This document shows positions 1 to 51,834 of a DNA stretch of 51,834 nt, in pieces. The stretch comes from an uncultured Bacilli bacterium. Lineage in GTDB: Bacteria; Bacillota_I; Bacilli_A; RF39; UBA660. Within the stretch, counting starts at the first letter, position 1. Each line of letters opens with the position of its first letter. The notes below the pieces were generated by a model that was not told the DNA's origin, did not search any database, and saw only the letters and a program-made list of their open reading frames with translations. The DNA lies in contig CALVQV010000004.1 of NCBI GenBank assembly GCA_944358325.1, positions 1 to 51,834 of the forward strand, written 5' to 3'. Position numbers and translations under genes: made by a program.

Positions 1-20
1 GAAGGAATATGATAATATAC

Positions 21-60
21 TAGTCAGTATTAATTACAAAATCTCTCTTGTAACTGACTA
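21..60. promoter_or_regulatory. Imperfect hairpin just upstream of thyX
   Basis: TTACAA (34-39) pairs with TTGTAA (48-53), and TAGTCAG (21-27) pairs with CTGACTA (54-60), with six unpaired bases on the 5' side. It lies 21 bases before the thyX start. It could be a 5'-UTR structure or an operator. It is not followed by a T-run, so a terminator is unlikely. Its role is unknown. Confidence 0.35.
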
Positions 61-81
61 TATATATCATACAAGGTATTT

Positions 82-867
82 ATGGAAATAAAAGAAGTTA
101 GACCAAAAGCAAAGTTGATTGCTTATACTAATACGATTGATAATCGTGGACCAGAGGCAGTAGTGGCTGCTGCTGCAAAATTATGTTATTCTAAGACTGA
201 TGCCGCAACTCTTTTAGAAAATGCAACCGCTTCTAAAGATGCATCATTTATTAAGCGTTTGAGTGATTTAGGACATGAAAGTCCTCTAGAACATGCATCT
301 TTTACTTTTGCTATCGAAGGAATAAGTAGGAGTTGTTCGCACCAATTGGTGAGACATCGTATTGCTTCGTACAGTCAACAATCACAACGTTATGTAGATT
401 TGGAAGATACTTTTAAGGTAATTGTTCCGAAAGAAATTAAAGATAATTTTGAGGCTTATCAAATATTTATGTCTTCTGTTAAAAAAGATCTTGAAGATTA
501 TGTAGCAATTCGTGATAGTTTAGTAGAAAGTTATAATAAAGAAAATGATGAAAATAAGAAGGCAAATTTAAAAAAAGCTTTGGAAAATGCTCGTAGTGTT
601 TTACCAAATGCCTGTGAAACTAAAATAGTTGTTACTATGAATGCCCGTAGTTTATTAAATTTCTTTAAACATAGATGTTGTAATCGTGCTCAAGATGAAA
701 TTCGAGAATTGGCTACTATTATGTTAGATGAAGTGTTAGAAGTCGCACCTGAGTTATTTAGTCATGCAGGAGCACCTTGTGTTTATGGTTCTTGCCCAGA
801 AGGTGTTATGTCCTGTGGCGTAAAGCAACAACCTCGTCCAAAGCAATTGATAAAGAAAAAGGGGTAA
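82..867 (+). CDS. thyX: FAD-dependent thymidylate synthase ThyX
   Basis: ThyX makes dTMP from dUMP using methylene-tetrahydrofolate, NADPH and FAD, in the cytosol. The family signature RHR-X7-S is seen at residues 91-101 (RHRIASYSQQSQR), followed by the usual helical region and a C-terminal Cys-rich stretch around CVYGSCPEGVMSCG. The length, 261 residues, is normal. The ATG at 82 has a weak AAGG six bases upstream. The gene sits four bases before tmk, so dTMP synthesis and phosphorylation are co-transcribed. No thyA is seen in the window. Confidence 0.95.
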   Translation: MEIKEVRPKAKLIAYTNTIDNRGPEAVVAAAAKLCYSKTDAATLLENATASKDASFIKRLSDLGHESPLEHASFTFAIEGISRSCSHQLVRHRIASYSQQSQRYVDLEDTFKVIVPKEIKDNFEAYQIFMSSVKKDLEDYVAIRDSLVESYNKENDENKKANLKKALENARSVLPNACETKIVVTMNARSLLNFFKHRCCNRAQDEIRELATIMLDEVLEVAPELFSHAGAPCVYGSCPEGVMSCGVKQQPRPKQLIKKKG

Positions 868-871
868 TAAT

Positions 872-1549
872 ATGAGAGGAAAGTTAATTGTTATTGAAGG
901 AACTGATTGTTCTGGAAAGGAAACACAAAGTAATTTATTATTAGAAAAATTAACTAAAAATAATATTGCTGTTGCTAAAAAAAGTTTTCCTATGTATGAA
1001 ACACCAACTGGTAAAATTGTTGGTGGACCTTATTTAGGAAAGGAATATATATGTGATGGTTGGTTTAAAGAAGGAGCTATTAATGTTGAACCTAAGGTTG
1101 CTGCCTTATATTATGCTGCTGATCGTAGATATAATTTACCTAAGATTAAAGAGTTATTAGATAGTGGCGTTAATCTTATTTTGGATCGTTATGTTTATTC
1201 TAATATGGCTCATCAAGGTGGCAAGATATATGATACTAATGAACGTATGAATATGTATGCTTGGTTAGATATTTTAGAATTTAAATTATTAGAATTGCCT
1301 AAACCCGATATAGCTATTTTTCTTCATATGCCTTATGAACAAGCTATGATCTTAAAAAAAGATCGAATTGAAAGTGCAGATCAGCATGAACAAAGTGAAG
1401 AACATTTAAAACATGCTGAAAAAGCTTATATAGAACTTGCTCAAACTTATAAATGGAAGACTATAGAGTGTGTTAATGAGGGTAATATAAAGAGTAAAGA
1501 AGATATTAGTAATGAAGTTTATGATTATGTTATGTCCATGTTAAAATAA
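872..1549 (+). CDS. tmk: Thymidylate kinase
   Basis: This enzyme phosphorylates dTMP to dTDP. The P-loop reads GTDCSGKE (residues 10-17), a variant in which the usual Thr/Ser after Lys is Glu followed by Thr. The DRY motif of the family is at 105-107 (LDRYVYSN). The 225-residue length fits the family. The start ATG lies just after thyX, with GGGGTAATAAT as leader. The neighbouring thyX supports the dTMP substrate. Another NMP kinase is possible but less likely. Confidence 0.9.
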   Translation: MRGKLIVIEGTDCSGKETQSNLLLEKLTKNNIAVAKKSFPMYETPTGKIVGGPYLGKEYICDGWFKEGAINVEPKVAALYYAADRRYNLPKIKELLDSGVNLILDRYVYSNMAHQGGKIYDTNERMNMYAWLDILEFKLLELPKPDIAIFLHMPYEQAMILKKDRIESADQHEQSEEHLKHAEKAYIELAQTYKWKTIECVNEGNIKSKEDISNEVYDYVMSMLK

Positions 1550-1612
1550 TGGACTTTTTCTTGTAAATATAGTCTATTTTTGTTAAAATTATAGTTAGAA
1601 ATAGGTGGTTTT

Positions 1613-2119
1613 ATGGACTTTAGAGAATTGAATGAGTTTTTAAAAGATACTTTTAAATATTTGTTAGTTATTGTTGGTGTTTTTTTAGTTGTTATGTTTG
1701 TTGTTACTTTTCAACAAGTTATGGGTCCTTCTATGGAACCAACTTTTTATGAAGGCGATGTGTTATTATTAGATAAATTGTCTTATCGCTTTTTTAAGCC
1801 TTCACGTAATGATATTGTTGTAATTGAAGAAGATTCTAAGAATATGATTAAACGTATTATTGGATTACCTGGAGAAACTATTTCATATAAAGATAATATT
1901 TTATATATTGATGGTGAAAGTTATAAAGAAACAACAATTAGTGTTGAAACTAGTGATTTTGGTCCTGTTACTTTAGGTAGTGATGAATATTTTGTCATGG
2001 GAGATAATCGAATTAATTCCATGGATAGTAGAGATTTTGGCCCAGTAGAAAAGAAACATATTGTTGGACGTGTTGCGATTAGGATATGGCCTTTTAATAA
2101 ATTTGGTCTTGTTCATTAG
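1613..2119 (+). CDS. lepB: Type I signal peptidase
   Basis: This membrane protease removes signal peptides from secreted proteins. One N-terminal membrane segment (about 16-34) is followed by the Ser nucleophile box GPSMEPT (Ser40) and the Lys general base in MIKRIIGLPGE (Lys80). The C-terminal GDNR-SxDSR box is at MGDNRINSMDSRDFGP. The 168-residue length is typical of Gram-positive SipS-like enzymes. A GGTGG ribosome site precedes the ATG. A short AT-rich gap separates it from tmk. Confidence 0.95.
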   Translation: MDFRELNEFLKDTFKYLLVIVGVFLVVMFVVTFQQVMGPSMEPTFYEGDVLLLDKLSYRFFKPSRNDIVVIEEDSKNMIKRIIGLPGETISYKDNILYIDGESYKETTISVETSDFGPVTLGSDEYFVMGDNRINSMDSRDFGPVEKKHIVGRVAIRIWPFNKFGLVH

Positions 2120-2136
2120 AAAAGGAGATGTAAATT

Positions 2137-2538
2137 ATGGCATATATTAAATATAAAGAGTTAACTAAATATTTTGATTTTAATGGTGAAATTGATATTG
2201 ATAATTTACCTAAATATGTTACAGATTATGTTGGTGAAAAGGAAAAAATTTTAGCAGCTTATAAAACGAGACGTGATAAAGGTATTTTTACGGATAAAAA
2301 AATGATTTTATTTGATTTAAAGCCGATTGGTTTTCAAAAAAAGATTCATATAATACCTTATTATTCTATTAGTACTGGAGCAGTTGTGTTTAATGCTAAT
2401 GGTGCGGAAATACAAGTTTCTTTAGATAGTGGTTATCAAATGCGTTTAAGGTTTACTCGCATGGGAGCACAAGAAAAGACACATCTACGTTTGTTATATA
2501 CACATATGATGGAAGAAAGTATGAAGAAATGGAAATAA
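2137..2538 (+). CDS. Small bacterial PH-domain protein
   Basis: This 133-residue soluble protein resembles YvbH-like bacterial pleckstrin-homology proteins. A short N-terminal helical part is followed by alternating beta strands with the run FTDKKMILFD-x-KPIGFQKKIHIIPYYSIS, then a C-terminal helix. No membrane segment or signal peptide is seen. A strong AAAGGAGATG ribosome site precedes the ATG. It follows lepB by 17 bases. The family has no settled biochemical role, and the call rests on the strand pattern. Confidence 0.6.
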   Translation: MAYIKYKELTKYFDFNGEIDIDNLPKYVTDYVGEKEKILAAYKTRRDKGIFTDKKMILFDLKPIGFQKKIHIIPYYSISTGAVVFNANGAEIQVSLDSGYQMRLRFTRMGAQEKTHLRLLYTHMMEESMKKWK

Positions 2539-2562
2539 CATTTCTTTTCTTTTTTTATTAAA

Positions 2563-2636
2563 TTAGCACTTTTTAGTTGACATTGCTAAAAAATAGGAAT
2601 ATACTTATATTAGCACTTAGAAAAATACAGTGCCAA
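2563..2636 (+). promoter_or_regulatory. hrcA promoter flanked by two CIRCE operators
   Basis: The promoter is TTGACA (2577-2582), a 17-bp spacer, and TATACT (2600-2605). A CIRCE-like inverted repeat TTAGCACTT-N9-CATTGCTAA (2563-2589) covers the -35. A second, TTAGCACTT-N9-CAGTGCCAA (2610-2636), covers the start site. Each right arm has two mismatches to the consensus GAGTGCTAA. CIRCE is the known binding site of HrcA, encoded immediately downstream. Confidence 0.9.
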
Positions 2637-2646
2637 GAGGTGATGT

Positions 2647-3642
2647 ATGATTAGTAAAAGACAAGAGGATTTACTTAAAGTTATAGTCGAAGATTATATT
2701 AAAACAGCTCGTCCTATTGGATCAAAGTCGATTTGTAAGAGATTAAATTGTTCTAGTGCGACTATCAGAAATGAAATGGCTGCTTTAGAAGATTTAGGTT
2801 TACTAGAAAAGACACATACTTCAAGTGGACGTATTCCTAGTGAAAAAGGTTATCGTTATTATGTTGATAATATTATGAAACCACGGGAATTAAGTGGAGA
2901 AGATATGTTAAAATTGCAAACTATTTTTAGAAATCAATCTTTGGTTTTAACAGATACCATTACTAAAAGTATGGAAATAGTAAGTGAGTTAACGAGTTAT
3001 GCTGCTGTTGTTTTAGGTAGTAGTTCTAGTGATAATCGTGTTAATCGCGTTGAAGCAGTACCACTTGATACTAATCATTTAATTGCTGTTATTATTACTG
3101 ATAAAGGTCATGTTGAACACAAAAATATGTTTATTGAAGATATGGTTTCTATTAATGAAATTAAGAAAACTGTTGATTTAATAAATAAATTAGTTGTTGG
3201 TACACCACTTGATGAGGTACCTTCTAAGTTAGAGTTTGAAATAAAACCAATTATTGCTAAATATGTTGAACAACATGAGGTTTTATATAATGCTTTTTAT
3301 AATGCGTTTAGTGATTTTTCTAATGAGGTAAATGCTAATATTAAACTTTCTGGTACAAGTAATATTTTGATGCAACCAGAGTTTGATGATACTGACAAAA
3401 TTAGAGAAATTATTTCTAAATTTGATAATAAGGAAATGATTAGTAATATTAAAGCTAGTGATGAAGGAATCAATATTTATATTGGTAGTGAAAATGAATT
3501 TGATGATGATGTGACTATTATTAAGACTAAATATAATATTGATGGTGAAGAAGGAACTATTGCTTTAATAGGCCCTAAACGTATGGAATATGATCGCGTT
3601 ATTTCCTTAATTGATTTTATTAAGAAAAATATTGAGAGGTGA
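2647..3642 (+). CDS. hrcA: Heat-inducible transcription repressor HrcA
   Basis: HrcA binds CIRCE elements and represses the groE and dnaK chaperone operons until heat shock titrates GroEL. The N-terminal winged helix (residues 1-75) includes SATIRNEMAALEDLGLLEKTHTSSGR, cut here as ATIRNEMAALEDLGLL and HTSSGRIPSEKGYRYY. The core and dimerisation parts follow, to 331 residues. The ribosome site AGAGGTG precedes the ATG. The upstream CIRCE pair implies autoregulation. The end overlaps the grpE leader. Confidence 0.97.
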   Translation: MISKRQEDLLKVIVEDYIKTARPIGSKSICKRLNCSSATIRNEMAALEDLGLLEKTHTSSGRIPSEKGYRYYVDNIMKPRELSGEDMLKLQTIFRNQSLVLTDTITKSMEIVSELTSYAAVVLGSSSSDNRVNRVEAVPLDTNHLIAVIITDKGHVEHKNMFIEDMVSINEIKKTVDLINKLVVGTPLDEVPSKLEFEIKPIIAKYVEQHEVLYNAFYNAFSDFSNEVNANIKLSGTSNILMQPEFDDTDKIREIISKFDNKEMISNIKASDEGINIYIGSENEFDDDVTIIKTKYNIDGEEGTIALIGPKRMEYDRVISLIDFIKKNIER

Positions 3643-3647
3643 CGATA

Positions 3648-6088
<2,441 letters not shown>

Positions 6089-6096
6089 TAACCATA

Positions 6097-6116
6097 ACCA
6101 AGCCTTAGGGCTTGGT
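6097..6116 (+). other. Intercistronic hairpin dnaK-pepF
   Basis: ACCAAGCC (6097-6104) pairs perfectly with GGCTTGGT (6109-6116) around a TTAG loop. No T-run follows, so this is more likely an mRNA-stabilising or processing hairpin that shapes dnaK versus downstream expression than a full terminator. Confidence 0.6.
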
Positions 6117-6137
6117 ATGTTGGTATAAGGAGAGAAC

Positions 6138-7940
6138 ATGGAAAAAGTTAAAGAACGTAGTGAAATATTAGAACAGGATAAATGGAAGATTGAAGATATT
6201 TTTGAAACACACGAAGACTTTTTAAATGCGATTAAAGAATGTAAAGAATTGTTAAAAGAATTAAAAAAGTACGAAGGTCACATTATGGATAGTAGTGCTT
6301 CTTTAGAATCTTTTTTAAGACTTGATACTAAAATAAGTATTTTAGTAGAAAAATTAAGTGGTTATACATCTAACCGCGAAAATACTGATTTAATAAATGA
6401 AGAATATAAAATAGATAGTAATTTAGTTTCTGATTTATTTGATTATATTAATGCTGAATTTGCTTTTATTACTCCTGAAGAATTAGAAGCGGGAGAAGCA
6501 AAAGTTATGTCATTATTAACTAATGCTTATTTAAAAACTTATGAAAAAGAATTTAAAGATTTATTTAAAAGACAAAAACATATTTTATCTAAACATGATG
6601 AAGAATTACTTGCTAAAGTAAATCCAGCTTTTACAAGTAATAATGATGTTATGAGTATTTTTAAAGATGGTGAATTGCGTTTTCCTAAAATTAAAGATGA
6701 AGATGGTAATTTAGTAGAATTAACACTTAATAATTATTCTAATTTTGCTTTATCTAAAAATAGAGAAGTTAGAAAAAGTGCTTATTTAGCTCGTGAAGAA
6801 GTCTTGAGTAAATATAAAAATACTTTTACTGAATTATTAAAAAGAGAATTAAAATCTAATATTGCGATAGCTAAAGTACGTAATTATAAAAATGTTTTAG
6901 CAAGTGCGATGTTTAGTGATGATTTGGATGAAAGTATTTATTACAATTTAATTGATACTGTTAACGCTAATTTAAGTGTTTTGCATGATTATGAGTTAAT
7001 GCGTAAAAAGATTTTAAAACTTGATGATTATAGTAATTATGATATGAGTGTCAGTTTAAATGAAACTAAAGATACTAAGTATAGTTTTTCAGAAGCTAAA
7101 GATTTAGTTATGAAGGCTTTAAGTATTTTAGGAGATACTTATATTAAAGATTTAGAAAAAGCATTTAAAGATAGATGGATCGATAAATATTCTAATCGTA
7201 ATAAAATATCAGGTGCTTATGCGACAACTGGTATTTATAGTGTGCATCCTTATGTTCTTTTAAATTATCAAGGACACTTGGATGATGTATCAACACTTGC
7301 TCATGAATTAGGTCATGCTATGCATACTTTTTATTCAATGTCTAATCAACCATATCAATATGCTGATTATTCTATTTTTATTGCGGAAGTAGCAAGCACT
7401 ACTAATGAATTATTATTAAATAATTATATTTTAAATACTAGTGAAGATAAAGAATTAAAATTAAGCATTTTAAATCAAATGTTAGATTTAATTGATGGTA
7501 CTTTATTTAGACAAACAATGTTTGCAGAATTTGAAGATTTCTTATATAAGACATTAGAAAGTGAAAAACCATTTACATCAGAAATTTTAGGTAATAAGTT
7601 TTATGAGTTACAAAAGAAGTATAATGGTAAACATGTTAATACTTTAGAAATTGGTAAAAATGATTGGAGTCGTGTTGATCACTTCTATTATGTTTATTAT
7701 GTTTATAAGTATGCGACTAGTATTTGTGCTTCTCTAGCTATTGCGAAAAAGATTTTAGCAGGTGATATTAAAGCACGTGATAATTATTTAAACTTCCTAA
7801 AGCTTGGTAGTAGTGTAAGTCCACTTGAAGCCTTAAAAGTTGCAGGTGTTGATCTAAGTGATAAAGAAGTTATTAATGATGCTATTTCTATGTTTAAATC
7901 TTATTTAGATGAATATAAAAAACTAAAAGAAATTAATTAG
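6138..7940 (+). CDS. pepF: Oligoendopeptidase F (M3 family)
   Basis: This cytosolic zinc metallopeptidase cleaves short peptides. The catalytic motif HELGHAMH lies at about 389-396, with the downstream Glu ligand in YSIFIAEVASTTNE. The length of 600 residues is normal. AAGGAGAGAAC precedes the ATG. The gene lies between dnaK and dnaJ, which are usually adjacent; 14 bases separate it from dnaJ, so it is probably part of the heat-shock transcript and may help degrade peptides released from misfolded proteins (inference). Confidence 0.95.
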   Translation: MEKVKERSEILEQDKWKIEDIFETHEDFLNAIKECKELLKELKKYEGHIMDSSASLESFLRLDTKISILVEKLSGYTSNRENTDLINEEYKIDSNLVSDLFDYINAEFAFITPEELEAGEAKVMSLLTNAYLKTYEKEFKDLFKRQKHILSKHDEELLAKVNPAFTSNNDVMSIFKDGELRFPKIKDEDGNLVELTLNNYSNFALSKNREVRKSAYLAREEVLSKYKNTFTELLKRELKSNIAIAKVRNYKNVLASAMFSDDLDESIYYNLIDTVNANLSVLHDYELMRKKILKLDDYSNYDMSVSLNETKDTKYSFSEAKDLVMKALSILGDTYIKDLEKAFKDRWIDKYSNRNKISGAYATTGIYSVHPYVLLNYQGHLDDVSTLAHELGHAMHTFYSMSNQPYQYADYSIFIAEVASTTNELLLNNYILNTSEDKELKLSILNQMLDLIDGTLFRQTMFAEFEDFLYKTLESEKPFTSEILGNKFYELQKKYNGKHVNTLEIGKNDWSRVDHFYYVYYVYKYATSICASLAIAKKILAGDIKARDNYLNFLKLGSSVSPLEALKVAGVDLSDKEVINDAISMFKSYLDEYKKLKEIN

Positions 7941-7954
7941 GATAGAGGTGTAGT

Positions 7955-9055
7955 ATGAATAAACGTGATTATTATGAAGTCTTAGGTGTTAGTAAAACGG
8001 CATCTGATGCTGAAATTAAAAGTGCGTTTCGTAAACTTGCTAAGAAATATCATCCAGATGTTTCTAAAGAAGAAAATGCAGCTGAAAAGTTTAAAGAATG
8101 TCAAGAAGCTTATGCTGTTTTAAGTGATCCACAAAAGCGTAAACAATACGATCAATTTGGTCATTCAGCATTTAGTGGTAATGGTGCTGGAGGTGCTGCT
8201 GGGTTTGATTTTAGTGACTTTGATTTCAGTGATATTTTTGGTGATATTTTTGGCGGTGGTTTTTGTTTTAATACAGGACGTAGTTCTAATAGAACACATC
8301 GTGGTAATGATAGAGTTATTCGTGTTGAGCTTGATTTCATGGAAGCTGTTATGGGAACTACAGTACCACTTGATCTAGATATATATGAAACATGTGGTGA
8401 TTGTGATGGTATGGGTGGTCATGGTGAAAAAACATGTCCAAACTGTCATGGCAGTGGTTATGTAGCTCGTAATCAAGCAACGATTTTTGGATCATTCATG
8501 ACTAAGACAACATGCCCTACTTGTCATGGCCGTGGCGTAAGCTTTAGTAGAACTTGTTCAACATGTAAAGGTCAAGGTAAAGTTAAAAAGCATAAAACAT
8601 TAGAAGTTAAAGTTCCTGCTGGTGTTGATACTGGTAATCAATTACGTATGGGTGGTAAAGGGGAAGCTGGTGTTAATGGTGGACCTAATGGTGATTTATA
8701 TATCGAATTTATCGTAAAAAAACATCCTTTATTTGTCCGTGATGGCAATGATATTTATGTCCGTGTTCCAATTTCAATTACGGAAGCTATTTTAGGCGCT
8801 AAAGTTGAAGTTCCAACTATTTATGGTAATGTTGTTTTAACTGTTCCAGAAGGAACACAAAACAATGATAAACAACGCTTAAAAGGTAAAGGTGTTACAG
8901 ATATAAATTCTAATAAAAAAGGTGATATGTATGTTATTTTTAATGTCTTAATGCCTACTAAATTAAGTAAAGATCAAAAACGTTTGTTTAAAGAATTAGA
9001 TGATACTAATTTAAAAAATCATGATGATTTTAAAAAATTTAATCGTTATCTATAA
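7955..9055 (+). CDS. dnaJ: Chaperone DnaJ (Hsp40, type I)
   Basis: DnaJ stimulates DnaK ATPase and delivers substrates. The J domain carries HPD at 33-35, followed by a Gly/Phe-rich segment rich in DFSD and FGG. Four CxxCxGxG zinc repeats follow ([32 protein letters not shown]), then the C-terminal substrate domains. The 366 residues are typical. The ribosome site GATAGAGGTG precedes the ATG. It is the last gene of the CIRCE operon and is followed by an intrinsic terminator. Confidence 0.99.
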
Positions 9056-9077
9056 AACTCATTTTATGAGTTTTTTT
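9055..9077 (+). terminator. Rho-independent terminator after dnaJ
   Basis: AAACTCAT (9055-9062) pairs with ATGAGTTT (9066-9073) around a TTT loop and is followed by a T-run. It closes the heat-shock operon. Confidence 0.9.
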
Positions 9078-9099
9078 CTTTGTAAAGTCCATACTAATA

Positions 9100-9130
9100 T
9101 TGTTAGAAAAAACTAAAAAAATGTTATAAT
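9100..9130 (+). promoter_or_regulatory. Promoter of the deacetylase gene
   Basis: An extended -10 TGTTATAAT (TATAAT 9125-9130) lies 18 bases before the ATG. A poor -35 candidate, TTGTTA, sits at 9100-9105 with a 19-bp spacer. The TGnTATAAT form recurs before several genes of this window. Confidence 0.65.
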
Positions 9131-9147
9131 AATTAAAGAGGTATAGT

Positions 9148-10545
9148 ATGAAGAAGTATGTTATAGGAAAAATGTTGTTAACTTTTGTCTTAGTTTTTAT
9201 TTTTACATATTTAGTAAATTTACCAAAAATAGTTTTAAATGGTGATTCTTTTGTTGTATTAGAATATGGTGAAGATTACAAAGAACAAGGAGCTTATTTG
9301 AGTAAATTTGGTCAAAATTTAAGTGATAATATGCTTATTACATCTAATTTAAATGTTGATAAATTGGGAATATATGAGATTATTTATAAATATAAGTTGA
9401 GTTTTTTAACATTGACTAAAAAAAGAATAGTGGAAGTAGTAGATAATGAAAAACCGGTTATTACTTTAACAGGTGATAATGTTTTAGGTGTTTGTCCAAA
9501 TACTCCTTATGTTGAAGAAGGATTTCAAGCAATCGATAATTATGATGGTGATATTACAGATAAAGTTATTAGAACAGAAGAAGATCATGTTGTTATTTAT
9601 ACCGTAACTGACAGTAGTGGCAATACCGAAAGTGTTTCTAGACAAGTAAATGAAGTAGATGTTGATAATCCTATTCTTACATTAAGTGGTAGTGAAATAG
9701 TTTATTTAGTAGTTGGTTCAAAATATGAAGAATTAGGGTATACAGCAACTGATAATTGTGATGGTGATTTAACTAGTAAAGTAGTTGTTACTAGTAATAT
9801 TGACACAAGTAAAAAAGGTGATTATGAAGTAAAATATGAAGTTACTGATAGTAGTGGTAATAAAGTAGAAAAAATAAGAAAAGTATCAGTTTATGCTAAA
9901 CCTAATACCAATATGAATGGTGGAGCATCTGGTGTTATTTATCTTACTTTTGATGATGGGCCTAGTAGTTATACAAATAAAATTTTAGATATTTTAAAGA
10001 AATATGATGTTAAAGCAACTTTCTTTGTTACTAATAAAGGAAGTGACTCTATTTTATTAAGAGAATATCAAGAAGGTCATACTATAGGATTACATACAAG
10101 TAGTCATAATTATAGTTATGTCTATAGTAGCATTGATAATTATTTTAATGATTTATATGCAGTTAGTAATCGTGTTAAAAGAGTTACTGGTTATGATTCT
10201 AAAATTATTCGTTTCCCTGGTGGTAGTTCTAATACCGTTAGTAAAAAATATAGTGTTGGAATTATGACGGCTTTAACAAATGAAGTGTTAAGTAGAGGAT
10301 ATAAATATTACGATTGGAATATATCCAGTGGAGATGCCGGTGGAACAACTAGTGCAACAGGCGTTTATAATAATACAATTAGAAGTTTAAGTAAAAGTAG
10401 ACCAAATATGGTTTTAATGCATGATACAAAAAGTTATACAGCAAATGCAATAGAGTCTATTATTGTTTATGGTTTAAATAATGGTTATCGTTTTGAGGCT
10501 ATCAATGAGAATACAACGATGATAACACACAAAGTAAATAATTAA
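9148..10545 (+). CDS. Membrane-anchored polysaccharide deacetylase with Ig-like repeats
   Basis: An N-terminal membrane anchor (about 8-25) leads into three DUF5011-like Ig modules (about 33-90, 95-165 and 168-250; the last two share the xDNxDGDxT and YxVTDSSGN patterns). A NodB deacetylase domain fills about 262-455. Its motifs are TFDDGPS (metal-binding Asp pair), LHTSSHNY (the His pair), IRFPGG and VLMHDT. Such enzymes de-N-acetylate peptidoglycan or surface glycans outside the cell; the Ig modules probably act as wall spacers. The 465-residue gene is monocistronic. Confidence 0.9.
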   Translation: MKKYVIGKMLLTFVLVFIFTYLVNLPKIVLNGDSFVVLEYGEDYKEQGAYLSKFGQNLSDNMLITSNLNVDKLGIYEIIYKYKLSFLTLTKKRIVEVVDNEKPVITLTGDNVLGVCPNTPYVEEGFQAIDNYDGDITDKVIRTEEDHVVIYTVTDSSGNTESVSRQVNEVDVDNPILTLSGSEIVYLVVGSKYEELGYTATDNCDGDLTSKVVVTSNIDTSKKGDYEVKYEVTDSSGNKVEKIRKVSVYAKPNTNMNGGASGVIYLTFDDGPSSYTNKILDILKKYDVKATFFVTNKGSDSILLREYQEGHTIGLHTSSHNYSYVYSSIDNYFNDLYAVSNRVKRVTGYDSKIIRFPGGSSNTVSKKYSVGIMTALTNEVLSRGYKYYDWNISSGDAGGTTSATGVYNNTIRSLSKSRPNMVLMHDTKSYTANAIESIIVYGLNNGYRFEAINENTTMITHKVNN

Positions 10546-10558
10546 TAAATATATTATA

Positions 10559-10587
10559 TTGTCAAAAAAATAGTTTTATGATATTAT
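10559..10587 (+). promoter_or_regulatory. Promoter of the antisense RNA in the solitary module
   Basis: TTGTCA (10559-10564), a 17-bp spacer, and TATTAT (10582-10587) predict a start near 10594. It faces the peptide gene on the other strand. Confidence 0.65.
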
Positions 10588-10593
10588 GAATAT

Positions 10594-10706
10594 GTCAAGG
10601 AGACTTGCATAAAATAAAAAGGATACATTTGATTGTCGTAATCAGATGTAATCCCTAGAGATTGTGGCATCTGACTTCAACTTGCGTTGATTTCAGATGC
10701 CTTTTG
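10594..10706 (+). ncRNA. Predicted antisense RNA of the solitary module
   Basis: This RNA of about 113 nt has two stable hairpins. The first pairs GGATACATTTGATT (10621-10634) with the strand at 10640-10654. The second is a terminator: GGCATCTGA (10666-10674) with TCAGATGCC (10693-10701), an inner TCAAC/GTTGA stem, then TTTT. It ends at the stop codon of the minus-strand hydrophobic peptide. The peptide mRNA starts with almost the same hairpin (10823-10847), so the two RNAs can pair in trans. An attenuator or riboswitch for frr was considered, but frr has its own promoter 236 bases downstream of the terminator hairpin. Confidence 0.6.
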
Positions 10707-10784
10707 CTATTTTAAAAGTAATATAATTACTATTAAGAATAGGAGTAATATTATTATGAAAAGAGATATTTCTCTTTTTGTCAT
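10707..10784 (-). CDS. 25-residue hydrophobic peptide, type I toxin-like
   Basis: The peptide starts MTKREISLFI, continues as an uninterrupted Ile/Leu/Val/Phe stretch and ends in Lys. It resembles the four tandem peptides at 34.5-35.7 kb (MSKKDILISF and relatives) in length, charged MxKK/R head and single membrane helix. The ribosome site AAAGGTGG is half buried in a hairpin CCTTTCAT/ATGAAAGG (10796-10817), typical of toxins kept silent. The promoter (minus strand) is TTGTAT-N17-TATAAT at 10854-10882. A facing antisense RNA promoter lies at 10559. Toxicity is inferred, not shown. Confidence 0.6.
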   Translation of the reverse strand: MTKREISLFIIILLLFLIVIILLLK

Positions 10785-10853
10785 AAATATTACCACCTTT
10801 CATATAAAAATGAAAGGAAAAACATCTGATTTTTATCAAATATATCCGATAAA

Positions 10854-10882
10854 ATTATACTAAACGTTTGTTTGCGATACAA
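10854..10882 (-). promoter_or_regulatory. Promoter of the solitary hydrophobic peptide
   Basis: Read on the minus strand: TTGTAT (10882-10877), a 17-bp spacer, and TATAAT (10859-10854), with a predicted start near 10847. The 5' UTR holds the SD-masking hairpin at 10796-10817. Confidence 0.6.
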
Positions 10883-10941
10883 TATAATTTGTTAAAAAAT
10901 ATAATATTTTTTATAAGCATTAGTTATTAATGAATTAAATA

Positions 10942-10970
10942 TTGAATAATTTAAGGAGATATAATATAAT
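10942..10970 (+). promoter_or_regulatory. frr promoter
   Basis: TTGAAT (10942-10947), 17 bp, TATAAT (10965-10970), 24 bases before the frr start. Confidence 0.65.
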
Positions 10971-10993
10971 TATATTAGAAATGAGGAATTATT

Positions 10994-11536
10994 GTGGAAG
11001 ATATTTTAATGGAAGCAGAATTAGGTATGCAAACTGCTATTCAAAATATGGAAAAAAGATTTAATAATGTTAGAGCAGGACGTGCTAATCCAGCTATTTT
11101 AGATGGTGTTATGGTTGAATATTATGGAACACCAACGCCTTTAAAACAATTAGCTAATATTTCAATTCCTGAAGCTCGTCAACTTATGATTAAACCTTAT
11201 GATAAAAGCTGTTTAGGAGCAATTGAAAAAGGTATTTATGAAGCTAATATTGGTTTAACACCAAATAATAATGGTGAAGTAGTTTTCTTAAATATACCAG
11301 CTTTAACAGAAGAAACACGTCGCGAATATGTTAAACAAGTTAAATCTTTAGCAGAAGATGGAAGAATTGCTCTTCGTAATGTTAGACAAGATGCAAACAA
11401 CGAAATTAAAAAACTTGAATTACCAGAAGATGATATTAAAAGTGGTCAAGAAAAAGTTCAAGAATTAATCAATAAATACAATAAAATTGTTGATGAAAAA
11501 TTAAAAGAAAAAGAAAATGAATTAATGACAGTTTAA
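10994..11536 (+). CDS. frr: Ribosome recycling factor
   Basis: RRF splits the post-termination ribosome together with EF-G. The 180 residues show the family features: NVRAGRANPAIL near the start, VEYYGTPTPLKQLANI, and the C-terminal coiled helices with VRQDANNEIKK. The start is a GTG at 10994 with GAGGAA seven bases upstream. Here frr stands alone with its own promoter and terminator, away from the usual pyrH neighbour. Confidence 0.97.
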   Translation: MEDILMEAELGMQTAIQNMEKRFNNVRAGRANPAILDGVMVEYYGTPTPLKQLANISIPEARQLMIKPYDKSCLGAIEKGIYEANIGLTPNNNGEVVFLNIPALTEETRREYVKQVKSLAEDGRIALRNVRQDANNEIKKLELPEDDIKSGQEKVQELINKYNKIVDEKLKEKENELMTV

Positions 11537-11541
11537 TTATT

Positions 11542-11565
11542 AACCTATGTGTCAGCATAGGTTTT
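11542..11565 (+). terminator. Terminator after frr
   Basis: AACCTATG (11542-11549) pairs with CATAGGTT (11556-11563) around TGTCAG, followed by a short T-run. Confidence 0.85.
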
Positions 11566-11604
11566 ATTGTGGAAATGTGTTATAATGAAAAAGAGGGAAA
11601 ATTT

Positions 11605-12165
11605 ATGAAGTGTCAAAAATGTGTTAAAGAAAATTTAAAAAAAGCTAATTATTGTCGTTATTGTGGCCAAAAATTTACAAGTAAAGAAAAGAAAAAAGCG
11701 CGTTATTCCGGCTTTGATGGTTTTTTAAGGAAATGCGAAAAATGGTATAAAACATGTACATTAAAAATAATTACAGATAATATTTGGTTTAAAGTGATTT
11801 CAATTTTATGCTTATTTTTTATAGGTTGTCACTTTTATTTTTCAGTTGGCAATGAGATACAAATTTTAAATCATGAAGAATATCAAATTCAGTATAATGA
11901 AAATAGGAACGAATACTATCTTTTTTATGATTCAGAAGCTTATGTTAACAATAATGGTGAACTTTTTTTGAGTATGTTTATTCCTAATAAAATTAATAAA
12001 CTTTCTATTGCGCATTATGATTCTAATGATTCTTTAATTGAAAAAAAAGTTATTGATAAAAATGAAAGTATTGTCTTAAATGTAAATAATGATGATACTT
12101 ATTATATAATAGGAGATAGCAATAATAAAGAAGAAATTAAATTGTATGTTTATTTAGGAGATTAG
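11605..12165 (+). CDS. Zinc-ribbon membrane protein 1
   Basis: An N-terminal zinc ribbon (MKCQKCVKENLKKANYCRYCGQK: CxxC near 3-6 and CxxC near 22-25) is followed by a basic stretch, one membrane helix (about 64-81) and an extracytoplasmic domain of about 105 residues. I chose the ATG at 11605 because GAGGGA precedes it; the upstream in-frame start has none. With the next gene, a paralogue 4 bases downstream, it forms a pair of cytosolic zinc-finger membrane proteins of unknown function. Confidence 0.7.
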   Translation: MKCQKCVKENLKKANYCRYCGQKFTSKEKKKARYSGFDGFLRKCEKWYKTCTLKIITDNIWFKVISILCLFFIGCHFYFSVGNEIQILNHEEYQIQYNENRNEYYLFYDSEAYVNNNGELFLSMFIPNKINKLSIAHYDSNDSLIEKKVIDKNESIVLNVNNDDTYYIIGDSNNKEEIKLYVYLGD

Positions 12166-12169
12166 TTTT

Positions 12170-12853
12170 ATGAAGAAGAAAAAAGAAATATATTGTATTT
12201 ATTGTGGTCAAAAAAATTTAGATAGTGATAAATGTTGTTGCAATTGCAAAAAGAAATTACATGAAAAAAGACATGATTTTTATGATTATTTGAAAGAAAA
12301 AGTAAAATCTAAAGTAACTGATAATATTGAAGGTAATATTTTAGATTTTATAAAATTATTAATTAGAAAATATTTATATGGTATTATTTTAGGTGCTTCT
12401 GTTATTTTTGTGACTTCAGGGATGGTTTATGAAAATAATAATAAAATTAATACTGATATTACGAAAGTTGATAGTAAGCCAATTGGTGTATTAAGTGATG
12501 AACAAAAACTTTTAGGTTGTTGGCATTCTCATTATGAAATTCCTGGTGTTGTTCTATATAGAGATACATATTATAAATTTATTAGTTTAAATGAATTATA
12601 TGTTTCTTATGATGAAGTTACAGTTAATTATCAAGGCGTAGAATTTCCTGATTCTGATACTTATTTAAGAGAATATGAATTAGTAGAAGTAACAGCTTAT
12701 GGTGATACTTATACTTTATTTAGATTACCTAATCCTAATTTAGGAGAAGAGTTATGGGGTGATCGTTTTAGTTGGGTTAATGATAATACTTTTGAAACAG
12801 AATTTGAAGTATTCAATAGAATAGATTGTAATGATTTTCCTGTTTATGAATAA
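12170..12853 (+). CDS. Zinc-ribbon membrane protein 2
   Basis: The architecture matches the preceding gene: a zinc ribbon (IYCIYCGQKN, then CCCNCKKKL), a cytosolic linker, one membrane helix (about 75-92) and an outside domain of about 130 residues containing a CWHSHYEIPG stretch. The outside domain recalls small lipocalin-like or YfiR-like beta domains, but I cannot assign it. It lies four bases after its paralogue, so the two are probably co-expressed. Confidence 0.65.
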   Translation: MKKKKEIYCIYCGQKNLDSDKCCCNCKKKLHEKRHDFYDYLKEKVKSKVTDNIEGNILDFIKLLIRKYLYGIILGASVIFVTSGMVYENNNKINTDITKVDSKPIGVLSDEQKLLGCWHSHYEIPGVVLYRDTYYKFISLNELYVSYDEVTVNYQGVEFPDSDTYLREYELVEVTAYGDTYTLFRLPNPNLGEELWGDRFSWVNDNTFETEFEVFNRIDCNDFPVYE

Positions 12854-12909
12854 AGATATAATTTATTTACTTATTTTGTAAGTAATGTTATAATTAATTA
12901 GGTGATAGC

Positions 12910-14055
12910 ATGTTAAAGAAAACAAATAATAATGAATTAGATTATAAAACAATTAATGAGGTTGCGAAATTAAGTAAAAATATATTAAGTATTGGTGTTA
13001 TTTTAACAGTTATTTTAGCTATTTATGTTTTTACGCTTATTTTTAAAGAATGGAAAATAGGTAGTTATATTTTAGCAATTTTATCTATTTTATCACCCCT
13101 TATTATTGGTGTTGTTATTGCTTGGCTTTTTGATCCAATTGTTTCGTGGTTTAAGAAGAAAGGATTAAAAAGAAGTATTGGTGCAATTATAACTTATTTA
13201 ATTTTCTTTAGTATAATTGCTTTAGTTTTAGGAACTTTGATACCACTTTTGAGTACACAAATAAATGAGCTTGTTAAAATTGTTCCTAGTATAGTTAGTA
13301 GTGTTCAAGAATGGACGGATAATATATTTAATCGTTTAGGAGATATTGAAGGGTTTGATGCTGTTGCTTTTCAAGCAAAATTATTTGAACAATTAGATTT
13401 ATTTAGTGATAGAATTACAAATGATTTACCTTCAATTACAGTTAGTACAGTTAAAGCTTTGTTTAGTGGATTAGGTACATTTGTAATAGGTTTAATTATT
13501 GGTTTCTTCTTACTTGTTAGTTGTGAGAATGTAACTGAAACGTTACTTGCGTATTTACCAAAACGTTATCGTCATGATACAAAAGGCTTAATTTATGAAG
13601 TAAATAATTCGCTTAGAAGATTTGTTAAAGGTGCGCTTTTTGATTCAACTGTTATTTTTGTTATAAGTAGTCTTGGTTTATGGTTGGTTGGTTTAAAAGC
13701 CCCAATGTTATTTGGACTATTTTGTGGACTTACTAATGTTATTCCTTATGCTGGACCATATATTGGTGGTGCCCCTGCTGTAATCGTTGGTTTTAGTCAA
13801 TCACCAACAACAGGTTTATTAGTACTTGCTGTAATTGTTGTTATTCAATTTATTGAAGGAAATTTCTTCCAACCAATTATTATGAGTAAATCAACAAAAT
13901 TACATCCTGTAACAATTATATCTGGGTTATTGCTATTTGGCCATTTTTGGGGTATAATAGGTATGTTTGTTTCAACACCTATTATTGGTGTTATCAAATC
14001 TGTATTTATGTATTTTGATGAAAAATATGAATTTTTTAATTATGAAAAACAATGA
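12910..14055 (+). CDS. AI-2E family (PerM/YtvI-like) membrane permease
   Basis: This 381-residue polytopic protein has about eight membrane helices and the family's conserved C-terminal region (NVIPYAGPYIGGAPAVIVGF and EGNFFQPIIMSK, then a final helix with GMFVSTPIIGV). Family members export small solutes or ions; the AI-2 role is not general. An extended -10 TGTTATAAT lies at about 12886-12895, then AGGTGATAGC before the ATG. A homologue precedes alaS in Bacillus too. Confidence 0.85.
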   Translation: MLKKTNNNELDYKTINEVAKLSKNILSIGVILTVILAIYVFTLIFKEWKIGSYILAILSILSPLIIGVVIAWLFDPIVSWFKKKGLKRSIGAIITYLIFFSIIALVLGTLIPLLSTQINELVKIVPSIVSSVQEWTDNIFNRLGDIEGFDAVAFQAKLFEQLDLFSDRITNDLPSITVSTVKALFSGLGTFVIGLIIGFFLLVSCENVTETLLAYLPKRYRHDTKGLIYEVNNSLRRFVKGALFDSTVIFVISSLGLWLVGLKAPMLFGLFCGLTNVIPYAGPYIGGAPAVIVGFSQSPTTGLLVLAVIVVIQFIEGNFFQPIIMSKSTKLHPVTIISGLLLFGHFWGIIGMFVSTPIIGVIKSVFMYFDEKYEFFNYEKQ

Positions 14056-14079
14056 TGAAGAATGTTTAATAATTAATTT

Positions 14080-14235
14080 ATAGAGAGCTTGTGGTTGGTG
14101 GAAACAAGTAAAGCGTTATTAAATTGCTACTTCGGAGTGCTATTAAAAATAGCCGGGGCAACTCGTTATTTAATTAAGTTTAATTAGGATGGTACCACGG
14201 CTTTTCGTTCCTAGAAAAGTTGTGGTTTTTTATTT
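14080..14235 (+). promoter_or_regulatory. T-box riboswitch, alanine-type
   Basis: The leader begins with the stem I hallmark GGTTGGTGGAAAC (about 14092-14104). A GCT codon (14139-14141, with another at 14126-14128) can serve as an alanine specifier. The T-box bulge TGGTACC (14190-14196) has T at the variable position, matching the A discriminator of tRNA-Ala. The terminator pairs CCACGGCTTTTC (14195-14206) with 14214-14225 (two G-U pairs) and ends in TTTTTT. Uncharged tRNA-Ala should favour the antiterminator and raise expression of the two downstream genes. Confidence 0.93.
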
Positions 14236-14249
14236 TAAGGAGGAATATT

Positions 14250-14804
14250 ATGGAAGTAAGAAATAATGAAGCAAAGATTTATATTGTTTGTGGAAAAGCT
14301 CGTCATGGCAAAACAACTTCTGCCGAATTAATTCATGACTATTGTGAAAATCATAATTTAAAACATATTGACTTAAGTTATGGTAGTTATATTAAAGAAT
14401 ATGCTAAAAAGATAAGTAATTGGGATGGTAGTGAAGAGACTAAACCACGTGAACTTTTGCAACAACTTGGAACTAATATTATTAGAGAAAAATTAGACGA
14501 TGAATTTTTTATTAAAAGAATGATAGAGGATATCAAGGTTTATAATTTTTTCTTTGATGTTATTACAATAAGTGATGCGAGATTTCCTAAAGAGATTGAT
14601 TTGATTAAGGCATCTTTTAAAAATGTAAAATCAATTCATATTATACGTCCTAATTTTGATAATGGTTTAACACTTGAGCAACAAAATCATCCTAGCGAGA
14701 TAGCATTAAATAGTTATCAAAATTATGATTATGAAATAATTAATGATAGTACTTTAGAAGAATTAAATGAAAAAATAGTTAAGATAATGGAGGAAGAAAG
14801 ATGA
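14250..14804 (+). CDS. Deoxynucleoside monophosphate kinase-like P-loop protein
   Basis: The P-loop GKARHGKT (residues 15-22) and the overall layout match phage-type deoxynucleotide monophosphate kinases: a lid region, ITISDARFPKEID and a C-terminal IINDSTLEEL. It would phosphorylate a dNMP. The length is 184 residues from the ATG at 14250, which has AAGGAGGAAT upstream. It sits between the alanine T-box and alaS and overlaps alaS by four bases, so it is controlled by alanine charging. Whether that link is meaningful is unclear. Confidence 0.75.
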   Translation: MEVRNNEAKIYIVCGKARHGKTTSAELIHDYCENHNLKHIDLSYGSYIKEYAKKISNWDGSEETKPRELLQQLGTNIIREKLDDEFFIKRMIEDIKVYNFFFDVITISDARFPKEIDLIKASFKNVKSIHIIRPNFDNGLTLEQQNHPSEIALNSYQNYDYEIINDSTLEELNEKIVKIMEEER

Positions 14805-16549
14805 ATTTAAAAGATTTATATATAAATTTTTTTGTTAGTAAAGGACATAAGCAAATTCCTAGTGCACCAGTCGTACCAGAAAATGATCCTAGTGTTTTAT
14901 TTAATACTGCAGGTATGCAACCATTAATTCCATATTTAATGGGACAACCTCATCCTTATGGCACAAGACTTTGTGATTATCAAAAATGTATTCGTACTAA
15001 TGATTTAGATAATATAGGCGATACTTATCATCATACTTTTTTTGAAATGTTAGGTAATTGGAGTTTAGGTGATTATTTTAAAAAAGAAGCGATTACTTGG
15101 AGTTTTGAATTTTTAACAGAAGTTTTAAATATTCCTGTTGAAAGATTAGCTGTTACTATTTTTGCAGGTAATGATATTTTGCCTGAAGATACAGAATCTT
15201 ATAATTTATGGCTTAGTTTAGGTATAAAAAAAGAACGTATCGCTAAGACAAGTGATGATAATTTTTGGATAGCAGGAGAAACTGGTCCATGCGGTCCTGA
15301 TACCGAAATGTTTTATTTTAGAAGTAATGATCCTATTCCTGAAGTTTTTGATCCGGAAGATGAACGTTGGGTTGAAATATGGAATGATGTATTTATGGGA
15401 TATAATAAACAAAGTGATGGTAAAGTTACAGAATTACCTAAAAAGAATGTTGATACAGGTATGGGGGTTGAAAGAACTGTTGCAATTTTAGAAGGTGTTA
15501 ATGATAATTATAAATCTAGTATATGGATGCCTATTATTAATTTAATTAGTGAAATTGCATCACTACCATATGAAGGTAATGAAAAAAGTATGCGTATTAT
15601 TGCAGATCATATTAGAACAGCAGTCTTTATAAGTGCTGATCCTGCTGGTATTAAACCATCTAATACAGATCAAGGTTATATTTTAAGAAGATTAATTAGA
15701 AGAGCAATTAGACATGCTAAAAAGTTAAATATTGATATTAATTCTGATTGGGAACAACAAATTGCAATTAAAATAATGGAACTATATGAAAAATATTATA
15801 GTGAAATTAAAGAAAATAGAAGTGTTGTATTAGAAGTATTAAAAAATGAAAAAATTAAATTTAATCGTACATTAGAAAAAGGATTAAGAGAATTTGAAAA
15901 ATTGACTGCTAATATAACAGATGGCAAATTAAATAAAGATTTAGCATTTAAACTTTATGATACTTATGGTTTTCCAATTGAATTAACTATTGAATTAGCT
16001 CGTGAAAAGAATCTAGAAGTAGATACCCAAGGATTTAATGAAAAATTTAAAGCTCATCAAGCTTTATCACGTGCTGGCTCAGAACAAAAATTTAAAGGTG
16101 GATTAGCAGGTAATAGTGAAATTGAAACTAAATATCATACAGCAACGCATTTATTAAATGCGGCTTTAAAGAAAGTTATTGGACCTAATGTTCATCAAAA
16201 AGGATCTAATATAACAGTAGAACGTATGCGCTTTGATTTTCCATGTGATCATAAAATGACAGATAGTGAAAAACAAGAAGTAGAAGCATTAGTTAATAAA
16301 TGGATAGAAGAAGCTATTCCGGTTGTTAAAACACAAATGAGTAAAGAAGAAGCTATTAAAAGTGGTGCTGAATGTATGTTTATAGAACGTTATCCTGATA
16401 TTGTTACAGTTTATCAAATAGGAGACGTTTCTAAAGAACTTTGCGGTGGTCCACATGTATCCAATACTAGTGAATTAGGTCATTTTAAAATAAAAAAAGA
16501 AGAAGCAAGTAGTGCAGGGGTTAGAAGAATTAAGGCTGTTTTAGAATAA
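14801..16549 (+). CDS. alaS: Alanyl-tRNA synthetase, short form without C-Ala domain
   Basis: AlaRS charges tRNA-Ala. The class II catalytic core (FNTAGMQPL, TFFEMLGNWSLGDYFKKEAI, GPCGPDTEMF, MGVERT), the tRNA-recognition region and the editing domain with HTATH (446-450) and CGGPH (548-552) are intact. The protein stops at 582 residues, right after the editing domain (SSAGVRRIKAVLE). Typical bacterial AlaRS is about 870 residues and adds a dimerising C-Ala domain. The stop is clean and followed by a terminator, with no downstream remnant, so this is a genuine short form. The T-box supports alanine specificity. Confidence 0.93.
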   Translation: MNLKDLYINFFVSKGHKQIPSAPVVPENDPSVLFNTAGMQPLIPYLMGQPHPYGTRLCDYQKCIRTNDLDNIGDTYHHTFFEMLGNWSLGDYFKKEAITWSFEFLTEVLNIPVERLAVTIFAGNDILPEDTESYNLWLSLGIKKERIAKTSDDNFWIAGETGPCGPDTEMFYFRSNDPIPEVFDPEDERWVEIWNDVFMGYNKQSDGKVTELPKKNVDTGMGVERTVAILEGVNDNYKSSIWMPIINLISEIASLPYEGNEKSMRIIADHIRTAVFISADPAGIKPSNTDQGYILRRLIRRAIRHAKKLNIDINSDWEQQIAIKIMELYEKYYSEIKENRSVVLEVLKNEKIKFNRTLEKGLREFEKLTANITDGKLNKDLAFKLYDTYGFPIELTIELAREKNLEVDTQGFNEKFKAHQALSRAGSEQKFKGGLAGNSEIETKYHTATHLLNAALKKVIGPNVHQKGSNITVERMRFDFPCDHKMTDSEKQEVEALVNKWIEEAIPVVKTQMSKEEAIKSGAECMFIERYPDIVTVYQIGDVSKELCGGPHVSNTSELGHFKIKKEEASSAGVRRIKAVLE

Positions 16550-16555
16550 AAAAAA

Positions 16556-16585
16556 CACATTTGATAAATTCAAATGTGCTTTTTT
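16556..16585 (+). terminator. Terminator after alaS
   Basis: CACATTTGA (16556-16564) pairs with TCAAATGTG (16570-16578), followed by CTTTTTT. It sits between convergent genes. An A-run on the 5' side lets it act in both directions. Confidence 0.9.
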
Positions 16586-18047
16586 AATCTAGATTAATAT
16601 CGTGATGGTATTTTTTTACAAGTCTTTTTATTTTACTATTACATTTTTGAATATTTTTATAATATTCAAGTGGTGTTTTTTTAGTTTTATACATTTTATT
16701 CGATTCTTTACTAATATAGTTAGCAATCATTGCCATTTGCTCTAAATCATCAGGTAATATTTGTTTGATTTTTTCTAAATTACCAGTCATAAAATATTCA
16801 ATTAATTGATCTTTGTATTTTAAATAAAGTGGTTCAACATAAAAATGAAATTTTTGATAATCTATTTCTTTAACATATTTATTTTTTTTATATTGCCAAA
16901 TATAAATATCTTTATTATGTAGTCTTTTTGTTACTTTAGCAGCAATATAATCGTTTAAAAATTCATTGAGAAATTCAAAATTTCTTTGTTTATTTTCATT
17001 AGTTTCATTATTAATTTGTTTTTTATTATTTTTAATTTGTTCAAAGCCACATAAAACATTCATAGTATTAGAAATTTTTATGGGATTGGTATTAATTGCA
17101 TGAGTTATCTCATGTATAAACACATGGTCATTTTGAGAATAATTTTCATTGGTTGGTGAAAATGATATATAAGGTGCATATTTAAATTTGTTTTTCTTTT
17201 TTATTATTGATGGTAAATAATAGGCTAGAATTTGTTGATTGTTAAGGGTTAAAGATTCAGGAAATATGCTATTTCTATTTTTTATTTTTGCTAAATTGTA
17301 ACTATATCCTAAAAAGTGGCTTTGATATTCTGTTAACATGTTTTCAATCATAACATAGCGTTGTTCATTTAAACTTGCAAGGTCCTCACCAGAAATATTC
17401 ATTTCAATAAATTTTTTACCCATAATTTCTTCATATTGTTTTTGAGTTTTTCTAATTATTTTAAAGAAATTATTATCATTTTCATTTTCAGTAATTTGAC
17501 CCAATAAAAATGATTCAAGCAATCCATTTTTTAAAATATCTATGTAATTTAAACATTCTGGTTCAGGATTATATAAATCTAGAAAAGTTTCTTCTATTTC
17601 ATCATAATCTAAGATGATATTAACATTGTTTAATTTATTAATATCTTTAGTTTCATTCCATATTTGTTGGTCTTCAATAGTTAAAAATCTTTTGTTGTTT
17701 TCTATAAAATTATTAATATGTTTTTTGAATATATGATGTCTTATGTTTGCGTGTGCTTTTAAATAATTGTTAAGACTATTTAATTCTTTTTTCTTCTTAT
17801 TTATTTTAGTAATTATTTCTTCTGTATTTTTAGGATTCTTTTTTAATTTCTTTTTTAACTTTTCAATTTCTTTATCTTCAGCTTCTACTATTTTATATAT
17901 ACCATCAAGAGTTATAAAATGATAAATTTCAACTTCATCATAACGTTTTGTTATAGTTTCACGCCATTTTTCACCATATTCTTCTACAAAAGCATCAATA
18001 ATATTTTCACGATAATTGTCTAAATTTGTGTAAAATTTTATGTTCAT
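16584..18047 (-). CDS. Uncharacterised cytosolic zincin-like protein (HExxH)
   Basis: I do not recognise this 487-residue protein. It has no signal or membrane segment. The N-terminal half is helical and Lys/Glu-rich (about 50-105, coiled-coil-like). The second half has FIHEITHAIN, an HExxH zinc motif at 312-316, and a downstream acidic helix EFLNEFLNDYIAAK (about 352-366) that could supply the third ligand. A peptidase acting in the cytosol is the simplest reading. The ATG at 18047 follows AAGGTG; a GTG nine bases earlier overlaps that site. It is convergent with alaS and divergent from the next gene. Confidence 0.6.
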   Translation of the reverse strand: MNIKFYTNLDNYRENIIDAFVEEYGEKWRETITKRYDEVEIYHFITLDGIYKIVEAEDKEIEKLKKKLKKNPKNTEEIITKINKKKKELNSLNNYLKAHANIRHHIFKKHINNFIENNKRFLTIEDQQIWNETKDINKLNNVNIILDYDEIEETFLDLYNPEPECLNYIDILKNGLLESFLLGQITENENDNNFFKIIRKTQKQYEEIMGKKFIEMNISGEDLASLNEQRYVMIENMLTEYQSHFLGYSYNLAKIKNRNSIFPESLTLNNQQILAYYLPSIIKKKNKFKYAPYISFSPTNENYSQNDHVFIHEITHAINTNPIKISNTMNVLCGFEQIKNNKKQINNETNENKQRNFEFLNEFLNDYIAAKVTKRLHNKDIYIWQYKKNKYVKEIDYQKFHFYVEPLYLKYKDQLIEYFMTGNLEKIKQILPDDLEQMAMIANYISKESNKMYKTKKTPLEYYKNIQKCNSKIKRLVKKYHHDINLD

Positions 18048-18147
18048 ATTACTCACCTTGTAAAATCATTATAGCATATATTTTTTATTTTTTTTATTAT
18101 CTTTTTATAATTGGAAAAAAATGTTATAATTATTTTAGGTGAGTAGG

Positions 18148-19902
18148 ATGAAAAAGAAGTATGTTATTTTTATAATTATTGTTTTTATTTTAGGAATTAG
18201 TGGTTTATTTGTTTTTAATCTATTAAATAAGGAAAGAGAATTATTTTTATATACTAATAAGAATAAAGAGGTTATTTTATGGGATAAAGATAATGATAAG
18301 AAAGAAATTTTAGTTTCTAATTTTGATTTACAAAAAAACAATATCAATAATTTTCGCTTGAGTCCTAATAATAAATATATTGTTTTTCCTACTACTTTAG
18401 AAGAAGATGATACTTATTGTTTGAGTTATAAAGAAATAAATGAAGAAGAAATTAAAGATTTAAGTTGTGGTGTAAGAGATTTTATCGTAACTAATAATTC
18501 TATTTATTATTTAAAAGATGAAATTTTATATGAAAATAATTATGGAGAAAATAAGAATATTGCTAGTAATGTATCACGTATTTATGATTTTGATAATGAC
18601 TATTATTTAACGGTTAATGGTAGTTTATACAAAATTGATGATAGAGAGAATAAAATTAATTCTTTAGTTACAGATGTTTTAGGAGAGTACAATAATGAGG
18701 TTGTTATTACTAAAAATACTGATGAAGAAGTTTTAAGTAGCTTAGTTAGTGCTTTATATATTGGTGATACAAAAATAACAGATACAATGTTTTCTTATCA
18801 TGGTAATGATAAAAATGGTTTATATTATACAAGTCTTAATAAAGATATTTTAAATAATATTGTTTTAGATAAAGGATATAAAAATATTATTACTAATTTG
18901 AATGAAGCTAAAACTAATAGTAATTATACACTTTATATGATAGCATCTAATAGTTGTCATTTTTGTCAAATGTTAGATGAAGTTTTAAGTGGAATGGTTA
19001 AAAGTTATGGTTTTATATATAATTACTTAGATTATCCATCTTTAAGTGACAGTGTTAAAGAAGAAGTTAATAATAAATTAACAGATGGTTATAGTTATCC
19101 TAAATTAGTTGTTGTTAAAGATGGAGTAGTTATTGATATATTCGAAGGATATGCAGATGGAAATGTTATATATGATTTTTTAAAAGAAAATACTGATTTT
19201 GTAAACTATAATATTGAAGATAGTGAGTTTATGCCTTATTTAGAAAGTTATGTCTATAAAGATAAAAGCGATAAAATTTTTAATGGCTTTTTTCAAGATA
19301 ATGTATCTAATGATTTATTATTAACAATATTATTATCAGATAATATGGAAGATAGTGTATATAATTCTTTAAAGATTGGAATATATGATACTAATTCTAA
19401 GAAGTTAACAAAAACTGATTTAAATTATATAAGTAATTCTATTTTAGATTTTATGGATGAAAATTTATTTTATAAAGAAGAAAAAACTAACAAATATTAT
19501 TACTTTAATATGAATGATAAAAGTATTAATTATATAGATGATAATATTTTAAACTATGTTTATGATAAGAATTTGTATTATGTAAAGAAAGACAATAATG
19601 TTTATAAAATTTATAATTATAATAATGGTAACAATAAAATAATTGGAACTAGTTCTAATAGTGATTTAGTTTTAAAAGATGATTTATATTATATAAATAA
19701 CAATTTTTTATATTCGTTTGATGGAAAAGTTAATAGTGATATTTGTGAAGCAAATAAAGTTATGAAAATAGATGATTTTATTTATTTAGCATTAAGTAAT
19801 GATTCTTATAGTGATTTATATTATCTAAAAAATAATGACAAGGTGTTAATTGATAAAGATATATTATTGTCATTAGGACTTGTTAAATTAGAAAATAAAT
19901 GA
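18148..19902 (+). CDS. Membrane-anchored protein with internal thioredoxin-fold domain
   Basis: An N-terminal membrane helix (about 5-24) precedes an outside region of repeated short strands rich in Tyr and Asn (about 30-245, propeller-like). Next comes a thioredoxin-like domain with CHFC at 270-273 and the cis-Pro region YSYPKLVVVKDG, then a second strand-repeat region to residue 584. I infer an extracytoplasmic redox or sensor protein. The ATG at 18148 follows AGGTGAGTAGG, and an extended -10 TGTTATAAT is at about 18122-18130. I know no named family with this order. Confidence 0.6.
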   Translation: MKKKYVIFIIIVFILGISGLFVFNLLNKERELFLYTNKNKEVILWDKDNDKKEILVSNFDLQKNNINNFRLSPNNKYIVFPTTLEEDDTYCLSYKEINEEEIKDLSCGVRDFIVTNNSIYYLKDEILYENNYGENKNIASNVSRIYDFDNDYYLTVNGSLYKIDDRENKINSLVTDVLGEYNNEVVITKNTDEEVLSSLVSALYIGDTKITDTMFSYHGNDKNGLYYTSLNKDILNNIVLDKGYKNIITNLNEAKTNSNYTLYMIASNSCHFCQMLDEVLSGMVKSYGFIYNYLDYPSLSDSVKEEVNNKLTDGYSYPKLVVVKDGVVIDIFEGYADGNVIYDFLKENTDFVNYNIEDSEFMPYLESYVYKDKSDKIFNGFFQDNVSNDLLLTILLSDNMEDSVYNSLKIGIYDTNSKKLTKTDLNYISNSILDFMDENLFYKEEKTNKYYYFNMNDKSINYIDDNILNYVYDKNLYYVKKDNNVYKIYNYNNGNNKIIGTSSNSDLVLKDDLYYINNNFLYSFDGKVNSDICEANKVMKIDDFIYLALSNDSYSDLYYLKNNDKVLIDKDILLSLGLVKLENK

Positions 19903-19907
19903 TACAA
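19879..19907 (+). promoter_or_regulatory. Possible ireB promoter
   Basis: TTGTTA, 17 bp, TACAAT, overlapping the end of the preceding gene; the start of ireB lies about 30 bases further. Confidence 0.45.
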
Positions 19908-19937
19908 TATCTTTGTATTCATAAAGGGTGTGATAAA

Positions 19938-20195
19938 GTGGAAGAAACAAAGGTATATGAAGCAAAAAACTTTGAAGAAGCTTATATCGCTGATACAATG
20001 CAAGATGTTGTTAGTATTCTTGAAGAAAGAGGATATAATCCCATTAATCAGATAGTTGGATATTTGATGAGTGGAGATCCCGGGTATATTTCTAGTCATA
20101 AAGAAGCACGTAATAAAATTACTAAAATTGATAGAAATAAATTATTAGAAGTTTTAGTCGAAAATTATATTAAAAATGCGAATAATAGGTCTTGA
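19938..20195 (+). CDS. ireB: IreB/ReoM regulatory phosphoprotein
   Basis: This 85-residue cytosolic protein of the UPF0297 family is a substrate of the PASTA-domain Ser/Thr kinase in Gram-positives and controls MurA stability (ReoM in Bacillus). The conserved core DVVSILEERGYNPINQIVGYLMSGDPGYISSH is visible in part as YNPINQIVGYLMSGDPGY. The usual phospho-Thr lies in the first residues (EETKVYEAKNFEEAY). I chose the GTG at 19938 because an AAGGGTGTG site precedes it. It overlaps ruvX by 20 bases, as in Bacillus. Confidence 0.9.
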   Translation: MEETKVYEAKNFEEAYIADTMQDVVSILEERGYNPINQIVGYLMSGDPGYISSHKEARNKITKIDRNKLLEVLVENYIKNANNRS

Positions 20196-20598
20196 TTTAG
20201 GAACAAGAACTTTGGGTATATCTTTATCAGATACAACATTAACGATTGCTAGTACTCTTAAAACAATAAGATTTGAGGAAGGTAATTATGATGTATTGTT
20301 ACCCCAATTAAAAGAAATTGTTGATGAATATAAAATTGGAAAAATAGTTTTAGGTTTTCCAAAGAATATGAATAATACGATTGGTCCTCGTGGTGAAGAG
20401 ACTATAAAATTTAAAGAAAAATTAGAAAAGTACTTAAATATGGAAGTAATATTGCAAGATGAGAGATTATCAACAGTTAGTGCTCATAATATTATGATTG
20501 AAGCTAATATGTCTAGAAAAAAAAGAAAGACAAAAGTTGATGCTCTTGCTGCTAATATTATTTTACAAACATATTTAGATAAAGAGAAAGGAAAATAA
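20176..20598 (+). CDS. ruvX: RuvX/YqgF, RNase H-like resolvase / pre-16S rRNA nuclease
   Basis: YqgF-family proteins have an RNase H fold and act in 16S rRNA 5' end maturation or Holliday junction resolution. The motifs are GLDLGTRTLGISLSD at the start (first catalytic Asp), IVLGFPKNMNNTIGPR, LQDERLSTVSA and the final VDALAANIILQTYL. The 140-residue length is standard. The gene lies between ireB and the DUF1292 gene. Confidence 0.95.
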   Translation: MRIIGLDLGTRTLGISLSDTTLTIASTLKTIRFEEGNYDVLLPQLKEIVDEYKIGKIVLGFPKNMNNTIGPRGEETIKFKEKLEKYLNMEVILQDERLSTVSAHNIMIEANMSRKKRKTKVDALAANIILQTYLDKEKGK

Positions 20599-20600
20599 AA

Positions 20601-20882
20601 ATGAGTGAAGAAAGATTAACTTTTAAAATTACTAATGAAGATGGGCAACAAATAGATTGTGAAGCTTTATTTACTTTTGAATCAGAAGAAACACATAAAA
20701 ATTACATGGTTTATACTGATCATACAAAAGATGATGAAGGAAATACTAAAGTATATGCTGCAACATATACACCTGGTTTAGAAAATCAAACATTAATGCC
20801 AATTGAAACAGACAAAGAATGGAAAATTATAGAAACAATTCTTGATGAAGTTATGAAAAATGTAGGAGACGAGCAACAATAA
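20601..20882 (+). CDS. DUF1292 (YrzB-like) protein
   Basis: This is a small acidic soluble protein of 93 residues with the DUF1292 pattern: ITNEDGQQIDCEALFTFESE, then NYMVYTDHTKD and WKIIETILDEV. Its function is unknown, but it is conserved between ruvX and mltG in Gram-positives. GAAAGGA precedes the ATG. The stop codon lies inside the loop of a terminator-like hairpin. Confidence 0.9.
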   Translation: MSEERLTFKITNEDGQQIDCEALFTFESEETHKNYMVYTDHTKDDEGNTKVYAATYTPGLENQTLMPIETDKEWKIIETILDEVMKNVGDEQQ

Positions 20883-20892
20883 GCTCGTTTTT
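20869..20892 (+). terminator. Terminator overlapping the DUF1292 stop codon
   Basis: ACGAGC (20869-20874) pairs with GCTCGT (20883-20888) and is followed by TTTTT. The stop codon is in the loop. It may reduce read-through into mltG, whose TTG start is only six bases beyond the T-run. Confidence 0.75.
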
Positions 20893-20897
20893 ATTGC

Positions 20898-21956
20898 TTG
20901 AAAAATTATTCTAATGTAGCGCTTGGTTTAATTATCATAAGTGCTTCTATAATTATCATAAGTTGTTTGTTTTTTAATTATCAAATTAGTCCTATTTCGA
21001 AGGATGATACAGAAGTAGTATTTGAAGTACCTAAGGGTTCTACTTTTTCATCTATCAGTTCTAAGCTAAAAGAAGCTGGTTTAATTCGTTCTTCTTCTTT
21101 TTATAAATTATATATAAAATTATTTAGACCTTCTACTTTGGAAGCAGGAAAATATAAACTTAATAAAACGATGAGTATGCATGAGATTGTTAAAACCTTA
21201 GAAGAAGGTTCAAAGTATAATCCAGATGCTGTTATGTTAACAATTCCTGAAGGTAAAAATATGAAAGAAATAGCTTCTATTGTTTCAGAAAATACTAACA
21301 TATCTTCTACTTCTTTTTTAGAAGCTGTAAATGATTCTAGTTTTCTTGATGAGGTTATAGAAAATTATTGGTTTGTAACAGATGATGTTAAAAACCCAAA
21401 TATTCGTTATGCTTTAGAAGGTTATTTATTCCCATCAACTTATGAATTACAAAATAAGGATGTTGATGCAAAATATATAATTTTGAAGATGTTAGATCAA
21501 ATGGAAAAAGTTTTGAATCCATATAAAGAAAAAATTACAAGTTCTAAATATAGTGTTCATGAATTATTAACAATGGCTTCTATTGTTGAATATGAGGCCA
21601 TTCTTGATGAAGATAGAGCCTTAGTTGCTAGTGTATTTTATAATAGATTAGATTCTAATATGAAATTACAAAGTTGTGCAACTTTAGGTTATGCTATTGG
21701 TGAATTTAAGCTTACTTATACTTACCAAGACATGCAAACTGATTCACTTTATAATACTTATTATTATAGTGGATTACCAGTGGGACCAGGATGTATGCCA
21801 AGCTTAGAAAGTATTGAAGCAGCTATTAATCCAGCAACAAGTGATTATTATTATTTCATGGCTAATGTATGTGATCCTACAAGTCAAAAAACTTATTTCG
21901 CTAAAACATATGCTGAACATCAAGCAAACGTTAAGAAGTATTTAACATGTTTTTAG
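20898..21956 (+). CDS. mltG: Endolytic transglycosylase MltG
   Basis: MltG is a membrane-anchored lytic transglycosylase that cuts nascent glycan strands. One N-terminal helix (about 7-26) precedes a LysM-like part with VPKGSTFSSISSKLKEAGLI. The catalytic core contains ASIVEYEA (Glu about 231) and VASVFYNRLDSNMKLQSCATLGYA, and ends with SDYYYFMANV. The 352 residues are typical. The TTG at 20898 is the only start that keeps the membrane helix, and no clear ribosome site precedes it, so translation may be weak. It overlaps the next gene by ten bases. Confidence 0.93.
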   Translation: MKNYSNVALGLIIISASIIIISCLFFNYQISPISKDDTEVVFEVPKGSTFSSISSKLKEAGLIRSSSFYKLYIKLFRPSTLEAGKYKLNKTMSMHEIVKTLEEGSKYNPDAVMLTIPEGKNMKEIASIVSENTNISSTSFLEAVNDSSFLDEVIENYWFVTDDVKNPNIRYALEGYLFPSTYELQNKDVDAKYIILKMLDQMEKVLNPYKEKITSSKYSVHELLTMASIVEYEAILDEDRALVASVFYNRLDSNMKLQSCATLGYAIGEFKLTYTYQDMQTDSLYNTYYYSGLPVGPGCMPSLESIEAAINPATSDYYYFMANVCDPTSQKTYFAKTYAEHQANVKKYLTCF

Positions 21957-22534
21957 AAGAAATTGAAAACTATGCTTATTTAAACAATATTCCTATTATG
22001 GAAAAAGAAGGAATAGAATTTTTAACAGAGTATATTAGAAAAAATAAAGTTACTAAAATTTTAGAAATAGGTTCAGCTATAGGATATTCGGCAATTAAAA
22101 TGGCTTTAGTTAATAAAAATATTCATATTACTACTGTTGAAAGAGATAAAGAGAGATATGAAGAAGCAGTTAAAAATATAAAAAAAATGCATCTAGAAAA
22201 GCAAATTGATATAAGAAATATGGATGCTTTTGATTTATATTTATTTGATAAATATGATTTAATTTTTATAGATGCAGCCAAAGCACAATATATTAAGTTT
22301 TTTGAAAAATTTAAAAAGAATTTAGATCGAAATGGTGTTATTGTTACAGATAATATTAATTTTCATGGTTTAGTTAATTCCACAGAAGAAATTAAAAGTA
22401 GAAATGTTAGAGCTTTAGTTAGAAAAATTAATGCTTATATTACTTTCTTGAAAGAAAATGAAGAATTTGAAACTACTTTTTATGAAATAGGTGATGGTGT
22501 TGCTATAAGTAAACGCAAAAAGGATTTTAATTAA
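21947..22534 (+). CDS. trmR: tRNA 5-hydroxyuridine methyltransferase TrmR
   Basis: This 195-residue SAM-dependent methyltransferase is of the class I (COMT-like) fold, with motif I ILEIGSAIGYSAIKMA and the metal-binding region FIDAAKAQYIKFFE and VTDNINFHG. In Bacillus the gene at this position (YrrM/TrmR) methylates ho5U34 of tRNA to mo5U. The two U32-family genes downstream, which make ho5U, support the same role. It overlaps mltG by ten bases and ends at a terminator. Confidence 0.88.
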   Translation: MFLEEIENYAYLNNIPIMEKEGIEFLTEYIRKNKVTKILEIGSAIGYSAIKMALVNKNIHITTVERDKERYEEAVKNIKKMHLEKQIDIRNMDAFDLYLFDKYDLIFIDAAKAQYIKFFEKFKKNLDRNGVIVTDNINFHGLVNSTEEIKSRNVRALVRKINAYITFLKENEEFETTFYEIGDGVAISKRKKDFN

Positions 22535-22543
22535 TCCTTTTTT
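22517..22543 (+). terminator. Terminator after trmR
   Basis: AAAAAGGATT (22517-22526) pairs with AATCCTTTTT (22533-22542). The trmR stop codon lies inside the hairpin. Confidence 0.85.
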
Positions 22544-22601
22544 GTTTACAAAATTAAAAAATATAGTATAATTATATTAGAATAAAATAGAGGTGGTACC
22601 T

Positions 22602-23924
22602 ATGAAATTGCAATTTAAACTTCGTAATGGAGATATTTTAGATGTCAAAAGAGCTTTTGTTTTTCGATTAAATTTTGATAAGGAATATCTTTTTTATACA
22701 ACTGATACGTTTAAAGATGGTGATATGGTACCTGTTATTTTTGGAGAAATGATTGGACCTTCTGTTATTAAAGTGGCACCTGAAGAAAGAGAAATGTTTG
22801 AAAAATTTCTTTTTGCTTTGGCTAATAATCAAGTTGATAATATTTCTAATTATGAATTAGTAAATTATAAACAATTAGATGTTACTATTTTGAGTGCACA
22901 AAAAACAAAATTACCAGCTTATATTTTAAATAAGTATAGTTCTAATTTTGAAGTTGTTTTACCGCCAAAATATGATGTTATTGATGATCCAACGCCAGAA
23001 ATAATACCAGCAATTCCTGAGATAAAAGAAAATGTTATTGGAACAATAAATGATACATCCAATGAAAAGAATGATAATCTAGAATCAAAACACGAAGATA
23101 AAGTAGTAATCAAAAAAGAAGAAATAAAGAATGATAATAATGCTTTTTATAATAATTTTACTTTTTTAGAAAATGATGCTCATGATTTTAAATTTATACC
23201 AAATGAAGAAGAGATTCCAACGGAAATTGCTAATAAAGTTTTTGAACAATTAGTTAATTCTAATCCTGTAGAAGAAGTTATGGATACTTTGGAACCACTA
23301 CCATTAGAAATTAATAGAGAAGCAAGTAAATATGAATCTGAAAATAATTTTCCTTATGCTAATACTAATTTTCCCAAACCTGTAATTGAAAATAAAGCGC
23401 CAGAAATTAAAAATGATAAAGTAAGTAAAAAGAATAATATTGTTCAAATCATATTAATTGCTGTTTTAGCAGCGGGTGTTATTTATTTTGGATATAATTG
23501 GGTTATGCAAACATATTTTAAGAAAGATATTGATAATTTAGTTGATTCTAAAACTTTAACAGTTTTGTGTGAGACACATCCAACTACAGAAAATAATTAT
23601 AGAACTACTTCACGCATTAATGGTAAATTTATAAATGAATTTTTAACAGAATATATTGAAACAAAAACAATGGAATTTTCTACAGTTGAAGAATATAATG
23701 CTTATAAAGAAGCTCATATAAATGATGTCTTAACAAATAATGCAGGATATTATGAAAGTGTTGAATATTTAGATGAAAGCTTAACTGTATATAAAGAAAT
23801 AAAAATTATTAAAGATGATATGAGTCTAAATGATTGGGTTAGTTATCTAGGTGAAGATACTACTTATACATATTTACTTGGAAAATATCATAATAATGGA
23901 TATGTATGTGGAACTGAGGCATAA
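22602..23924 (+). CDS. Membrane protein with DUF1292-like head and outside domain
   Basis: The N-terminal 100 residues (MKLQFKLRNGDILDVKRAF, then FDKEYLFYTTD) resemble a small beta domain such as DUF1292; this link is tentative. A disordered Asn/Glu/Pro-rich linker (about 130-280) leads to one membrane helix (about 285-303) and an outside domain of about 135 residues with two Cys. The head would be cytosolic. The ATG at 22602 follows GAGGTGG. The gene interrupts the trmR-trhP order known from Bacillus. The function is unknown. Confidence 0.6.
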   Translation: MKLQFKLRNGDILDVKRAFVFRLNFDKEYLFYTTDTFKDGDMVPVIFGEMIGPSVIKVAPEEREMFEKFLFALANNQVDNISNYELVNYKQLDVTILSAQKTKLPAYILNKYSSNFEVVLPPKYDVIDDPTPEIIPAIPEIKENVIGTINDTSNEKNDNLESKHEDKVVIKKEEIKNDNNAFYNNFTFLENDAHDFKFIPNEEEIPTEIANKVFEQLVNSNPVEEVMDTLEPLPLEINREASKYESENNFPYANTNFPKPVIENKAPEIKNDKVSKKNNIVQIILIAVLAAGVIYFGYNWVMQTYFKKDIDNLVDSKTLTVLCETHPTTENNYRTTSRINGKFINEFLTEYIETKTMEFSTVEEYNAYKEAHINDVLTNNAGYYESVEYLDESLTVYKEIKIIKDDMSLNDWVSYLGEDTTYTYLLGKYHNNGYVCGTEA

Positions 23925-23981
23925 GCCTCTTTTTCTTTACTATTTTTAGAAAAAGTGATATTATTAGTGCCAGGTGATATT

Positions 23982-24830
23982 ATGAAATTGTTGGAATCTT
24001 TATATAATATAGATGATATTAATAATTATGCTGATGGTTATATAGTAGGTGTTCAAGATTTAAGTGTTAATTATAAAAATTATACACTTGATGATTTAAA
24101 AAAAATTGATGAATTATGTTTGAAAAATGATAAAGAATTATTTGTTTCTTTAAATAAGAATATGCATAATAAAGATTTAGCTTTTTTAAAAGAAGTATTA
24201 TTGTTATTAGATGATTTACACATTAAAGGAATAATTTATTACGATATCGCTATCGTTAATATGCATAATAGTTTATGTTTAAAAACACCTTTAGTTTGGG
24301 GACAAGAACATTTTACAACTAATTATCAAACAATGAATTTTTGGTATCAATATGGTTCAAAATATAGTCTAGTGTCTGCTGAAGTAACGCTTGATGAAAT
24401 AATTGAAATTAGTAAAAAAGCAAAGACAGAATTAATTGTGCCTATATTTGGTTATATTTCAATGTTTGTTTCAAAACGCCATTTAGTTAAAAATTATTTA
24501 AAAACTTTTTCATTAGCAGATAATAGTGATATTAATTATATGACTAAAGAAGGAAATGTTTATCCTATTATAGATAATAAAGATGGGGTAATTGTATATT
24601 CTAGCCATATTTTGAATGGTTTAAGAGAATTATTTGTTTTGAAGAATGCTGGGATTAGTTATGTTTATTTAAATTCTTTTAAAATTGATAATATGAATGA
24701 GATTATTAAATTATATAAAGAAGCAAAAGAAGATAATTGCTTACAATTGGAAAATAAGATAAATAATATGTTAGAAGGGAATACTGATAAAGGCTTTTTA
24801 TATAAAGAAACAGTATATAAGGTGAAATAA
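23982..24830 (+). CDS. U32-family protein, TrhP1-like (YrrN)
   Basis: This 282-residue, short U32 peptidase-family protein is a homologue of the Bacillus yrrN product, which with yrrO hydroxylates U34 of tRNA to ho5U. A TIM-barrel-like pattern is visible (ELFVSLNKNMHNKDLAF, PLVWGQEHFTTNY, VPIFGYISMF, ISYVYLNSFKID). It lacks the Cys cluster of the longer partner. The ATG at 23982 follows AGGTGATATT. It overlaps the next gene by one base. Confidence 0.8.
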   Translation: MKLLESLYNIDDINNYADGYIVGVQDLSVNYKNYTLDDLKKIDELCLKNDKELFVSLNKNMHNKDLAFLKEVLLLLDDLHIKGIIYYDIAIVNMHNSLCLKTPLVWGQEHFTTNYQTMNFWYQYGSKYSLVSAEVTLDEIIEISKKAKTELIVPIFGYISMFVSKRHLVKNYLKTFSLADNSDINYMTKEGNVYPIIDNKDGVIVYSSHILNGLRELFVLKNAGISYVYLNSFKIDNMNEIIKLYKEAKEDNCLQLENKINNMLEGNTDKGFLYKETVYKVK

Positions 24831-26020
24831 TGGTAGTACATGAGTTATTAGCTCCTGCTGGTGATTTAGAACGTTTAAAAGTAGCGATTATGTATGGAGC
24901 AGATGCTGTATATATTGGTGGACCTTCTTTAGGACTCAGAGCTAATACAAGTAATTTTACAATAGATGAAATAAAAGAAGGCGTTGCTTTTGCACATAAA
25001 TATAATAAAAAAGTACATGTTACAGTAAATATATCATTGCATAATAAAGAATTAGAGGGTTTACTTGATTATTTAAAAGAATTAGAAAAATGTAAGGTAG
25101 ATGCAATTATTGTAAGTGATCCAACAGTTATGGAACTAGCCCTTAATAATACCAATTTAGATGTTCATGTTTCAACTCAAGCATCAACTTTAAATATTGA
25201 AGCTGTTAAGTTTTTTGAAAAATTAGGTGTTAAGCGTATTGTTTTAGGTAGAGAAACAACGAAAGAAGAAATAGAAGAGATAATTAAAAATACTAATGTT
25301 GATATTGAATGTTTTATTCATGGTGCGATGTGTGCTGGTTATAGTGGTAGATGTGTTTTATCTAATTTTTTAACGGCACGTGATGCTAATCGTGGTGGCT
25401 GTTCACAAATATGTCGTTGGGATTTTAGTTTATTAGATAGTTCTAAGAAAGAATTAAAAGGAGAAAAAGAGTTCACTTTTTGTACGAAAGATTTATCAAT
25501 GTTAAAGTATATTCCTGATATGATTGATATGGGAATATCTTCGTTTAAAATAGAAGGAAGAATGCGTTCTATTTATTATATAGCAACAATTGTTGGGACT
25601 TATCGTAAAGTAATAGATAAATACTTAAGTGATAAAGAACATTATAAATATGATGAAAAGTTAGAGAAAATTTTAACTAACTGTGCGAACAGAGATTCAA
25701 TACCACAATTTTTTGATGGTAATTATGATGAAACAGTTCAATATTATAATGGTCGTGTTGAAGTTTCTAATCAAGATTTTTTAGGATTAGTCATAGATTA
25801 TAGAGATGGTATGGTAATATTAGAACAAAGAAATTATTTTAAACCTGGTGATGTGGTTCAAATATTTGGACCAAATATGGATACCATTAATTTTGAAATA
25901 CCTGATATATATGATGAAGATGATAATTTATTAGATGCTGCTCGTCATCCAAGACAAATAATTAAGTTTAAACTTAATGAAAAAGTGGAACCTTATGCGA
26001 TGATGCGCATAAAAAGATAA
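24830..26020 (+). CDS. U32-family tRNA hydroxylation protein, TrhP2-like (YrrO)
   Basis: This 396-residue protein has the U32 core: LLAPAGDLERLKVAIMYGADAVY at the start, HVSTQASTLN and the signature IECFIHGAMCAGYSGRCVLSNF (shown here as ECFIHGAMCAGYSGR). A Cys set for an iron-sulfur cluster appears in RGGCSQICRW, TFCTKDL and NCANRD. Members hydroxylate tRNA U34 using prephenate. Its place after trmR and the short U32 gene makes the ho5U/mo5U pathway likely. Confidence 0.88.
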   Translation: MVVHELLAPAGDLERLKVAIMYGADAVYIGGPSLGLRANTSNFTIDEIKEGVAFAHKYNKKVHVTVNISLHNKELEGLLDYLKELEKCKVDAIIVSDPTVMELALNNTNLDVHVSTQASTLNIEAVKFFEKLGVKRIVLGRETTKEEIEEIIKNTNVDIECFIHGAMCAGYSGRCVLSNFLTARDANRGGCSQICRWDFSLLDSSKKELKGEKEFTFCTKDLSMLKYIPDMIDMGISSFKIEGRMRSIYYIATIVGTYRKVIDKYLSDKEHYKYDEKLEKILTNCANRDSIPQFFDGNYDETVQYYNGRVEVSNQDFLGLVIDYRDGMVILEQRNYFKPGDVVQIFGPNMDTINFEIPDIYDEDDNLLDAARHPRQIIKFKLNEKVEPYAMMRIKR

Positions 26021-26036
26021 TGTATGCATATAATAG

Positions 26037-26065
26037 TTGACAAACAGTAAAAATTATAGTATTCT
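26037..26065 (+). promoter_or_regulatory. greA promoter
   Basis: TTGACA (26037-26042), 17 bp, TATTCT (26060-26065), 32 bases before the greA start. Confidence 0.75.
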
Positions 26066-26097
26066 TTAATAGTTAAAAAATTAAGAGGTGAAAAAAC

Positions 26098-26562
26098 ATG
26101 GCAAAAGAAGTTTATTTAACACAAAAAGGATTAGAAGAATTAAAATTAGAATTAGAAGATTTAAAATTAGTTAAAAGACCTAATGTTATAGAAGCTTTAA
26201 AGGAAGCACGTGCTTTAGGTGATTTAAGTGAAAATGCCGAATATGATGCTGCTCGTAACGAACAAGCTGTTGTGGAAAATCGTATTCGTGAATTAGAAAT
26301 AATGATTGAAAATGCAGTTATTATTGAAGATACTAAATCTGATAAAGTAAGAATTGGTTCAAAAGTAACGCTTGAATATATCGGTGATGACGAACAAGAA
26401 GAATATACTATTGTTGGTTCTACAGAAGCTGATCCTTTTGCTAATAAGATTTCTAATGAATCTCCTATTGCTATGGCAATCATAGATAAAAAAGTTGGGG
26501 ATGTAGTTACTGTTACTAGTCCTAACGGAGAATACAAAGTAGAAATAAAAGCAATTGCATAA
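26098..26562 (+). CDS. greA: Transcription elongation factor GreA
   Basis: GreA rescues backtracked RNA polymerase by stimulating transcript cleavage. The coiled coil with EARALGDLSENAEYDAAR carries the acidic tip (the Asp and Glu of DLSENAEYD). The FKBP-like C-terminal domain ends in SPNGEYKVEIKAI. At 154 residues the length is standard. GAGGTG precedes the ATG. It has its own promoter and terminator. Confidence 0.97.
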   Translation: MAKEVYLTQKGLEELKLELEDLKLVKRPNVIEALKEARALGDLSENAEYDAARNEQAVVENRIRELEIMIENAVIIEDTKSDKVRIGSKVTLEYIGDDEQEEYTIVGSTEADPFANKISNESPIAMAIIDKKVGDVVTVTSPNGEYKVEIKAIA

Positions 26563-26575
26563 TTGCTTTTTTTAT
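26547..26575 (+). terminator. Terminator after greA
   Basis: AAAAGCAATT pairs with AATTGCTTTT around GCAT and runs into a T-stretch. It includes the end of greA. Confidence 0.85.
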
Positions 26576-26608
26576 TTTATAATATTATTAGAATGGTAGG
26601 GGAATCTA

Positions 26609-28153
26609 ATGAGTAAGAAGCGTAAGAAAAATGGATTTACAACAATTGAATTAATTACAACTTTTGGCCTTGTTATGACAATTACAATATTATTGTTTGA
26701 ATTAGTTGTTTCTTTAAAAGAAACATATGTAAATGTTGCGATGCGAAGCTTACTTTTAAATAAACAAGCTATTATGGAACAAAAGATATATGATGATTTT
26801 AATTATAAAAAAATAAAAATAGCTAGTAAATGTGGTAAAAACTGTTTGACATTCTTTTTTGAAGATAATTCACAAGCAACTTTAAAAATAGATACTGATA
26901 CCAATATATTTACTTATGGTGATTATACTATCAAATTAGATGATAATACTTATTTTGGTGATATAGAAGTTACTAATAAAACATTGCCTGGTGTGGCTGA
27001 AGATAAAAATGATTCTATGATCATAATTGATATTCCAATAAAAAATAATCTTTTGGATGATGATTATGGTATTAGTGCAGTATATCAATATAATTCTAGA
27101 GAAACATCAATAAGTGATATTGCGTTTGATGATTCTTCAATAGATGCAAAAATTTTTCTAAAAGGTTCTAGTGAAATGAAAGTTGCAAAAGGTTATACTT
27201 TTGATGATCCGGGATATTATACTTTAGTTGCAGGAGAAATCACAGATAATGATTCTAGGGTTGTTGTTAATAGTACGATAAATATTGAAACACCAGGTAA
27301 TTATGAAATAACATATGAATTATATGTTTCTGGTGAATTAATGGAAACAAAAGTTAGAAAAGTTACTGTTTTTGAGACAGTTACTGATTTTGCATACACT
27401 GGTTCAGAACAAACTTTTACTGTAATGTTAGATGGTTATTATAAATTAGAAGTTTGGGGTTCAGCAGGAAGTGGTGGATCAAATGGTGGATATTCAACAG
27501 GCAAAATTTATTTAACAAAAGGGACAATTCTTTATATTTATTGTGGTGGTATACGATTTAATGGCGGTGGAACAGGAGGTTTAGGAGGTCGTCATGGTGG
27601 CGGCGCAACACATATAGCTACAAAAAGCGGTACCCTTAACACTCTTGGTAATTTTAAAGACTCTATTTTGATTGTTGCTGGCGGTGGTGGCGGTCAAGGA
27701 GAAAATGGTATAGGTGGATCTGGTGGTGGCACATCAGGGCAAAATGGAAGAACTAGTGCTGGCTATGGTACCGGTGGAACTCAAACATCTGGAGGAAGTT
27801 ATGGTTCTGGTAATTTAGGATCTGGTAGCAGTGGATCTTTTGGACAAGGCGGAAACGGAAATTCAGCTGGAAACTGTGGCGGTGGCGGCGGCGGCTATTA
27901 TGGCGGTGGCGGCGGCGGCCGTTGGGACACAGCTGCAACAGGAAAAAGAGACGGTTCTGGTGGCGGAGGATCTGGGTATATAGGAAATAGTAATTTATTT
28001 GATAAACATATGACATGTTATAATTGCACAACATCTACTAGTGAAAATACATATACAATTTCAAATACCCTTTCGTCAAGTGATCCTATATCTGATTATT
28101 CTAAACAGGGTAATGGCTATGCTATTATTACTTATTTAGGTACATCAGAATAA
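26609..28153 (+). CDS. Prepilin-like protein with Ig module and ALK-type glycine-rich domain
   Basis: The leader KKRKKNG is followed by FTTIELITTFGL and a long hydrophobic helix, a type IV prepilin signal with Glu at mature position 5. A pseudopilin part (to about 180) is followed by a DUF5011-like Ig module (about 185-255: KVAKGYTFDDPGYY). The C-terminal 260 residues begin FAYTGSEQTFTVMLDGYYKLEVWGS, cut here to GYYKLEVWGSAGSGGSNGG, and are a Gly-rich domain like that of ALK/LTK kinases. The Gly-coding stretch is locally GC-rich (27650-27970). It is probably a surface-exposed pilus tip or adhesin. No pilus motor genes are nearby. Confidence 0.75.
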   Translation: MSKKRKKNGFTTIELITTFGLVMTITILLFELVVSLKETYVNVAMRSLLLNKQAIMEQKIYDDFNYKKIKIASKCGKNCLTFFFEDNSQATLKIDTDTNIFTYGDYTIKLDDNTYFGDIEVTNKTLPGVAEDKNDSMIIIDIPIKNNLLDDDYGISAVYQYNSRETSISDIAFDDSSIDAKIFLKGSSEMKVAKGYTFDDPGYYTLVAGEITDNDSRVVVNSTINIETPGNYEITYELYVSGELMETKVRKVTVFETVTDFAYTGSEQTFTVMLDGYYKLEVWGSAGSGGSNGGYSTGKIYLTKGTILYIYCGGIRFNGGGTGGLGGRHGGGATHIATKSGTLNTLGNFKDSILIVAGGGGGQGENGIGGSGGGTSGQNGRTSAGYGTGGTQTSGGSYGSGNLGSGSSGSFGQGGNGNSAGNCGGGGGGYYGGGGGGRWDTAATGKRDGSGGGGSGYIGNSNLFDKHMTCYNCTTSTSENTYTISNTLSSSDPISDYSKQGNGYAIITYLGTSE

Positions 28154-28160
28154 TCTAATT

Positions 28161-28188
28161 AACACTAGTAATTTTTTACTAGTGTTTT
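28161..28188 (+). terminator. Terminator between prepilin gene and tig
   Basis: AACACTAGTAA (28161-28171) pairs with TTACTAGTGTT (28176-28186), followed by Ts. An extended -10 TGTTATAAT for tig comes shortly after (28200-28208). Confidence 0.9.
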
Positions 28189-28229
28189 TAATATTTATAT
28201 GTTATAATACTAGAGGTTGGAGGAAGAAT

Positions 28230-29471
28230 ATGAAAAATGTAGAAATTAAAATTGAAGGTAAAGAATGGGAAGAAGCTTTAGATGCTGCTTTTAAAAAAGC
28301 TAATGCTAAAGTAAAGATAGATGGTTTTAGACAAGGTAAAGCTCCTAAAGATATCTTTTTAAAGAAATATGGTAAAGAATCTTTATATTTTGATGCAGCT
28401 GATGCAGTTATTGGTAAAGCATATGAAAAAATGTTAGAAGATAATAAAGATTTAAAAATTGTAGCGCAACCTGAAATTAATGTTAAAAGTATTGATGAAA
28501 ATGGCGTTGTATTTAATTTTGGTTTAACTTTACGTCCTGAAGTAATTTTAGGTAAATATAAAGGTTTAAAAGTTAAGAAAGATGAAGTTAAAGTAACTAA
28601 AGAAGAAGTAAAAAAGGCTTTAAAGGAAATGCAAAATAGATATGCTGAAATAGTTGTTAAAGATGGCGCTATTGAAAATGGTGATACAGCTGTTATCGAT
28701 TTTGAAGGTTTTAAAGATGGTGTGGCTTTTGAAGGCGGTAAAGGTGAAAATTATTCATTAAAGATTGGTTCTAATACTTTTATTCCAGGATTTGAAGAAC
28801 AATTGATTGGTCTTAAAGCTGGTGAAGAAAAAGATGTTAATGTAACTTTCCCTGAAGATTATCATGCAGAAGATTTAAAAGGACAACCTGCTTTATTTAA
28901 AGTTAAAGTAAATGAAGTTAAAACAACAATTATTCCAGAATTAGATAAAGAATTTTTTGCTGATTTAGGTATGGAAGGTATTGATACTGTTGAAGCTCTA
29001 GAAAAAGAATTAGAAGCTAATATTCATGCTCATAAAGATATGGATGCTGAAAATAAGTATATTGATGAATTATTAGCAGCAGCTGGAAAAAATGTTAAAT
29101 GTGATATTCCAGAAACTATGATTAAAGATGAAGTTACACGTATGCTTAATCAATATGAAGAACATTTAAAAATGCAAGGTTTAACTTTAGAACAATTCTA
29201 TCAATTTACACAATCTAATGAAGATGCTTTAAGAGACCAAATGAAAGAAGAAGCAACTAATCGTGTTTTATATCGTTTAATGTTAGAAGAAATTGTTAAA
29301 GCTGAAAATATTGAAGCTACTAAAGATGAAATTAATGAAGAAGCAGATAAAATGTCTAAACGTTATAATATGACTAAAGAAGAATTCATTAAAGCATTTG
29401 GTGGCGAAGAAATGGTTAAATATGATATTGAAATGCGTAAAGCAATTGAAGTATTAAAAGAAGCTAAATAA
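28230..29471 (+). CDS. tig: Trigger factor
   Basis: Trigger factor binds the ribosome exit and folds nascent chains. The ribosome-binding signature is GFRQGKAPKDIF. The PPIase domain has GDTAVIDFEGFKDG and FIPGFEEQLIGLKAGEEKDV. The long helical C-terminal arms follow, to 413 residues. The ATG at 28230 has GGAGGAAG upstream; a longer reading lacks such a site. The N-terminus is slightly short compared with typical members, starting directly at the first strand. Confidence 0.97.
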   Translation: MKNVEIKIEGKEWEEALDAAFKKANAKVKIDGFRQGKAPKDIFLKKYGKESLYFDAADAVIGKAYEKMLEDNKDLKIVAQPEINVKSIDENGVVFNFGLTLRPEVILGKYKGLKVKKDEVKVTKEEVKKALKEMQNRYAEIVVKDGAIENGDTAVIDFEGFKDGVAFEGGKGENYSLKIGSNTFIPGFEEQLIGLKAGEEKDVNVTFPEDYHAEDLKGQPALFKVKVNEVKTTIIPELDKEFFADLGMEGIDTVEALEKELEANIHAHKDMDAENKYIDELLAAAGKNVKCDIPETMIKDEVTRMLNQYEEHLKMQGLTLEQFYQFTQSNEDALRDQMKEEATNRVLYRLMLEEIVKAENIEATKDEINEEADKMSKRYNMTKEEFIKAFGGEEMVKYDIEMRKAIEVLKEAK

Positions 29472-29506
29472 GGCTTCTTTTATGCTATAATAATGGTGGT
29501 GATATT

Positions 29507-30061
29507 ATGTATGGATATATAAAAGGAATTGTAACGGAAATAGAAAGTACGTATATTATTTTAGAAAATAATGGTATAGGTTATTTAATTTATACAGCTA
29601 ATCCTTATTCTTTTAAAGAAAATAGTGAAGTTAAAGTTTATTTATATAATCAAGTAAGAGAAGATGAAAATACTTTATATGGGTTTTTAACAAAAGAAGA
29701 AAAAGAATTGTTTTTAAAACTTATAGGTGTTAAAGGGTTAGGATGTAAAATGGCATTACCAATGTTAGCAACAGGATCTATTAATGGTATTATTGATGCT
29801 ATTGATAGGGAAAATGTTTTATATTTAAAGAAATTTCCTAAGATAGGAGATAAAGTAGCTCGTCAAATAATTCTTGATTTAAAAGGTAAATTAGCTAAAA
29901 GTGATGAAGTTATTAATGGGGCTAATTATGAAGAGTTAACAGAAGTATTAAAAGGTTTGGGCTATAAAACTAATGATATTAAACATGTTTTACCTAAGGT
30001 TGATGCAAGTAAAACAATTGAGGAACAAATAAAAGAGGCACTAAAATTAATGTTAAAATAG
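29507..30061 (+). CDS. ruvA: Holliday junction DNA helicase subunit RuvA
   Basis: RuvA binds four-way junctions and recruits RuvB. The OB fold (MYGYIKGIVTEIESTYIILE, GIGYLIYT), the helix-hairpin-helix part (LIGVKGLGCKMALPML, FPKIGDKVARQIILDL) and the C-terminal RuvB-binding domain (LTEVLKGLGYKTNDI) are present. It has 184 residues. GGTGGTGATATT precedes the ATG. It lies nine bases before ruvB. Confidence 0.96.
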   Translation: MYGYIKGIVTEIESTYIILENNGIGYLIYTANPYSFKENSEVKVYLYNQVREDENTLYGFLTKEEKELFLKLIGVKGLGCKMALPMLATGSINGIIDAIDRENVLYLKKFPKIGDKVARQIILDLKGKLAKSDEVINGANYEELTEVLKGLGYKTNDIKHVLPKVDASKTIEEQIKEALKLMLK

Positions 30062-30070
30062 GAGGTTTGT

Positions 30071-31075
30071 ATGGATGAGAGAATTGTTACTAATCATCCT
30101 TTAGAGGAAGATCAATTTGAAGCTAATATTCGTCCTGATAGTATTGATGAATATATAGGCCAACAAGAAGTAAAAGAAAATTTAAAAATTTTTATGCAGG
30201 CTGCTAAAATGCGTGGTGAATCATTAGATCATGTTCTTTTATATGGTCCACCAGGATTAGGAAAGACAACACTTGCTTATATTATTGCCAATGAAATGGG
30301 CGTTAATATAAAAACTGCTAGTGGTCCATCAATTGAAAAAAGTGGTGATTTAGCAGCTATTTTATCTACTCTTGAACCTGGAGATGTTTTATTTATTGAT
30401 GAAATTCATCGCATGCCTAGATTTATTGAAGAAATTCTTTATCCGGCTATGGAAGATTTTACTTTAGATATTATTGTTGGTAGTGATTCTAGTACACGTA
30501 ATATTAAAATTGATTTGCCACCATTTACTTTAGTAGGAGCAACAACTCGTGCAGGTGATTTAACTAGTCCATTACGTGATCGTTTTGGGATAGTATCTAA
30601 ATTACAATTTTATACAGTAGAAGAATTAACAGAAATTGTTAAAAGAACAAGTCGTGTATTGGGCGTTAGTATTGACGATAGTGCAGCGGTTGAACTTGCT
30701 AGTCGTAGTCGAGGAACTCCACGTATTGCTAATCGTCTATTAAAGCGTGTACGTGATTTTGCTTTAGTTTTAGGTGATGGTAATATTACATTAGATATAA
30801 CTAACTTAGCACTTGATAAATTAAAAGTAGATAAGTTAGGATTAGATGATACCGATTATCATTTATTAAAGGCTATTATCGAGAAATTTAATGGAGGTCC
30901 AGTAGGTATTGAAGCAATTGCTTCTAGTATTGGTGAAGAACAATCAACGATTGAGGATGTCTATGAACCATATCTTCTACAAATAGGTTTTTTAAAACGT
31001 ACTACACGTGGTAGAGTAGTAACTGAAAAGGCTTACGAACATTTAAAAATTAAAAAGCAAGGAACTTTATTTTAA
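30071..31075 (+). CDS. ruvB: Holliday junction DNA helicase RuvB
   Basis: RuvB is the AAA+ motor of branch migration. Walker A is GPPGLGKTT, Walker B is LFIDEIHR, sensor 1 lies in [18 protein letters not shown] and the Arg finger region follows. The winged helix at the C-terminus has [19 protein letters not shown] and GRVVT. It has 334 residues. TAGGAGGTTTG precedes the ATG. Confidence 0.98.
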
Positions 31076-31102
31076 AAAAATAAATTATTCCTTGCTTTTT
31101 TT
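31052..31102 (+). terminator. Terminator after ruvB
   Basis: AAAAAGCAAGGAA (31052-31064) pairs over 13 bp with 31088-31100. The ruvB stop lies within the loop, and Ts follow. Confidence 0.85.
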
Positions 31103-31167
31103 GCTATAATCAAGTCTATCTTTTATTGATATTTTGTGATAAAATTATTTGTTGTGAGGTGAAATTC

Positions 31168-32208
31168 ATGAAAACAGATGATTTTGATTATGAATTACCA
31201 GAGTCTTTAATTGCGCAAACGCCACTTGAAAAGCGAGATGCATCTCGTTTACTTGTACTTGATAAAAATAGTGGTGAGATGAAGCATGATCATTTTAATA
31301 ATATTATTGATTATTTAAAGGAAGGAGATGTTCTTTGTTTAAATAATACAAAGGTTATTCCTGCTCGTTTACATGGAATTAAGGAAAGTACTAATGCCCA
31401 TATTGAATTACTTTTATTAAAAGAAAAAGAAGGAGATATTTGGGAATGTTTAACTAGACCAGCTAAAAGAGTTAAAGTTGGTAGTATAATTAATTTTGGT
31501 GATGGTTTACTTAAAGCAGAATGTGTAGAAGAAAAAGAAGAAGGTATTAGAGTATTTAAATTACACTATCAAGGGATATTGTATGAGATATTAGATAGAC
31601 TAGGAGAAATGCCACTTCCACCATATATACACGCTAAATTAAAAGATAAAGATAGATATCAAACTGTATATGCTAAATATGAGGGAAGTGCTGCTGCACC
31701 TACAGCGGGATTACATTTTACTAATGAGTTATTAAAACAAATTAAAGATAAAGGTATTGATATAGTGTATGTAACTTTGCATGTTGGTTTAGGAACATTT
31801 AGACCTGTTAATGTGGAAGATGTTACTAAACATAAAATGCATAGTGAATTTTATATGATGAGTAAAGAAACAGCTTGTACTTTAAATAAGGCTAAAGAAG
31901 AGCACAGAAGAATTATTAGTGTAGGAACAACTAGTGTTCGTACATTAGAAACAATAATGTCTTTGTATGGAACTTTTAAAGAATGTAGTGGTTGGACAGA
32001 TATTTTTATTTATCCAGGATATAATTTTAAAGCTATTGATTGTTTAATTACTAATTTTCATTTACCAAAGTCTACATTAGTAATGTTAGTTAGCGCTTTA
32101 GCAGGAAAGGAAAACATATTAAATGCTTATAAAGAAGCAGTAAATGAAAAATATCGTTTCTTTAGTTTTGGCGATAGTATGTTTATTACAAATGATATAT
32201 GCAAGTAA
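31168..32208 (+). CDS. queA: tRNA preQ1(34) ribosyltransferase-isomerase QueA
   Basis: QueA transfers the ribosyl part of SAM to preQ1 in tRNA, giving epoxyqueuosine. Signatures are [23 protein letters not shown], shown here as [19 protein letters not shown], then [10 protein letters not shown], the long AGLHFT region ([13 protein letters not shown]), [10 protein letters not shown] and [11 protein letters not shown]. It has 346 residues. I chose the ATG at 31168, which follows GAGGTG; the longer reading has no ribosome site. It overlaps miaA by ten bases. Confidence 0.96.
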
Positions 32209-33083
32209 TAGTTATAACTGGACCAACAGCAGTTGGAAAAACTAAACTTAGTATTGAATTAGCTAAAAAATTTAATGGTGAAATAATTAACGCCGATTCT
32301 ACGCAAATATATAAAGACTTAGATATTGCAACAGCTAAAGTAACAACAAAAGAAATGGATGGAATTAAACACCATTTATTATCAATAAAAAATATAGATG
32401 AAAATTATACTGTGTTTGATTATCAAAAAGATGCGAGAAAAATAATTGATAAGTTACTAGAGGAAAAAAAGACACCAATTTTAGTTGGTGGAACAGGATT
32501 ATATATAAAAGCTGCTTTATATGATTATAAATTTGTTTGTGAAGAGAAAATAAATGATTATACTAATTTATCCAATGATGAATTGTACGAAAAAGTATTA
32601 TCTTTAGATCCTTATAACGATATTCATAAAAATAATCGTAAACGTTTAGAAAGAGCTCTAAATTATATGGAAAATCATCATCTTCCATTTAGCGCCAAAG
32701 AAAAAACTGATAAATTACTTTATAACACTATTTTTATCGGTTTAACTACCTCAAGAGAAATTTTATATAATCGTATAAATAATCGAGTAGATGATATGGT
32801 TGAAGTTGGTTTAATAGATGAAGCAAAAAAAATATATGATAGTAAAATTAGAACAAAAGCAATTATAACACCTATAGGCTATAAAGAATTATTTCCATAT
32901 TTTGAAGGAAAAGAAAGTTTAGAAAAGTGTCTTGATTTAATTAAACAAAGAAGTAGAAATTATGCTAAAAAGCAATATACATGGTTTAATAATCAAATGA
33001 ATATAACGTGGTTTGATGTATGTTTTGATGATTTTAATAAAACAATTAACGAAGTAGAAGAATATATTAAAAAGAGGATTTAG
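32199..33083 (+). CDS. miaA: tRNA dimethylallyltransferase MiaA
   Basis: MiaA adds dimethylallyl to A37 of tRNAs that read UNN codons. The P-loop [13 protein letters not shown], the DSTQIY motif ([17 protein letters not shown]) and [11 protein letters not shown] are clear, as is [12 protein letters not shown] near the end. It has 294 residues. It is coupled to queA by overlap, so two anticodon-loop modification genes share a transcript. Confidence 0.96.
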
Positions 33084-33092
33084 TCCTCTTTT
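33070..33092. terminator. Bidirectional terminator between miaA and the transglutaminase gene
   Basis: AAAAGAGGA (33070-33078) pairs with TCCTCTTTT (33084-33092). A-rich and T-rich flanks serve both converging genes. Confidence 0.85.
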
Positions 33093-34026
33093 ATTGTGCT
33101 TCTAAATAAATATTTTTAGGATAATCATGTTGACCTGTATTAATTTCTTCTAATTCTTCAGTAGTAATCATAAAGAAATTATGCATAATGATATTTTCAC
33201 CATTACTTAAAACAGGATCATCCCAAGTAAGATCAAGATGATACCACTTATCATTTATTTTTACTAAATTCCAAATATGATTATCAGTAGCAATCTTATA
33301 ATTAATAACACCAATGCGATCTAAAAATAAGGCCATAGCATCACTATAGCCACCACATATGGCATATCCTTGCAACAATGGACCATAAGCTATATGAGAT
33401 TCATATAAAGAATTGGAGTCATCTAAATGTTGTTCAATCAATTCAGCACGTTCAGTATCATATTCAGCATTTTCAACAACATAATCATGGAAAAGTCTAA
33501 TTTTATCTTCCACTTGCATATAATCTTTAATATTATTTTTTATGAATTCATCTAGTTTTTTATTTATGGCATTTATTTCTGTTTCATTATAGGCATATGT
33601 AACATCAACGTTTATTTTACCAAAATTATTTGTGTAAACAGAAATTTTATCAAAAGTATTAAAAACAGGAACAAAATTATTTATATCTGATAATATATCA
33701 CTATTTTTTGTTAAATTATCTATATCAGTTAAACAAGATGTATAAGAATCATCACAGAAAAAAGCAAAATTGGTCCATCCATTATTTAAGATAGTGTAAA
33801 AAATATTATAGACATCTTGAATATTTTTAGGATAAAAATCATTTGTTTGTTGAACATATAAAAAATCATAATTACGTTTATATTCATTAGGTTCATTAAT
33901 AACAATTGTTTTGCGATATATAAAATTATCAATTATATAGGTAGCAATTTTTTCATGATATAGCAAAGTAATTCCTAAAACTGATAATAAAAATATAATA
34001 ATTAAAAAATTTTTCATTGCTTTCAT
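33091..34026 (-). CDS. Membrane-anchored transglutaminase-like protein
   Basis: An N-terminal membrane helix (about 5-22) leads to an outside protein whose last 130 residues form a transglutaminase-like cysteine-protease fold. The Cys is in YAICGGYSDAMALFLDRIG, the His in DNHIWNLVKI and the Asp in DKWYHLDLTWDDP. Such proteins usually act on cell-wall or surface peptides. It has 311 residues. The ATG follows GGTGAG. It is transcribed against miaA. Confidence 0.85.
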   Translation of the reverse strand: MKAMKNFLIIIFLLSVLGITLLYHEKIATYIIDNFIYRKTIVINEPNEYKRNYDFLYVQQTNDFYPKNIQDVYNIFYTILNNGWTNFAFFCDDSYTSCLTDIDNLTKNSDILSDINNFVPVFNTFDKISVYTNNFGKINVDVTYAYNETEINAINKKLDEFIKNNIKDYMQVEDKIRLFHDYVVENAEYDTERAELIEQHLDDSNSLYESHIAYGPLLQGYAICGGYSDAMALFLDRIGVINYKIATDNHIWNLVKINDKWYHLDLTWDDPVLSNGENIIMHNFFMITTEELEEINTGQHDYPKNIYLEAQ

Positions 34027-34061
34027 TTTCTCACCATTTTAATTATAGCAAACAAATAAAT

Positions 34062-34087
34062 AAAAAAAAAGAGTAATTAAATTACTC
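34062..34087 (-). terminator. Terminator after rpsT
   Basis: On the minus strand GAGTAAT pairs with ATTACTC around TTA (34071-34087), followed by nine Ts (34070-34062). Confidence 0.9.
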
Positions 34088-34345
34088 CATAGCATTAACT
34101 TTTTTAGTAAGACGGCTTTTGTTACGTGCTTTAAAATTATCTTTAATAACACCTTTTGCATTAGCTTTATCTAATTTTTTAATAGCAACAGCTAAAGCTT
34201 TATTAGCAGCGTCTTTATCATTAGCTTTAACAGCTCTTTCTACTTTTTTCATTGCTGTTTTCATACTTGCTTCAAATTCATTGTTGTTAGCATTTTTTTT
34301 GATATTAACTTTAACTTTTTTAACGGCATTTTTCATATTTGGCAT
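34082..34345 (-). CDS. rpsT: 30S ribosomal protein S20
   Basis: This 87-residue basic helical protein has the S20 pattern: PNMKNAVKKVKVN at the start, FEASMKTAMKKVERAV, and AVAIKKLDKANAKGVIKDNFKARNKSRL, seen here as KGVIKDNFKARNKSRL. The ATG at 34345 has GAGGTG eight bases upstream; an upstream in-frame extension is non-coding leader. It lies next to the spore protease gene gpr, as in Bacillus, but is separated from it by the peptide array. Confidence 0.95.
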   Translation of the reverse strand: MPNMKNAVKKVKVNIKKNANNNEFEASMKTAMKKVERAVKANDKDAANKALAVAIKKLDKANAKGVIKDNFKARNKSRLTKKVNAME

Positions 34346-34478
34346 AATATTCACCTCGCTTTTGTAAATTGCTATAAACAATTTTAACAAAAAAACAATA
34401 AAAAAGCAATACAAACCTTTCCTTTACTTATAAAAAAAGTAAAAATAAATCTTTAATCAAAGAAAAATAATTACTTTA

Positions 34479-34507
34479 TTGTTAATTAAATGCTATTTTG
34501 ATATAAT
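34479..34507 (+). promoter_or_regulatory. Peptide promoter, copy 1
   Basis: TTGTTA (34479-34484), 17 bp, TATAAT (34502-34507). The same layout is kept at 34812-34840, 35148-35176 and 35477-35505, with spacers of exactly 17 bp. Confidence 0.85.
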
Positions 34508-34568
34508 TAATATAGGAACATTTAATAGTTGGGTGGAGCCAAACTTCAAGCTGAAGGGAGGCGATGAA

Positions 34569-34652
34569 ATGGGGAAGAAGGATTTTTTAATTTCTTATTT
34601 AGTCATAATTATCTTCCTTTTATTATTTTTACTATTTATAGTACTTATATAA
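34569..34652 (+). CDS. 27-residue hydrophobic peptide, array copy 1
   Basis: The sequence begins MGKKDFLISYLVII and is followed only by Ile, Leu, Phe and Val to the stop, a single membrane helix behind a short charged head. GGGAGG lies seven bases before the ATG, next to a CTTCA/TGAAG hairpin (34546-34558) that may limit access. The gene is too short for routine gene callers. The size, hydrophobicity and antisense layout suggest a type I toxin; no named family is recognised (Fst has a Pro and a charged tail, absent here). Confidence 0.7.
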   Translation: MGKKDFLISYLVIIIFLLLFLLFIVLI

Positions 34653-34760
34653 AAGAAATCCACCTAACTCAGCAATGAATTAGGTGTTCACAATATATTG
34701 GCAACACCCAACATGAGCATATTAAGTGTTCCTTTTTATTATATGATGAATTCCTCATCT
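34652..34760 (-). ncRNA. Predicted antisense RNA, array copy 1
   Basis: The minus-strand promoter is TTGACA (34795-34790), 17 bp, TAAAAT (34772-34767). The RNA would start near 34760 and end at the CACCTAA/TTAGGTG hairpin (34661-34686), whose minus-strand side runs into ATTTCTTTT. It is complementary to the 3' end of the peptide mRNA. Its 5' part (GGAACACTTAATA, GTTGGGTG) resembles the 5' end of the peptide mRNA itself. Confidence 0.65.
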
Positions 34761-34766
34761 ACATAC

Positions 34767-34795
34767 ATTTTAACACATCTATATTTTATTGTCAA
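34767..34795 (-). promoter_or_regulatory. Antisense promoter, copy 1
   Basis: A consensus TTGACA and TAAAAT are separated by 17 bp on the minus strand. They are repeated identically at 35103-35131, 35433-35461 and 35762-35790. Confidence 0.85.
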
Positions 34796-34901
34796 AATTA
34801 CAATTACTTTATTGTTGACTTTGATCTATTTTGATATAATTAATGTAGGAACATTTAATAGTTGGGTGGAGCCAAACTTCAAACTGAAGGGAGGCGATGA
34901 A

Positions 34902-34985
34902 ATGGGAAAGAAGGATTTTTTAATTTCTTCTTTAGTCATAATTATCTTCCTTTTATTATTTTTACTATTTATAGTACTAATATAA
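34902..34985 (+). CDS. 27-residue hydrophobic peptide, array copy 2
   Basis: It is identical to copy 1 except Ser for Tyr at residue 10 (MGKKDFLISSLVII). The ribosome site GGGAGG (34889-34894) lies seven bases before the ATG. A longer in-frame reading starts at 34698 but runs through the preceding terminator and promoter, so it is not real. The promoter is at 34812-34840. Confidence 0.7.
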   Translation: MGKKDFLISSLVIIIFLLLFLLFIVLI

Positions 34986-35096
34986 AAGAAATCCACCTAA
35001 CTCAGCAATGAATTAGGTGGTAACCAAAAATTATTGGCAACACTCAACATGCGACATTGAATGTTCCTTTTTTATTGTATGATGAATTTCTCATCT
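34984..35096 (-). ncRNA. Predicted antisense RNA, array copy 2
   Basis: The promoter is TTGACA-N17-TAAAAT at 35131-35103 (minus). The terminator hairpin CCACCTAA/TTAGGTGG is at 34993-35020. The layout is as in copy 1. Confidence 0.65.
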
Positions 35097-35238
35097 ATAT
35101 ACATTTTAACACATCTATATTTTATTGTCAAAATTGCAATTACTTTATTGTTAACTTTGATCTATTTTGGTATAATTAATGTAGGAACATTTAATAGTTG
35201 GGTGGAGCCAAACTTCAAACTGAAGGGAGGCTGATAAT

Positions 35239-35322
35239 ATGAGTAAAAAAGATATTTTAATTTCTTTTTTAATAATTATTATTCTCTTTTTATTATTATT
35301 GTTGTTTGTAACTTTAATATAA
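35239..35322 (+). CDS. 27-residue hydrophobic peptide, array copy 3
   Basis: The sequence begins MSKKDILISFLIIII, followed by Leu/Phe and ending VTLI. Compared with copies 1-2, the charged MxKKD head and the length are kept while the helix residues are exchanged for other aliphatics, as expected under selection for a membrane helix. The ribosome site GGGAGG is at 35225-35230. The promoter is at 35148-35176. Confidence 0.7.
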   Translation: MSKKDILISFLIIIILFLLLLLFVTLI

Positions 35323-35426
35323 AAAGGCACCTAACTCAGCAATGAATTAGGTGTTTACATATAACGGCAACACCCAACATGCTAATATTGAATGTTCCTT
35401 TTTATTATATGATGAATTCCTCATCT
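35320..35426 (-). ncRNA. Predicted antisense RNA, array copy 3
   Basis: The promoter is TTGACA-N17-TAAAAT at 35461-35433 (minus). The hairpin at 35328-35353 is followed on the minus strand by CCTTTTT, a good terminator. Confidence 0.68.
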
Positions 35427-35566
35427 ATATACATTTTAACACATATATATTTTATTGTCAAAATACAATTACTTTATTGTTAATTTAATAACACTTTGAT
35501 ATAATTAATATAGGAACATTTAATAGTTGGGTGGAGCCAATCTTCTAATGAAGGGAGGCCGATAAT

Positions 35567-35650
35567 ATGAGTAAAAAAGATATTTTGATTTCTTTTTTAA
35601 TAATTATTATTCTCTTTTTATTATTATTGTTGTTTATAACTTTAATATAA
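35567..35650 (+). CDS. 27-residue hydrophobic peptide, array copy 4
   Basis: It differs from copy 3 by one residue (Ile for Val near the end). The leader hairpin before the ribosome site is CTTC-TAAT-GAAG, whereas other copies have CTTCA/TGAAG with a three-base loop. The stem is thus kept while the loop changes. The promoter is at 35477-35505. Confidence 0.7.
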   Translation: MSKKDILISFLIIIILFLLLLLFITLI

Positions 35651-35755
35651 AAAATCCACCTAACTCAGCAATGAATTAGGTGTTTACAAATAATGGCAAC
35701 ACTCAACATGCGATATTGAATGTTCCTTTTTTATTATATGATGAATTCCTCATCT
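35648..35755 (-). ncRNA. Predicted antisense RNA, array copy 4
   Basis: The promoter is TTGACA-N17-TAAAAT at 35790-35762 (minus). The hairpin at 35657-35682 is followed on the minus strand by GATTTTTTAT, a good terminator. Confidence 0.68.
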
Positions 35756-35835
35756 ACATACATTTTAACACATATATATTTTATTGTCAAAAGTATACTT
35801 TACCAGTTTTTTTACAAAATATTAATGGTGATTAG

Positions 35836-36825
35836 ATGAATTTGCGTACAGATTTAGCTGTTGAATTATTGGATCAATTTAGTAAAAAAACAAAAGTTAA
35901 AGAAGAAGTTATTGATAGTGTTAAAATTACAAGTGTTTTAATAGCAAAAGAAGATGCCGTGAAAATAGGCAAAGCTGATGGACATTATATGACTTTAGAA
36001 TTTGGTGATATTAGAGATAATAATATTAGCAAAAAAGTTATTGATATTTTAAAAGATAAATTAAAATTATTTGTAAAAAATAAAAATAAAATTTTGATTG
36101 TTGGTTTAGGTAATGATAAGTCAACCCCTGATGCTTTAGGGCCACTTACTTTAAAATATATTTTGGTAAATGCACCATTAATTGATATGGGATATAGTAA
36201 TGATTCAGTTAAGACGTATGCTTTTGAGCCTAGCGTTATGGGAAAGACGGGAATAGAAACTAGCGATATTATTAAATTACTTACTAGTCATATTAAACCA
36301 GATTTAGTACTTATAGTTGATGCTTTAGCATCTTCTTCTATTGAAAGACTTAATCATACAATACAAATTAATAATGTTGGTATTATGCCAGGTAGTGGTG
36401 TTGGAAATAAAAGAAAAGAAATAACTAAGAATAATTTGGGTGTAGATATAGTTGCCTTGGGGGTTCCAACTGTTGTTGATTCAGCAACTATTGTTAGTGA
36501 TACGATAGATTATATGTATAAGTATTTTGCTTATAATAAAAAAGAATTAGATAATCCTGCTAGTAAATTAAAAACCGGTTTACCTAATTACAAAAATTAT
36601 GATATTACTATTAATGAAGATGAAAAAAAAGCGCTTATGGGAATGCTTGGTACACTTGATAATGAAGAATTAAAAAGTCTTATGATAGAAGTTTTAAATC
36701 CCATTGATTCTAATTTGATGGTTACACCTAAGGAGATAGATGAAATAGTTTTAATTTTGGCTAAAATTATTGGAACAAGTATAAATTTAGCATTTGAACT
36801 TAATGTGACAAATTATTTGGATTAA
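35836..36825 (+). CDS. gpr: Germination protease GPR
   Basis: GPR degrades small acid-soluble spore proteins when spores germinate. The start NLRTDLAVELL contains the family's RTDLA(V/I)E site. The core motif VGLGNDKSTPDALGPLTL and the region GMGYSND, PSVMGKTGIETSDII, IMPGSGVGNKRKEI (signature PGxGVGNxRKE) are clear. The propeptide is very short or absent compared with Bacillus. It has 329 residues. GGTGATT precedes the ATG. It opens a gpr-spoIIP-small gene cluster. Confidence 0.95.
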   Translation: MNLRTDLAVELLDQFSKKTKVKEEVIDSVKITSVLIAKEDAVKIGKADGHYMTLEFGDIRDNNISKKVIDILKDKLKLFVKNKNKILIVGLGNDKSTPDALGPLTLKYILVNAPLIDMGYSNDSVKTYAFEPSVMGKTGIETSDIIKLLTSHIKPDLVLIVDALASSSIERLNHTIQINNVGIMPGSGVGNKRKEITKNNLGVDIVALGVPTVVDSATIVSDTIDYMYKYFAYNKKELDNPASKLKTGLPNYKNYDITINEDEKKALMGMLGTLDNEELKSLMIEVLNPIDSNLMVTPKEIDEIVLILAKIIGTSINLAFELNVTNYLD

Positions 36826-36843
36826 ATATTATATACTTTAATC

Positions 36844-37800
36844 ATGAAAAGAATGCGATTAAAGAAAAAAAAGAGATCATTTAAATTTTTTAAGATATTT
36901 ATTTTTATCTTAATTTTTAGTTTTGTCTGTAAATATATTGTTGATATTGTTACACATTACGAATTAGATATTTCTAACGAAGAATTTTTAAATATTATTT
37001 TAGATGATTCTAGTTATTTAGAAAAATATGAAAAAAACCAAAACAATTTATTTGATAAAACTTTAACATTTTTAACAAATTTAAATATACATGAACCAGT
37101 AAATATTTTAAAAACTTTTATGCATTATGATTATAGTGAAGAAGTATTTAATGAAGATCCTCCGATTAAAGAAGAATCTGAAGAAATAGTTGAACCTAAA
37201 GTATACATATATAATACACATCAACAAGAAAAATATAGTTTAGTGGGGTATGAAAATTATAATATAACACCAAATGTTATGATGGGGTCATATATTCTAC
37301 AAGATAAATTAAAAGCATATAATATTGAAGCTATGGTAGAAGATAGAAGTGTTAGTGATTTACTTAATATAAACGGGTGGAATTATGCATCTAGTTATAA
37401 AGCAACCCGTTATTTTCTTGAAGATGTTTTAAGTAAAAATAAATTTGATCTCATAATCGATTTACATCGTGATGCTTTAAGTAAAGATAAAAGTACAACT
37501 GAAATAAATGGCAAAAGTTATGCTAAAGTATTATTTGTAGTTGGTGTTGAACATGATAATTATGAGCCTAATTTAGAATTATCAAAAACTTTGAATACTT
37601 TAATTAATAGTAGTTATCCAACTTTATCTAGAGGAGTTATAACTAAAAGTGGTAGTGGAGTTAATGGAATTTATAATCAAGATTTAGCACCTAATATAAT
37701 TTTACTTGAAGTTGGTGGTCAAGATAATACAGTTAGTGAAGTTATGAATACTTTAGAAGCTGTTGCTGAAATTATAAATACTTATTTGGAGGATTCATGA
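36844..37800 (+). CDS. spoIIP: Stage II sporulation protein P
   Basis: SpoIIP is a membrane-anchored amidase/endopeptidase that, with SpoIID, thins septal peptidoglycan during engulfment. One N-terminal helix (about 16-33) precedes a linker and the catalytic domain with VYIYNTHQQEKY (metal His), IIDLHRDAL and LLEVGGQDNT (catalytic Glu). It has 318 residues. It follows gpr by 18 bases, with no strong ribosome site. Its stop overlaps the next start (ATGA). Confidence 0.95.
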   Translation: MKRMRLKKKKRSFKFFKIFIFILIFSFVCKYIVDIVTHYELDISNEEFLNIILDDSSYLEKYEKNQNNLFDKTLTFLTNLNIHEPVNILKTFMHYDYSEEVFNEDPPIKEESEEIVEPKVYIYNTHQQEKYSLVGYENYNITPNVMMGSYILQDKLKAYNIEAMVEDRSVSDLLNINGWNYASSYKATRYFLEDVLSKNKFDLIIDLHRDALSKDKSTTEINGKSYAKVLFVVGVEHDNYEPNLELSKTLNTLINSSYPTLSRGVITKSGSGVNGIYNQDLAPNIILLEVGGQDNTVSEVMNTLEAVAEIINTYLEDS

Positions 37801-38135
37801 AAAAGAAAAATGCTAAATTCATTAAATATTTAAATGGTGTAATTATGTTTTTATTTCTTATTTTTATAACGATATATATCTTTGAAAAAACAGGATATTA
37901 TGAATATGAATTACATAAACAGACAGTTTTAACTAATGAAGCAATAAAAAAATTTGAAGAAGACGTTAAAGCTGGTAAGAATGTTAAAGTAGAAGATTAT
38001 TTAGAAAATGAAAAAATTAATTATAATAATTCAATATCTAATATTGGATATAACTTATCAAATTATTTAGGAAATACAACAAGAAATATTATAAAAGGAA
38101 CTTTTGAAGTACTGGGCAACTGGATGGATGCCTAG
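37797..38135 (+). CDS. Small membrane protein linked to spoIIP (yqxA position)
   Basis: This 112-residue protein has one N-terminal membrane helix (about 11-29) and an outside helical part (about 35-112) ending GTFEVLGNWMDA. It overlaps spoIIP by four bases, so the two are translationally coupled. The position matches yqxA of Bacillus, but I see no clear sequence match to it. A role in sporulation is inferred from context only. Confidence 0.6.
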   Translation: MKKKNAKFIKYLNGVIMFLFLIFITIYIFEKTGYYEYELHKQTVLTNEAIKKFEEDVKAGKNVKVEDYLENEKINYNNSISNIGYNLSNYLGNTTRNIIKGTFEVLGNWMDA

Positions 38136-38142
38136 TTTTTTT
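38112..38142 (+). terminator. Terminator closing the gpr-spoIIP operon
   Basis: CTGGGCA (38112-38118) pairs with TGCCTAG (38129-38135), followed by seven Ts. The last gene's stop codon is in the stem. Confidence 0.88.
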
Positions 38143-38181
38143 ATTGTTAAATATTATTACACGTTATACAGATAAATATTG

Positions 38182-38237
38182 AAATGTCATAAAATGTCAT
38201 AAAATTTATTTATTTATTATTATTTGTATGTTATAAT
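38182..38237 (+). promoter_or_regulatory. DGR target promoter region with a direct repeat
   Basis: The extended -10 TGTTATAAT (TATAAT about 38232-38237) precedes the target gene by about 20 bases. Upstream, AATGTCATAA occurs twice in tandem (about 38182-38202), a possible operator. No good -35 is seen, which suggests an activator or a weak promoter. Confidence 0.5.
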
Positions 38238-38257
38238 TAAAAATAATAGGAGATGAA

Positions 38258-40300
38258 ATGATTATGAAAAAAACATCAAAAAATAAAGAAAAAAGTTTTA
38301 AATTGGCAACATTGGGATTCACATTAATAGAATTACTAGCAGTTATCGTTATATTAGCTGTAATAGCTTTAATCGCAACACCAATGATAATGGGAGTAAT
38401 AGACGGAGCAAGAAAAGGAGCATTAGAAAGAACATTTGATAATATCGAACATGCAGCTGAATTGTATTTTTATGATGAATATAATGGACATATGTCTGAA
38501 AATCCAATGATTATACCAATGCCAGAATTAAAATCAATGTTAAAAAATTATAATAGTGATATGGATAGTGAAAGTGTTGTAGTAGAAGAAAAAGGAGATA
38601 TATTAACATTTTATTATACAGGAAGAGATAATAATCCATATAAAACAATAGGTAAATTAAAAGACAAAATAGAAGAAGATACAAACCATATAAAAATGAA
38701 TGTCGTAGTAAATGGCAAAACAGTAAATAAAGTATATGGAACAAAGAGCGAAAAAGATAGTGTCATGAAAAACTATGTATGGTATAGTGGCAACTTATGG
38801 CAAGTATTAGAAACAAGTGATAATTATATTAAAATGGTATTAGCTCATTCAATAACATCAATACCATATGGTTCTACAAGCGATTGGAATACAAGTTGGG
38901 TAAGAAAATGGTTAAATGATACAGGAGACGCATATAGTGGTATTTTCTATAATGGTTTAGATAGACAAGATATTATTTTAGATGGTAATTTTTGTTTAGA
39001 TGAAGTAAATGTAACAACAGTATTAAAAACAAATAATAGTCATGTAGTAACCGTACCAACAAGTTCAACTAAGATAACAAGTTGTAATAACAAGGTAACT
39101 GATAAAGTAGGCTTATTAACATTTGAAGATTATGTTTATGCGAATACAGGTAATAGTGCAACATACACAGGTGGAAGTTTCTTAGATGAAGATGAACTAA
39201 TGTGGACAATGACTAAGTATACAAAAAATAGTACCTATCCAACAACATTAGTATGGACCCAATTTTATGATAATTTAGATAGTAAAAGCGGAAATTTAAT
39301 GGTAGATACAGGTGGAACAGTAAACAGTGTCACTAAAAGTTCAACGTTTAGAACAAATACCTATGGTTTAGGAGTAAGACCAGTAATATACATCAAGAGT
39401 GATGTAAATGTGCGAGATGGAAATGGAACAAAGAAAGATCCATTTATCCTAAGTGTAAATCAAGAATATACTAAAGACACAGCCTTAAATCAAGTAACAA
39501 TAGGGGAATATATTTACTTAGATGAGGGAAATGCACCAAGTGGAAATCATGCAAGTGCAATTGTTAATGGCTATGGAATAACTTATAATAAAAATAAAGT
39601 GCAATATAGAGTAATAGATATCTTAGAAGATGGAAGTATAAAGGTAGAGCGAGCAGATGTGTTAAGAGGATTAGATAGTAGTGTATCAATAAGAAGTAAT
39701 GTATACGTACCATTTTATTATAAATGGGATAATAGTAATACAGGTAATACGTGTGGATGTGAAAATGGAACGGGCGAAACATGTTATTGGGGTGGATGTA
39801 CAAACAATAATATATACAATCCAAGTGTAGGAAGTGGAAGCTATGCATATACTGAAGGTGAAAATCTAGGATATTATTTAAATAATGCAAGTAATAGTTA
39901 TTATAATTGGTTAAGTGATACAACAAAAAGTTATATTAAAGAATATAATTGGAATTTACCTGTAACCACCCATGGAAATGATTATAGTGATATGTATAGA
40001 TATACAACTGATGGAACATATCCAAGTAGGAAAAGTGATGGTGTAGTAACAGCTAAAATTGGATTACCAAGTTATGGTGAAAGATATAGTGGAAATGATT
40101 TAAATATAACATACTGGTATATCAATCGTTGGACCGGCTCTTCTTCCTTTGTGGGCCGTGTCAACAACGGCGGGAGTGCGAGCGGCGGCAGCGCTGGCAG
40201 CTTCTGGGATGGGGTCCGCCCAGTTATGATTCTTAACTCTAATATCGTTATAACATCAGGGGATGGGACTATGAGTAATCCATATAGTATAAAGGGATAA
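38258..40300 (+). CDS. DGR target: prepilin-like protein with two related C-terminal domains, the last carrying the variable repeat
   Basis: The leader ends at Gly20 before FTLIELLAVIVIL, a type IV prepilin signal with Glu at mature position 5. Two related domains follow (about 165-400 and 405-680), each of the DUF6273-like/C-type-lectin-like kind (YVWYSGNLWQVLE, then VRKWLND; IGEYIYLDE, then VQYRVIDI). Both end in GVRPV plus a DGNGT or SGDGT turn. Only the second contains the variable repeat (codons 626-656; Thr626, Phe631, Arg634, Gly638, Ser640, Ser642 and others replace template Asn codons). It is probably displayed on the surface as a diversifiable binding protein. GGAGA precedes the ATG. 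Confidence 0.93.
   Translation: MIMKKTSKNKEKSFKLATLGFTLIELLAVIVILAVIALIATPMIMGVIDGARKGALERTFDNIEHAAELYFYDEYNGHMSENPMIIPMPELKSMLKNYNSDMDSESVVVEEKGDILTFYYTGRDNNPYKTIGKLKDKIEEDTNHIKMNVVVNGKTVNKVYGTKSEKDSVMKNYVWYSGNLWQVLETSDNYIKMVLAHSITSIPYGSTSDWNTSWVRKWLNDTGDAYSGIFYNGLDRQDIILDGNFCLDEVNVTTVLKTNNSHVVTVPTSSTKITSCNNKVTDKVGLLTFEDYVYANTGNSATYTGGSFLDEDELMWTMTKYTKNSTYPTTLVWTQFYDNLDSKSGNLMVDTGGTVNSVTKSSTFRTNTYGLGVRPVIYIKSDVNVRDGNGTKKDPFILSVNQEYTKDTALNQVTIGEYIYLDEGNAPSGNHASAIVNGYGITYNKNKVQYRVIDILEDGSIKVERADVLRGLDSSVSIRSNVYVPFYYKWDNSNTGNTCGCENGTGETCYWGGCTNNNIYNPSVGSGSYAYTEGENLGYYLNNASNSYYNWLSDTTKSYIKEYNWNLPVTTHGNDYSDMYRYTTDGTYPSRKSDGVVTAKIGLPSYGERYSGNDLNITYWYINRWTGSSSFVGRVNNGGSASGGSAGSFWDGVRPVMILNSNIVITSGDGTMSNPYSIKG
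40133..40223 (+). repeat. DGR variable repeat (VR)
   Basis: This 91-nt stretch aligns without gaps to the template repeat at 42401-42491. Sixteen positions differ, all A in the template (10 A to G, 4 A to T, 2 A to C). All 64 non-A positions are identical. The invariant 3' end GGGGTCCGCCCAG can serve as the initiation-of-mutagenic-homing site. Outside the 91 nt the similarity stops abruptly. Confidence 0.97.
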
Positions 40301-40312
40301 AAAAAGTAGTAA

Positions 40313-40330
40313 ACGGGCCTTTTGGTCCGT
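40313..40330 (+). other. Hairpin downstream of VR
   Basis: ACGGGCC (40313-40319) pairs with GGTCCGT (40324-40330; one G-T pair) around TTTT. DGRs of the Bordetella phage type need a short GC hairpin or cruciform behind the VR for efficient homing. This one lies about 90 bases beyond the VR, further than in the phage, so the role is tentative. Confidence 0.55.
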
Positions 40331-40334
40331 ATGG

Positions 40335-40370
40335 AAAATGCAGTAATTAGTTTCTTTTACTGCATTTTTT
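40335..40370 (+). terminator. Terminator between target and DGR accessory genes
   Basis: AATGCAGTAA (40337-40346) pairs with TTACTGCATT (40357-40366), followed by Ts. It may separate target expression from the retroelement genes. Confidence 0.85.
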
Positions 40371-40388
40371 CGAAGGTTAGGAGGTACT

Positions 40389-40817
40389 ATGAAGTTAATT
40401 GATTGTTACAATTATTATAAAGATAAATATCCTAATTATATTGTCTTTATAAAAAGTGGCAATTTCTATGATGTTTTTGGTGAAGATACAAAGATTATTT
40501 CATATCTTTTGAATTATCGTATTAATGAGTTTAATGGTATTAAAAAATTAGGTTTTCCTGTAAATTCATTATTTAAGGTTACAAGAGTTATGGAGCAACA
40601 AAAAATAAATTATCTTCTTTTGGAAAAAGAGGATGAGGAATATGATGTAAGTACTAAAAAACGGTTTGTGAATGGTAATTATTTAAATTATGTTGAAAAA
40701 TTAGAACAGTTTAATGCTTATAGTATGAGAATTGAAAAAATATATAGAGAGTTAAAAAGTAGAATTTTAGATGAAAATTTTGAAAAATTAATCACTAAAA
40801 TTGAGAATATATTATGA
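40389..40817 (+). CDS. DGR accessory protein with MutS domain I-like fold
   Basis: The first 80 residues match the mismatch-binding N-terminal domain of MutS: YNYYKDKYPNYIVFIKSGNFYDVFGEDT resembles the MutS YxxxKxxYPDxLLFFRMGDFYExF pattern, and GFPVNSLFKVTRVMEQ continues it. No ATPase domain follows; the 142 residues end in a helical part. MutS-like (MSL) small proteins are described next to some DGR reverse transcriptases. A strong TAGGAGG precedes the ATG. It overlaps avd by four bases. Mismatch or cDNA-heteroduplex binding is inferred. Confidence 0.8.
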   Translation: MKLIDCYNYYKDKYPNYIVFIKSGNFYDVFGEDTKIISYLLNYRINEFNGIKKLGFPVNSLFKVTRVMEQQKINYLLLEKEDEEYDVSTKKRFVNGNYLNYVEKLEQFNAYSMRIEKIYRELKSRILDENFEKLITKIENIL

Positions 40818-41170
40818 ATGATAATTTATTAATTCTTACTAAGATAAAGAAAACAATTATTAGATTAGATAAGATTACTGAAAACTTTAGTCGTAATGAG
40901 ATAGCTCTTAGAGATAGTATAAAGAAGACAATGTATAGTTTACTTGAAGAATGTTATATGGCTAATATTAATAAGGCAGAAGAAAGATATTTTCATCAAA
41001 AGAATGTTTTAGTTAAAATTAAGATGTTAGATTTTTATATAAACGTGTCTTATGAAAAACAATTATTAAGCATTAAACAATTTGAATCTATTGGTAAGCA
41101 TTTATTAGAAACATTTGTTTTAACCCAGGCGTGGATAAAAAGTGGTATTAATAATGAAGAGAAAGAATGA
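40814..41170 (+). CDS. avd: DGR accessory protein Avd-like (four-helix bundle)
   Basis: This is an all-helical 118-residue basic protein of the Avd/four-helix-bundle type, with ENFSRNEIALRDSIKKTMYSLL matching the F-x-R-x-x-L helix pattern, cut here to NFSRNEIALRDSIKK. Avd pentamers bind the reverse transcriptase and template RNA in the Bordetella phage DGR. It overlaps the upstream gene by four bases and the reverse transcriptase gene by 17, as expected for a co-translated complex. Confidence 0.8.
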   Translation: MNDNLLILTKIKKTIIRLDKITENFSRNEIALRDSIKKTMYSLLEECYMANINKAEERYFHQKNVLVKIKMLDFYINVSYEKQLLSIKQFESIGKHLLETFVLTQAWIKSGINNEEKE

Positions 41171-42392
41171 TTTATATAAACAACTTTTAGATCTTAGAAA
41201 TATTATAAAAGTTTATAATAAACAAATCAAACTAAATACAAAAAACAAACATAAGATTGAAAAATATGAAAATTATTTACTTTTAAATTTTATTAATATT
41301 AAACAAAAATTAGAAAATAGAGATTTTAAGTTTGATAAATATTTTATTTTCTTAATAAAAGAGCCTAAGTATCGTATAATCATGAGTCAAACAATTAACG
41401 ATAAATTAGTTAATCATTTAGTAGCTAAATATATTTTGTTATCCGTTTTTGAACCAATTTTATTGGATTGTAATGTCGCTACTAGAAAAAATAAAGGTAC
41501 TTTGTATGGTGTTAATCTTGTAAAGCGTTATATTAATGAAATGAAGCATAAAAAAACCCCGATTTATTATTTAAAATGTGATATAAGTAAATATTTTTAT
41601 ACGATTGATCACTTTAAATTAATGAATATTTTAAGTTCAAAAATTAAAGATAAAGATGCGCTTTTTCTGTTAGAAAATATTTTAAAGACAACTAATTATG
41701 CCTATATATCTGAACGTATCAATTATTTAAAAGATTTAGAAAGAGAAAAAATAAAAAATTTAAATATATCTTCTAATAATAAAGAAATATTATTTAAACA
41801 AATTGATAAAGTTCCTTCTTTTAATTTAAAAAATAAGGGTATTCCTATTGGAAGTATGACCAGTCAAGCTTTTGCTATAATTTATTTAAATGATTTAGAT
41901 CATTATATAAAAGAACAATTACATATTAAGTACTATGTTAGATATATGGATGATTTTGTTTTGTTTCATCATGATAAGGAATATTTAAAATATTGCTATA
42001 AAGTGATCAAAGATAAGATTGAAAATGAATATTATTTACAATTAAATCCTAAATCATCAATTGGAATGATTAGTAAAAATAATGCTTTAAATTTTTTAGG
42101 GTATCGTTATTATTTAAGCAACACAAATAAATTATATATGAAAATACGCAATAATACCAAAAGAAGATTTAAGCGAAAAGTTAAAAAAATGTATCGATTA
42201 TGTCAAAATAACAAATTAGATTATTATAGTTTTAAACAAGTGCTAGCAAGCTATAAAGGGCATTTTAAATATGCTGATACTTATAATTTTCAAAGAAAAA
42301 TTTTTAGCAACCACAATTTTTTTGAAATTATAACATTAGGTTATTCTGTGAAAATCGATGAATACGGTGATGTAGTAAAATTAAAGGGATAA
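41154..42392 (+). CDS. DGR reverse transcriptase
   Basis: The RT palm has the first catalytic Asp in KCDISKYFYTID (Asp143), the DGR-type motif 4 IPIGSMTSQA (233-238, with SQ where group II intron RTs have SP) and YMDD (264-267). KYRIIMSQTINDKLVNHL and NFLGYRYY match motifs 1-2 and 6. The thumb is short and basic, to 412 residues, with no maturase or endonuclease domain. I chose the ATG at 41154; a GTG at 41142 adds four residues. The stop lies eight bases before the template repeat. Confidence 0.96.
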   Translation: MKRKNDLYKQLLDLRNIIKVYNKQIKLNTKNKHKIEKYENYLLLNFINIKQKLENRDFKFDKYFIFLIKEPKYRIIMSQTINDKLVNHLVAKYILLSVFEPILLDCNVATRKNKGTLYGVNLVKRYINEMKHKKTPIYYLKCDISKYFYTIDHFKLMNILSSKIKDKDALFLLENILKTTNYAYISERINYLKDLEREKIKNLNISSNNKEILFKQIDKVPSFNLKNKGIPIGSMTSQAFAIIYLNDLDHYIKEQLHIKYYVRYMDDFVLFHHDKEYLKYCYKVIKDKIENEYYLQLNPKSSIGMISKNNALNFLGYRYYLSNTNKLYMKIRNNTKRRFKRKVKKMYRLCQNNKLDYYSFKQVLASYKGHFKYADTYNFQRKIFSNHNFFEIITLGYSVKIDEYGDVVKLKG

Positions 42393-42400
42393 AACTATTA

Positions 42401-42491
42401 AACGGCTCTTCTTCCAATGTGGGCAATGTCAACAACAACGGGAATGCGAACGGCAACAACGCTGGCAACAACTGGAATGGGGTCCGCCCAG
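42401..42491 (+). repeat. DGR template repeat (TR)
   Basis: This 91-nt donor of the variable repeat has 27 A, 50 G or C and 14 T, so it is 55% GC in a very AT-rich genome. Read in the target frame it holds 13 Asn codons (AAC/AAT), the standard DGR device. Changing their A's reaches many amino acids but never a stop, because the third base is C or T. It follows the RT stop directly. Confidence 0.97.
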
Positions 42492-42650
42492 ATTTGATAA
42501 AAACTTATACATTGAGAATTTAACTCTTAATAGTTAAAAGCTTATCAAAACAAGTTTTATTCCTCTCTAGTAAGAGAAAAATAGAGTATGGATAGATGAA
42601 GCATTAGTATATATAGAAAGTGTGAATTCTTAGATACCATACGATTAGTG
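42492..42650 (+). ncRNA. Predicted template RNA spacer with nested stems
   Basis: Downstream of the TR, TTTGATAA (42493-42500) pairs with TTATCAAA (42542-42549), enclosing TTTAACT (42519-42525) paired with AGTTAAA (42532-42538). No ORF is seen. In the phage system the spacer after the TR is needed for Avd/RT binding and cDNA priming, so this structured stretch is the natural candidate. The rest (42550-42650) holds nothing I can name. Confidence 0.6.
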
Positions 42651-42685
42651 AAAATGATTAATAATTTTTTATTAATCATTTTTTA
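42651..42685 (+). terminator. Terminator of the DGR transcript
   Basis: A 14-bp stem pairs 42651-42664 with 42669-42682 around TTTT, followed by Ts. It probably ends the template RNA. Confidence 0.88.
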
Positions 42686-42699
42686 TTTACTTTTATATA

Positions 42700-42713
42700 T
42701 TACGTTTTTGTAA
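42700..42713 (+). promoter_or_regulatory. Possible response-regulator site upstream of the two-component genes
   Basis: TTACG-TTTT-TGTAA is one base from the TNACA-N4-TGTAA pattern known for Bce-type regulators. It lies about 20 bases before a TATAAT (about 42736-42741). Confidence 0.45.
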
Positions 42714-42758
42714 TGAAATTTTAATATATATTAGTGTATAATTAAAGTGGGTGATAGT

Positions 42759-43439
42759 ATGGCTAAAATATTATTAATAGAAGATGATGAAGCAATTAGT
42801 ATTGGTTTAGAGTATTATTTAAAGCAAGAAGGTTTTGATATGCTCACATCATCCAAAGGACTACCTAGTTTAGAAATGCTTGATGATGTAGCTTTGATTT
42901 TATTAGATGTTAATTTACCAGATATAAATGGTTTTGATTTGTTTAAAAAAATTAAAGAAATTAAAGATATACCAGTTATTTTTTTAACGGCTAATGATTT
43001 AGAAGTTAGTATTGTTATGGGACTTGATATGGGAGCAGATGATTATGTTACGAAACCATTTAAAGCTAAAGAATTAGTTAGTCGTATTAAAACAGTTTTA
43101 AGACGTTTTACAACTAAAGACAATCATAATTTAATTAAATTATTTGATTTAACAATTGATACTAATAGGATGCTCGTTTTAAAAAATAATAAAGATGTCA
43201 TGTTAACAGCTTTAGAATATAAAATATTTTTAATTTTTGTTTTAAATCCTAATGTTGTTTTTACAAGAGAAAAAATTTTAGCCGATGTTTGGGATGTTAA
43301 TGAAGAATATGTTAATGATAATGCTTTAACTGTTTACATTAAAAGAATTAGAGAAAAAATTGAAGATGATCCAACTAATCCTAAAATAATTGTTACAGTA
43401 AGAGGAATTGGTTATAAATTAGGTGATGAAAATGTTTAA
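42759..43439 (+). CDS. OmpR-family response regulator (Bce-like)
   Basis: A receiver domain (LLIEDDEA; phospho-Asp50 in LILLDVNLP; FLTAND; Lys in YVTKPF) is followed by a winged-helix output domain (LEYKIFLIFVLNPNVVFTREKIL, then ALTVYIKRIREKIEDDP). The ATG at 42759 follows GGGTGAT; a GTG 12 bases earlier overlaps that site. It overlaps the kinase gene by eight bases. Two possible binding sites lie before the transporter genes. Confidence 0.92.
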   Translation: MAKILLIEDDEAISIGLEYYLKQEGFDMLTSSKGLPSLEMLDDVALILLDVNLPDINGFDLFKKIKEIKDIPVIFLTANDLEVSIVMGLDMGADDYVTKPFKAKELVSRIKTVLRRFTTKDNHNLIKLFDLTIDTNRMLVLKNNKDVMLTALEYKIFLIFVLNPNVVFTREKILADVWDVNEEYVNDNALTVYIKRIREKIEDDPTNPKIIVTVRGIGYKLGDENV

Positions 43440-44388
43440 GAATAAAATATTTAATATATATCTTTTTTTTAGTTTATTAATTTTACTTAGTACTTTGTTT
43501 TTTAATAACATTATCTTAACTATTTATACTTTATTAATCTTTGTATTAGGCTTAGTCTCACTTATTATAATTTATACAAAAATTAAAAGGATTGATGATA
43601 ATATAACAAACATTTTAGAAGGTAATTATCAAATTAATATTAAAGAATATGATGAAGGAGATATAAGTAATTTAAGAAATAATATTTATCAAGTAACAGT
43701 TAAATTAAGAGAACAAAATGAATTGCTTATGAAAAATCAAAAATATATAGAGGAAGTATTAGAAGATATTTCTCATCAAATTAAAACGCCATTAACAAGT
43801 ATGTATACAATTAATGATATTGTGATGAATGAAAAAGATGAAAAGATTAGAAAAGAATTTTTAATTCAAAATCGCAGTCAGTTAGAAAGAATCGAATGGT
43901 TAGTTTCTAGTTTGCTTAAAATGTCAAGATTGGATAGTGGAACAGTAAAATTAAAATATGTAAAAGTTAAAACTAAAGAAATTATTAAAGAGGCATTAAA
44001 ACCTATTAATGTGTTAATTGAATTAAAAAATATTAATTTAGAATTAGATTTAGATGATAGTAATGTTTATGTTGATTATCACTGGACAAGTGAAGCTTTA
44101 TTAAATATTATTAAAAATGCTTGTGAACATACACATTCCAAAATTAAAATTAGTTGCAAGAAAAATCCTATTTATACAGAAATTAGAATTAGTGATGATG
44201 GGGATGGGATAAGTAAAAAAGATTTAAAATATATTTTTAAACGTTTTTATAAAGGTGAACACAATAAAGACAGTATTGGTATAGGGCTTAATATGGCTAA
44301 TAAAATTATTACATTAGAAGGTGGAGTTATTGAGTGTGTAGTTAAAGATGGAACAACATTTATAGTTAAACTATATCATCAAAAGTGA
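43432..44388 (+). CDS. Intramembrane-sensing histidine kinase (Bce-like)
   Basis: Two membrane helices (about 7-24 and 28-48) are joined by a loop of only a few residues, so there is no sensory domain. This is the mark of Bce-type kinases that sense flux through their ABC transporter. The H-box EDISHQIKTPLTSM, the N-box ALLNIIKNACEHT and the G-boxes DDGDGISKKD and GIGLNMANKII are intact. It has 318 residues from the ATG at 43432, chosen for spacing to AGGTG. Confidence 0.9.
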   Translation: MFKNKIFNIYLFFSLLILLSTLFFNNIILTIYTLLIFVLGLVSLIIIYTKIKRIDDNITNILEGNYQINIKEYDEGDISNLRNNIYQVTVKLREQNELLMKNQKYIEEVLEDISHQIKTPLTSMYTINDIVMNEKDEKIRKEFLIQNRSQLERIEWLVSSLLKMSRLDSGTVKLKYVKVKTKEIIKEALKPINVLIELKNINLELDLDDSNVYVDYHWTSEALLNIIKNACEHTHSKIKISCKKNPIYTEIRISDDGDGISKKDLKYIFKRFYKGEHNKDSIGIGLNMANKIITLEGGVIECVVKDGTTFIVKLYHQK

Positions 44389-44438
44389 CAAAATTGTTAT
44401 TTATTTGTCACATGTTTGTAAGATTAAAAAGATATAAT
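44386..44438 (+). promoter_or_regulatory. Transporter promoter with two tandem regulator sites
   Basis: TGACA-AAAT-TGTTA (44386-44399) and TCACA-TGTT-TGTAA (44408-44421) lie 22 bp apart, two helical turns. The second fits TNACA-N4-TGTAA exactly. A -10 TATAAT (44433-44438) has no good -35 at 17 bp. An activator-dependent promoter controlled by the upstream response regulator is the likely reading. Confidence 0.7.
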
Positions 44439-44458
44439 GTTTTTAAAGGAGAGATAAA

Positions 44459-45139
44459 ATGGAAATTTTGCGTGTAGAGAATTTATGCAGAAATTATGGT
44501 AAGGGTGAAACCTTAGTAAAAGCTTTAGATGATGTAAGCTTTAAAGTTGAAAGAGGCGAATTTGTTGCTATTATAGGCAGTAGTGGTAGTGGTAAAAGTA
44601 CGTTATTGCATATTTTAGGCGGTGTTGATAGACCAACTAGTGGTAAAGTATTTGTTGACAATCAAGATGTTTATTCATTAAACGAAACTAATCTTGCAAT
44701 ATTTAGACGTCGTCAAGTTGGATTAATTTATCAATTTTACAATCTTATTCCAATCTTAAATGTTAAAGAAAATATAACTTTACCAATTTTATTAGATGGT
44801 AAAAAACCAGATTATAAATATTTAGATGAATTAGTTGAAACACTAGGTTTATCTAAACGTGTTAATCATTTACCTAATCAATTATCTGGGGGAGAACAAC
44901 AAAGAGTTAGTATTGGAAGATCTTTAATGAATCGTCCAGCTATTTTATTAGCCGATGAACCTACAGGTAATTTGGATAGTAAAAATGGTCAAGAAATAAT
45001 GGAATTATTAAAATTATCCAACAAAAAATATAAACAAACGATTATTATGATTACCCACGATCATAATCTTGCTCTTAATGCTGATCGTATTATAACAATT
45101 AAAGACGGAAAAATTGTTTCCGACGAGCAAGTAAAATGA
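44459..45139 (+). CDS. ABC transporter ATPase (MacB/BceA-like)
   Basis: This 226-residue ATPase has Walker A GSSGSGKSTL, the Q-loop region YQFYNLIPIL, signature LSGGEQQR, Walker B ILLADEPTGNLD and the H-loop ITHD. GAGAGATAAA precedes the ATG. It overlaps the permease gene by four bases. With the two-component genes it forms a cell-envelope stress or antimicrobial peptide resistance unit. Confidence 0.95.
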   Translation: MEILRVENLCRNYGKGETLVKALDDVSFKVERGEFVAIIGSSGSGKSTLLHILGGVDRPTSGKVFVDNQDVYSLNETNLAIFRRRQVGLIYQFYNLIPILNVKENITLPILLDGKKPDYKYLDELVETLGLSKRVNHLPNQLSGGEQQRVSIGRSLMNRPAILLADEPTGNLDSKNGQEIMELLKLSNKKYKQTIIMITHDHNLALNADRIITIKDGKIVSDEQVK

Positions 45140-47703
45140 AAATATTAAATAAATTAACACTTGAACATTTGAAACTTAATAAAAAAAGAACTGTTGTTAC
45201 AGTAATAGGAATTATTCTTTCAACAGCACTTATGGTGGGGATAGGTTTATTATTTTCAACTGTTCGTGATAATGCGATAAAATCGACTATTGATTATAGT
45301 GGTAATCATCATGTTAAATTAGAAGTGCCATATGATAAATTAGATGCTATTAGAAATGAGAGTTATGTTAAAGAAGTAAAATTTACTTCTAGCAATGGAT
45401 ATGCTGATAATCCATTAAAAGAGGATACTTATTTTTATTATTTAAGAGTTGTTAGTGGTGATAAAAATTATTTAGAAACAATTAATTTAACTAAAGGACG
45501 TTTACCTAAGAATAATAAAGAAATTGTTATAGAAAGTTATTTGAATGAATATTTTGATATAGGTGATGAAATAACTTTAGATTTAGGGTATCGTGTTGAT
45601 TTAGACGGTAATAAGTTAGGTGATTCACCTTTACTTAGTGAACATGTTTGTGATGATTTAAAAGAAGAATGTGAATTAGTAATTAATGAGAAATTGATTA
45701 CAAATGAAAAAAACACATATAAAATTGTTGGAGTTTATGAAGATCAAAATTGGTCTCAAATACCTGGGATGGCTTTATATACAACAGATGATTATAATGA
45801 TAATGTAAATGCTTATATAGTATATAATAAACCAGAAAAAGCTTATGATAATACTGAAAAACTTATTAGTAATTTAAATCTAGATATAAAAAAAGATGAT
45901 ATCATTTATAATGATGCTTTATTAGGTTTTTATGGTGTTAGCAAATATAATAATATAACAGATTCAATTGCTTCTGTTATGTGTATTGTTTTAGGTTTAA
46001 TATCTGTTGCTTGTATTATTGTTATTTATAACTCATTTGCAATTTCAGTAATGGAACGTAAACGTCAATTTGGGTTATTTTCAAGTATAGGAGCTACAAG
46101 AAAACAATTAAGATATACTGTTTTCTTCGAAGCTTTTATTGTAGGGTTAATAGGTATTATTTTGGGTATTATAGGTGCCTATATAGGTATTGGTTTATTA
46201 CTTATGTTTATAAATCACTTGTTGCCAGAAGTGTTTGATAATAACTTGGCTTTATCTACATATCCAATATTTATCATTATTCCAATTATTTTCATGATTT
46301 TAACTATTCTAATTTCAGCTTTTATTCCATCACTTATGGCTAGTCGTGTAAGTCCAATTACAGCTATTCGTCAAAATGATGATATTAAGATCAAGGCTAA
46401 AAAATTAAAGACACCATTTTTTGTAAAATGGTTTGGCGTTGAAGGTGAAATAGCTTATAAAAATATGAAACGCAATAAGAAAAAATATCGTGTTACGATT
46501 GCTTCTTTATTTATAAGTATTGTACTATTCGTTGTTTTCAGTGCTTTAATGGAATATAGTTTTGGTGGTATGGATAAATATGCTGAAATAACAGATTATA
46601 ATTATAGCGTTTCATTTAGTCATAAAAAAGATAAACAATTAGAAGCTGACGCGGTTATAAATAAAATTTTAAAAACGAATAATGTAGAGAAATATACATT
46701 ATATAGAGAAGAATGGCTAAATGCGTATGTTGATGGTAAAAAATTATTTAGTAGTGAATTTAAGAAATTTGCGCATGATAATAATATTGAGCCTTATGAA
46801 GAACCAAATGTTCGTATCTTTATTATTAATGATGAAGCTTATGATAATTTTAAAAAAGAAATAGGCTTAAAAGAAGATAAAGTATTAGCTATTAATTATT
46901 TTAGTTCATTTATATATAAGAATAATTCACGTAAATTTGTTGAAAGTATTCCTTATAATAACCTAGATAGTATAGATTTTATTTATTATGAAGATAATCG
47001 TGTATTACCACTTAAAGATATTTATTTTACTAATAAAGTACCATTTGGTATCGATGGATTAGATTCAAGAAATATTTTTAATATTGTTGTTAATGAAGAA
47101 CTTTATAATAAACTATTTTATGAAGAAACAGATTATGAATGGGTTTATTATAATTTGTCTATGAAAGTTAAAGACGATGAGGCAATGGATAAATTGTTCG
47201 ATGAAGATGATAAAAATAATGTTCTAGTTGATGGTATTAACATAAGTAATTTTAATATTGAAAAAAGTTATCAAATGCAACGTAATCTTATTCTTGTTGT
47301 TAAAGTATTATTCTATGGTTTTATAGGTTTAGTTACTTTAATTGGTATTACTAGTGTTATAAATACTATTAATACAAGTATGTCTTTAAGAAGACGTGAG
47401 TTTGCAGTTTTAAGAAGTATTGGATTATCACCAAAAGGTTTTAATCGTATGCTTATTTTTGAATGTTTATTCTTTGGTTTAAAAGCATTGTTCTATGCTT
47501 TACCAGTAAGCTTAATTATTATTCTTTTAATTCATAAGTCAATAAATAATTTAGTAACGTTTGACAGTTTAATTATTCCTTATTCAAGTATTTTGATTTG
47601 TGTATTAGGAGTATTTATGATTACTGGATTATGCATGTGGTATGCAACAAGTAGGATAAAACGTGAAAATATTTTAGAAACAATTAGAAATGAAAATATT
47701 TAA
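45136..47703 (+). CDS. FtsX-family ABC permease, double-domain
   Basis: This 855-residue permease has a first membrane helix (about 18-40), a large outside domain (about 45-270), three helices forming an FtsX domain (about 278-400), another helix (about 452-475), a second outside domain (about 485-705) and three final helices (about 715-840). This duplicated FtsX layout differs from the ten-helix BceB. The repeat halves share SIGATRKQLR and SIGLSPKGFN after the first helix of each trio. Substrates are probably peptide antibiotics, by context. Confidence 0.9.
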   Translation: MKILNKLTLEHLKLNKKRTVVTVIGIILSTALMVGIGLLFSTVRDNAIKSTIDYSGNHHVKLEVPYDKLDAIRNESYVKEVKFTSSNGYADNPLKEDTYFYYLRVVSGDKNYLETINLTKGRLPKNNKEIVIESYLNEYFDIGDEITLDLGYRVDLDGNKLGDSPLLSEHVCDDLKEECELVINEKLITNEKNTYKIVGVYEDQNWSQIPGMALYTTDDYNDNVNAYIVYNKPEKAYDNTEKLISNLNLDIKKDDIIYNDALLGFYGVSKYNNITDSIASVMCIVLGLISVACIIVIYNSFAISVMERKRQFGLFSSIGATRKQLRYTVFFEAFIVGLIGIILGIIGAYIGIGLLLMFINHLLPEVFDNNLALSTYPIFIIIPIIFMILTILISAFIPSLMASRVSPITAIRQNDDIKIKAKKLKTPFFVKWFGVEGEIAYKNMKRNKKKYRVTIASLFISIVLFVVFSALMEYSFGGMDKYAEITDYNYSVSFSHKKDKQLEADAVINKILKTNNVEKYTLYREEWLNAYVDGKKLFSSEFKKFAHDNNIEPYEEPNVRIFIINDEAYDNFKKEIGLKEDKVLAINYFSSFIYKNNSRKFVESIPYNNLDSIDFIYYEDNRVLPLKDIYFTNKVPFGIDGLDSRNIFNIVVNEELYNKLFYEETDYEWVYYNLSMKVKDDEAMDKLFDEDDKNNVLVDGINISNFNIEKSYQMQRNLILVVKVLFYGFIGLVTLIGITSVINTINTSMSLRRREFAVLRSIGLSPKGFNRMLIFECLFFGLKALFYALPVSLIIILLIHKSINNLVTFDSLIIPYSSILICVLGVFMITGLCMWYATSRIKRENILETIRNENI

Positions 47704-47727
47704 GAGACTTTTGTCTCTTTTTTTGTT
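47696..47727. repeat. Left 32-bp direct repeat containing a terminator
   Basis: The repeat contains AGAGAC-TTTT-GTCTCT and a T-run, the terminator of the permease gene, whose stop codon is inside. The same 32 bp, with one change, recur at 48662-48693. Confidence 0.88.
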
Positions 47728-47784
47728 TATATAGAAGGATTTTGAATATATATATGAAATATTATTTATAGAAGGGATGAAAAT

Positions 47785-48630
47785 ATGAATAATAAAATAA
47801 TTGTAAAAAATATTAAAATATCTATTATAAAAGTAAATAATATGGACTATATATCTTTAACAGATTTAGCTATTTATCAAAATTCTAAGGATCCATCTTT
47901 TACTATTAAAAATTGGTTACGTAAAATAAGTACAATTGAATATATTGGACTTTGGGAACAATTTAATAATGATAATTTTAATTTGGTCGAATTCGACCAA
48001 ATTAAAAAAGAATGTGGTAGAAATTCTTTTTCAATGTCACCAAGTCAATGGATACGAAGAACAAATTCTATTGGTTTGATTTCTAAAAGAGGTAGATATA
48101 GTTTTGGTACTTTTGCTCATTCTTTGATTGCTTTTGAATTTGCAAGTTGGTTGTCGCCAGAATTTAAATTATATTTAATTAATGAATTTGAAAGGTTAAA
48201 AAAATTAGAGGCGAAAAGTATTCAAATTGAATGGGATATTGGAAGAGAATTAAGTAAAATTAATTATCTAATTCACACAAGCGCTATTGAAGAAATAATT
48301 GTACCTATTTTAACTGAAAAACAGAAAAAAAGTGTATATAGGTAAGAAGCTGATTTATTAAATGTAGCATTATTTGGAATGACTAAAGAAGAATGGGAAA
48401 ATAAAAATCCTACTTTAGCTCTTAAGGGTAATATTCGTGATTATGCGGATTTAATTCAATTATTAATTTTAAGTAATTTAGAAAGTATTAATGCATCTAT
48501 GATTAGATTAGGATTAGGTCAACAAGAAAGATTGATAAAACTTAATTTATCAGCACAAAAACAAATAAAATTATTTAAAAATAATCAATTTTTAAAACAA
48601 TTAAATGATTTTTCAAACAAGACTAACTGA
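47785..48630 (+). pseudogene. KilA-N domain protein split by an in-frame stop
   Basis: The first part (186 codons) has a KilA-N DNA-binding domain: DYISLTDLA, IKNWLRK, TIEYIGLWEQ, SPSQWIRRTNSIGLISKRGR, then FEFASWLSPEFKLYLINEF. A TAA at 48343 interrupts it. Reading on in the same frame gives EADLLNVALFGMTKEEWENKNP and NIRDYADLIQLLILSNLES, the usual C-terminal region of such proteins, up to a TGA at 48628. No frameshift is needed, so one nonsense change broke the gene, unless the stop is read through. Homologues occur in phages and mobile regions. Confidence 0.85.
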
Positions 48631-48661
48631 TTTTAAATTAAATAATATTTAATAATTTTGT

Positions 48662-48693
48662 ATATTTAAGAGATTTTTGTCTCTTTTTTTGTT
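48662..48693. repeat. Right 32-bp direct repeat containing a terminator
   Basis: This is a copy of 47696-47727 with one mismatch (T for C in the stem). It lies 966 bp away, just behind the KilA-N pseudogene, and runs into TTATAAT, the -10 of the next gene. Confidence 0.88.
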
Positions 48694-48722
48694 ATAATTT
48701 AATTATAGTAGTGGGGGATGTT

Positions 48723-49337
48723 ATGAGTAGTTTAAAATTTTTTGGATTACCTATAAAAGAAAAAGGGTATAAAATTGTTAATAGTAGAGGATATTTAACA
48801 TATAGTCGTAGTATGCAAGCATGGGCTAAAGAATATGATAAAAGTAAATATATGGCGCTTAGTGAAGATTTAGGAGAACAATTAGAGGCTCTATTTGAAG
48901 AAGGGTATGTTGTTGGTATTCATCAGCTTATTAATAGATTATCTCTTGAAGAAGTAAATGAATGTTTTAAAAAAGGTTTTTGTACTCTAAAAAATGTAGA
49001 AGATTTACCAGATATCAATTTGGATTTTGAATTAACTAATTTATTTCCGATGTTTATGGGACAATTGAAAACTTCTAATAGACAAGTTTTATTAACAAAA
49101 ATTCCTGAAGATTATATTGGTTATGCTATTAATAAGGAAGATATTTTACCTATATATAAAAAGAGAAATAATGATTATTATTTGCTTCCAGAATATATTT
49201 ATGGAGTATTAGATTGCCGTAAAGATTTTGTTCGTATGGGAGATTTAATTAAAAATAATACTTATAAAAATGTCCATGGCTATGAAGACTGTGAATTAAT
49301 TTATGATGCAAGTGTTAATAGTGAGATGGTAAAATGA
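48723..49337 (+). CDS. Hypothetical soluble protein upstream of rnhB
   Basis: I do not recognise this 204-residue protein. It has no signal or membrane helix. The start SSLKFFGLPIKEKGYKIVN and an acidic middle (LEALFEEGYVVG, LSLEEVNECF) are seen, with several Tyr/Asp-rich stretches near the end. The ATG at 48723 follows GGGGGATG, and an in-frame GTG 12 bases earlier overlaps that site. Its stop overlaps the rnhB start. Confidence 0.7.
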   Translation: MSSLKFFGLPIKEKGYKIVNSRGYLTYSRSMQAWAKEYDKSKYMALSEDLGEQLEALFEEGYVVGIHQLINRLSLEEVNECFKKGFCTLKNVEDLPDINLDFELTNLFPMFMGQLKTSNRQVLLTKIPEDYIGYAINKEDILPIYKKRNNDYYLLPEYIYGVLDCRKDFVRMGDLIKNNTYKNVHGYEDCELIYDASVNSEMVK

Positions 49338-49957
49338 TAGATATGTATCTTTATGAAAATGAATTAAAAGAAAAAGGTATTAAGTATATTGGTGGTACAG
49401 ATGAGGCGGGAAGAGGTCCATTATATGGTCCTGTTGTGGCTGCATGTTGTTATCTACCAAATGATTTTTGTTTAGATGGCTTAAATGATAGCAAGAAATT
49501 AAGTGAAAAAAAACGTGAAGAGTTTTATAAGTATATAATTAGTCATGCCATATATGGTATAGGGATAGTTGATGCTGAAGAAATAGATCAAATTAATATT
49601 TATGAAGCAAGTCGCAAGGCTATGAAAATAGCTATTACTAAAGTTAAAGAACAAATACCTTTAGAACATGTTTTAACAGATGCCATGCCTTTAGGTGATT
49701 TCATTGCTAATACACCAATTATTAAGGGTGATGCTAAAAGTGCTTCTATTGCGGCTGCTAGTATTATTGCTAAAGTTACAAGGGATCACATGTTATATGA
49801 AGTAGATATTAAGTATCCAGAGTATGGTTTTAAGAAGCATAAAGGTTATCCTACTAAAGCTCATATTGAAGCTATTCATAAATATGGTCTTATTCCAGAG
49901 TATCGTAAAACATATGGACCTGTTAAGGAGTTAATCGATGAAAATAGAAATAGTTAA
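49334..49957 (+). CDS. rnhB: Ribonuclease HII
   Basis: RNase HII cuts RNA in RNA-DNA hybrids, including single ribonucleotides. GGTDEAGRGPLYGPVVA contains the first catalytic pair (Asp23, Glu24), LNDSKKLSEKKRE and VLTDAMPL the next Asp, and KGDAKSASIAAASIIAKVTRD the core helix, cut here to SASIAAASIIAKVTRD. It has 207 residues. An alternative ATG lies three codons in. It overlaps the next gene by 20 bases. Confidence 0.97.
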   Translation: MIDMYLYENELKEKGIKYIGGTDEAGRGPLYGPVVAACCYLPNDFCLDGLNDSKKLSEKKREEFYKYIISHAIYGIGIVDAEEIDQINIYEASRKAMKIAITKVKEQIPLEHVLTDAMPLGDFIANTPIIKGDAKSASIAAASIIAKVTRDHMLYEVDIKYPEYGFKKHKGYPTKAHIEAIHKYGLIPEYRKTYGPVKELIDENRNS

Positions 49958-50450
49958 AGTTGGCGCTTTAGAAACTAATTGTTATATTTTAAGTTGCAAT
50001 AATCATGTTTTAGTAATTGATCCGGGTGATGACTATAATCGTATAGTTGCTAAAATAGGTGATAGAATAATAGATAGTATCATCATTACACATAGTCATT
50101 TTGATCATATTGGAGCAGTAAAATATTTTAATAATGTAGATGTTTATGATTATTCTAATATTGATGAGTTCAAAAGTGATTATTTTAAGTTTAAAGTTAT
50201 AAAAACACCAGGTCATACTAAAGATTCAATTACTTTATATTTTGAAAGTGAAAAACTTATGTTTGTTGGAGATTTTATTTTTAAAGATAGTATTGGCAGA
50301 ACAGATTTAGAGGGTGGCAATAATATTGATATGCAAGCAAGCATTGAATTAATAAAAAAATATCCTAAAGATATTATTATTTATCCTGGACATGGTGATA
50401 AAACATCTTTAGGTTATGAAATAGAACACAATTATTATTTTATGAGGTGA
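49938..50450 (+). CDS. MBL-fold metal hydrolase (glyoxalase II-like)
   Basis: The zinc motif HSHFDH (52-57), the next His in TPGHTKDS, the Asp in FVGDFIF and the final His in YPGHGDKTS form a complete binuclear site. This 170-residue form matches the short GloB-like hydrolases. The substrate is unknown; small thioesters are usual. It overlaps rnhB and ends three bases before a pseudopilin gene. Confidence 0.9.
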   Translation: MKIEIVKVGALETNCYILSCNNHVLVIDPGDDYNRIVAKIGDRIIDSIIITHSHFDHIGAVKYFNNVDVYDYSNIDEFKSDYFKFKVIKTPGHTKDSITLYFESEKLMFVGDFIFKDSIGRTDLEGGNNIDMQASIELIKKYPKDIIIYPGHGDKTSLGYEIEHNYYFMR

Positions 50451-50453
50451 AAG

Positions 50454-50825
50454 ATGAAAAAGAATGGTTTTACAATTGTTGAATTATTGGGGATAATTAT
50501 TATTTTGGGTATTATATTAGCTATTACAATGCCTTTAACTAATAAAATTATTAGTAATGCTGAAGAGGAGTCTTATAATTTATTAGTTAGTAATCTAAAG
50601 GGGGCAGCGGAAGATTATTTAGCCGATAATATGTCTTTAATTCCTGAAAATGAAGGTGATAAAGTTGTTATTACTTTAGATGATTTAGTAAAAGGAAATT
50701 ATTTGGATGCTGATGTAGAAAACCCAAAAACTCATAAAAAAATGTCTTATTCTAAAACAACTATTACAATAACATATAGCGGTGGTAGTTACAATTATAA
50801 TGTTAAGGTAGTAGATGAAAATTAA
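50454..50825 (+). CDS. Pseudopilin
   Basis: The short leader MKKNG is cut before FTIVELLGIIIILGII, with Glu at mature position 5, a normal type IV prepilin signal. A helix and a small beta domain (VITLDDLVKGNYLDADVENP) follow, to 123 residues. It is the smallest of three prepilin-type genes in the window and resembles minor or major pseudopilins. GAGGTGAAAG precedes the ATG. Confidence 0.88.
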   Translation: MKKNGFTIVELLGIIIILGIILAITMPLTNKIISNAEEESYNLLVSNLKGAAEDYLADNMSLIPENEGDKVVITLDDLVKGNYLDADVENPKTHKKMSYSKTTITITYSGGSYNYNVKVVDEN

Positions 50826-50850
50826 AAAGCGATTTTAGTAATCGCTTTTT
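50824..50850. terminator. Bidirectional terminator
   Basis: AAAAAGCGATT (50824-50834) pairs with AATCGCTTTTT (50840-50850). It serves the pseudopilin gene and the converging DUF1540 gene. Confidence 0.88.
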
Positions 50851-51022
50851 AGTTTTCATCACTTTTTCTTTTTTTATAACTGTCACACATTGTAGCTTCT
50901 TTAGTATCTTCTAAACTACAATTACAAATGCGTATTTTTTTCTTAGAACAAGAATTTAATTTAGGAATGCAATAAGTACAATCATGTACAGAGCATTTAA
51001 TACTTTTATTAATTTCTTTCAT
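50849..51022 (-). CDS. Small Cys-rich DUF1540-like protein
   Basis: This 57-residue protein, IKCSVHDCTYC followed by CSKKKIRICNCSLED and TMCDSY, matches the DUF1540 pattern of a Cys-rich zinc-binding-like motif (IxCSVxxCxY ... CxAxxI ... TxC). GGTGAT lies just before the ATG at 51022. Its function is unknown; members are common in spore-forming Gram-positives. It converges on the pseudopilin gene over a shared terminator. Confidence 0.8.
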   Translation of the reverse strand: MKEINKSIKCSVHDCTYCIPKLNSCSKKKIRICNCSLEDTKEATMCDSYKKRKSDEN

Positions 51023-51128
51023 ACTATCACCATTTATAATGTTAACTTTTTTTATAATTTTATGCTTAGAAAAATATTGCTAATAGATATGTTTTATTAT
51101 ATAATACGTGACAAGTTTAGGTGATGAT

Positions 51129-51737
51129 ATGAAAAAAGAAGAATTAATTATGTTAAAAAAATTAGTAGATCGTCTAAATCATTATGCTTTTTCTAAAAAA
51201 GATATTAATACTATATTAAAAAATGATGCTTTAGTTTTAGAAACAATGGTAAATTTAGAACCTCTTTATTTTTTAGAAGCAATTAAAATTGTTAAGATGA
51301 ATTTTAGTTTACAAGAAAAGTTAAAAATATTAGATTTTTTTAAAAATAATGACAATGATAGTATTTTTATTGTAACTAGTTTAATAAATTATAAAATTAT
51401 AAATAAAAAAGAAGAAGCTATAAGATGTTTATTAGATACAGGTAATTTTAATAAAAGATGTATATATTGTCTTTTTAAGATGAAAGGTTTAACAGATGAG
51501 GAAATTGCTTTAGAAGGGGCTAAAATAGTAAATCAATTACATAAAGAAGAAAATATTTATATGGCGACTCATTTCTTGTTAAAAAAGTATAAGAAAAAGC
51601 CAAATAAAGGTCTTAGTATGGCAAAAATTATAAAGTTTAATGAAGATTATAAATTAAACGAAATTTTAAAAAGTGATTATTTTGGAATGATAAATTTAGA
51701 GATAAAAGATAATAAAAAAATACATAAAGTTAAATAG
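51129..51737 (+). CDS. Hypothetical helical protein
   Basis: I do not recognise this 202-residue soluble protein. It is almost wholly helical and Lys/Leu-rich, like helical-repeat proteins (LKKLVDRLNHYAFSKKDI, LETMVNLEPLYFLEAIKIV, then FKMKGLTDEEIALEG). The ATG at 51129 follows AGGTGATG. It has its own terminator. Confidence 0.65.
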   Translation: MKKEELIMLKKLVDRLNHYAFSKKDINTILKNDALVLETMVNLEPLYFLEAIKIVKMNFSLQEKLKILDFFKNNDNDSIFIVTSLINYKIINKKEEAIRCLLDTGNFNKRCIYCLFKMKGLTDEEIALEGAKIVNQLHKEENIYMATHFLLKKYKKKPNKGLSMAKIIKFNEDYKLNEILKSDYFGMINLEIKDNKKIHKVK

Positions 51738-51766
51738 TTGAATTAATAATTATTTAACTTTTTTTA
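51727..51766 (+). terminator. Terminator near the window end
   Basis: AAGTTAAATA (51727-51736) pairs with TATTTAACTT (51751-51760), followed by a T-run. The stop codon of the last gene is in the hairpin. Confidence 0.85.
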
Positions 51767-51816
51767 TATATTAGGAAAGTTCTTTGCAAAAAGCACCAAG
51801 AAGCTATTGACATACA

Positions 51817-51834
51817 TATGTTCGTGTGTTAGTA
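51817..51834 (+). promoter_or_regulatory. Possible LexA-controlled promoter, cut by the window end
   Basis: A -35 TTGACA (51817-51822) overlaps CATACATATGTTCG (51821-51834), which has 12 of 14 bases of the Gram-positive SOS box CGAACATATGTTCG. The gene it would control lies beyond the window. Confidence 0.5.

Follow-up and report, generated by a model that had tools for sequence, protein, structure and literature searches.

Each unit of a tandem array of four, lying between rpsT and gpr in the genome of an uncultured Bacilli bacterium, is best read as a type I toxin–antitoxin-like module of an unlisted family, in which a hok/AapA-like inert mRNA would be combined with a TxpA/RatA-like 3′ antisense RNA; we put the probability of this reading at about 0.8. 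The array was analysed within a stretch of 51,834 nucleotides (the window), together with the rest of the host genome and its relatives.

TRF placed the array at 34469–35792 (period 333, 4.0 copies, 88% matches, score 1886), flanked by rpsT (34082–34414, minus strand) and the germination protease gene gpr (35836–36825, plus strand). In each 333-nt unit, a sigma70-like promoter is followed by a Shine-Dalgarno (SD) sequence predicted to be masked and by a hydrophobic ORF of 27 codons, and a TTGACA-N17-TAAAAT promoter faces them from the other strand. A TATAAT −10 element 5′ of the ORF and a GGGAGG ribosome site are present in all four copies, and copies 1–2 and 3–4 form near-identical pairs. An earlier sequence-only reading had proposed four tandem modules, each with a complete plus-strand promoter, a 27-codon hydrophobic ORF and an opposing promoter of constant spacer. 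It was right on these parts: the array was recovered by TRF, ORFs and promoters were read from the sequence, and the plus-strand promoter, the ORF and the minus-strand promoter with N = 17 each occur in 4/4 copies. It overlooked the 5′–3′ helix, the alternative pairing, the other modules and the family-wide spread. The features of the array are as follows.

34479–34507, plus strand: sense promoter TTGTTA-N17-TATAAT of copy 1, read in the sequence; a −10-like motif lies 5′ of 154/170 family units
34515–34740, plus strand: predicted sense RNA of copy 1 (5′–3′ helix; fold z −5.15; R3 match of 210 bits; pair counts)
34515–34527 and 34528–34535, plus strand: 5′ helix arms of copy 1, with 3′ arms at 34705–34712 and 34720–34732
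34556–34561, plus strand: SD GGGAGG of copy 1, from sequence, with accessibility computed
34569–34652, plus strand: ORF of copy 1, MGKKDFLISYLVIIIFLLLFLLFIVLI, from the ORF list and selection analysis
34661–34686, no strand assigned: post-stop hairpin of copy 1, CACCTAAC..TTAGGTG, the antisense RNA terminator, with a left arm that is complementary to the 5′ GUUGGGUG as well
34650–34760, minus strand: predicted antisense RNA of copy 1, ~110 nt (fold z −4.5; strand signature)
34767–34795, minus strand: antisense promoter TTGACA-N17-TAAAAT of copy 1, from sequence and the fixed −10 distance across the family
34848–35075, plus strand: predicted sense RNA of copy 2, with ORF 34902–34985, MGKKDFLISSLVIIIFLLLFLLFIVLI
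34984–35096, minus strand: predicted antisense RNA of copy 2, with promoter 35103–35131, read in the sequence
35184–35406, plus strand: predicted sense RNA of copy 3, with ORF 35239–35322, MSKKDILISFLIIIILFLLLLLFVTLI
35321–35426, minus strand: predicted antisense RNA of copy 3, with promoter 35433–35461, read in the sequence
35513–35734, plus strand: predicted sense RNA of copy 4, with ORF 35567–35650, MSKKDILISFLIIIILFLLLLLFITLI
35650–35755, minus strand: predicted antisense RNA of copy 4, with promoter 35762–35790, read in the sequence

Other elements were seen around the array. A transglutaminase-like protein related to the MAG6410 lipoprotein family is encoded at 33091–34026 (minus strand), and a glycine-rich surface protein with an Ig-like domain and an ALK/LTK-type glycine-rich domain at 26609–28153 (plus strand), in a genome that is AT-rich. 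A diversity-generating retroelement occupies 38258–42498 (plus strand). It includes a 680-aa target gene with an N-methylation motif, a variable repeat (40135–40230), a bAvd-like protein (40814–41170), a reverse transcriptase (41142–42392) and a template repeat (42403–42498). Template and variable repeat are 82% identical, and the differences examined fall mostly at template adenines. Between the target and bAvd-like genes, a 142-aa ORF (40389–40817, plus strand) matches MutS domain I, which is unusual in such an element.

The peptide is under purifying selection, with pN/pS of 0.18–0.36 across 118 different 27-aa ORFs collected from the family. Between the copy pairs 1–2 and 3–4, ~11 synonymous changes at ~17 sites compare with ~10 nonsynonymous changes at ~61 sites, so synonymous sites change several times faster. 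Random synonymous/nonsynonymous ratios had been named as grounds for refutation, and the ratios found are non-random. The ORF set had passed a hydrophobicity filter, which biases codon-position counts; these counts were therefore kept out of the main evidence. Family peptides span 24–30 residues and have a basic head in common, mostly M-x-K-K-D. A small hydrophobic peptide gene with a ribosome site, as in type I toxin–antitoxin systems, is present. When 24 diverse members were compared with Pfam, NCBIfam, PHROG and PADLOC, nothing of note emerged, in agreement with the earlier description of an unrecognised peptide unlike Fst, Ldr or TxpA. Two members reached HokA in profile searches, only at E 0.12, and Pfam and NCBIfam gave no match to Hok or AapA. 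The aligned peptides lack both the Fst-like charged tail, as had been claimed, and the P-x-x-x-G motif of Fst/Ldr, to which there was no profile match. For TxpA/BsrG, no peptide profile match and no Rfam match to RatA-type RNA were obtained; Rfam held no family match near the modules. An Rfam match to RsaJ in the window was weak and judged spurious (E 0.24, 17.9 bits against a cut-off of 100).

The 5′ end of the predicted mRNA pairs with its own 3′ end (12 + 8 bp) around the ORF. In copy 1, the first 13 nt, GGAACATTTAATA, followed by GTTGGGTG, pair with the 3′ segments CACCCAAC and TATTAAGTGTTCC, and a U-run follows directly. Computed sense-RNA folds gave z of −7.8 for copy 4 and −7.5 for a divergent copy on contig 15, alongside the value for copy 1. 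A window scan for fully paired 13-nt arms, 180–230 nt apart and before a U-run, retrieved only copies 1, 3 and 4 and a minus-strand site at 10847–10633, and 20 shuffled windows yielded no matches. Since the unit finder demanded a good outer helix, pairing was tested on halves aligned apart by mutually blind profile HMMs. The outer helix was 97.5% paired in 191 units, and a shift of one or two columns lowered this to 46–48%; among 53 distinct arm pairs, pairing was 94.0%, whereas shuffling the partners gave 89.2% (maximum 91.0%). The inner helix was 99.2% paired, too uniform in the separately aligned set to show covariation, and alone it gave no excess (0.935 versus 0.932 with shuffled partners); its support comes from an alignment of 56 diverse full units. 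There, 19/27 pairs across both helices and the post-stop hairpin changed on both sides, which 0/500 shuffles equalled, with the outer-helix counts inflated by the choice of units with a good outer helix and with relatives that are not independent. Conserved 5′–3′ pairing of this kind characterises locked mRNAs of the hok/aapA type.

A second helix joins the 5′ GUUGGGUG to CACCUAAC directly behind the stop codon, with 99.3% pairing and 21 double-change cells versus 4 in shuffles. Taken together, the conservation of both helices means that the 5′ element has two conserved partners, and the second pairing suggests an mRNA switch. The ribosome site is predicted to be masked, as the sequence-only reading had it: the median unpaired probability of the SD is 0.16 for the complete mRNA; for the nascent leader it is 0.33, versus 0.53 when leaders are shuffled.

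On the opposite strand, a convergent RNA of ~110 nt is predicted, with a hairpin and U-run at its end directly behind the ORF stop, where such an RNA had been said to terminate. At the sequence level, a predicted antisense RNA gene with its own promoter and terminator overlaps the putative toxin mRNA, as type I systems require. The antisense −10 lies 30–39 nt from the 3′ arm in 138/170 units, and the promoter score is at least 10 of 12 in 97/170 units versus 11 in shuffles. A G·U pair on one strand is an A·C mismatch on the other. Read on the mRNA strand, the long helix contains 114 G·U versus 7 A·C cells and the alternative helix 63 versus 0; G·U is tolerated and A·C nearly absent, which indicates that both helices act in the mRNA. 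The 3′ local hairpin, with 25 G·U versus 229 A·C cells in a set of 215 distinct 3′ halves, and the post-stop hairpin, with 9 versus 26, lean towards A·C in the same reading and hence would act in the antisense RNA. Both RNAs therefore appear to be real, made and folded. We give this comparison without a probability, because a few columns carry much of the signal and relatives are not independent. Computed sense/antisense duplexes were strongest for cognate pairs (−143 to −158 kcal/mol), followed by non-cognate pairs within the array (−97 to −123 kcal/mol), and reached only −41 to −49 kcal/mol between peptide types. These energies suggest that array copies may cross-neutralise one another, whereas different peptide types would not. 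RNase III is encoded in the host genome.

These elements can be assembled into a working model. Sequence comparison shows the ORF and the selection on it, both promoters, the long helix, the alternative pairing and folding of the two strands; transcription, 3′ trimming, the switch, repression, RNase III cleavage and toxicity are inferred in what follows. A constitutive promoter would yield an mRNA of ~225 nt for a one-helix membrane peptide of 24–30 residues with a basic N-terminal head. During synthesis, a short GCC/SD hairpin would restrict ribosome access. As soon as the 3′ end has been synthesised, the 5′ end (GGAACAUUUAAUA-GUUGGGUG) would pair with it (CACUCAAC-UAUURARUGUUCC), leaving the mRNA locked and inert. 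Translation of hok and aapA mRNAs becomes possible after 3′ trimming, and transient hairpins protect these RNAs during their synthesis (PMC6733600); by analogy, trimming would release the 5′ element here, which would pair instead with the post-stop CACCUAAC and render the mRNA translatable. The convergent antisense RNA would start from a separate promoter, form two or three hairpins, terminate at the ORF stop and span the whole 3′ UTR. It most likely neutralises the mRNA through a long duplex cut by RNase III, as for TxpA/RatA, whose antisense RNA is likewise placed at the 3′ end and forms a duplex that RNase III cleaves (PMC3531473, PMC8167048). Should the antisense RNA be lost, trimmed mRNA would be translated and the peptide would harm the membrane. 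One point speaks against the model: the antisense RNA is complementary to the 3′ arm as well, and if bound before trimming it could open the helix and so undo the inert form.

Modules of this kind are found beyond the array. A fifth, divergent one lies on the minus strand of the window at 10614–10846, with different arms, a different peptide and its own antisense promoter; covariance model R3, which itself includes that unit, scores it at 113.5 bits.

10614–10846, minus strand: predicted sense RNA of the fifth module, with ORF 10784–10707, MTKREISLFIIILLLFLIVIILLLK, 5′ arm GGATATATTTGAT and 3′ arm ATCAAATGTATCC
10594–10710, plus strand: predicted antisense RNA of the fifth module, with promoter TTGTCA-N17-TATTAT at 10559–10587 (duplex energy)

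Ten full modules, representing three peptide types, are present in the host genome (1.08 Mb, 77% complete): the array accounts for four, the site at 10.6 kb for one and other loci for five. Of these five, two follow uvrB and a radical SAM gene, one is beside a cysteine desulfurase gene with a decayed copy adjoining, and two of a 30-residue type (e.g. MKKRTFIIKVLRLIAIILLLLTLLVIAIKI) are near tRNA genes. On host contig 15 (L010, 1–194), a decayed module without ORF adjoins an intact one. In G001, the second genome of the genus, gpr is 74% identical, and the rpsT–gpr gap is short and holds no array. At its uvrB/radical SAM site (contig 43; L011, 1500–1560), only the antisense start hairpin and −10 are left, and this remnant behind the radical SAM gene is, by its sequence, the relic of a lost module.

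All comparative data are assembled metagenome genomes. Half-unit models match 108/193 and 129/193 genomes of the host family (90/148 and 103/148 genera), with up to 14 model matches per genome. In a draw from the order, 201/288 genomes match, and among the genomes listed every one belongs to the host family. The class and phylum draws used R1, which was built from the peptide type of the window and may miss other types: matching relatives in the class again belong to the host family, with only two genomes outside it giving weak matches (L280, G411), and the phylum draw added nothing new. In L280, of family f5, a module of the 30-residue type with an antisense promoter can be read by eye, although the automatic unit finder missed it; it was possibly acquired by transfer. 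Matching records that bear names are metagenome genomes of uncultured Bacilli, Tenericutes or Mollicutes, together with Candidatus Onthousia; the order is probably of the RF39 type. No viral contig scanned contained the exact pattern of the 5′ arm or of the antisense start, and distant blastn against phages and plasmids gave no match. We lean, by a narrow balance, towards an order-wide unlisted superfamily in uncultured gut Bacilli, with a three-way mRNA switch in which one 5′ element would be contested by the post-stop arm and the 3′ end, an antisense RNA carrying the same motifs, several peptide types and ten or more copies per one-megabase genome.

Could the peptide instead be non-toxic, a small membrane peptide serving regulation or a stress response, with the same RNA architecture keeping its expression low? 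Small hydrophobic peptides are in many cases harmless, and the highest number of matches per genome is arguably too many poisons; the tight double lock with antisense RNA, the tandem multiplication, the gain and loss between sister species and the fast change of peptide types nonetheless fit toxin–antitoxin better, and we consider the non-toxic peptide unlikely. That the family is a distant branch of Fst/Ldr, Ibs, Hok or TxpA/BsrG, missed by profile searches because its peptides are so short, is quite unlikely. Peptides of 24–30 residues do hold little profile information, and the KKD head recalls K2-D3 of Fst, residues important for its toxicity (PMC8309996); against this stand the 24 diverse members without a notable Pfam, NCBIfam, PHROG or PADLOC match, the empty Rfam search and the absent P-x-x-x-G motif.

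Two further alternatives were weighed and rejected. Inverted repeats of 12 + 8 nt near the unit ends, the occurrence at several loci and the absence from the rpsT–gpr gap of the sister species would suit MITE-like non-autonomous mobile repeats, with the arms as transposase terminal repeats and the ORF incidental. Yet the arms keep G·U but not A·C, sensible only in RNA, and co-vary between species, both promoters are conserved outside the arms, and the ORF is under selection; mobile repeats are accordingly very improbable. No target duplication was seen at the empty site in L281, whose junction is too diverged to be sure. The position directly upstream of gpr might indicate a cis-regulatory element of that gene, either an attenuator or an antisense promoter cluster, but like units adjoin uvrB/radical SAM, cysteine desulfurase and tRNA genes in the host genome and the sister species has gpr without the array, which makes this explanation barely credible.

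As type I toxin–antitoxin-like modules, the units combine traits of several known systems. Ibs/Sib of E. coli shares a very short, almost purely hydrophobic peptide and tandem copies, but Sib RNA covers the whole ibs gene, and we know of no 5′–3′ lock in that system. With hok/Sok (E. coli, plasmid R1), the modules share an mRNA locked by 5′/3′ pairing with an expected need for 3′ trimming, a choice between two partners for the 5′ element and a small membrane peptide; here, however, the peptide is about half as long and unrelated, no overlapping mok-like frame is seen, and the antisense RNA covers the 3′ UTR rather than the leader. IsoA covers the 5′ part of aapA mRNA. The aapA/IsoA modules of Helicobacter pylori (PMC6733600) are alike in the ~225-nt mRNA, the 5′–3′ long-distance interaction, transient SD hairpins, a short peptide and several chromosomal copies, whereas here the peptide is unrelated, the host is Gram-positive and the 3′ end is where the antisense RNA lies. 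That position is shared with TxpA/RatA, but txpA/RatA and bsrG/SR4 of Bacillus subtilis (PMC3531473, PMC8167048) encode toxins of 38–59 residues with other sequences and reside in prophages, while the present modules have no phage or viral record match. Fst/par (Enterococcus; PMC8309996) and Ldr also have a short hydrophobic peptide, an SD in a stem and convergent RNAs, with tandem copies in Ldr; their peptides differ in carrying the P-x-x-x-G motif and a charged tail. Where Fst/par has complementary direct repeats, the repeats here are inverted, which gives the two RNAs a common 5′ motif.

Type I modules have so far been discovered through resemblance to established examples, and under-detection is suspected (PMC12390103). 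The large family described here was identified from its RNA architecture and strand-specific G·U/A·C signatures, and the same strand test is usable to predict antisense RNAs from genomes alone. Its hosts are small-genome gut Bacilli known mainly from metagenomes, and our search for literature on RF39 with toxin–antitoxin systems found none. The modules would add a Gram-positive family to those with a 5′–3′ locked toxin mRNA, and the suggested switch is open to mutational test. They also raise the question of why ten copies are kept in one-megabase genomes.
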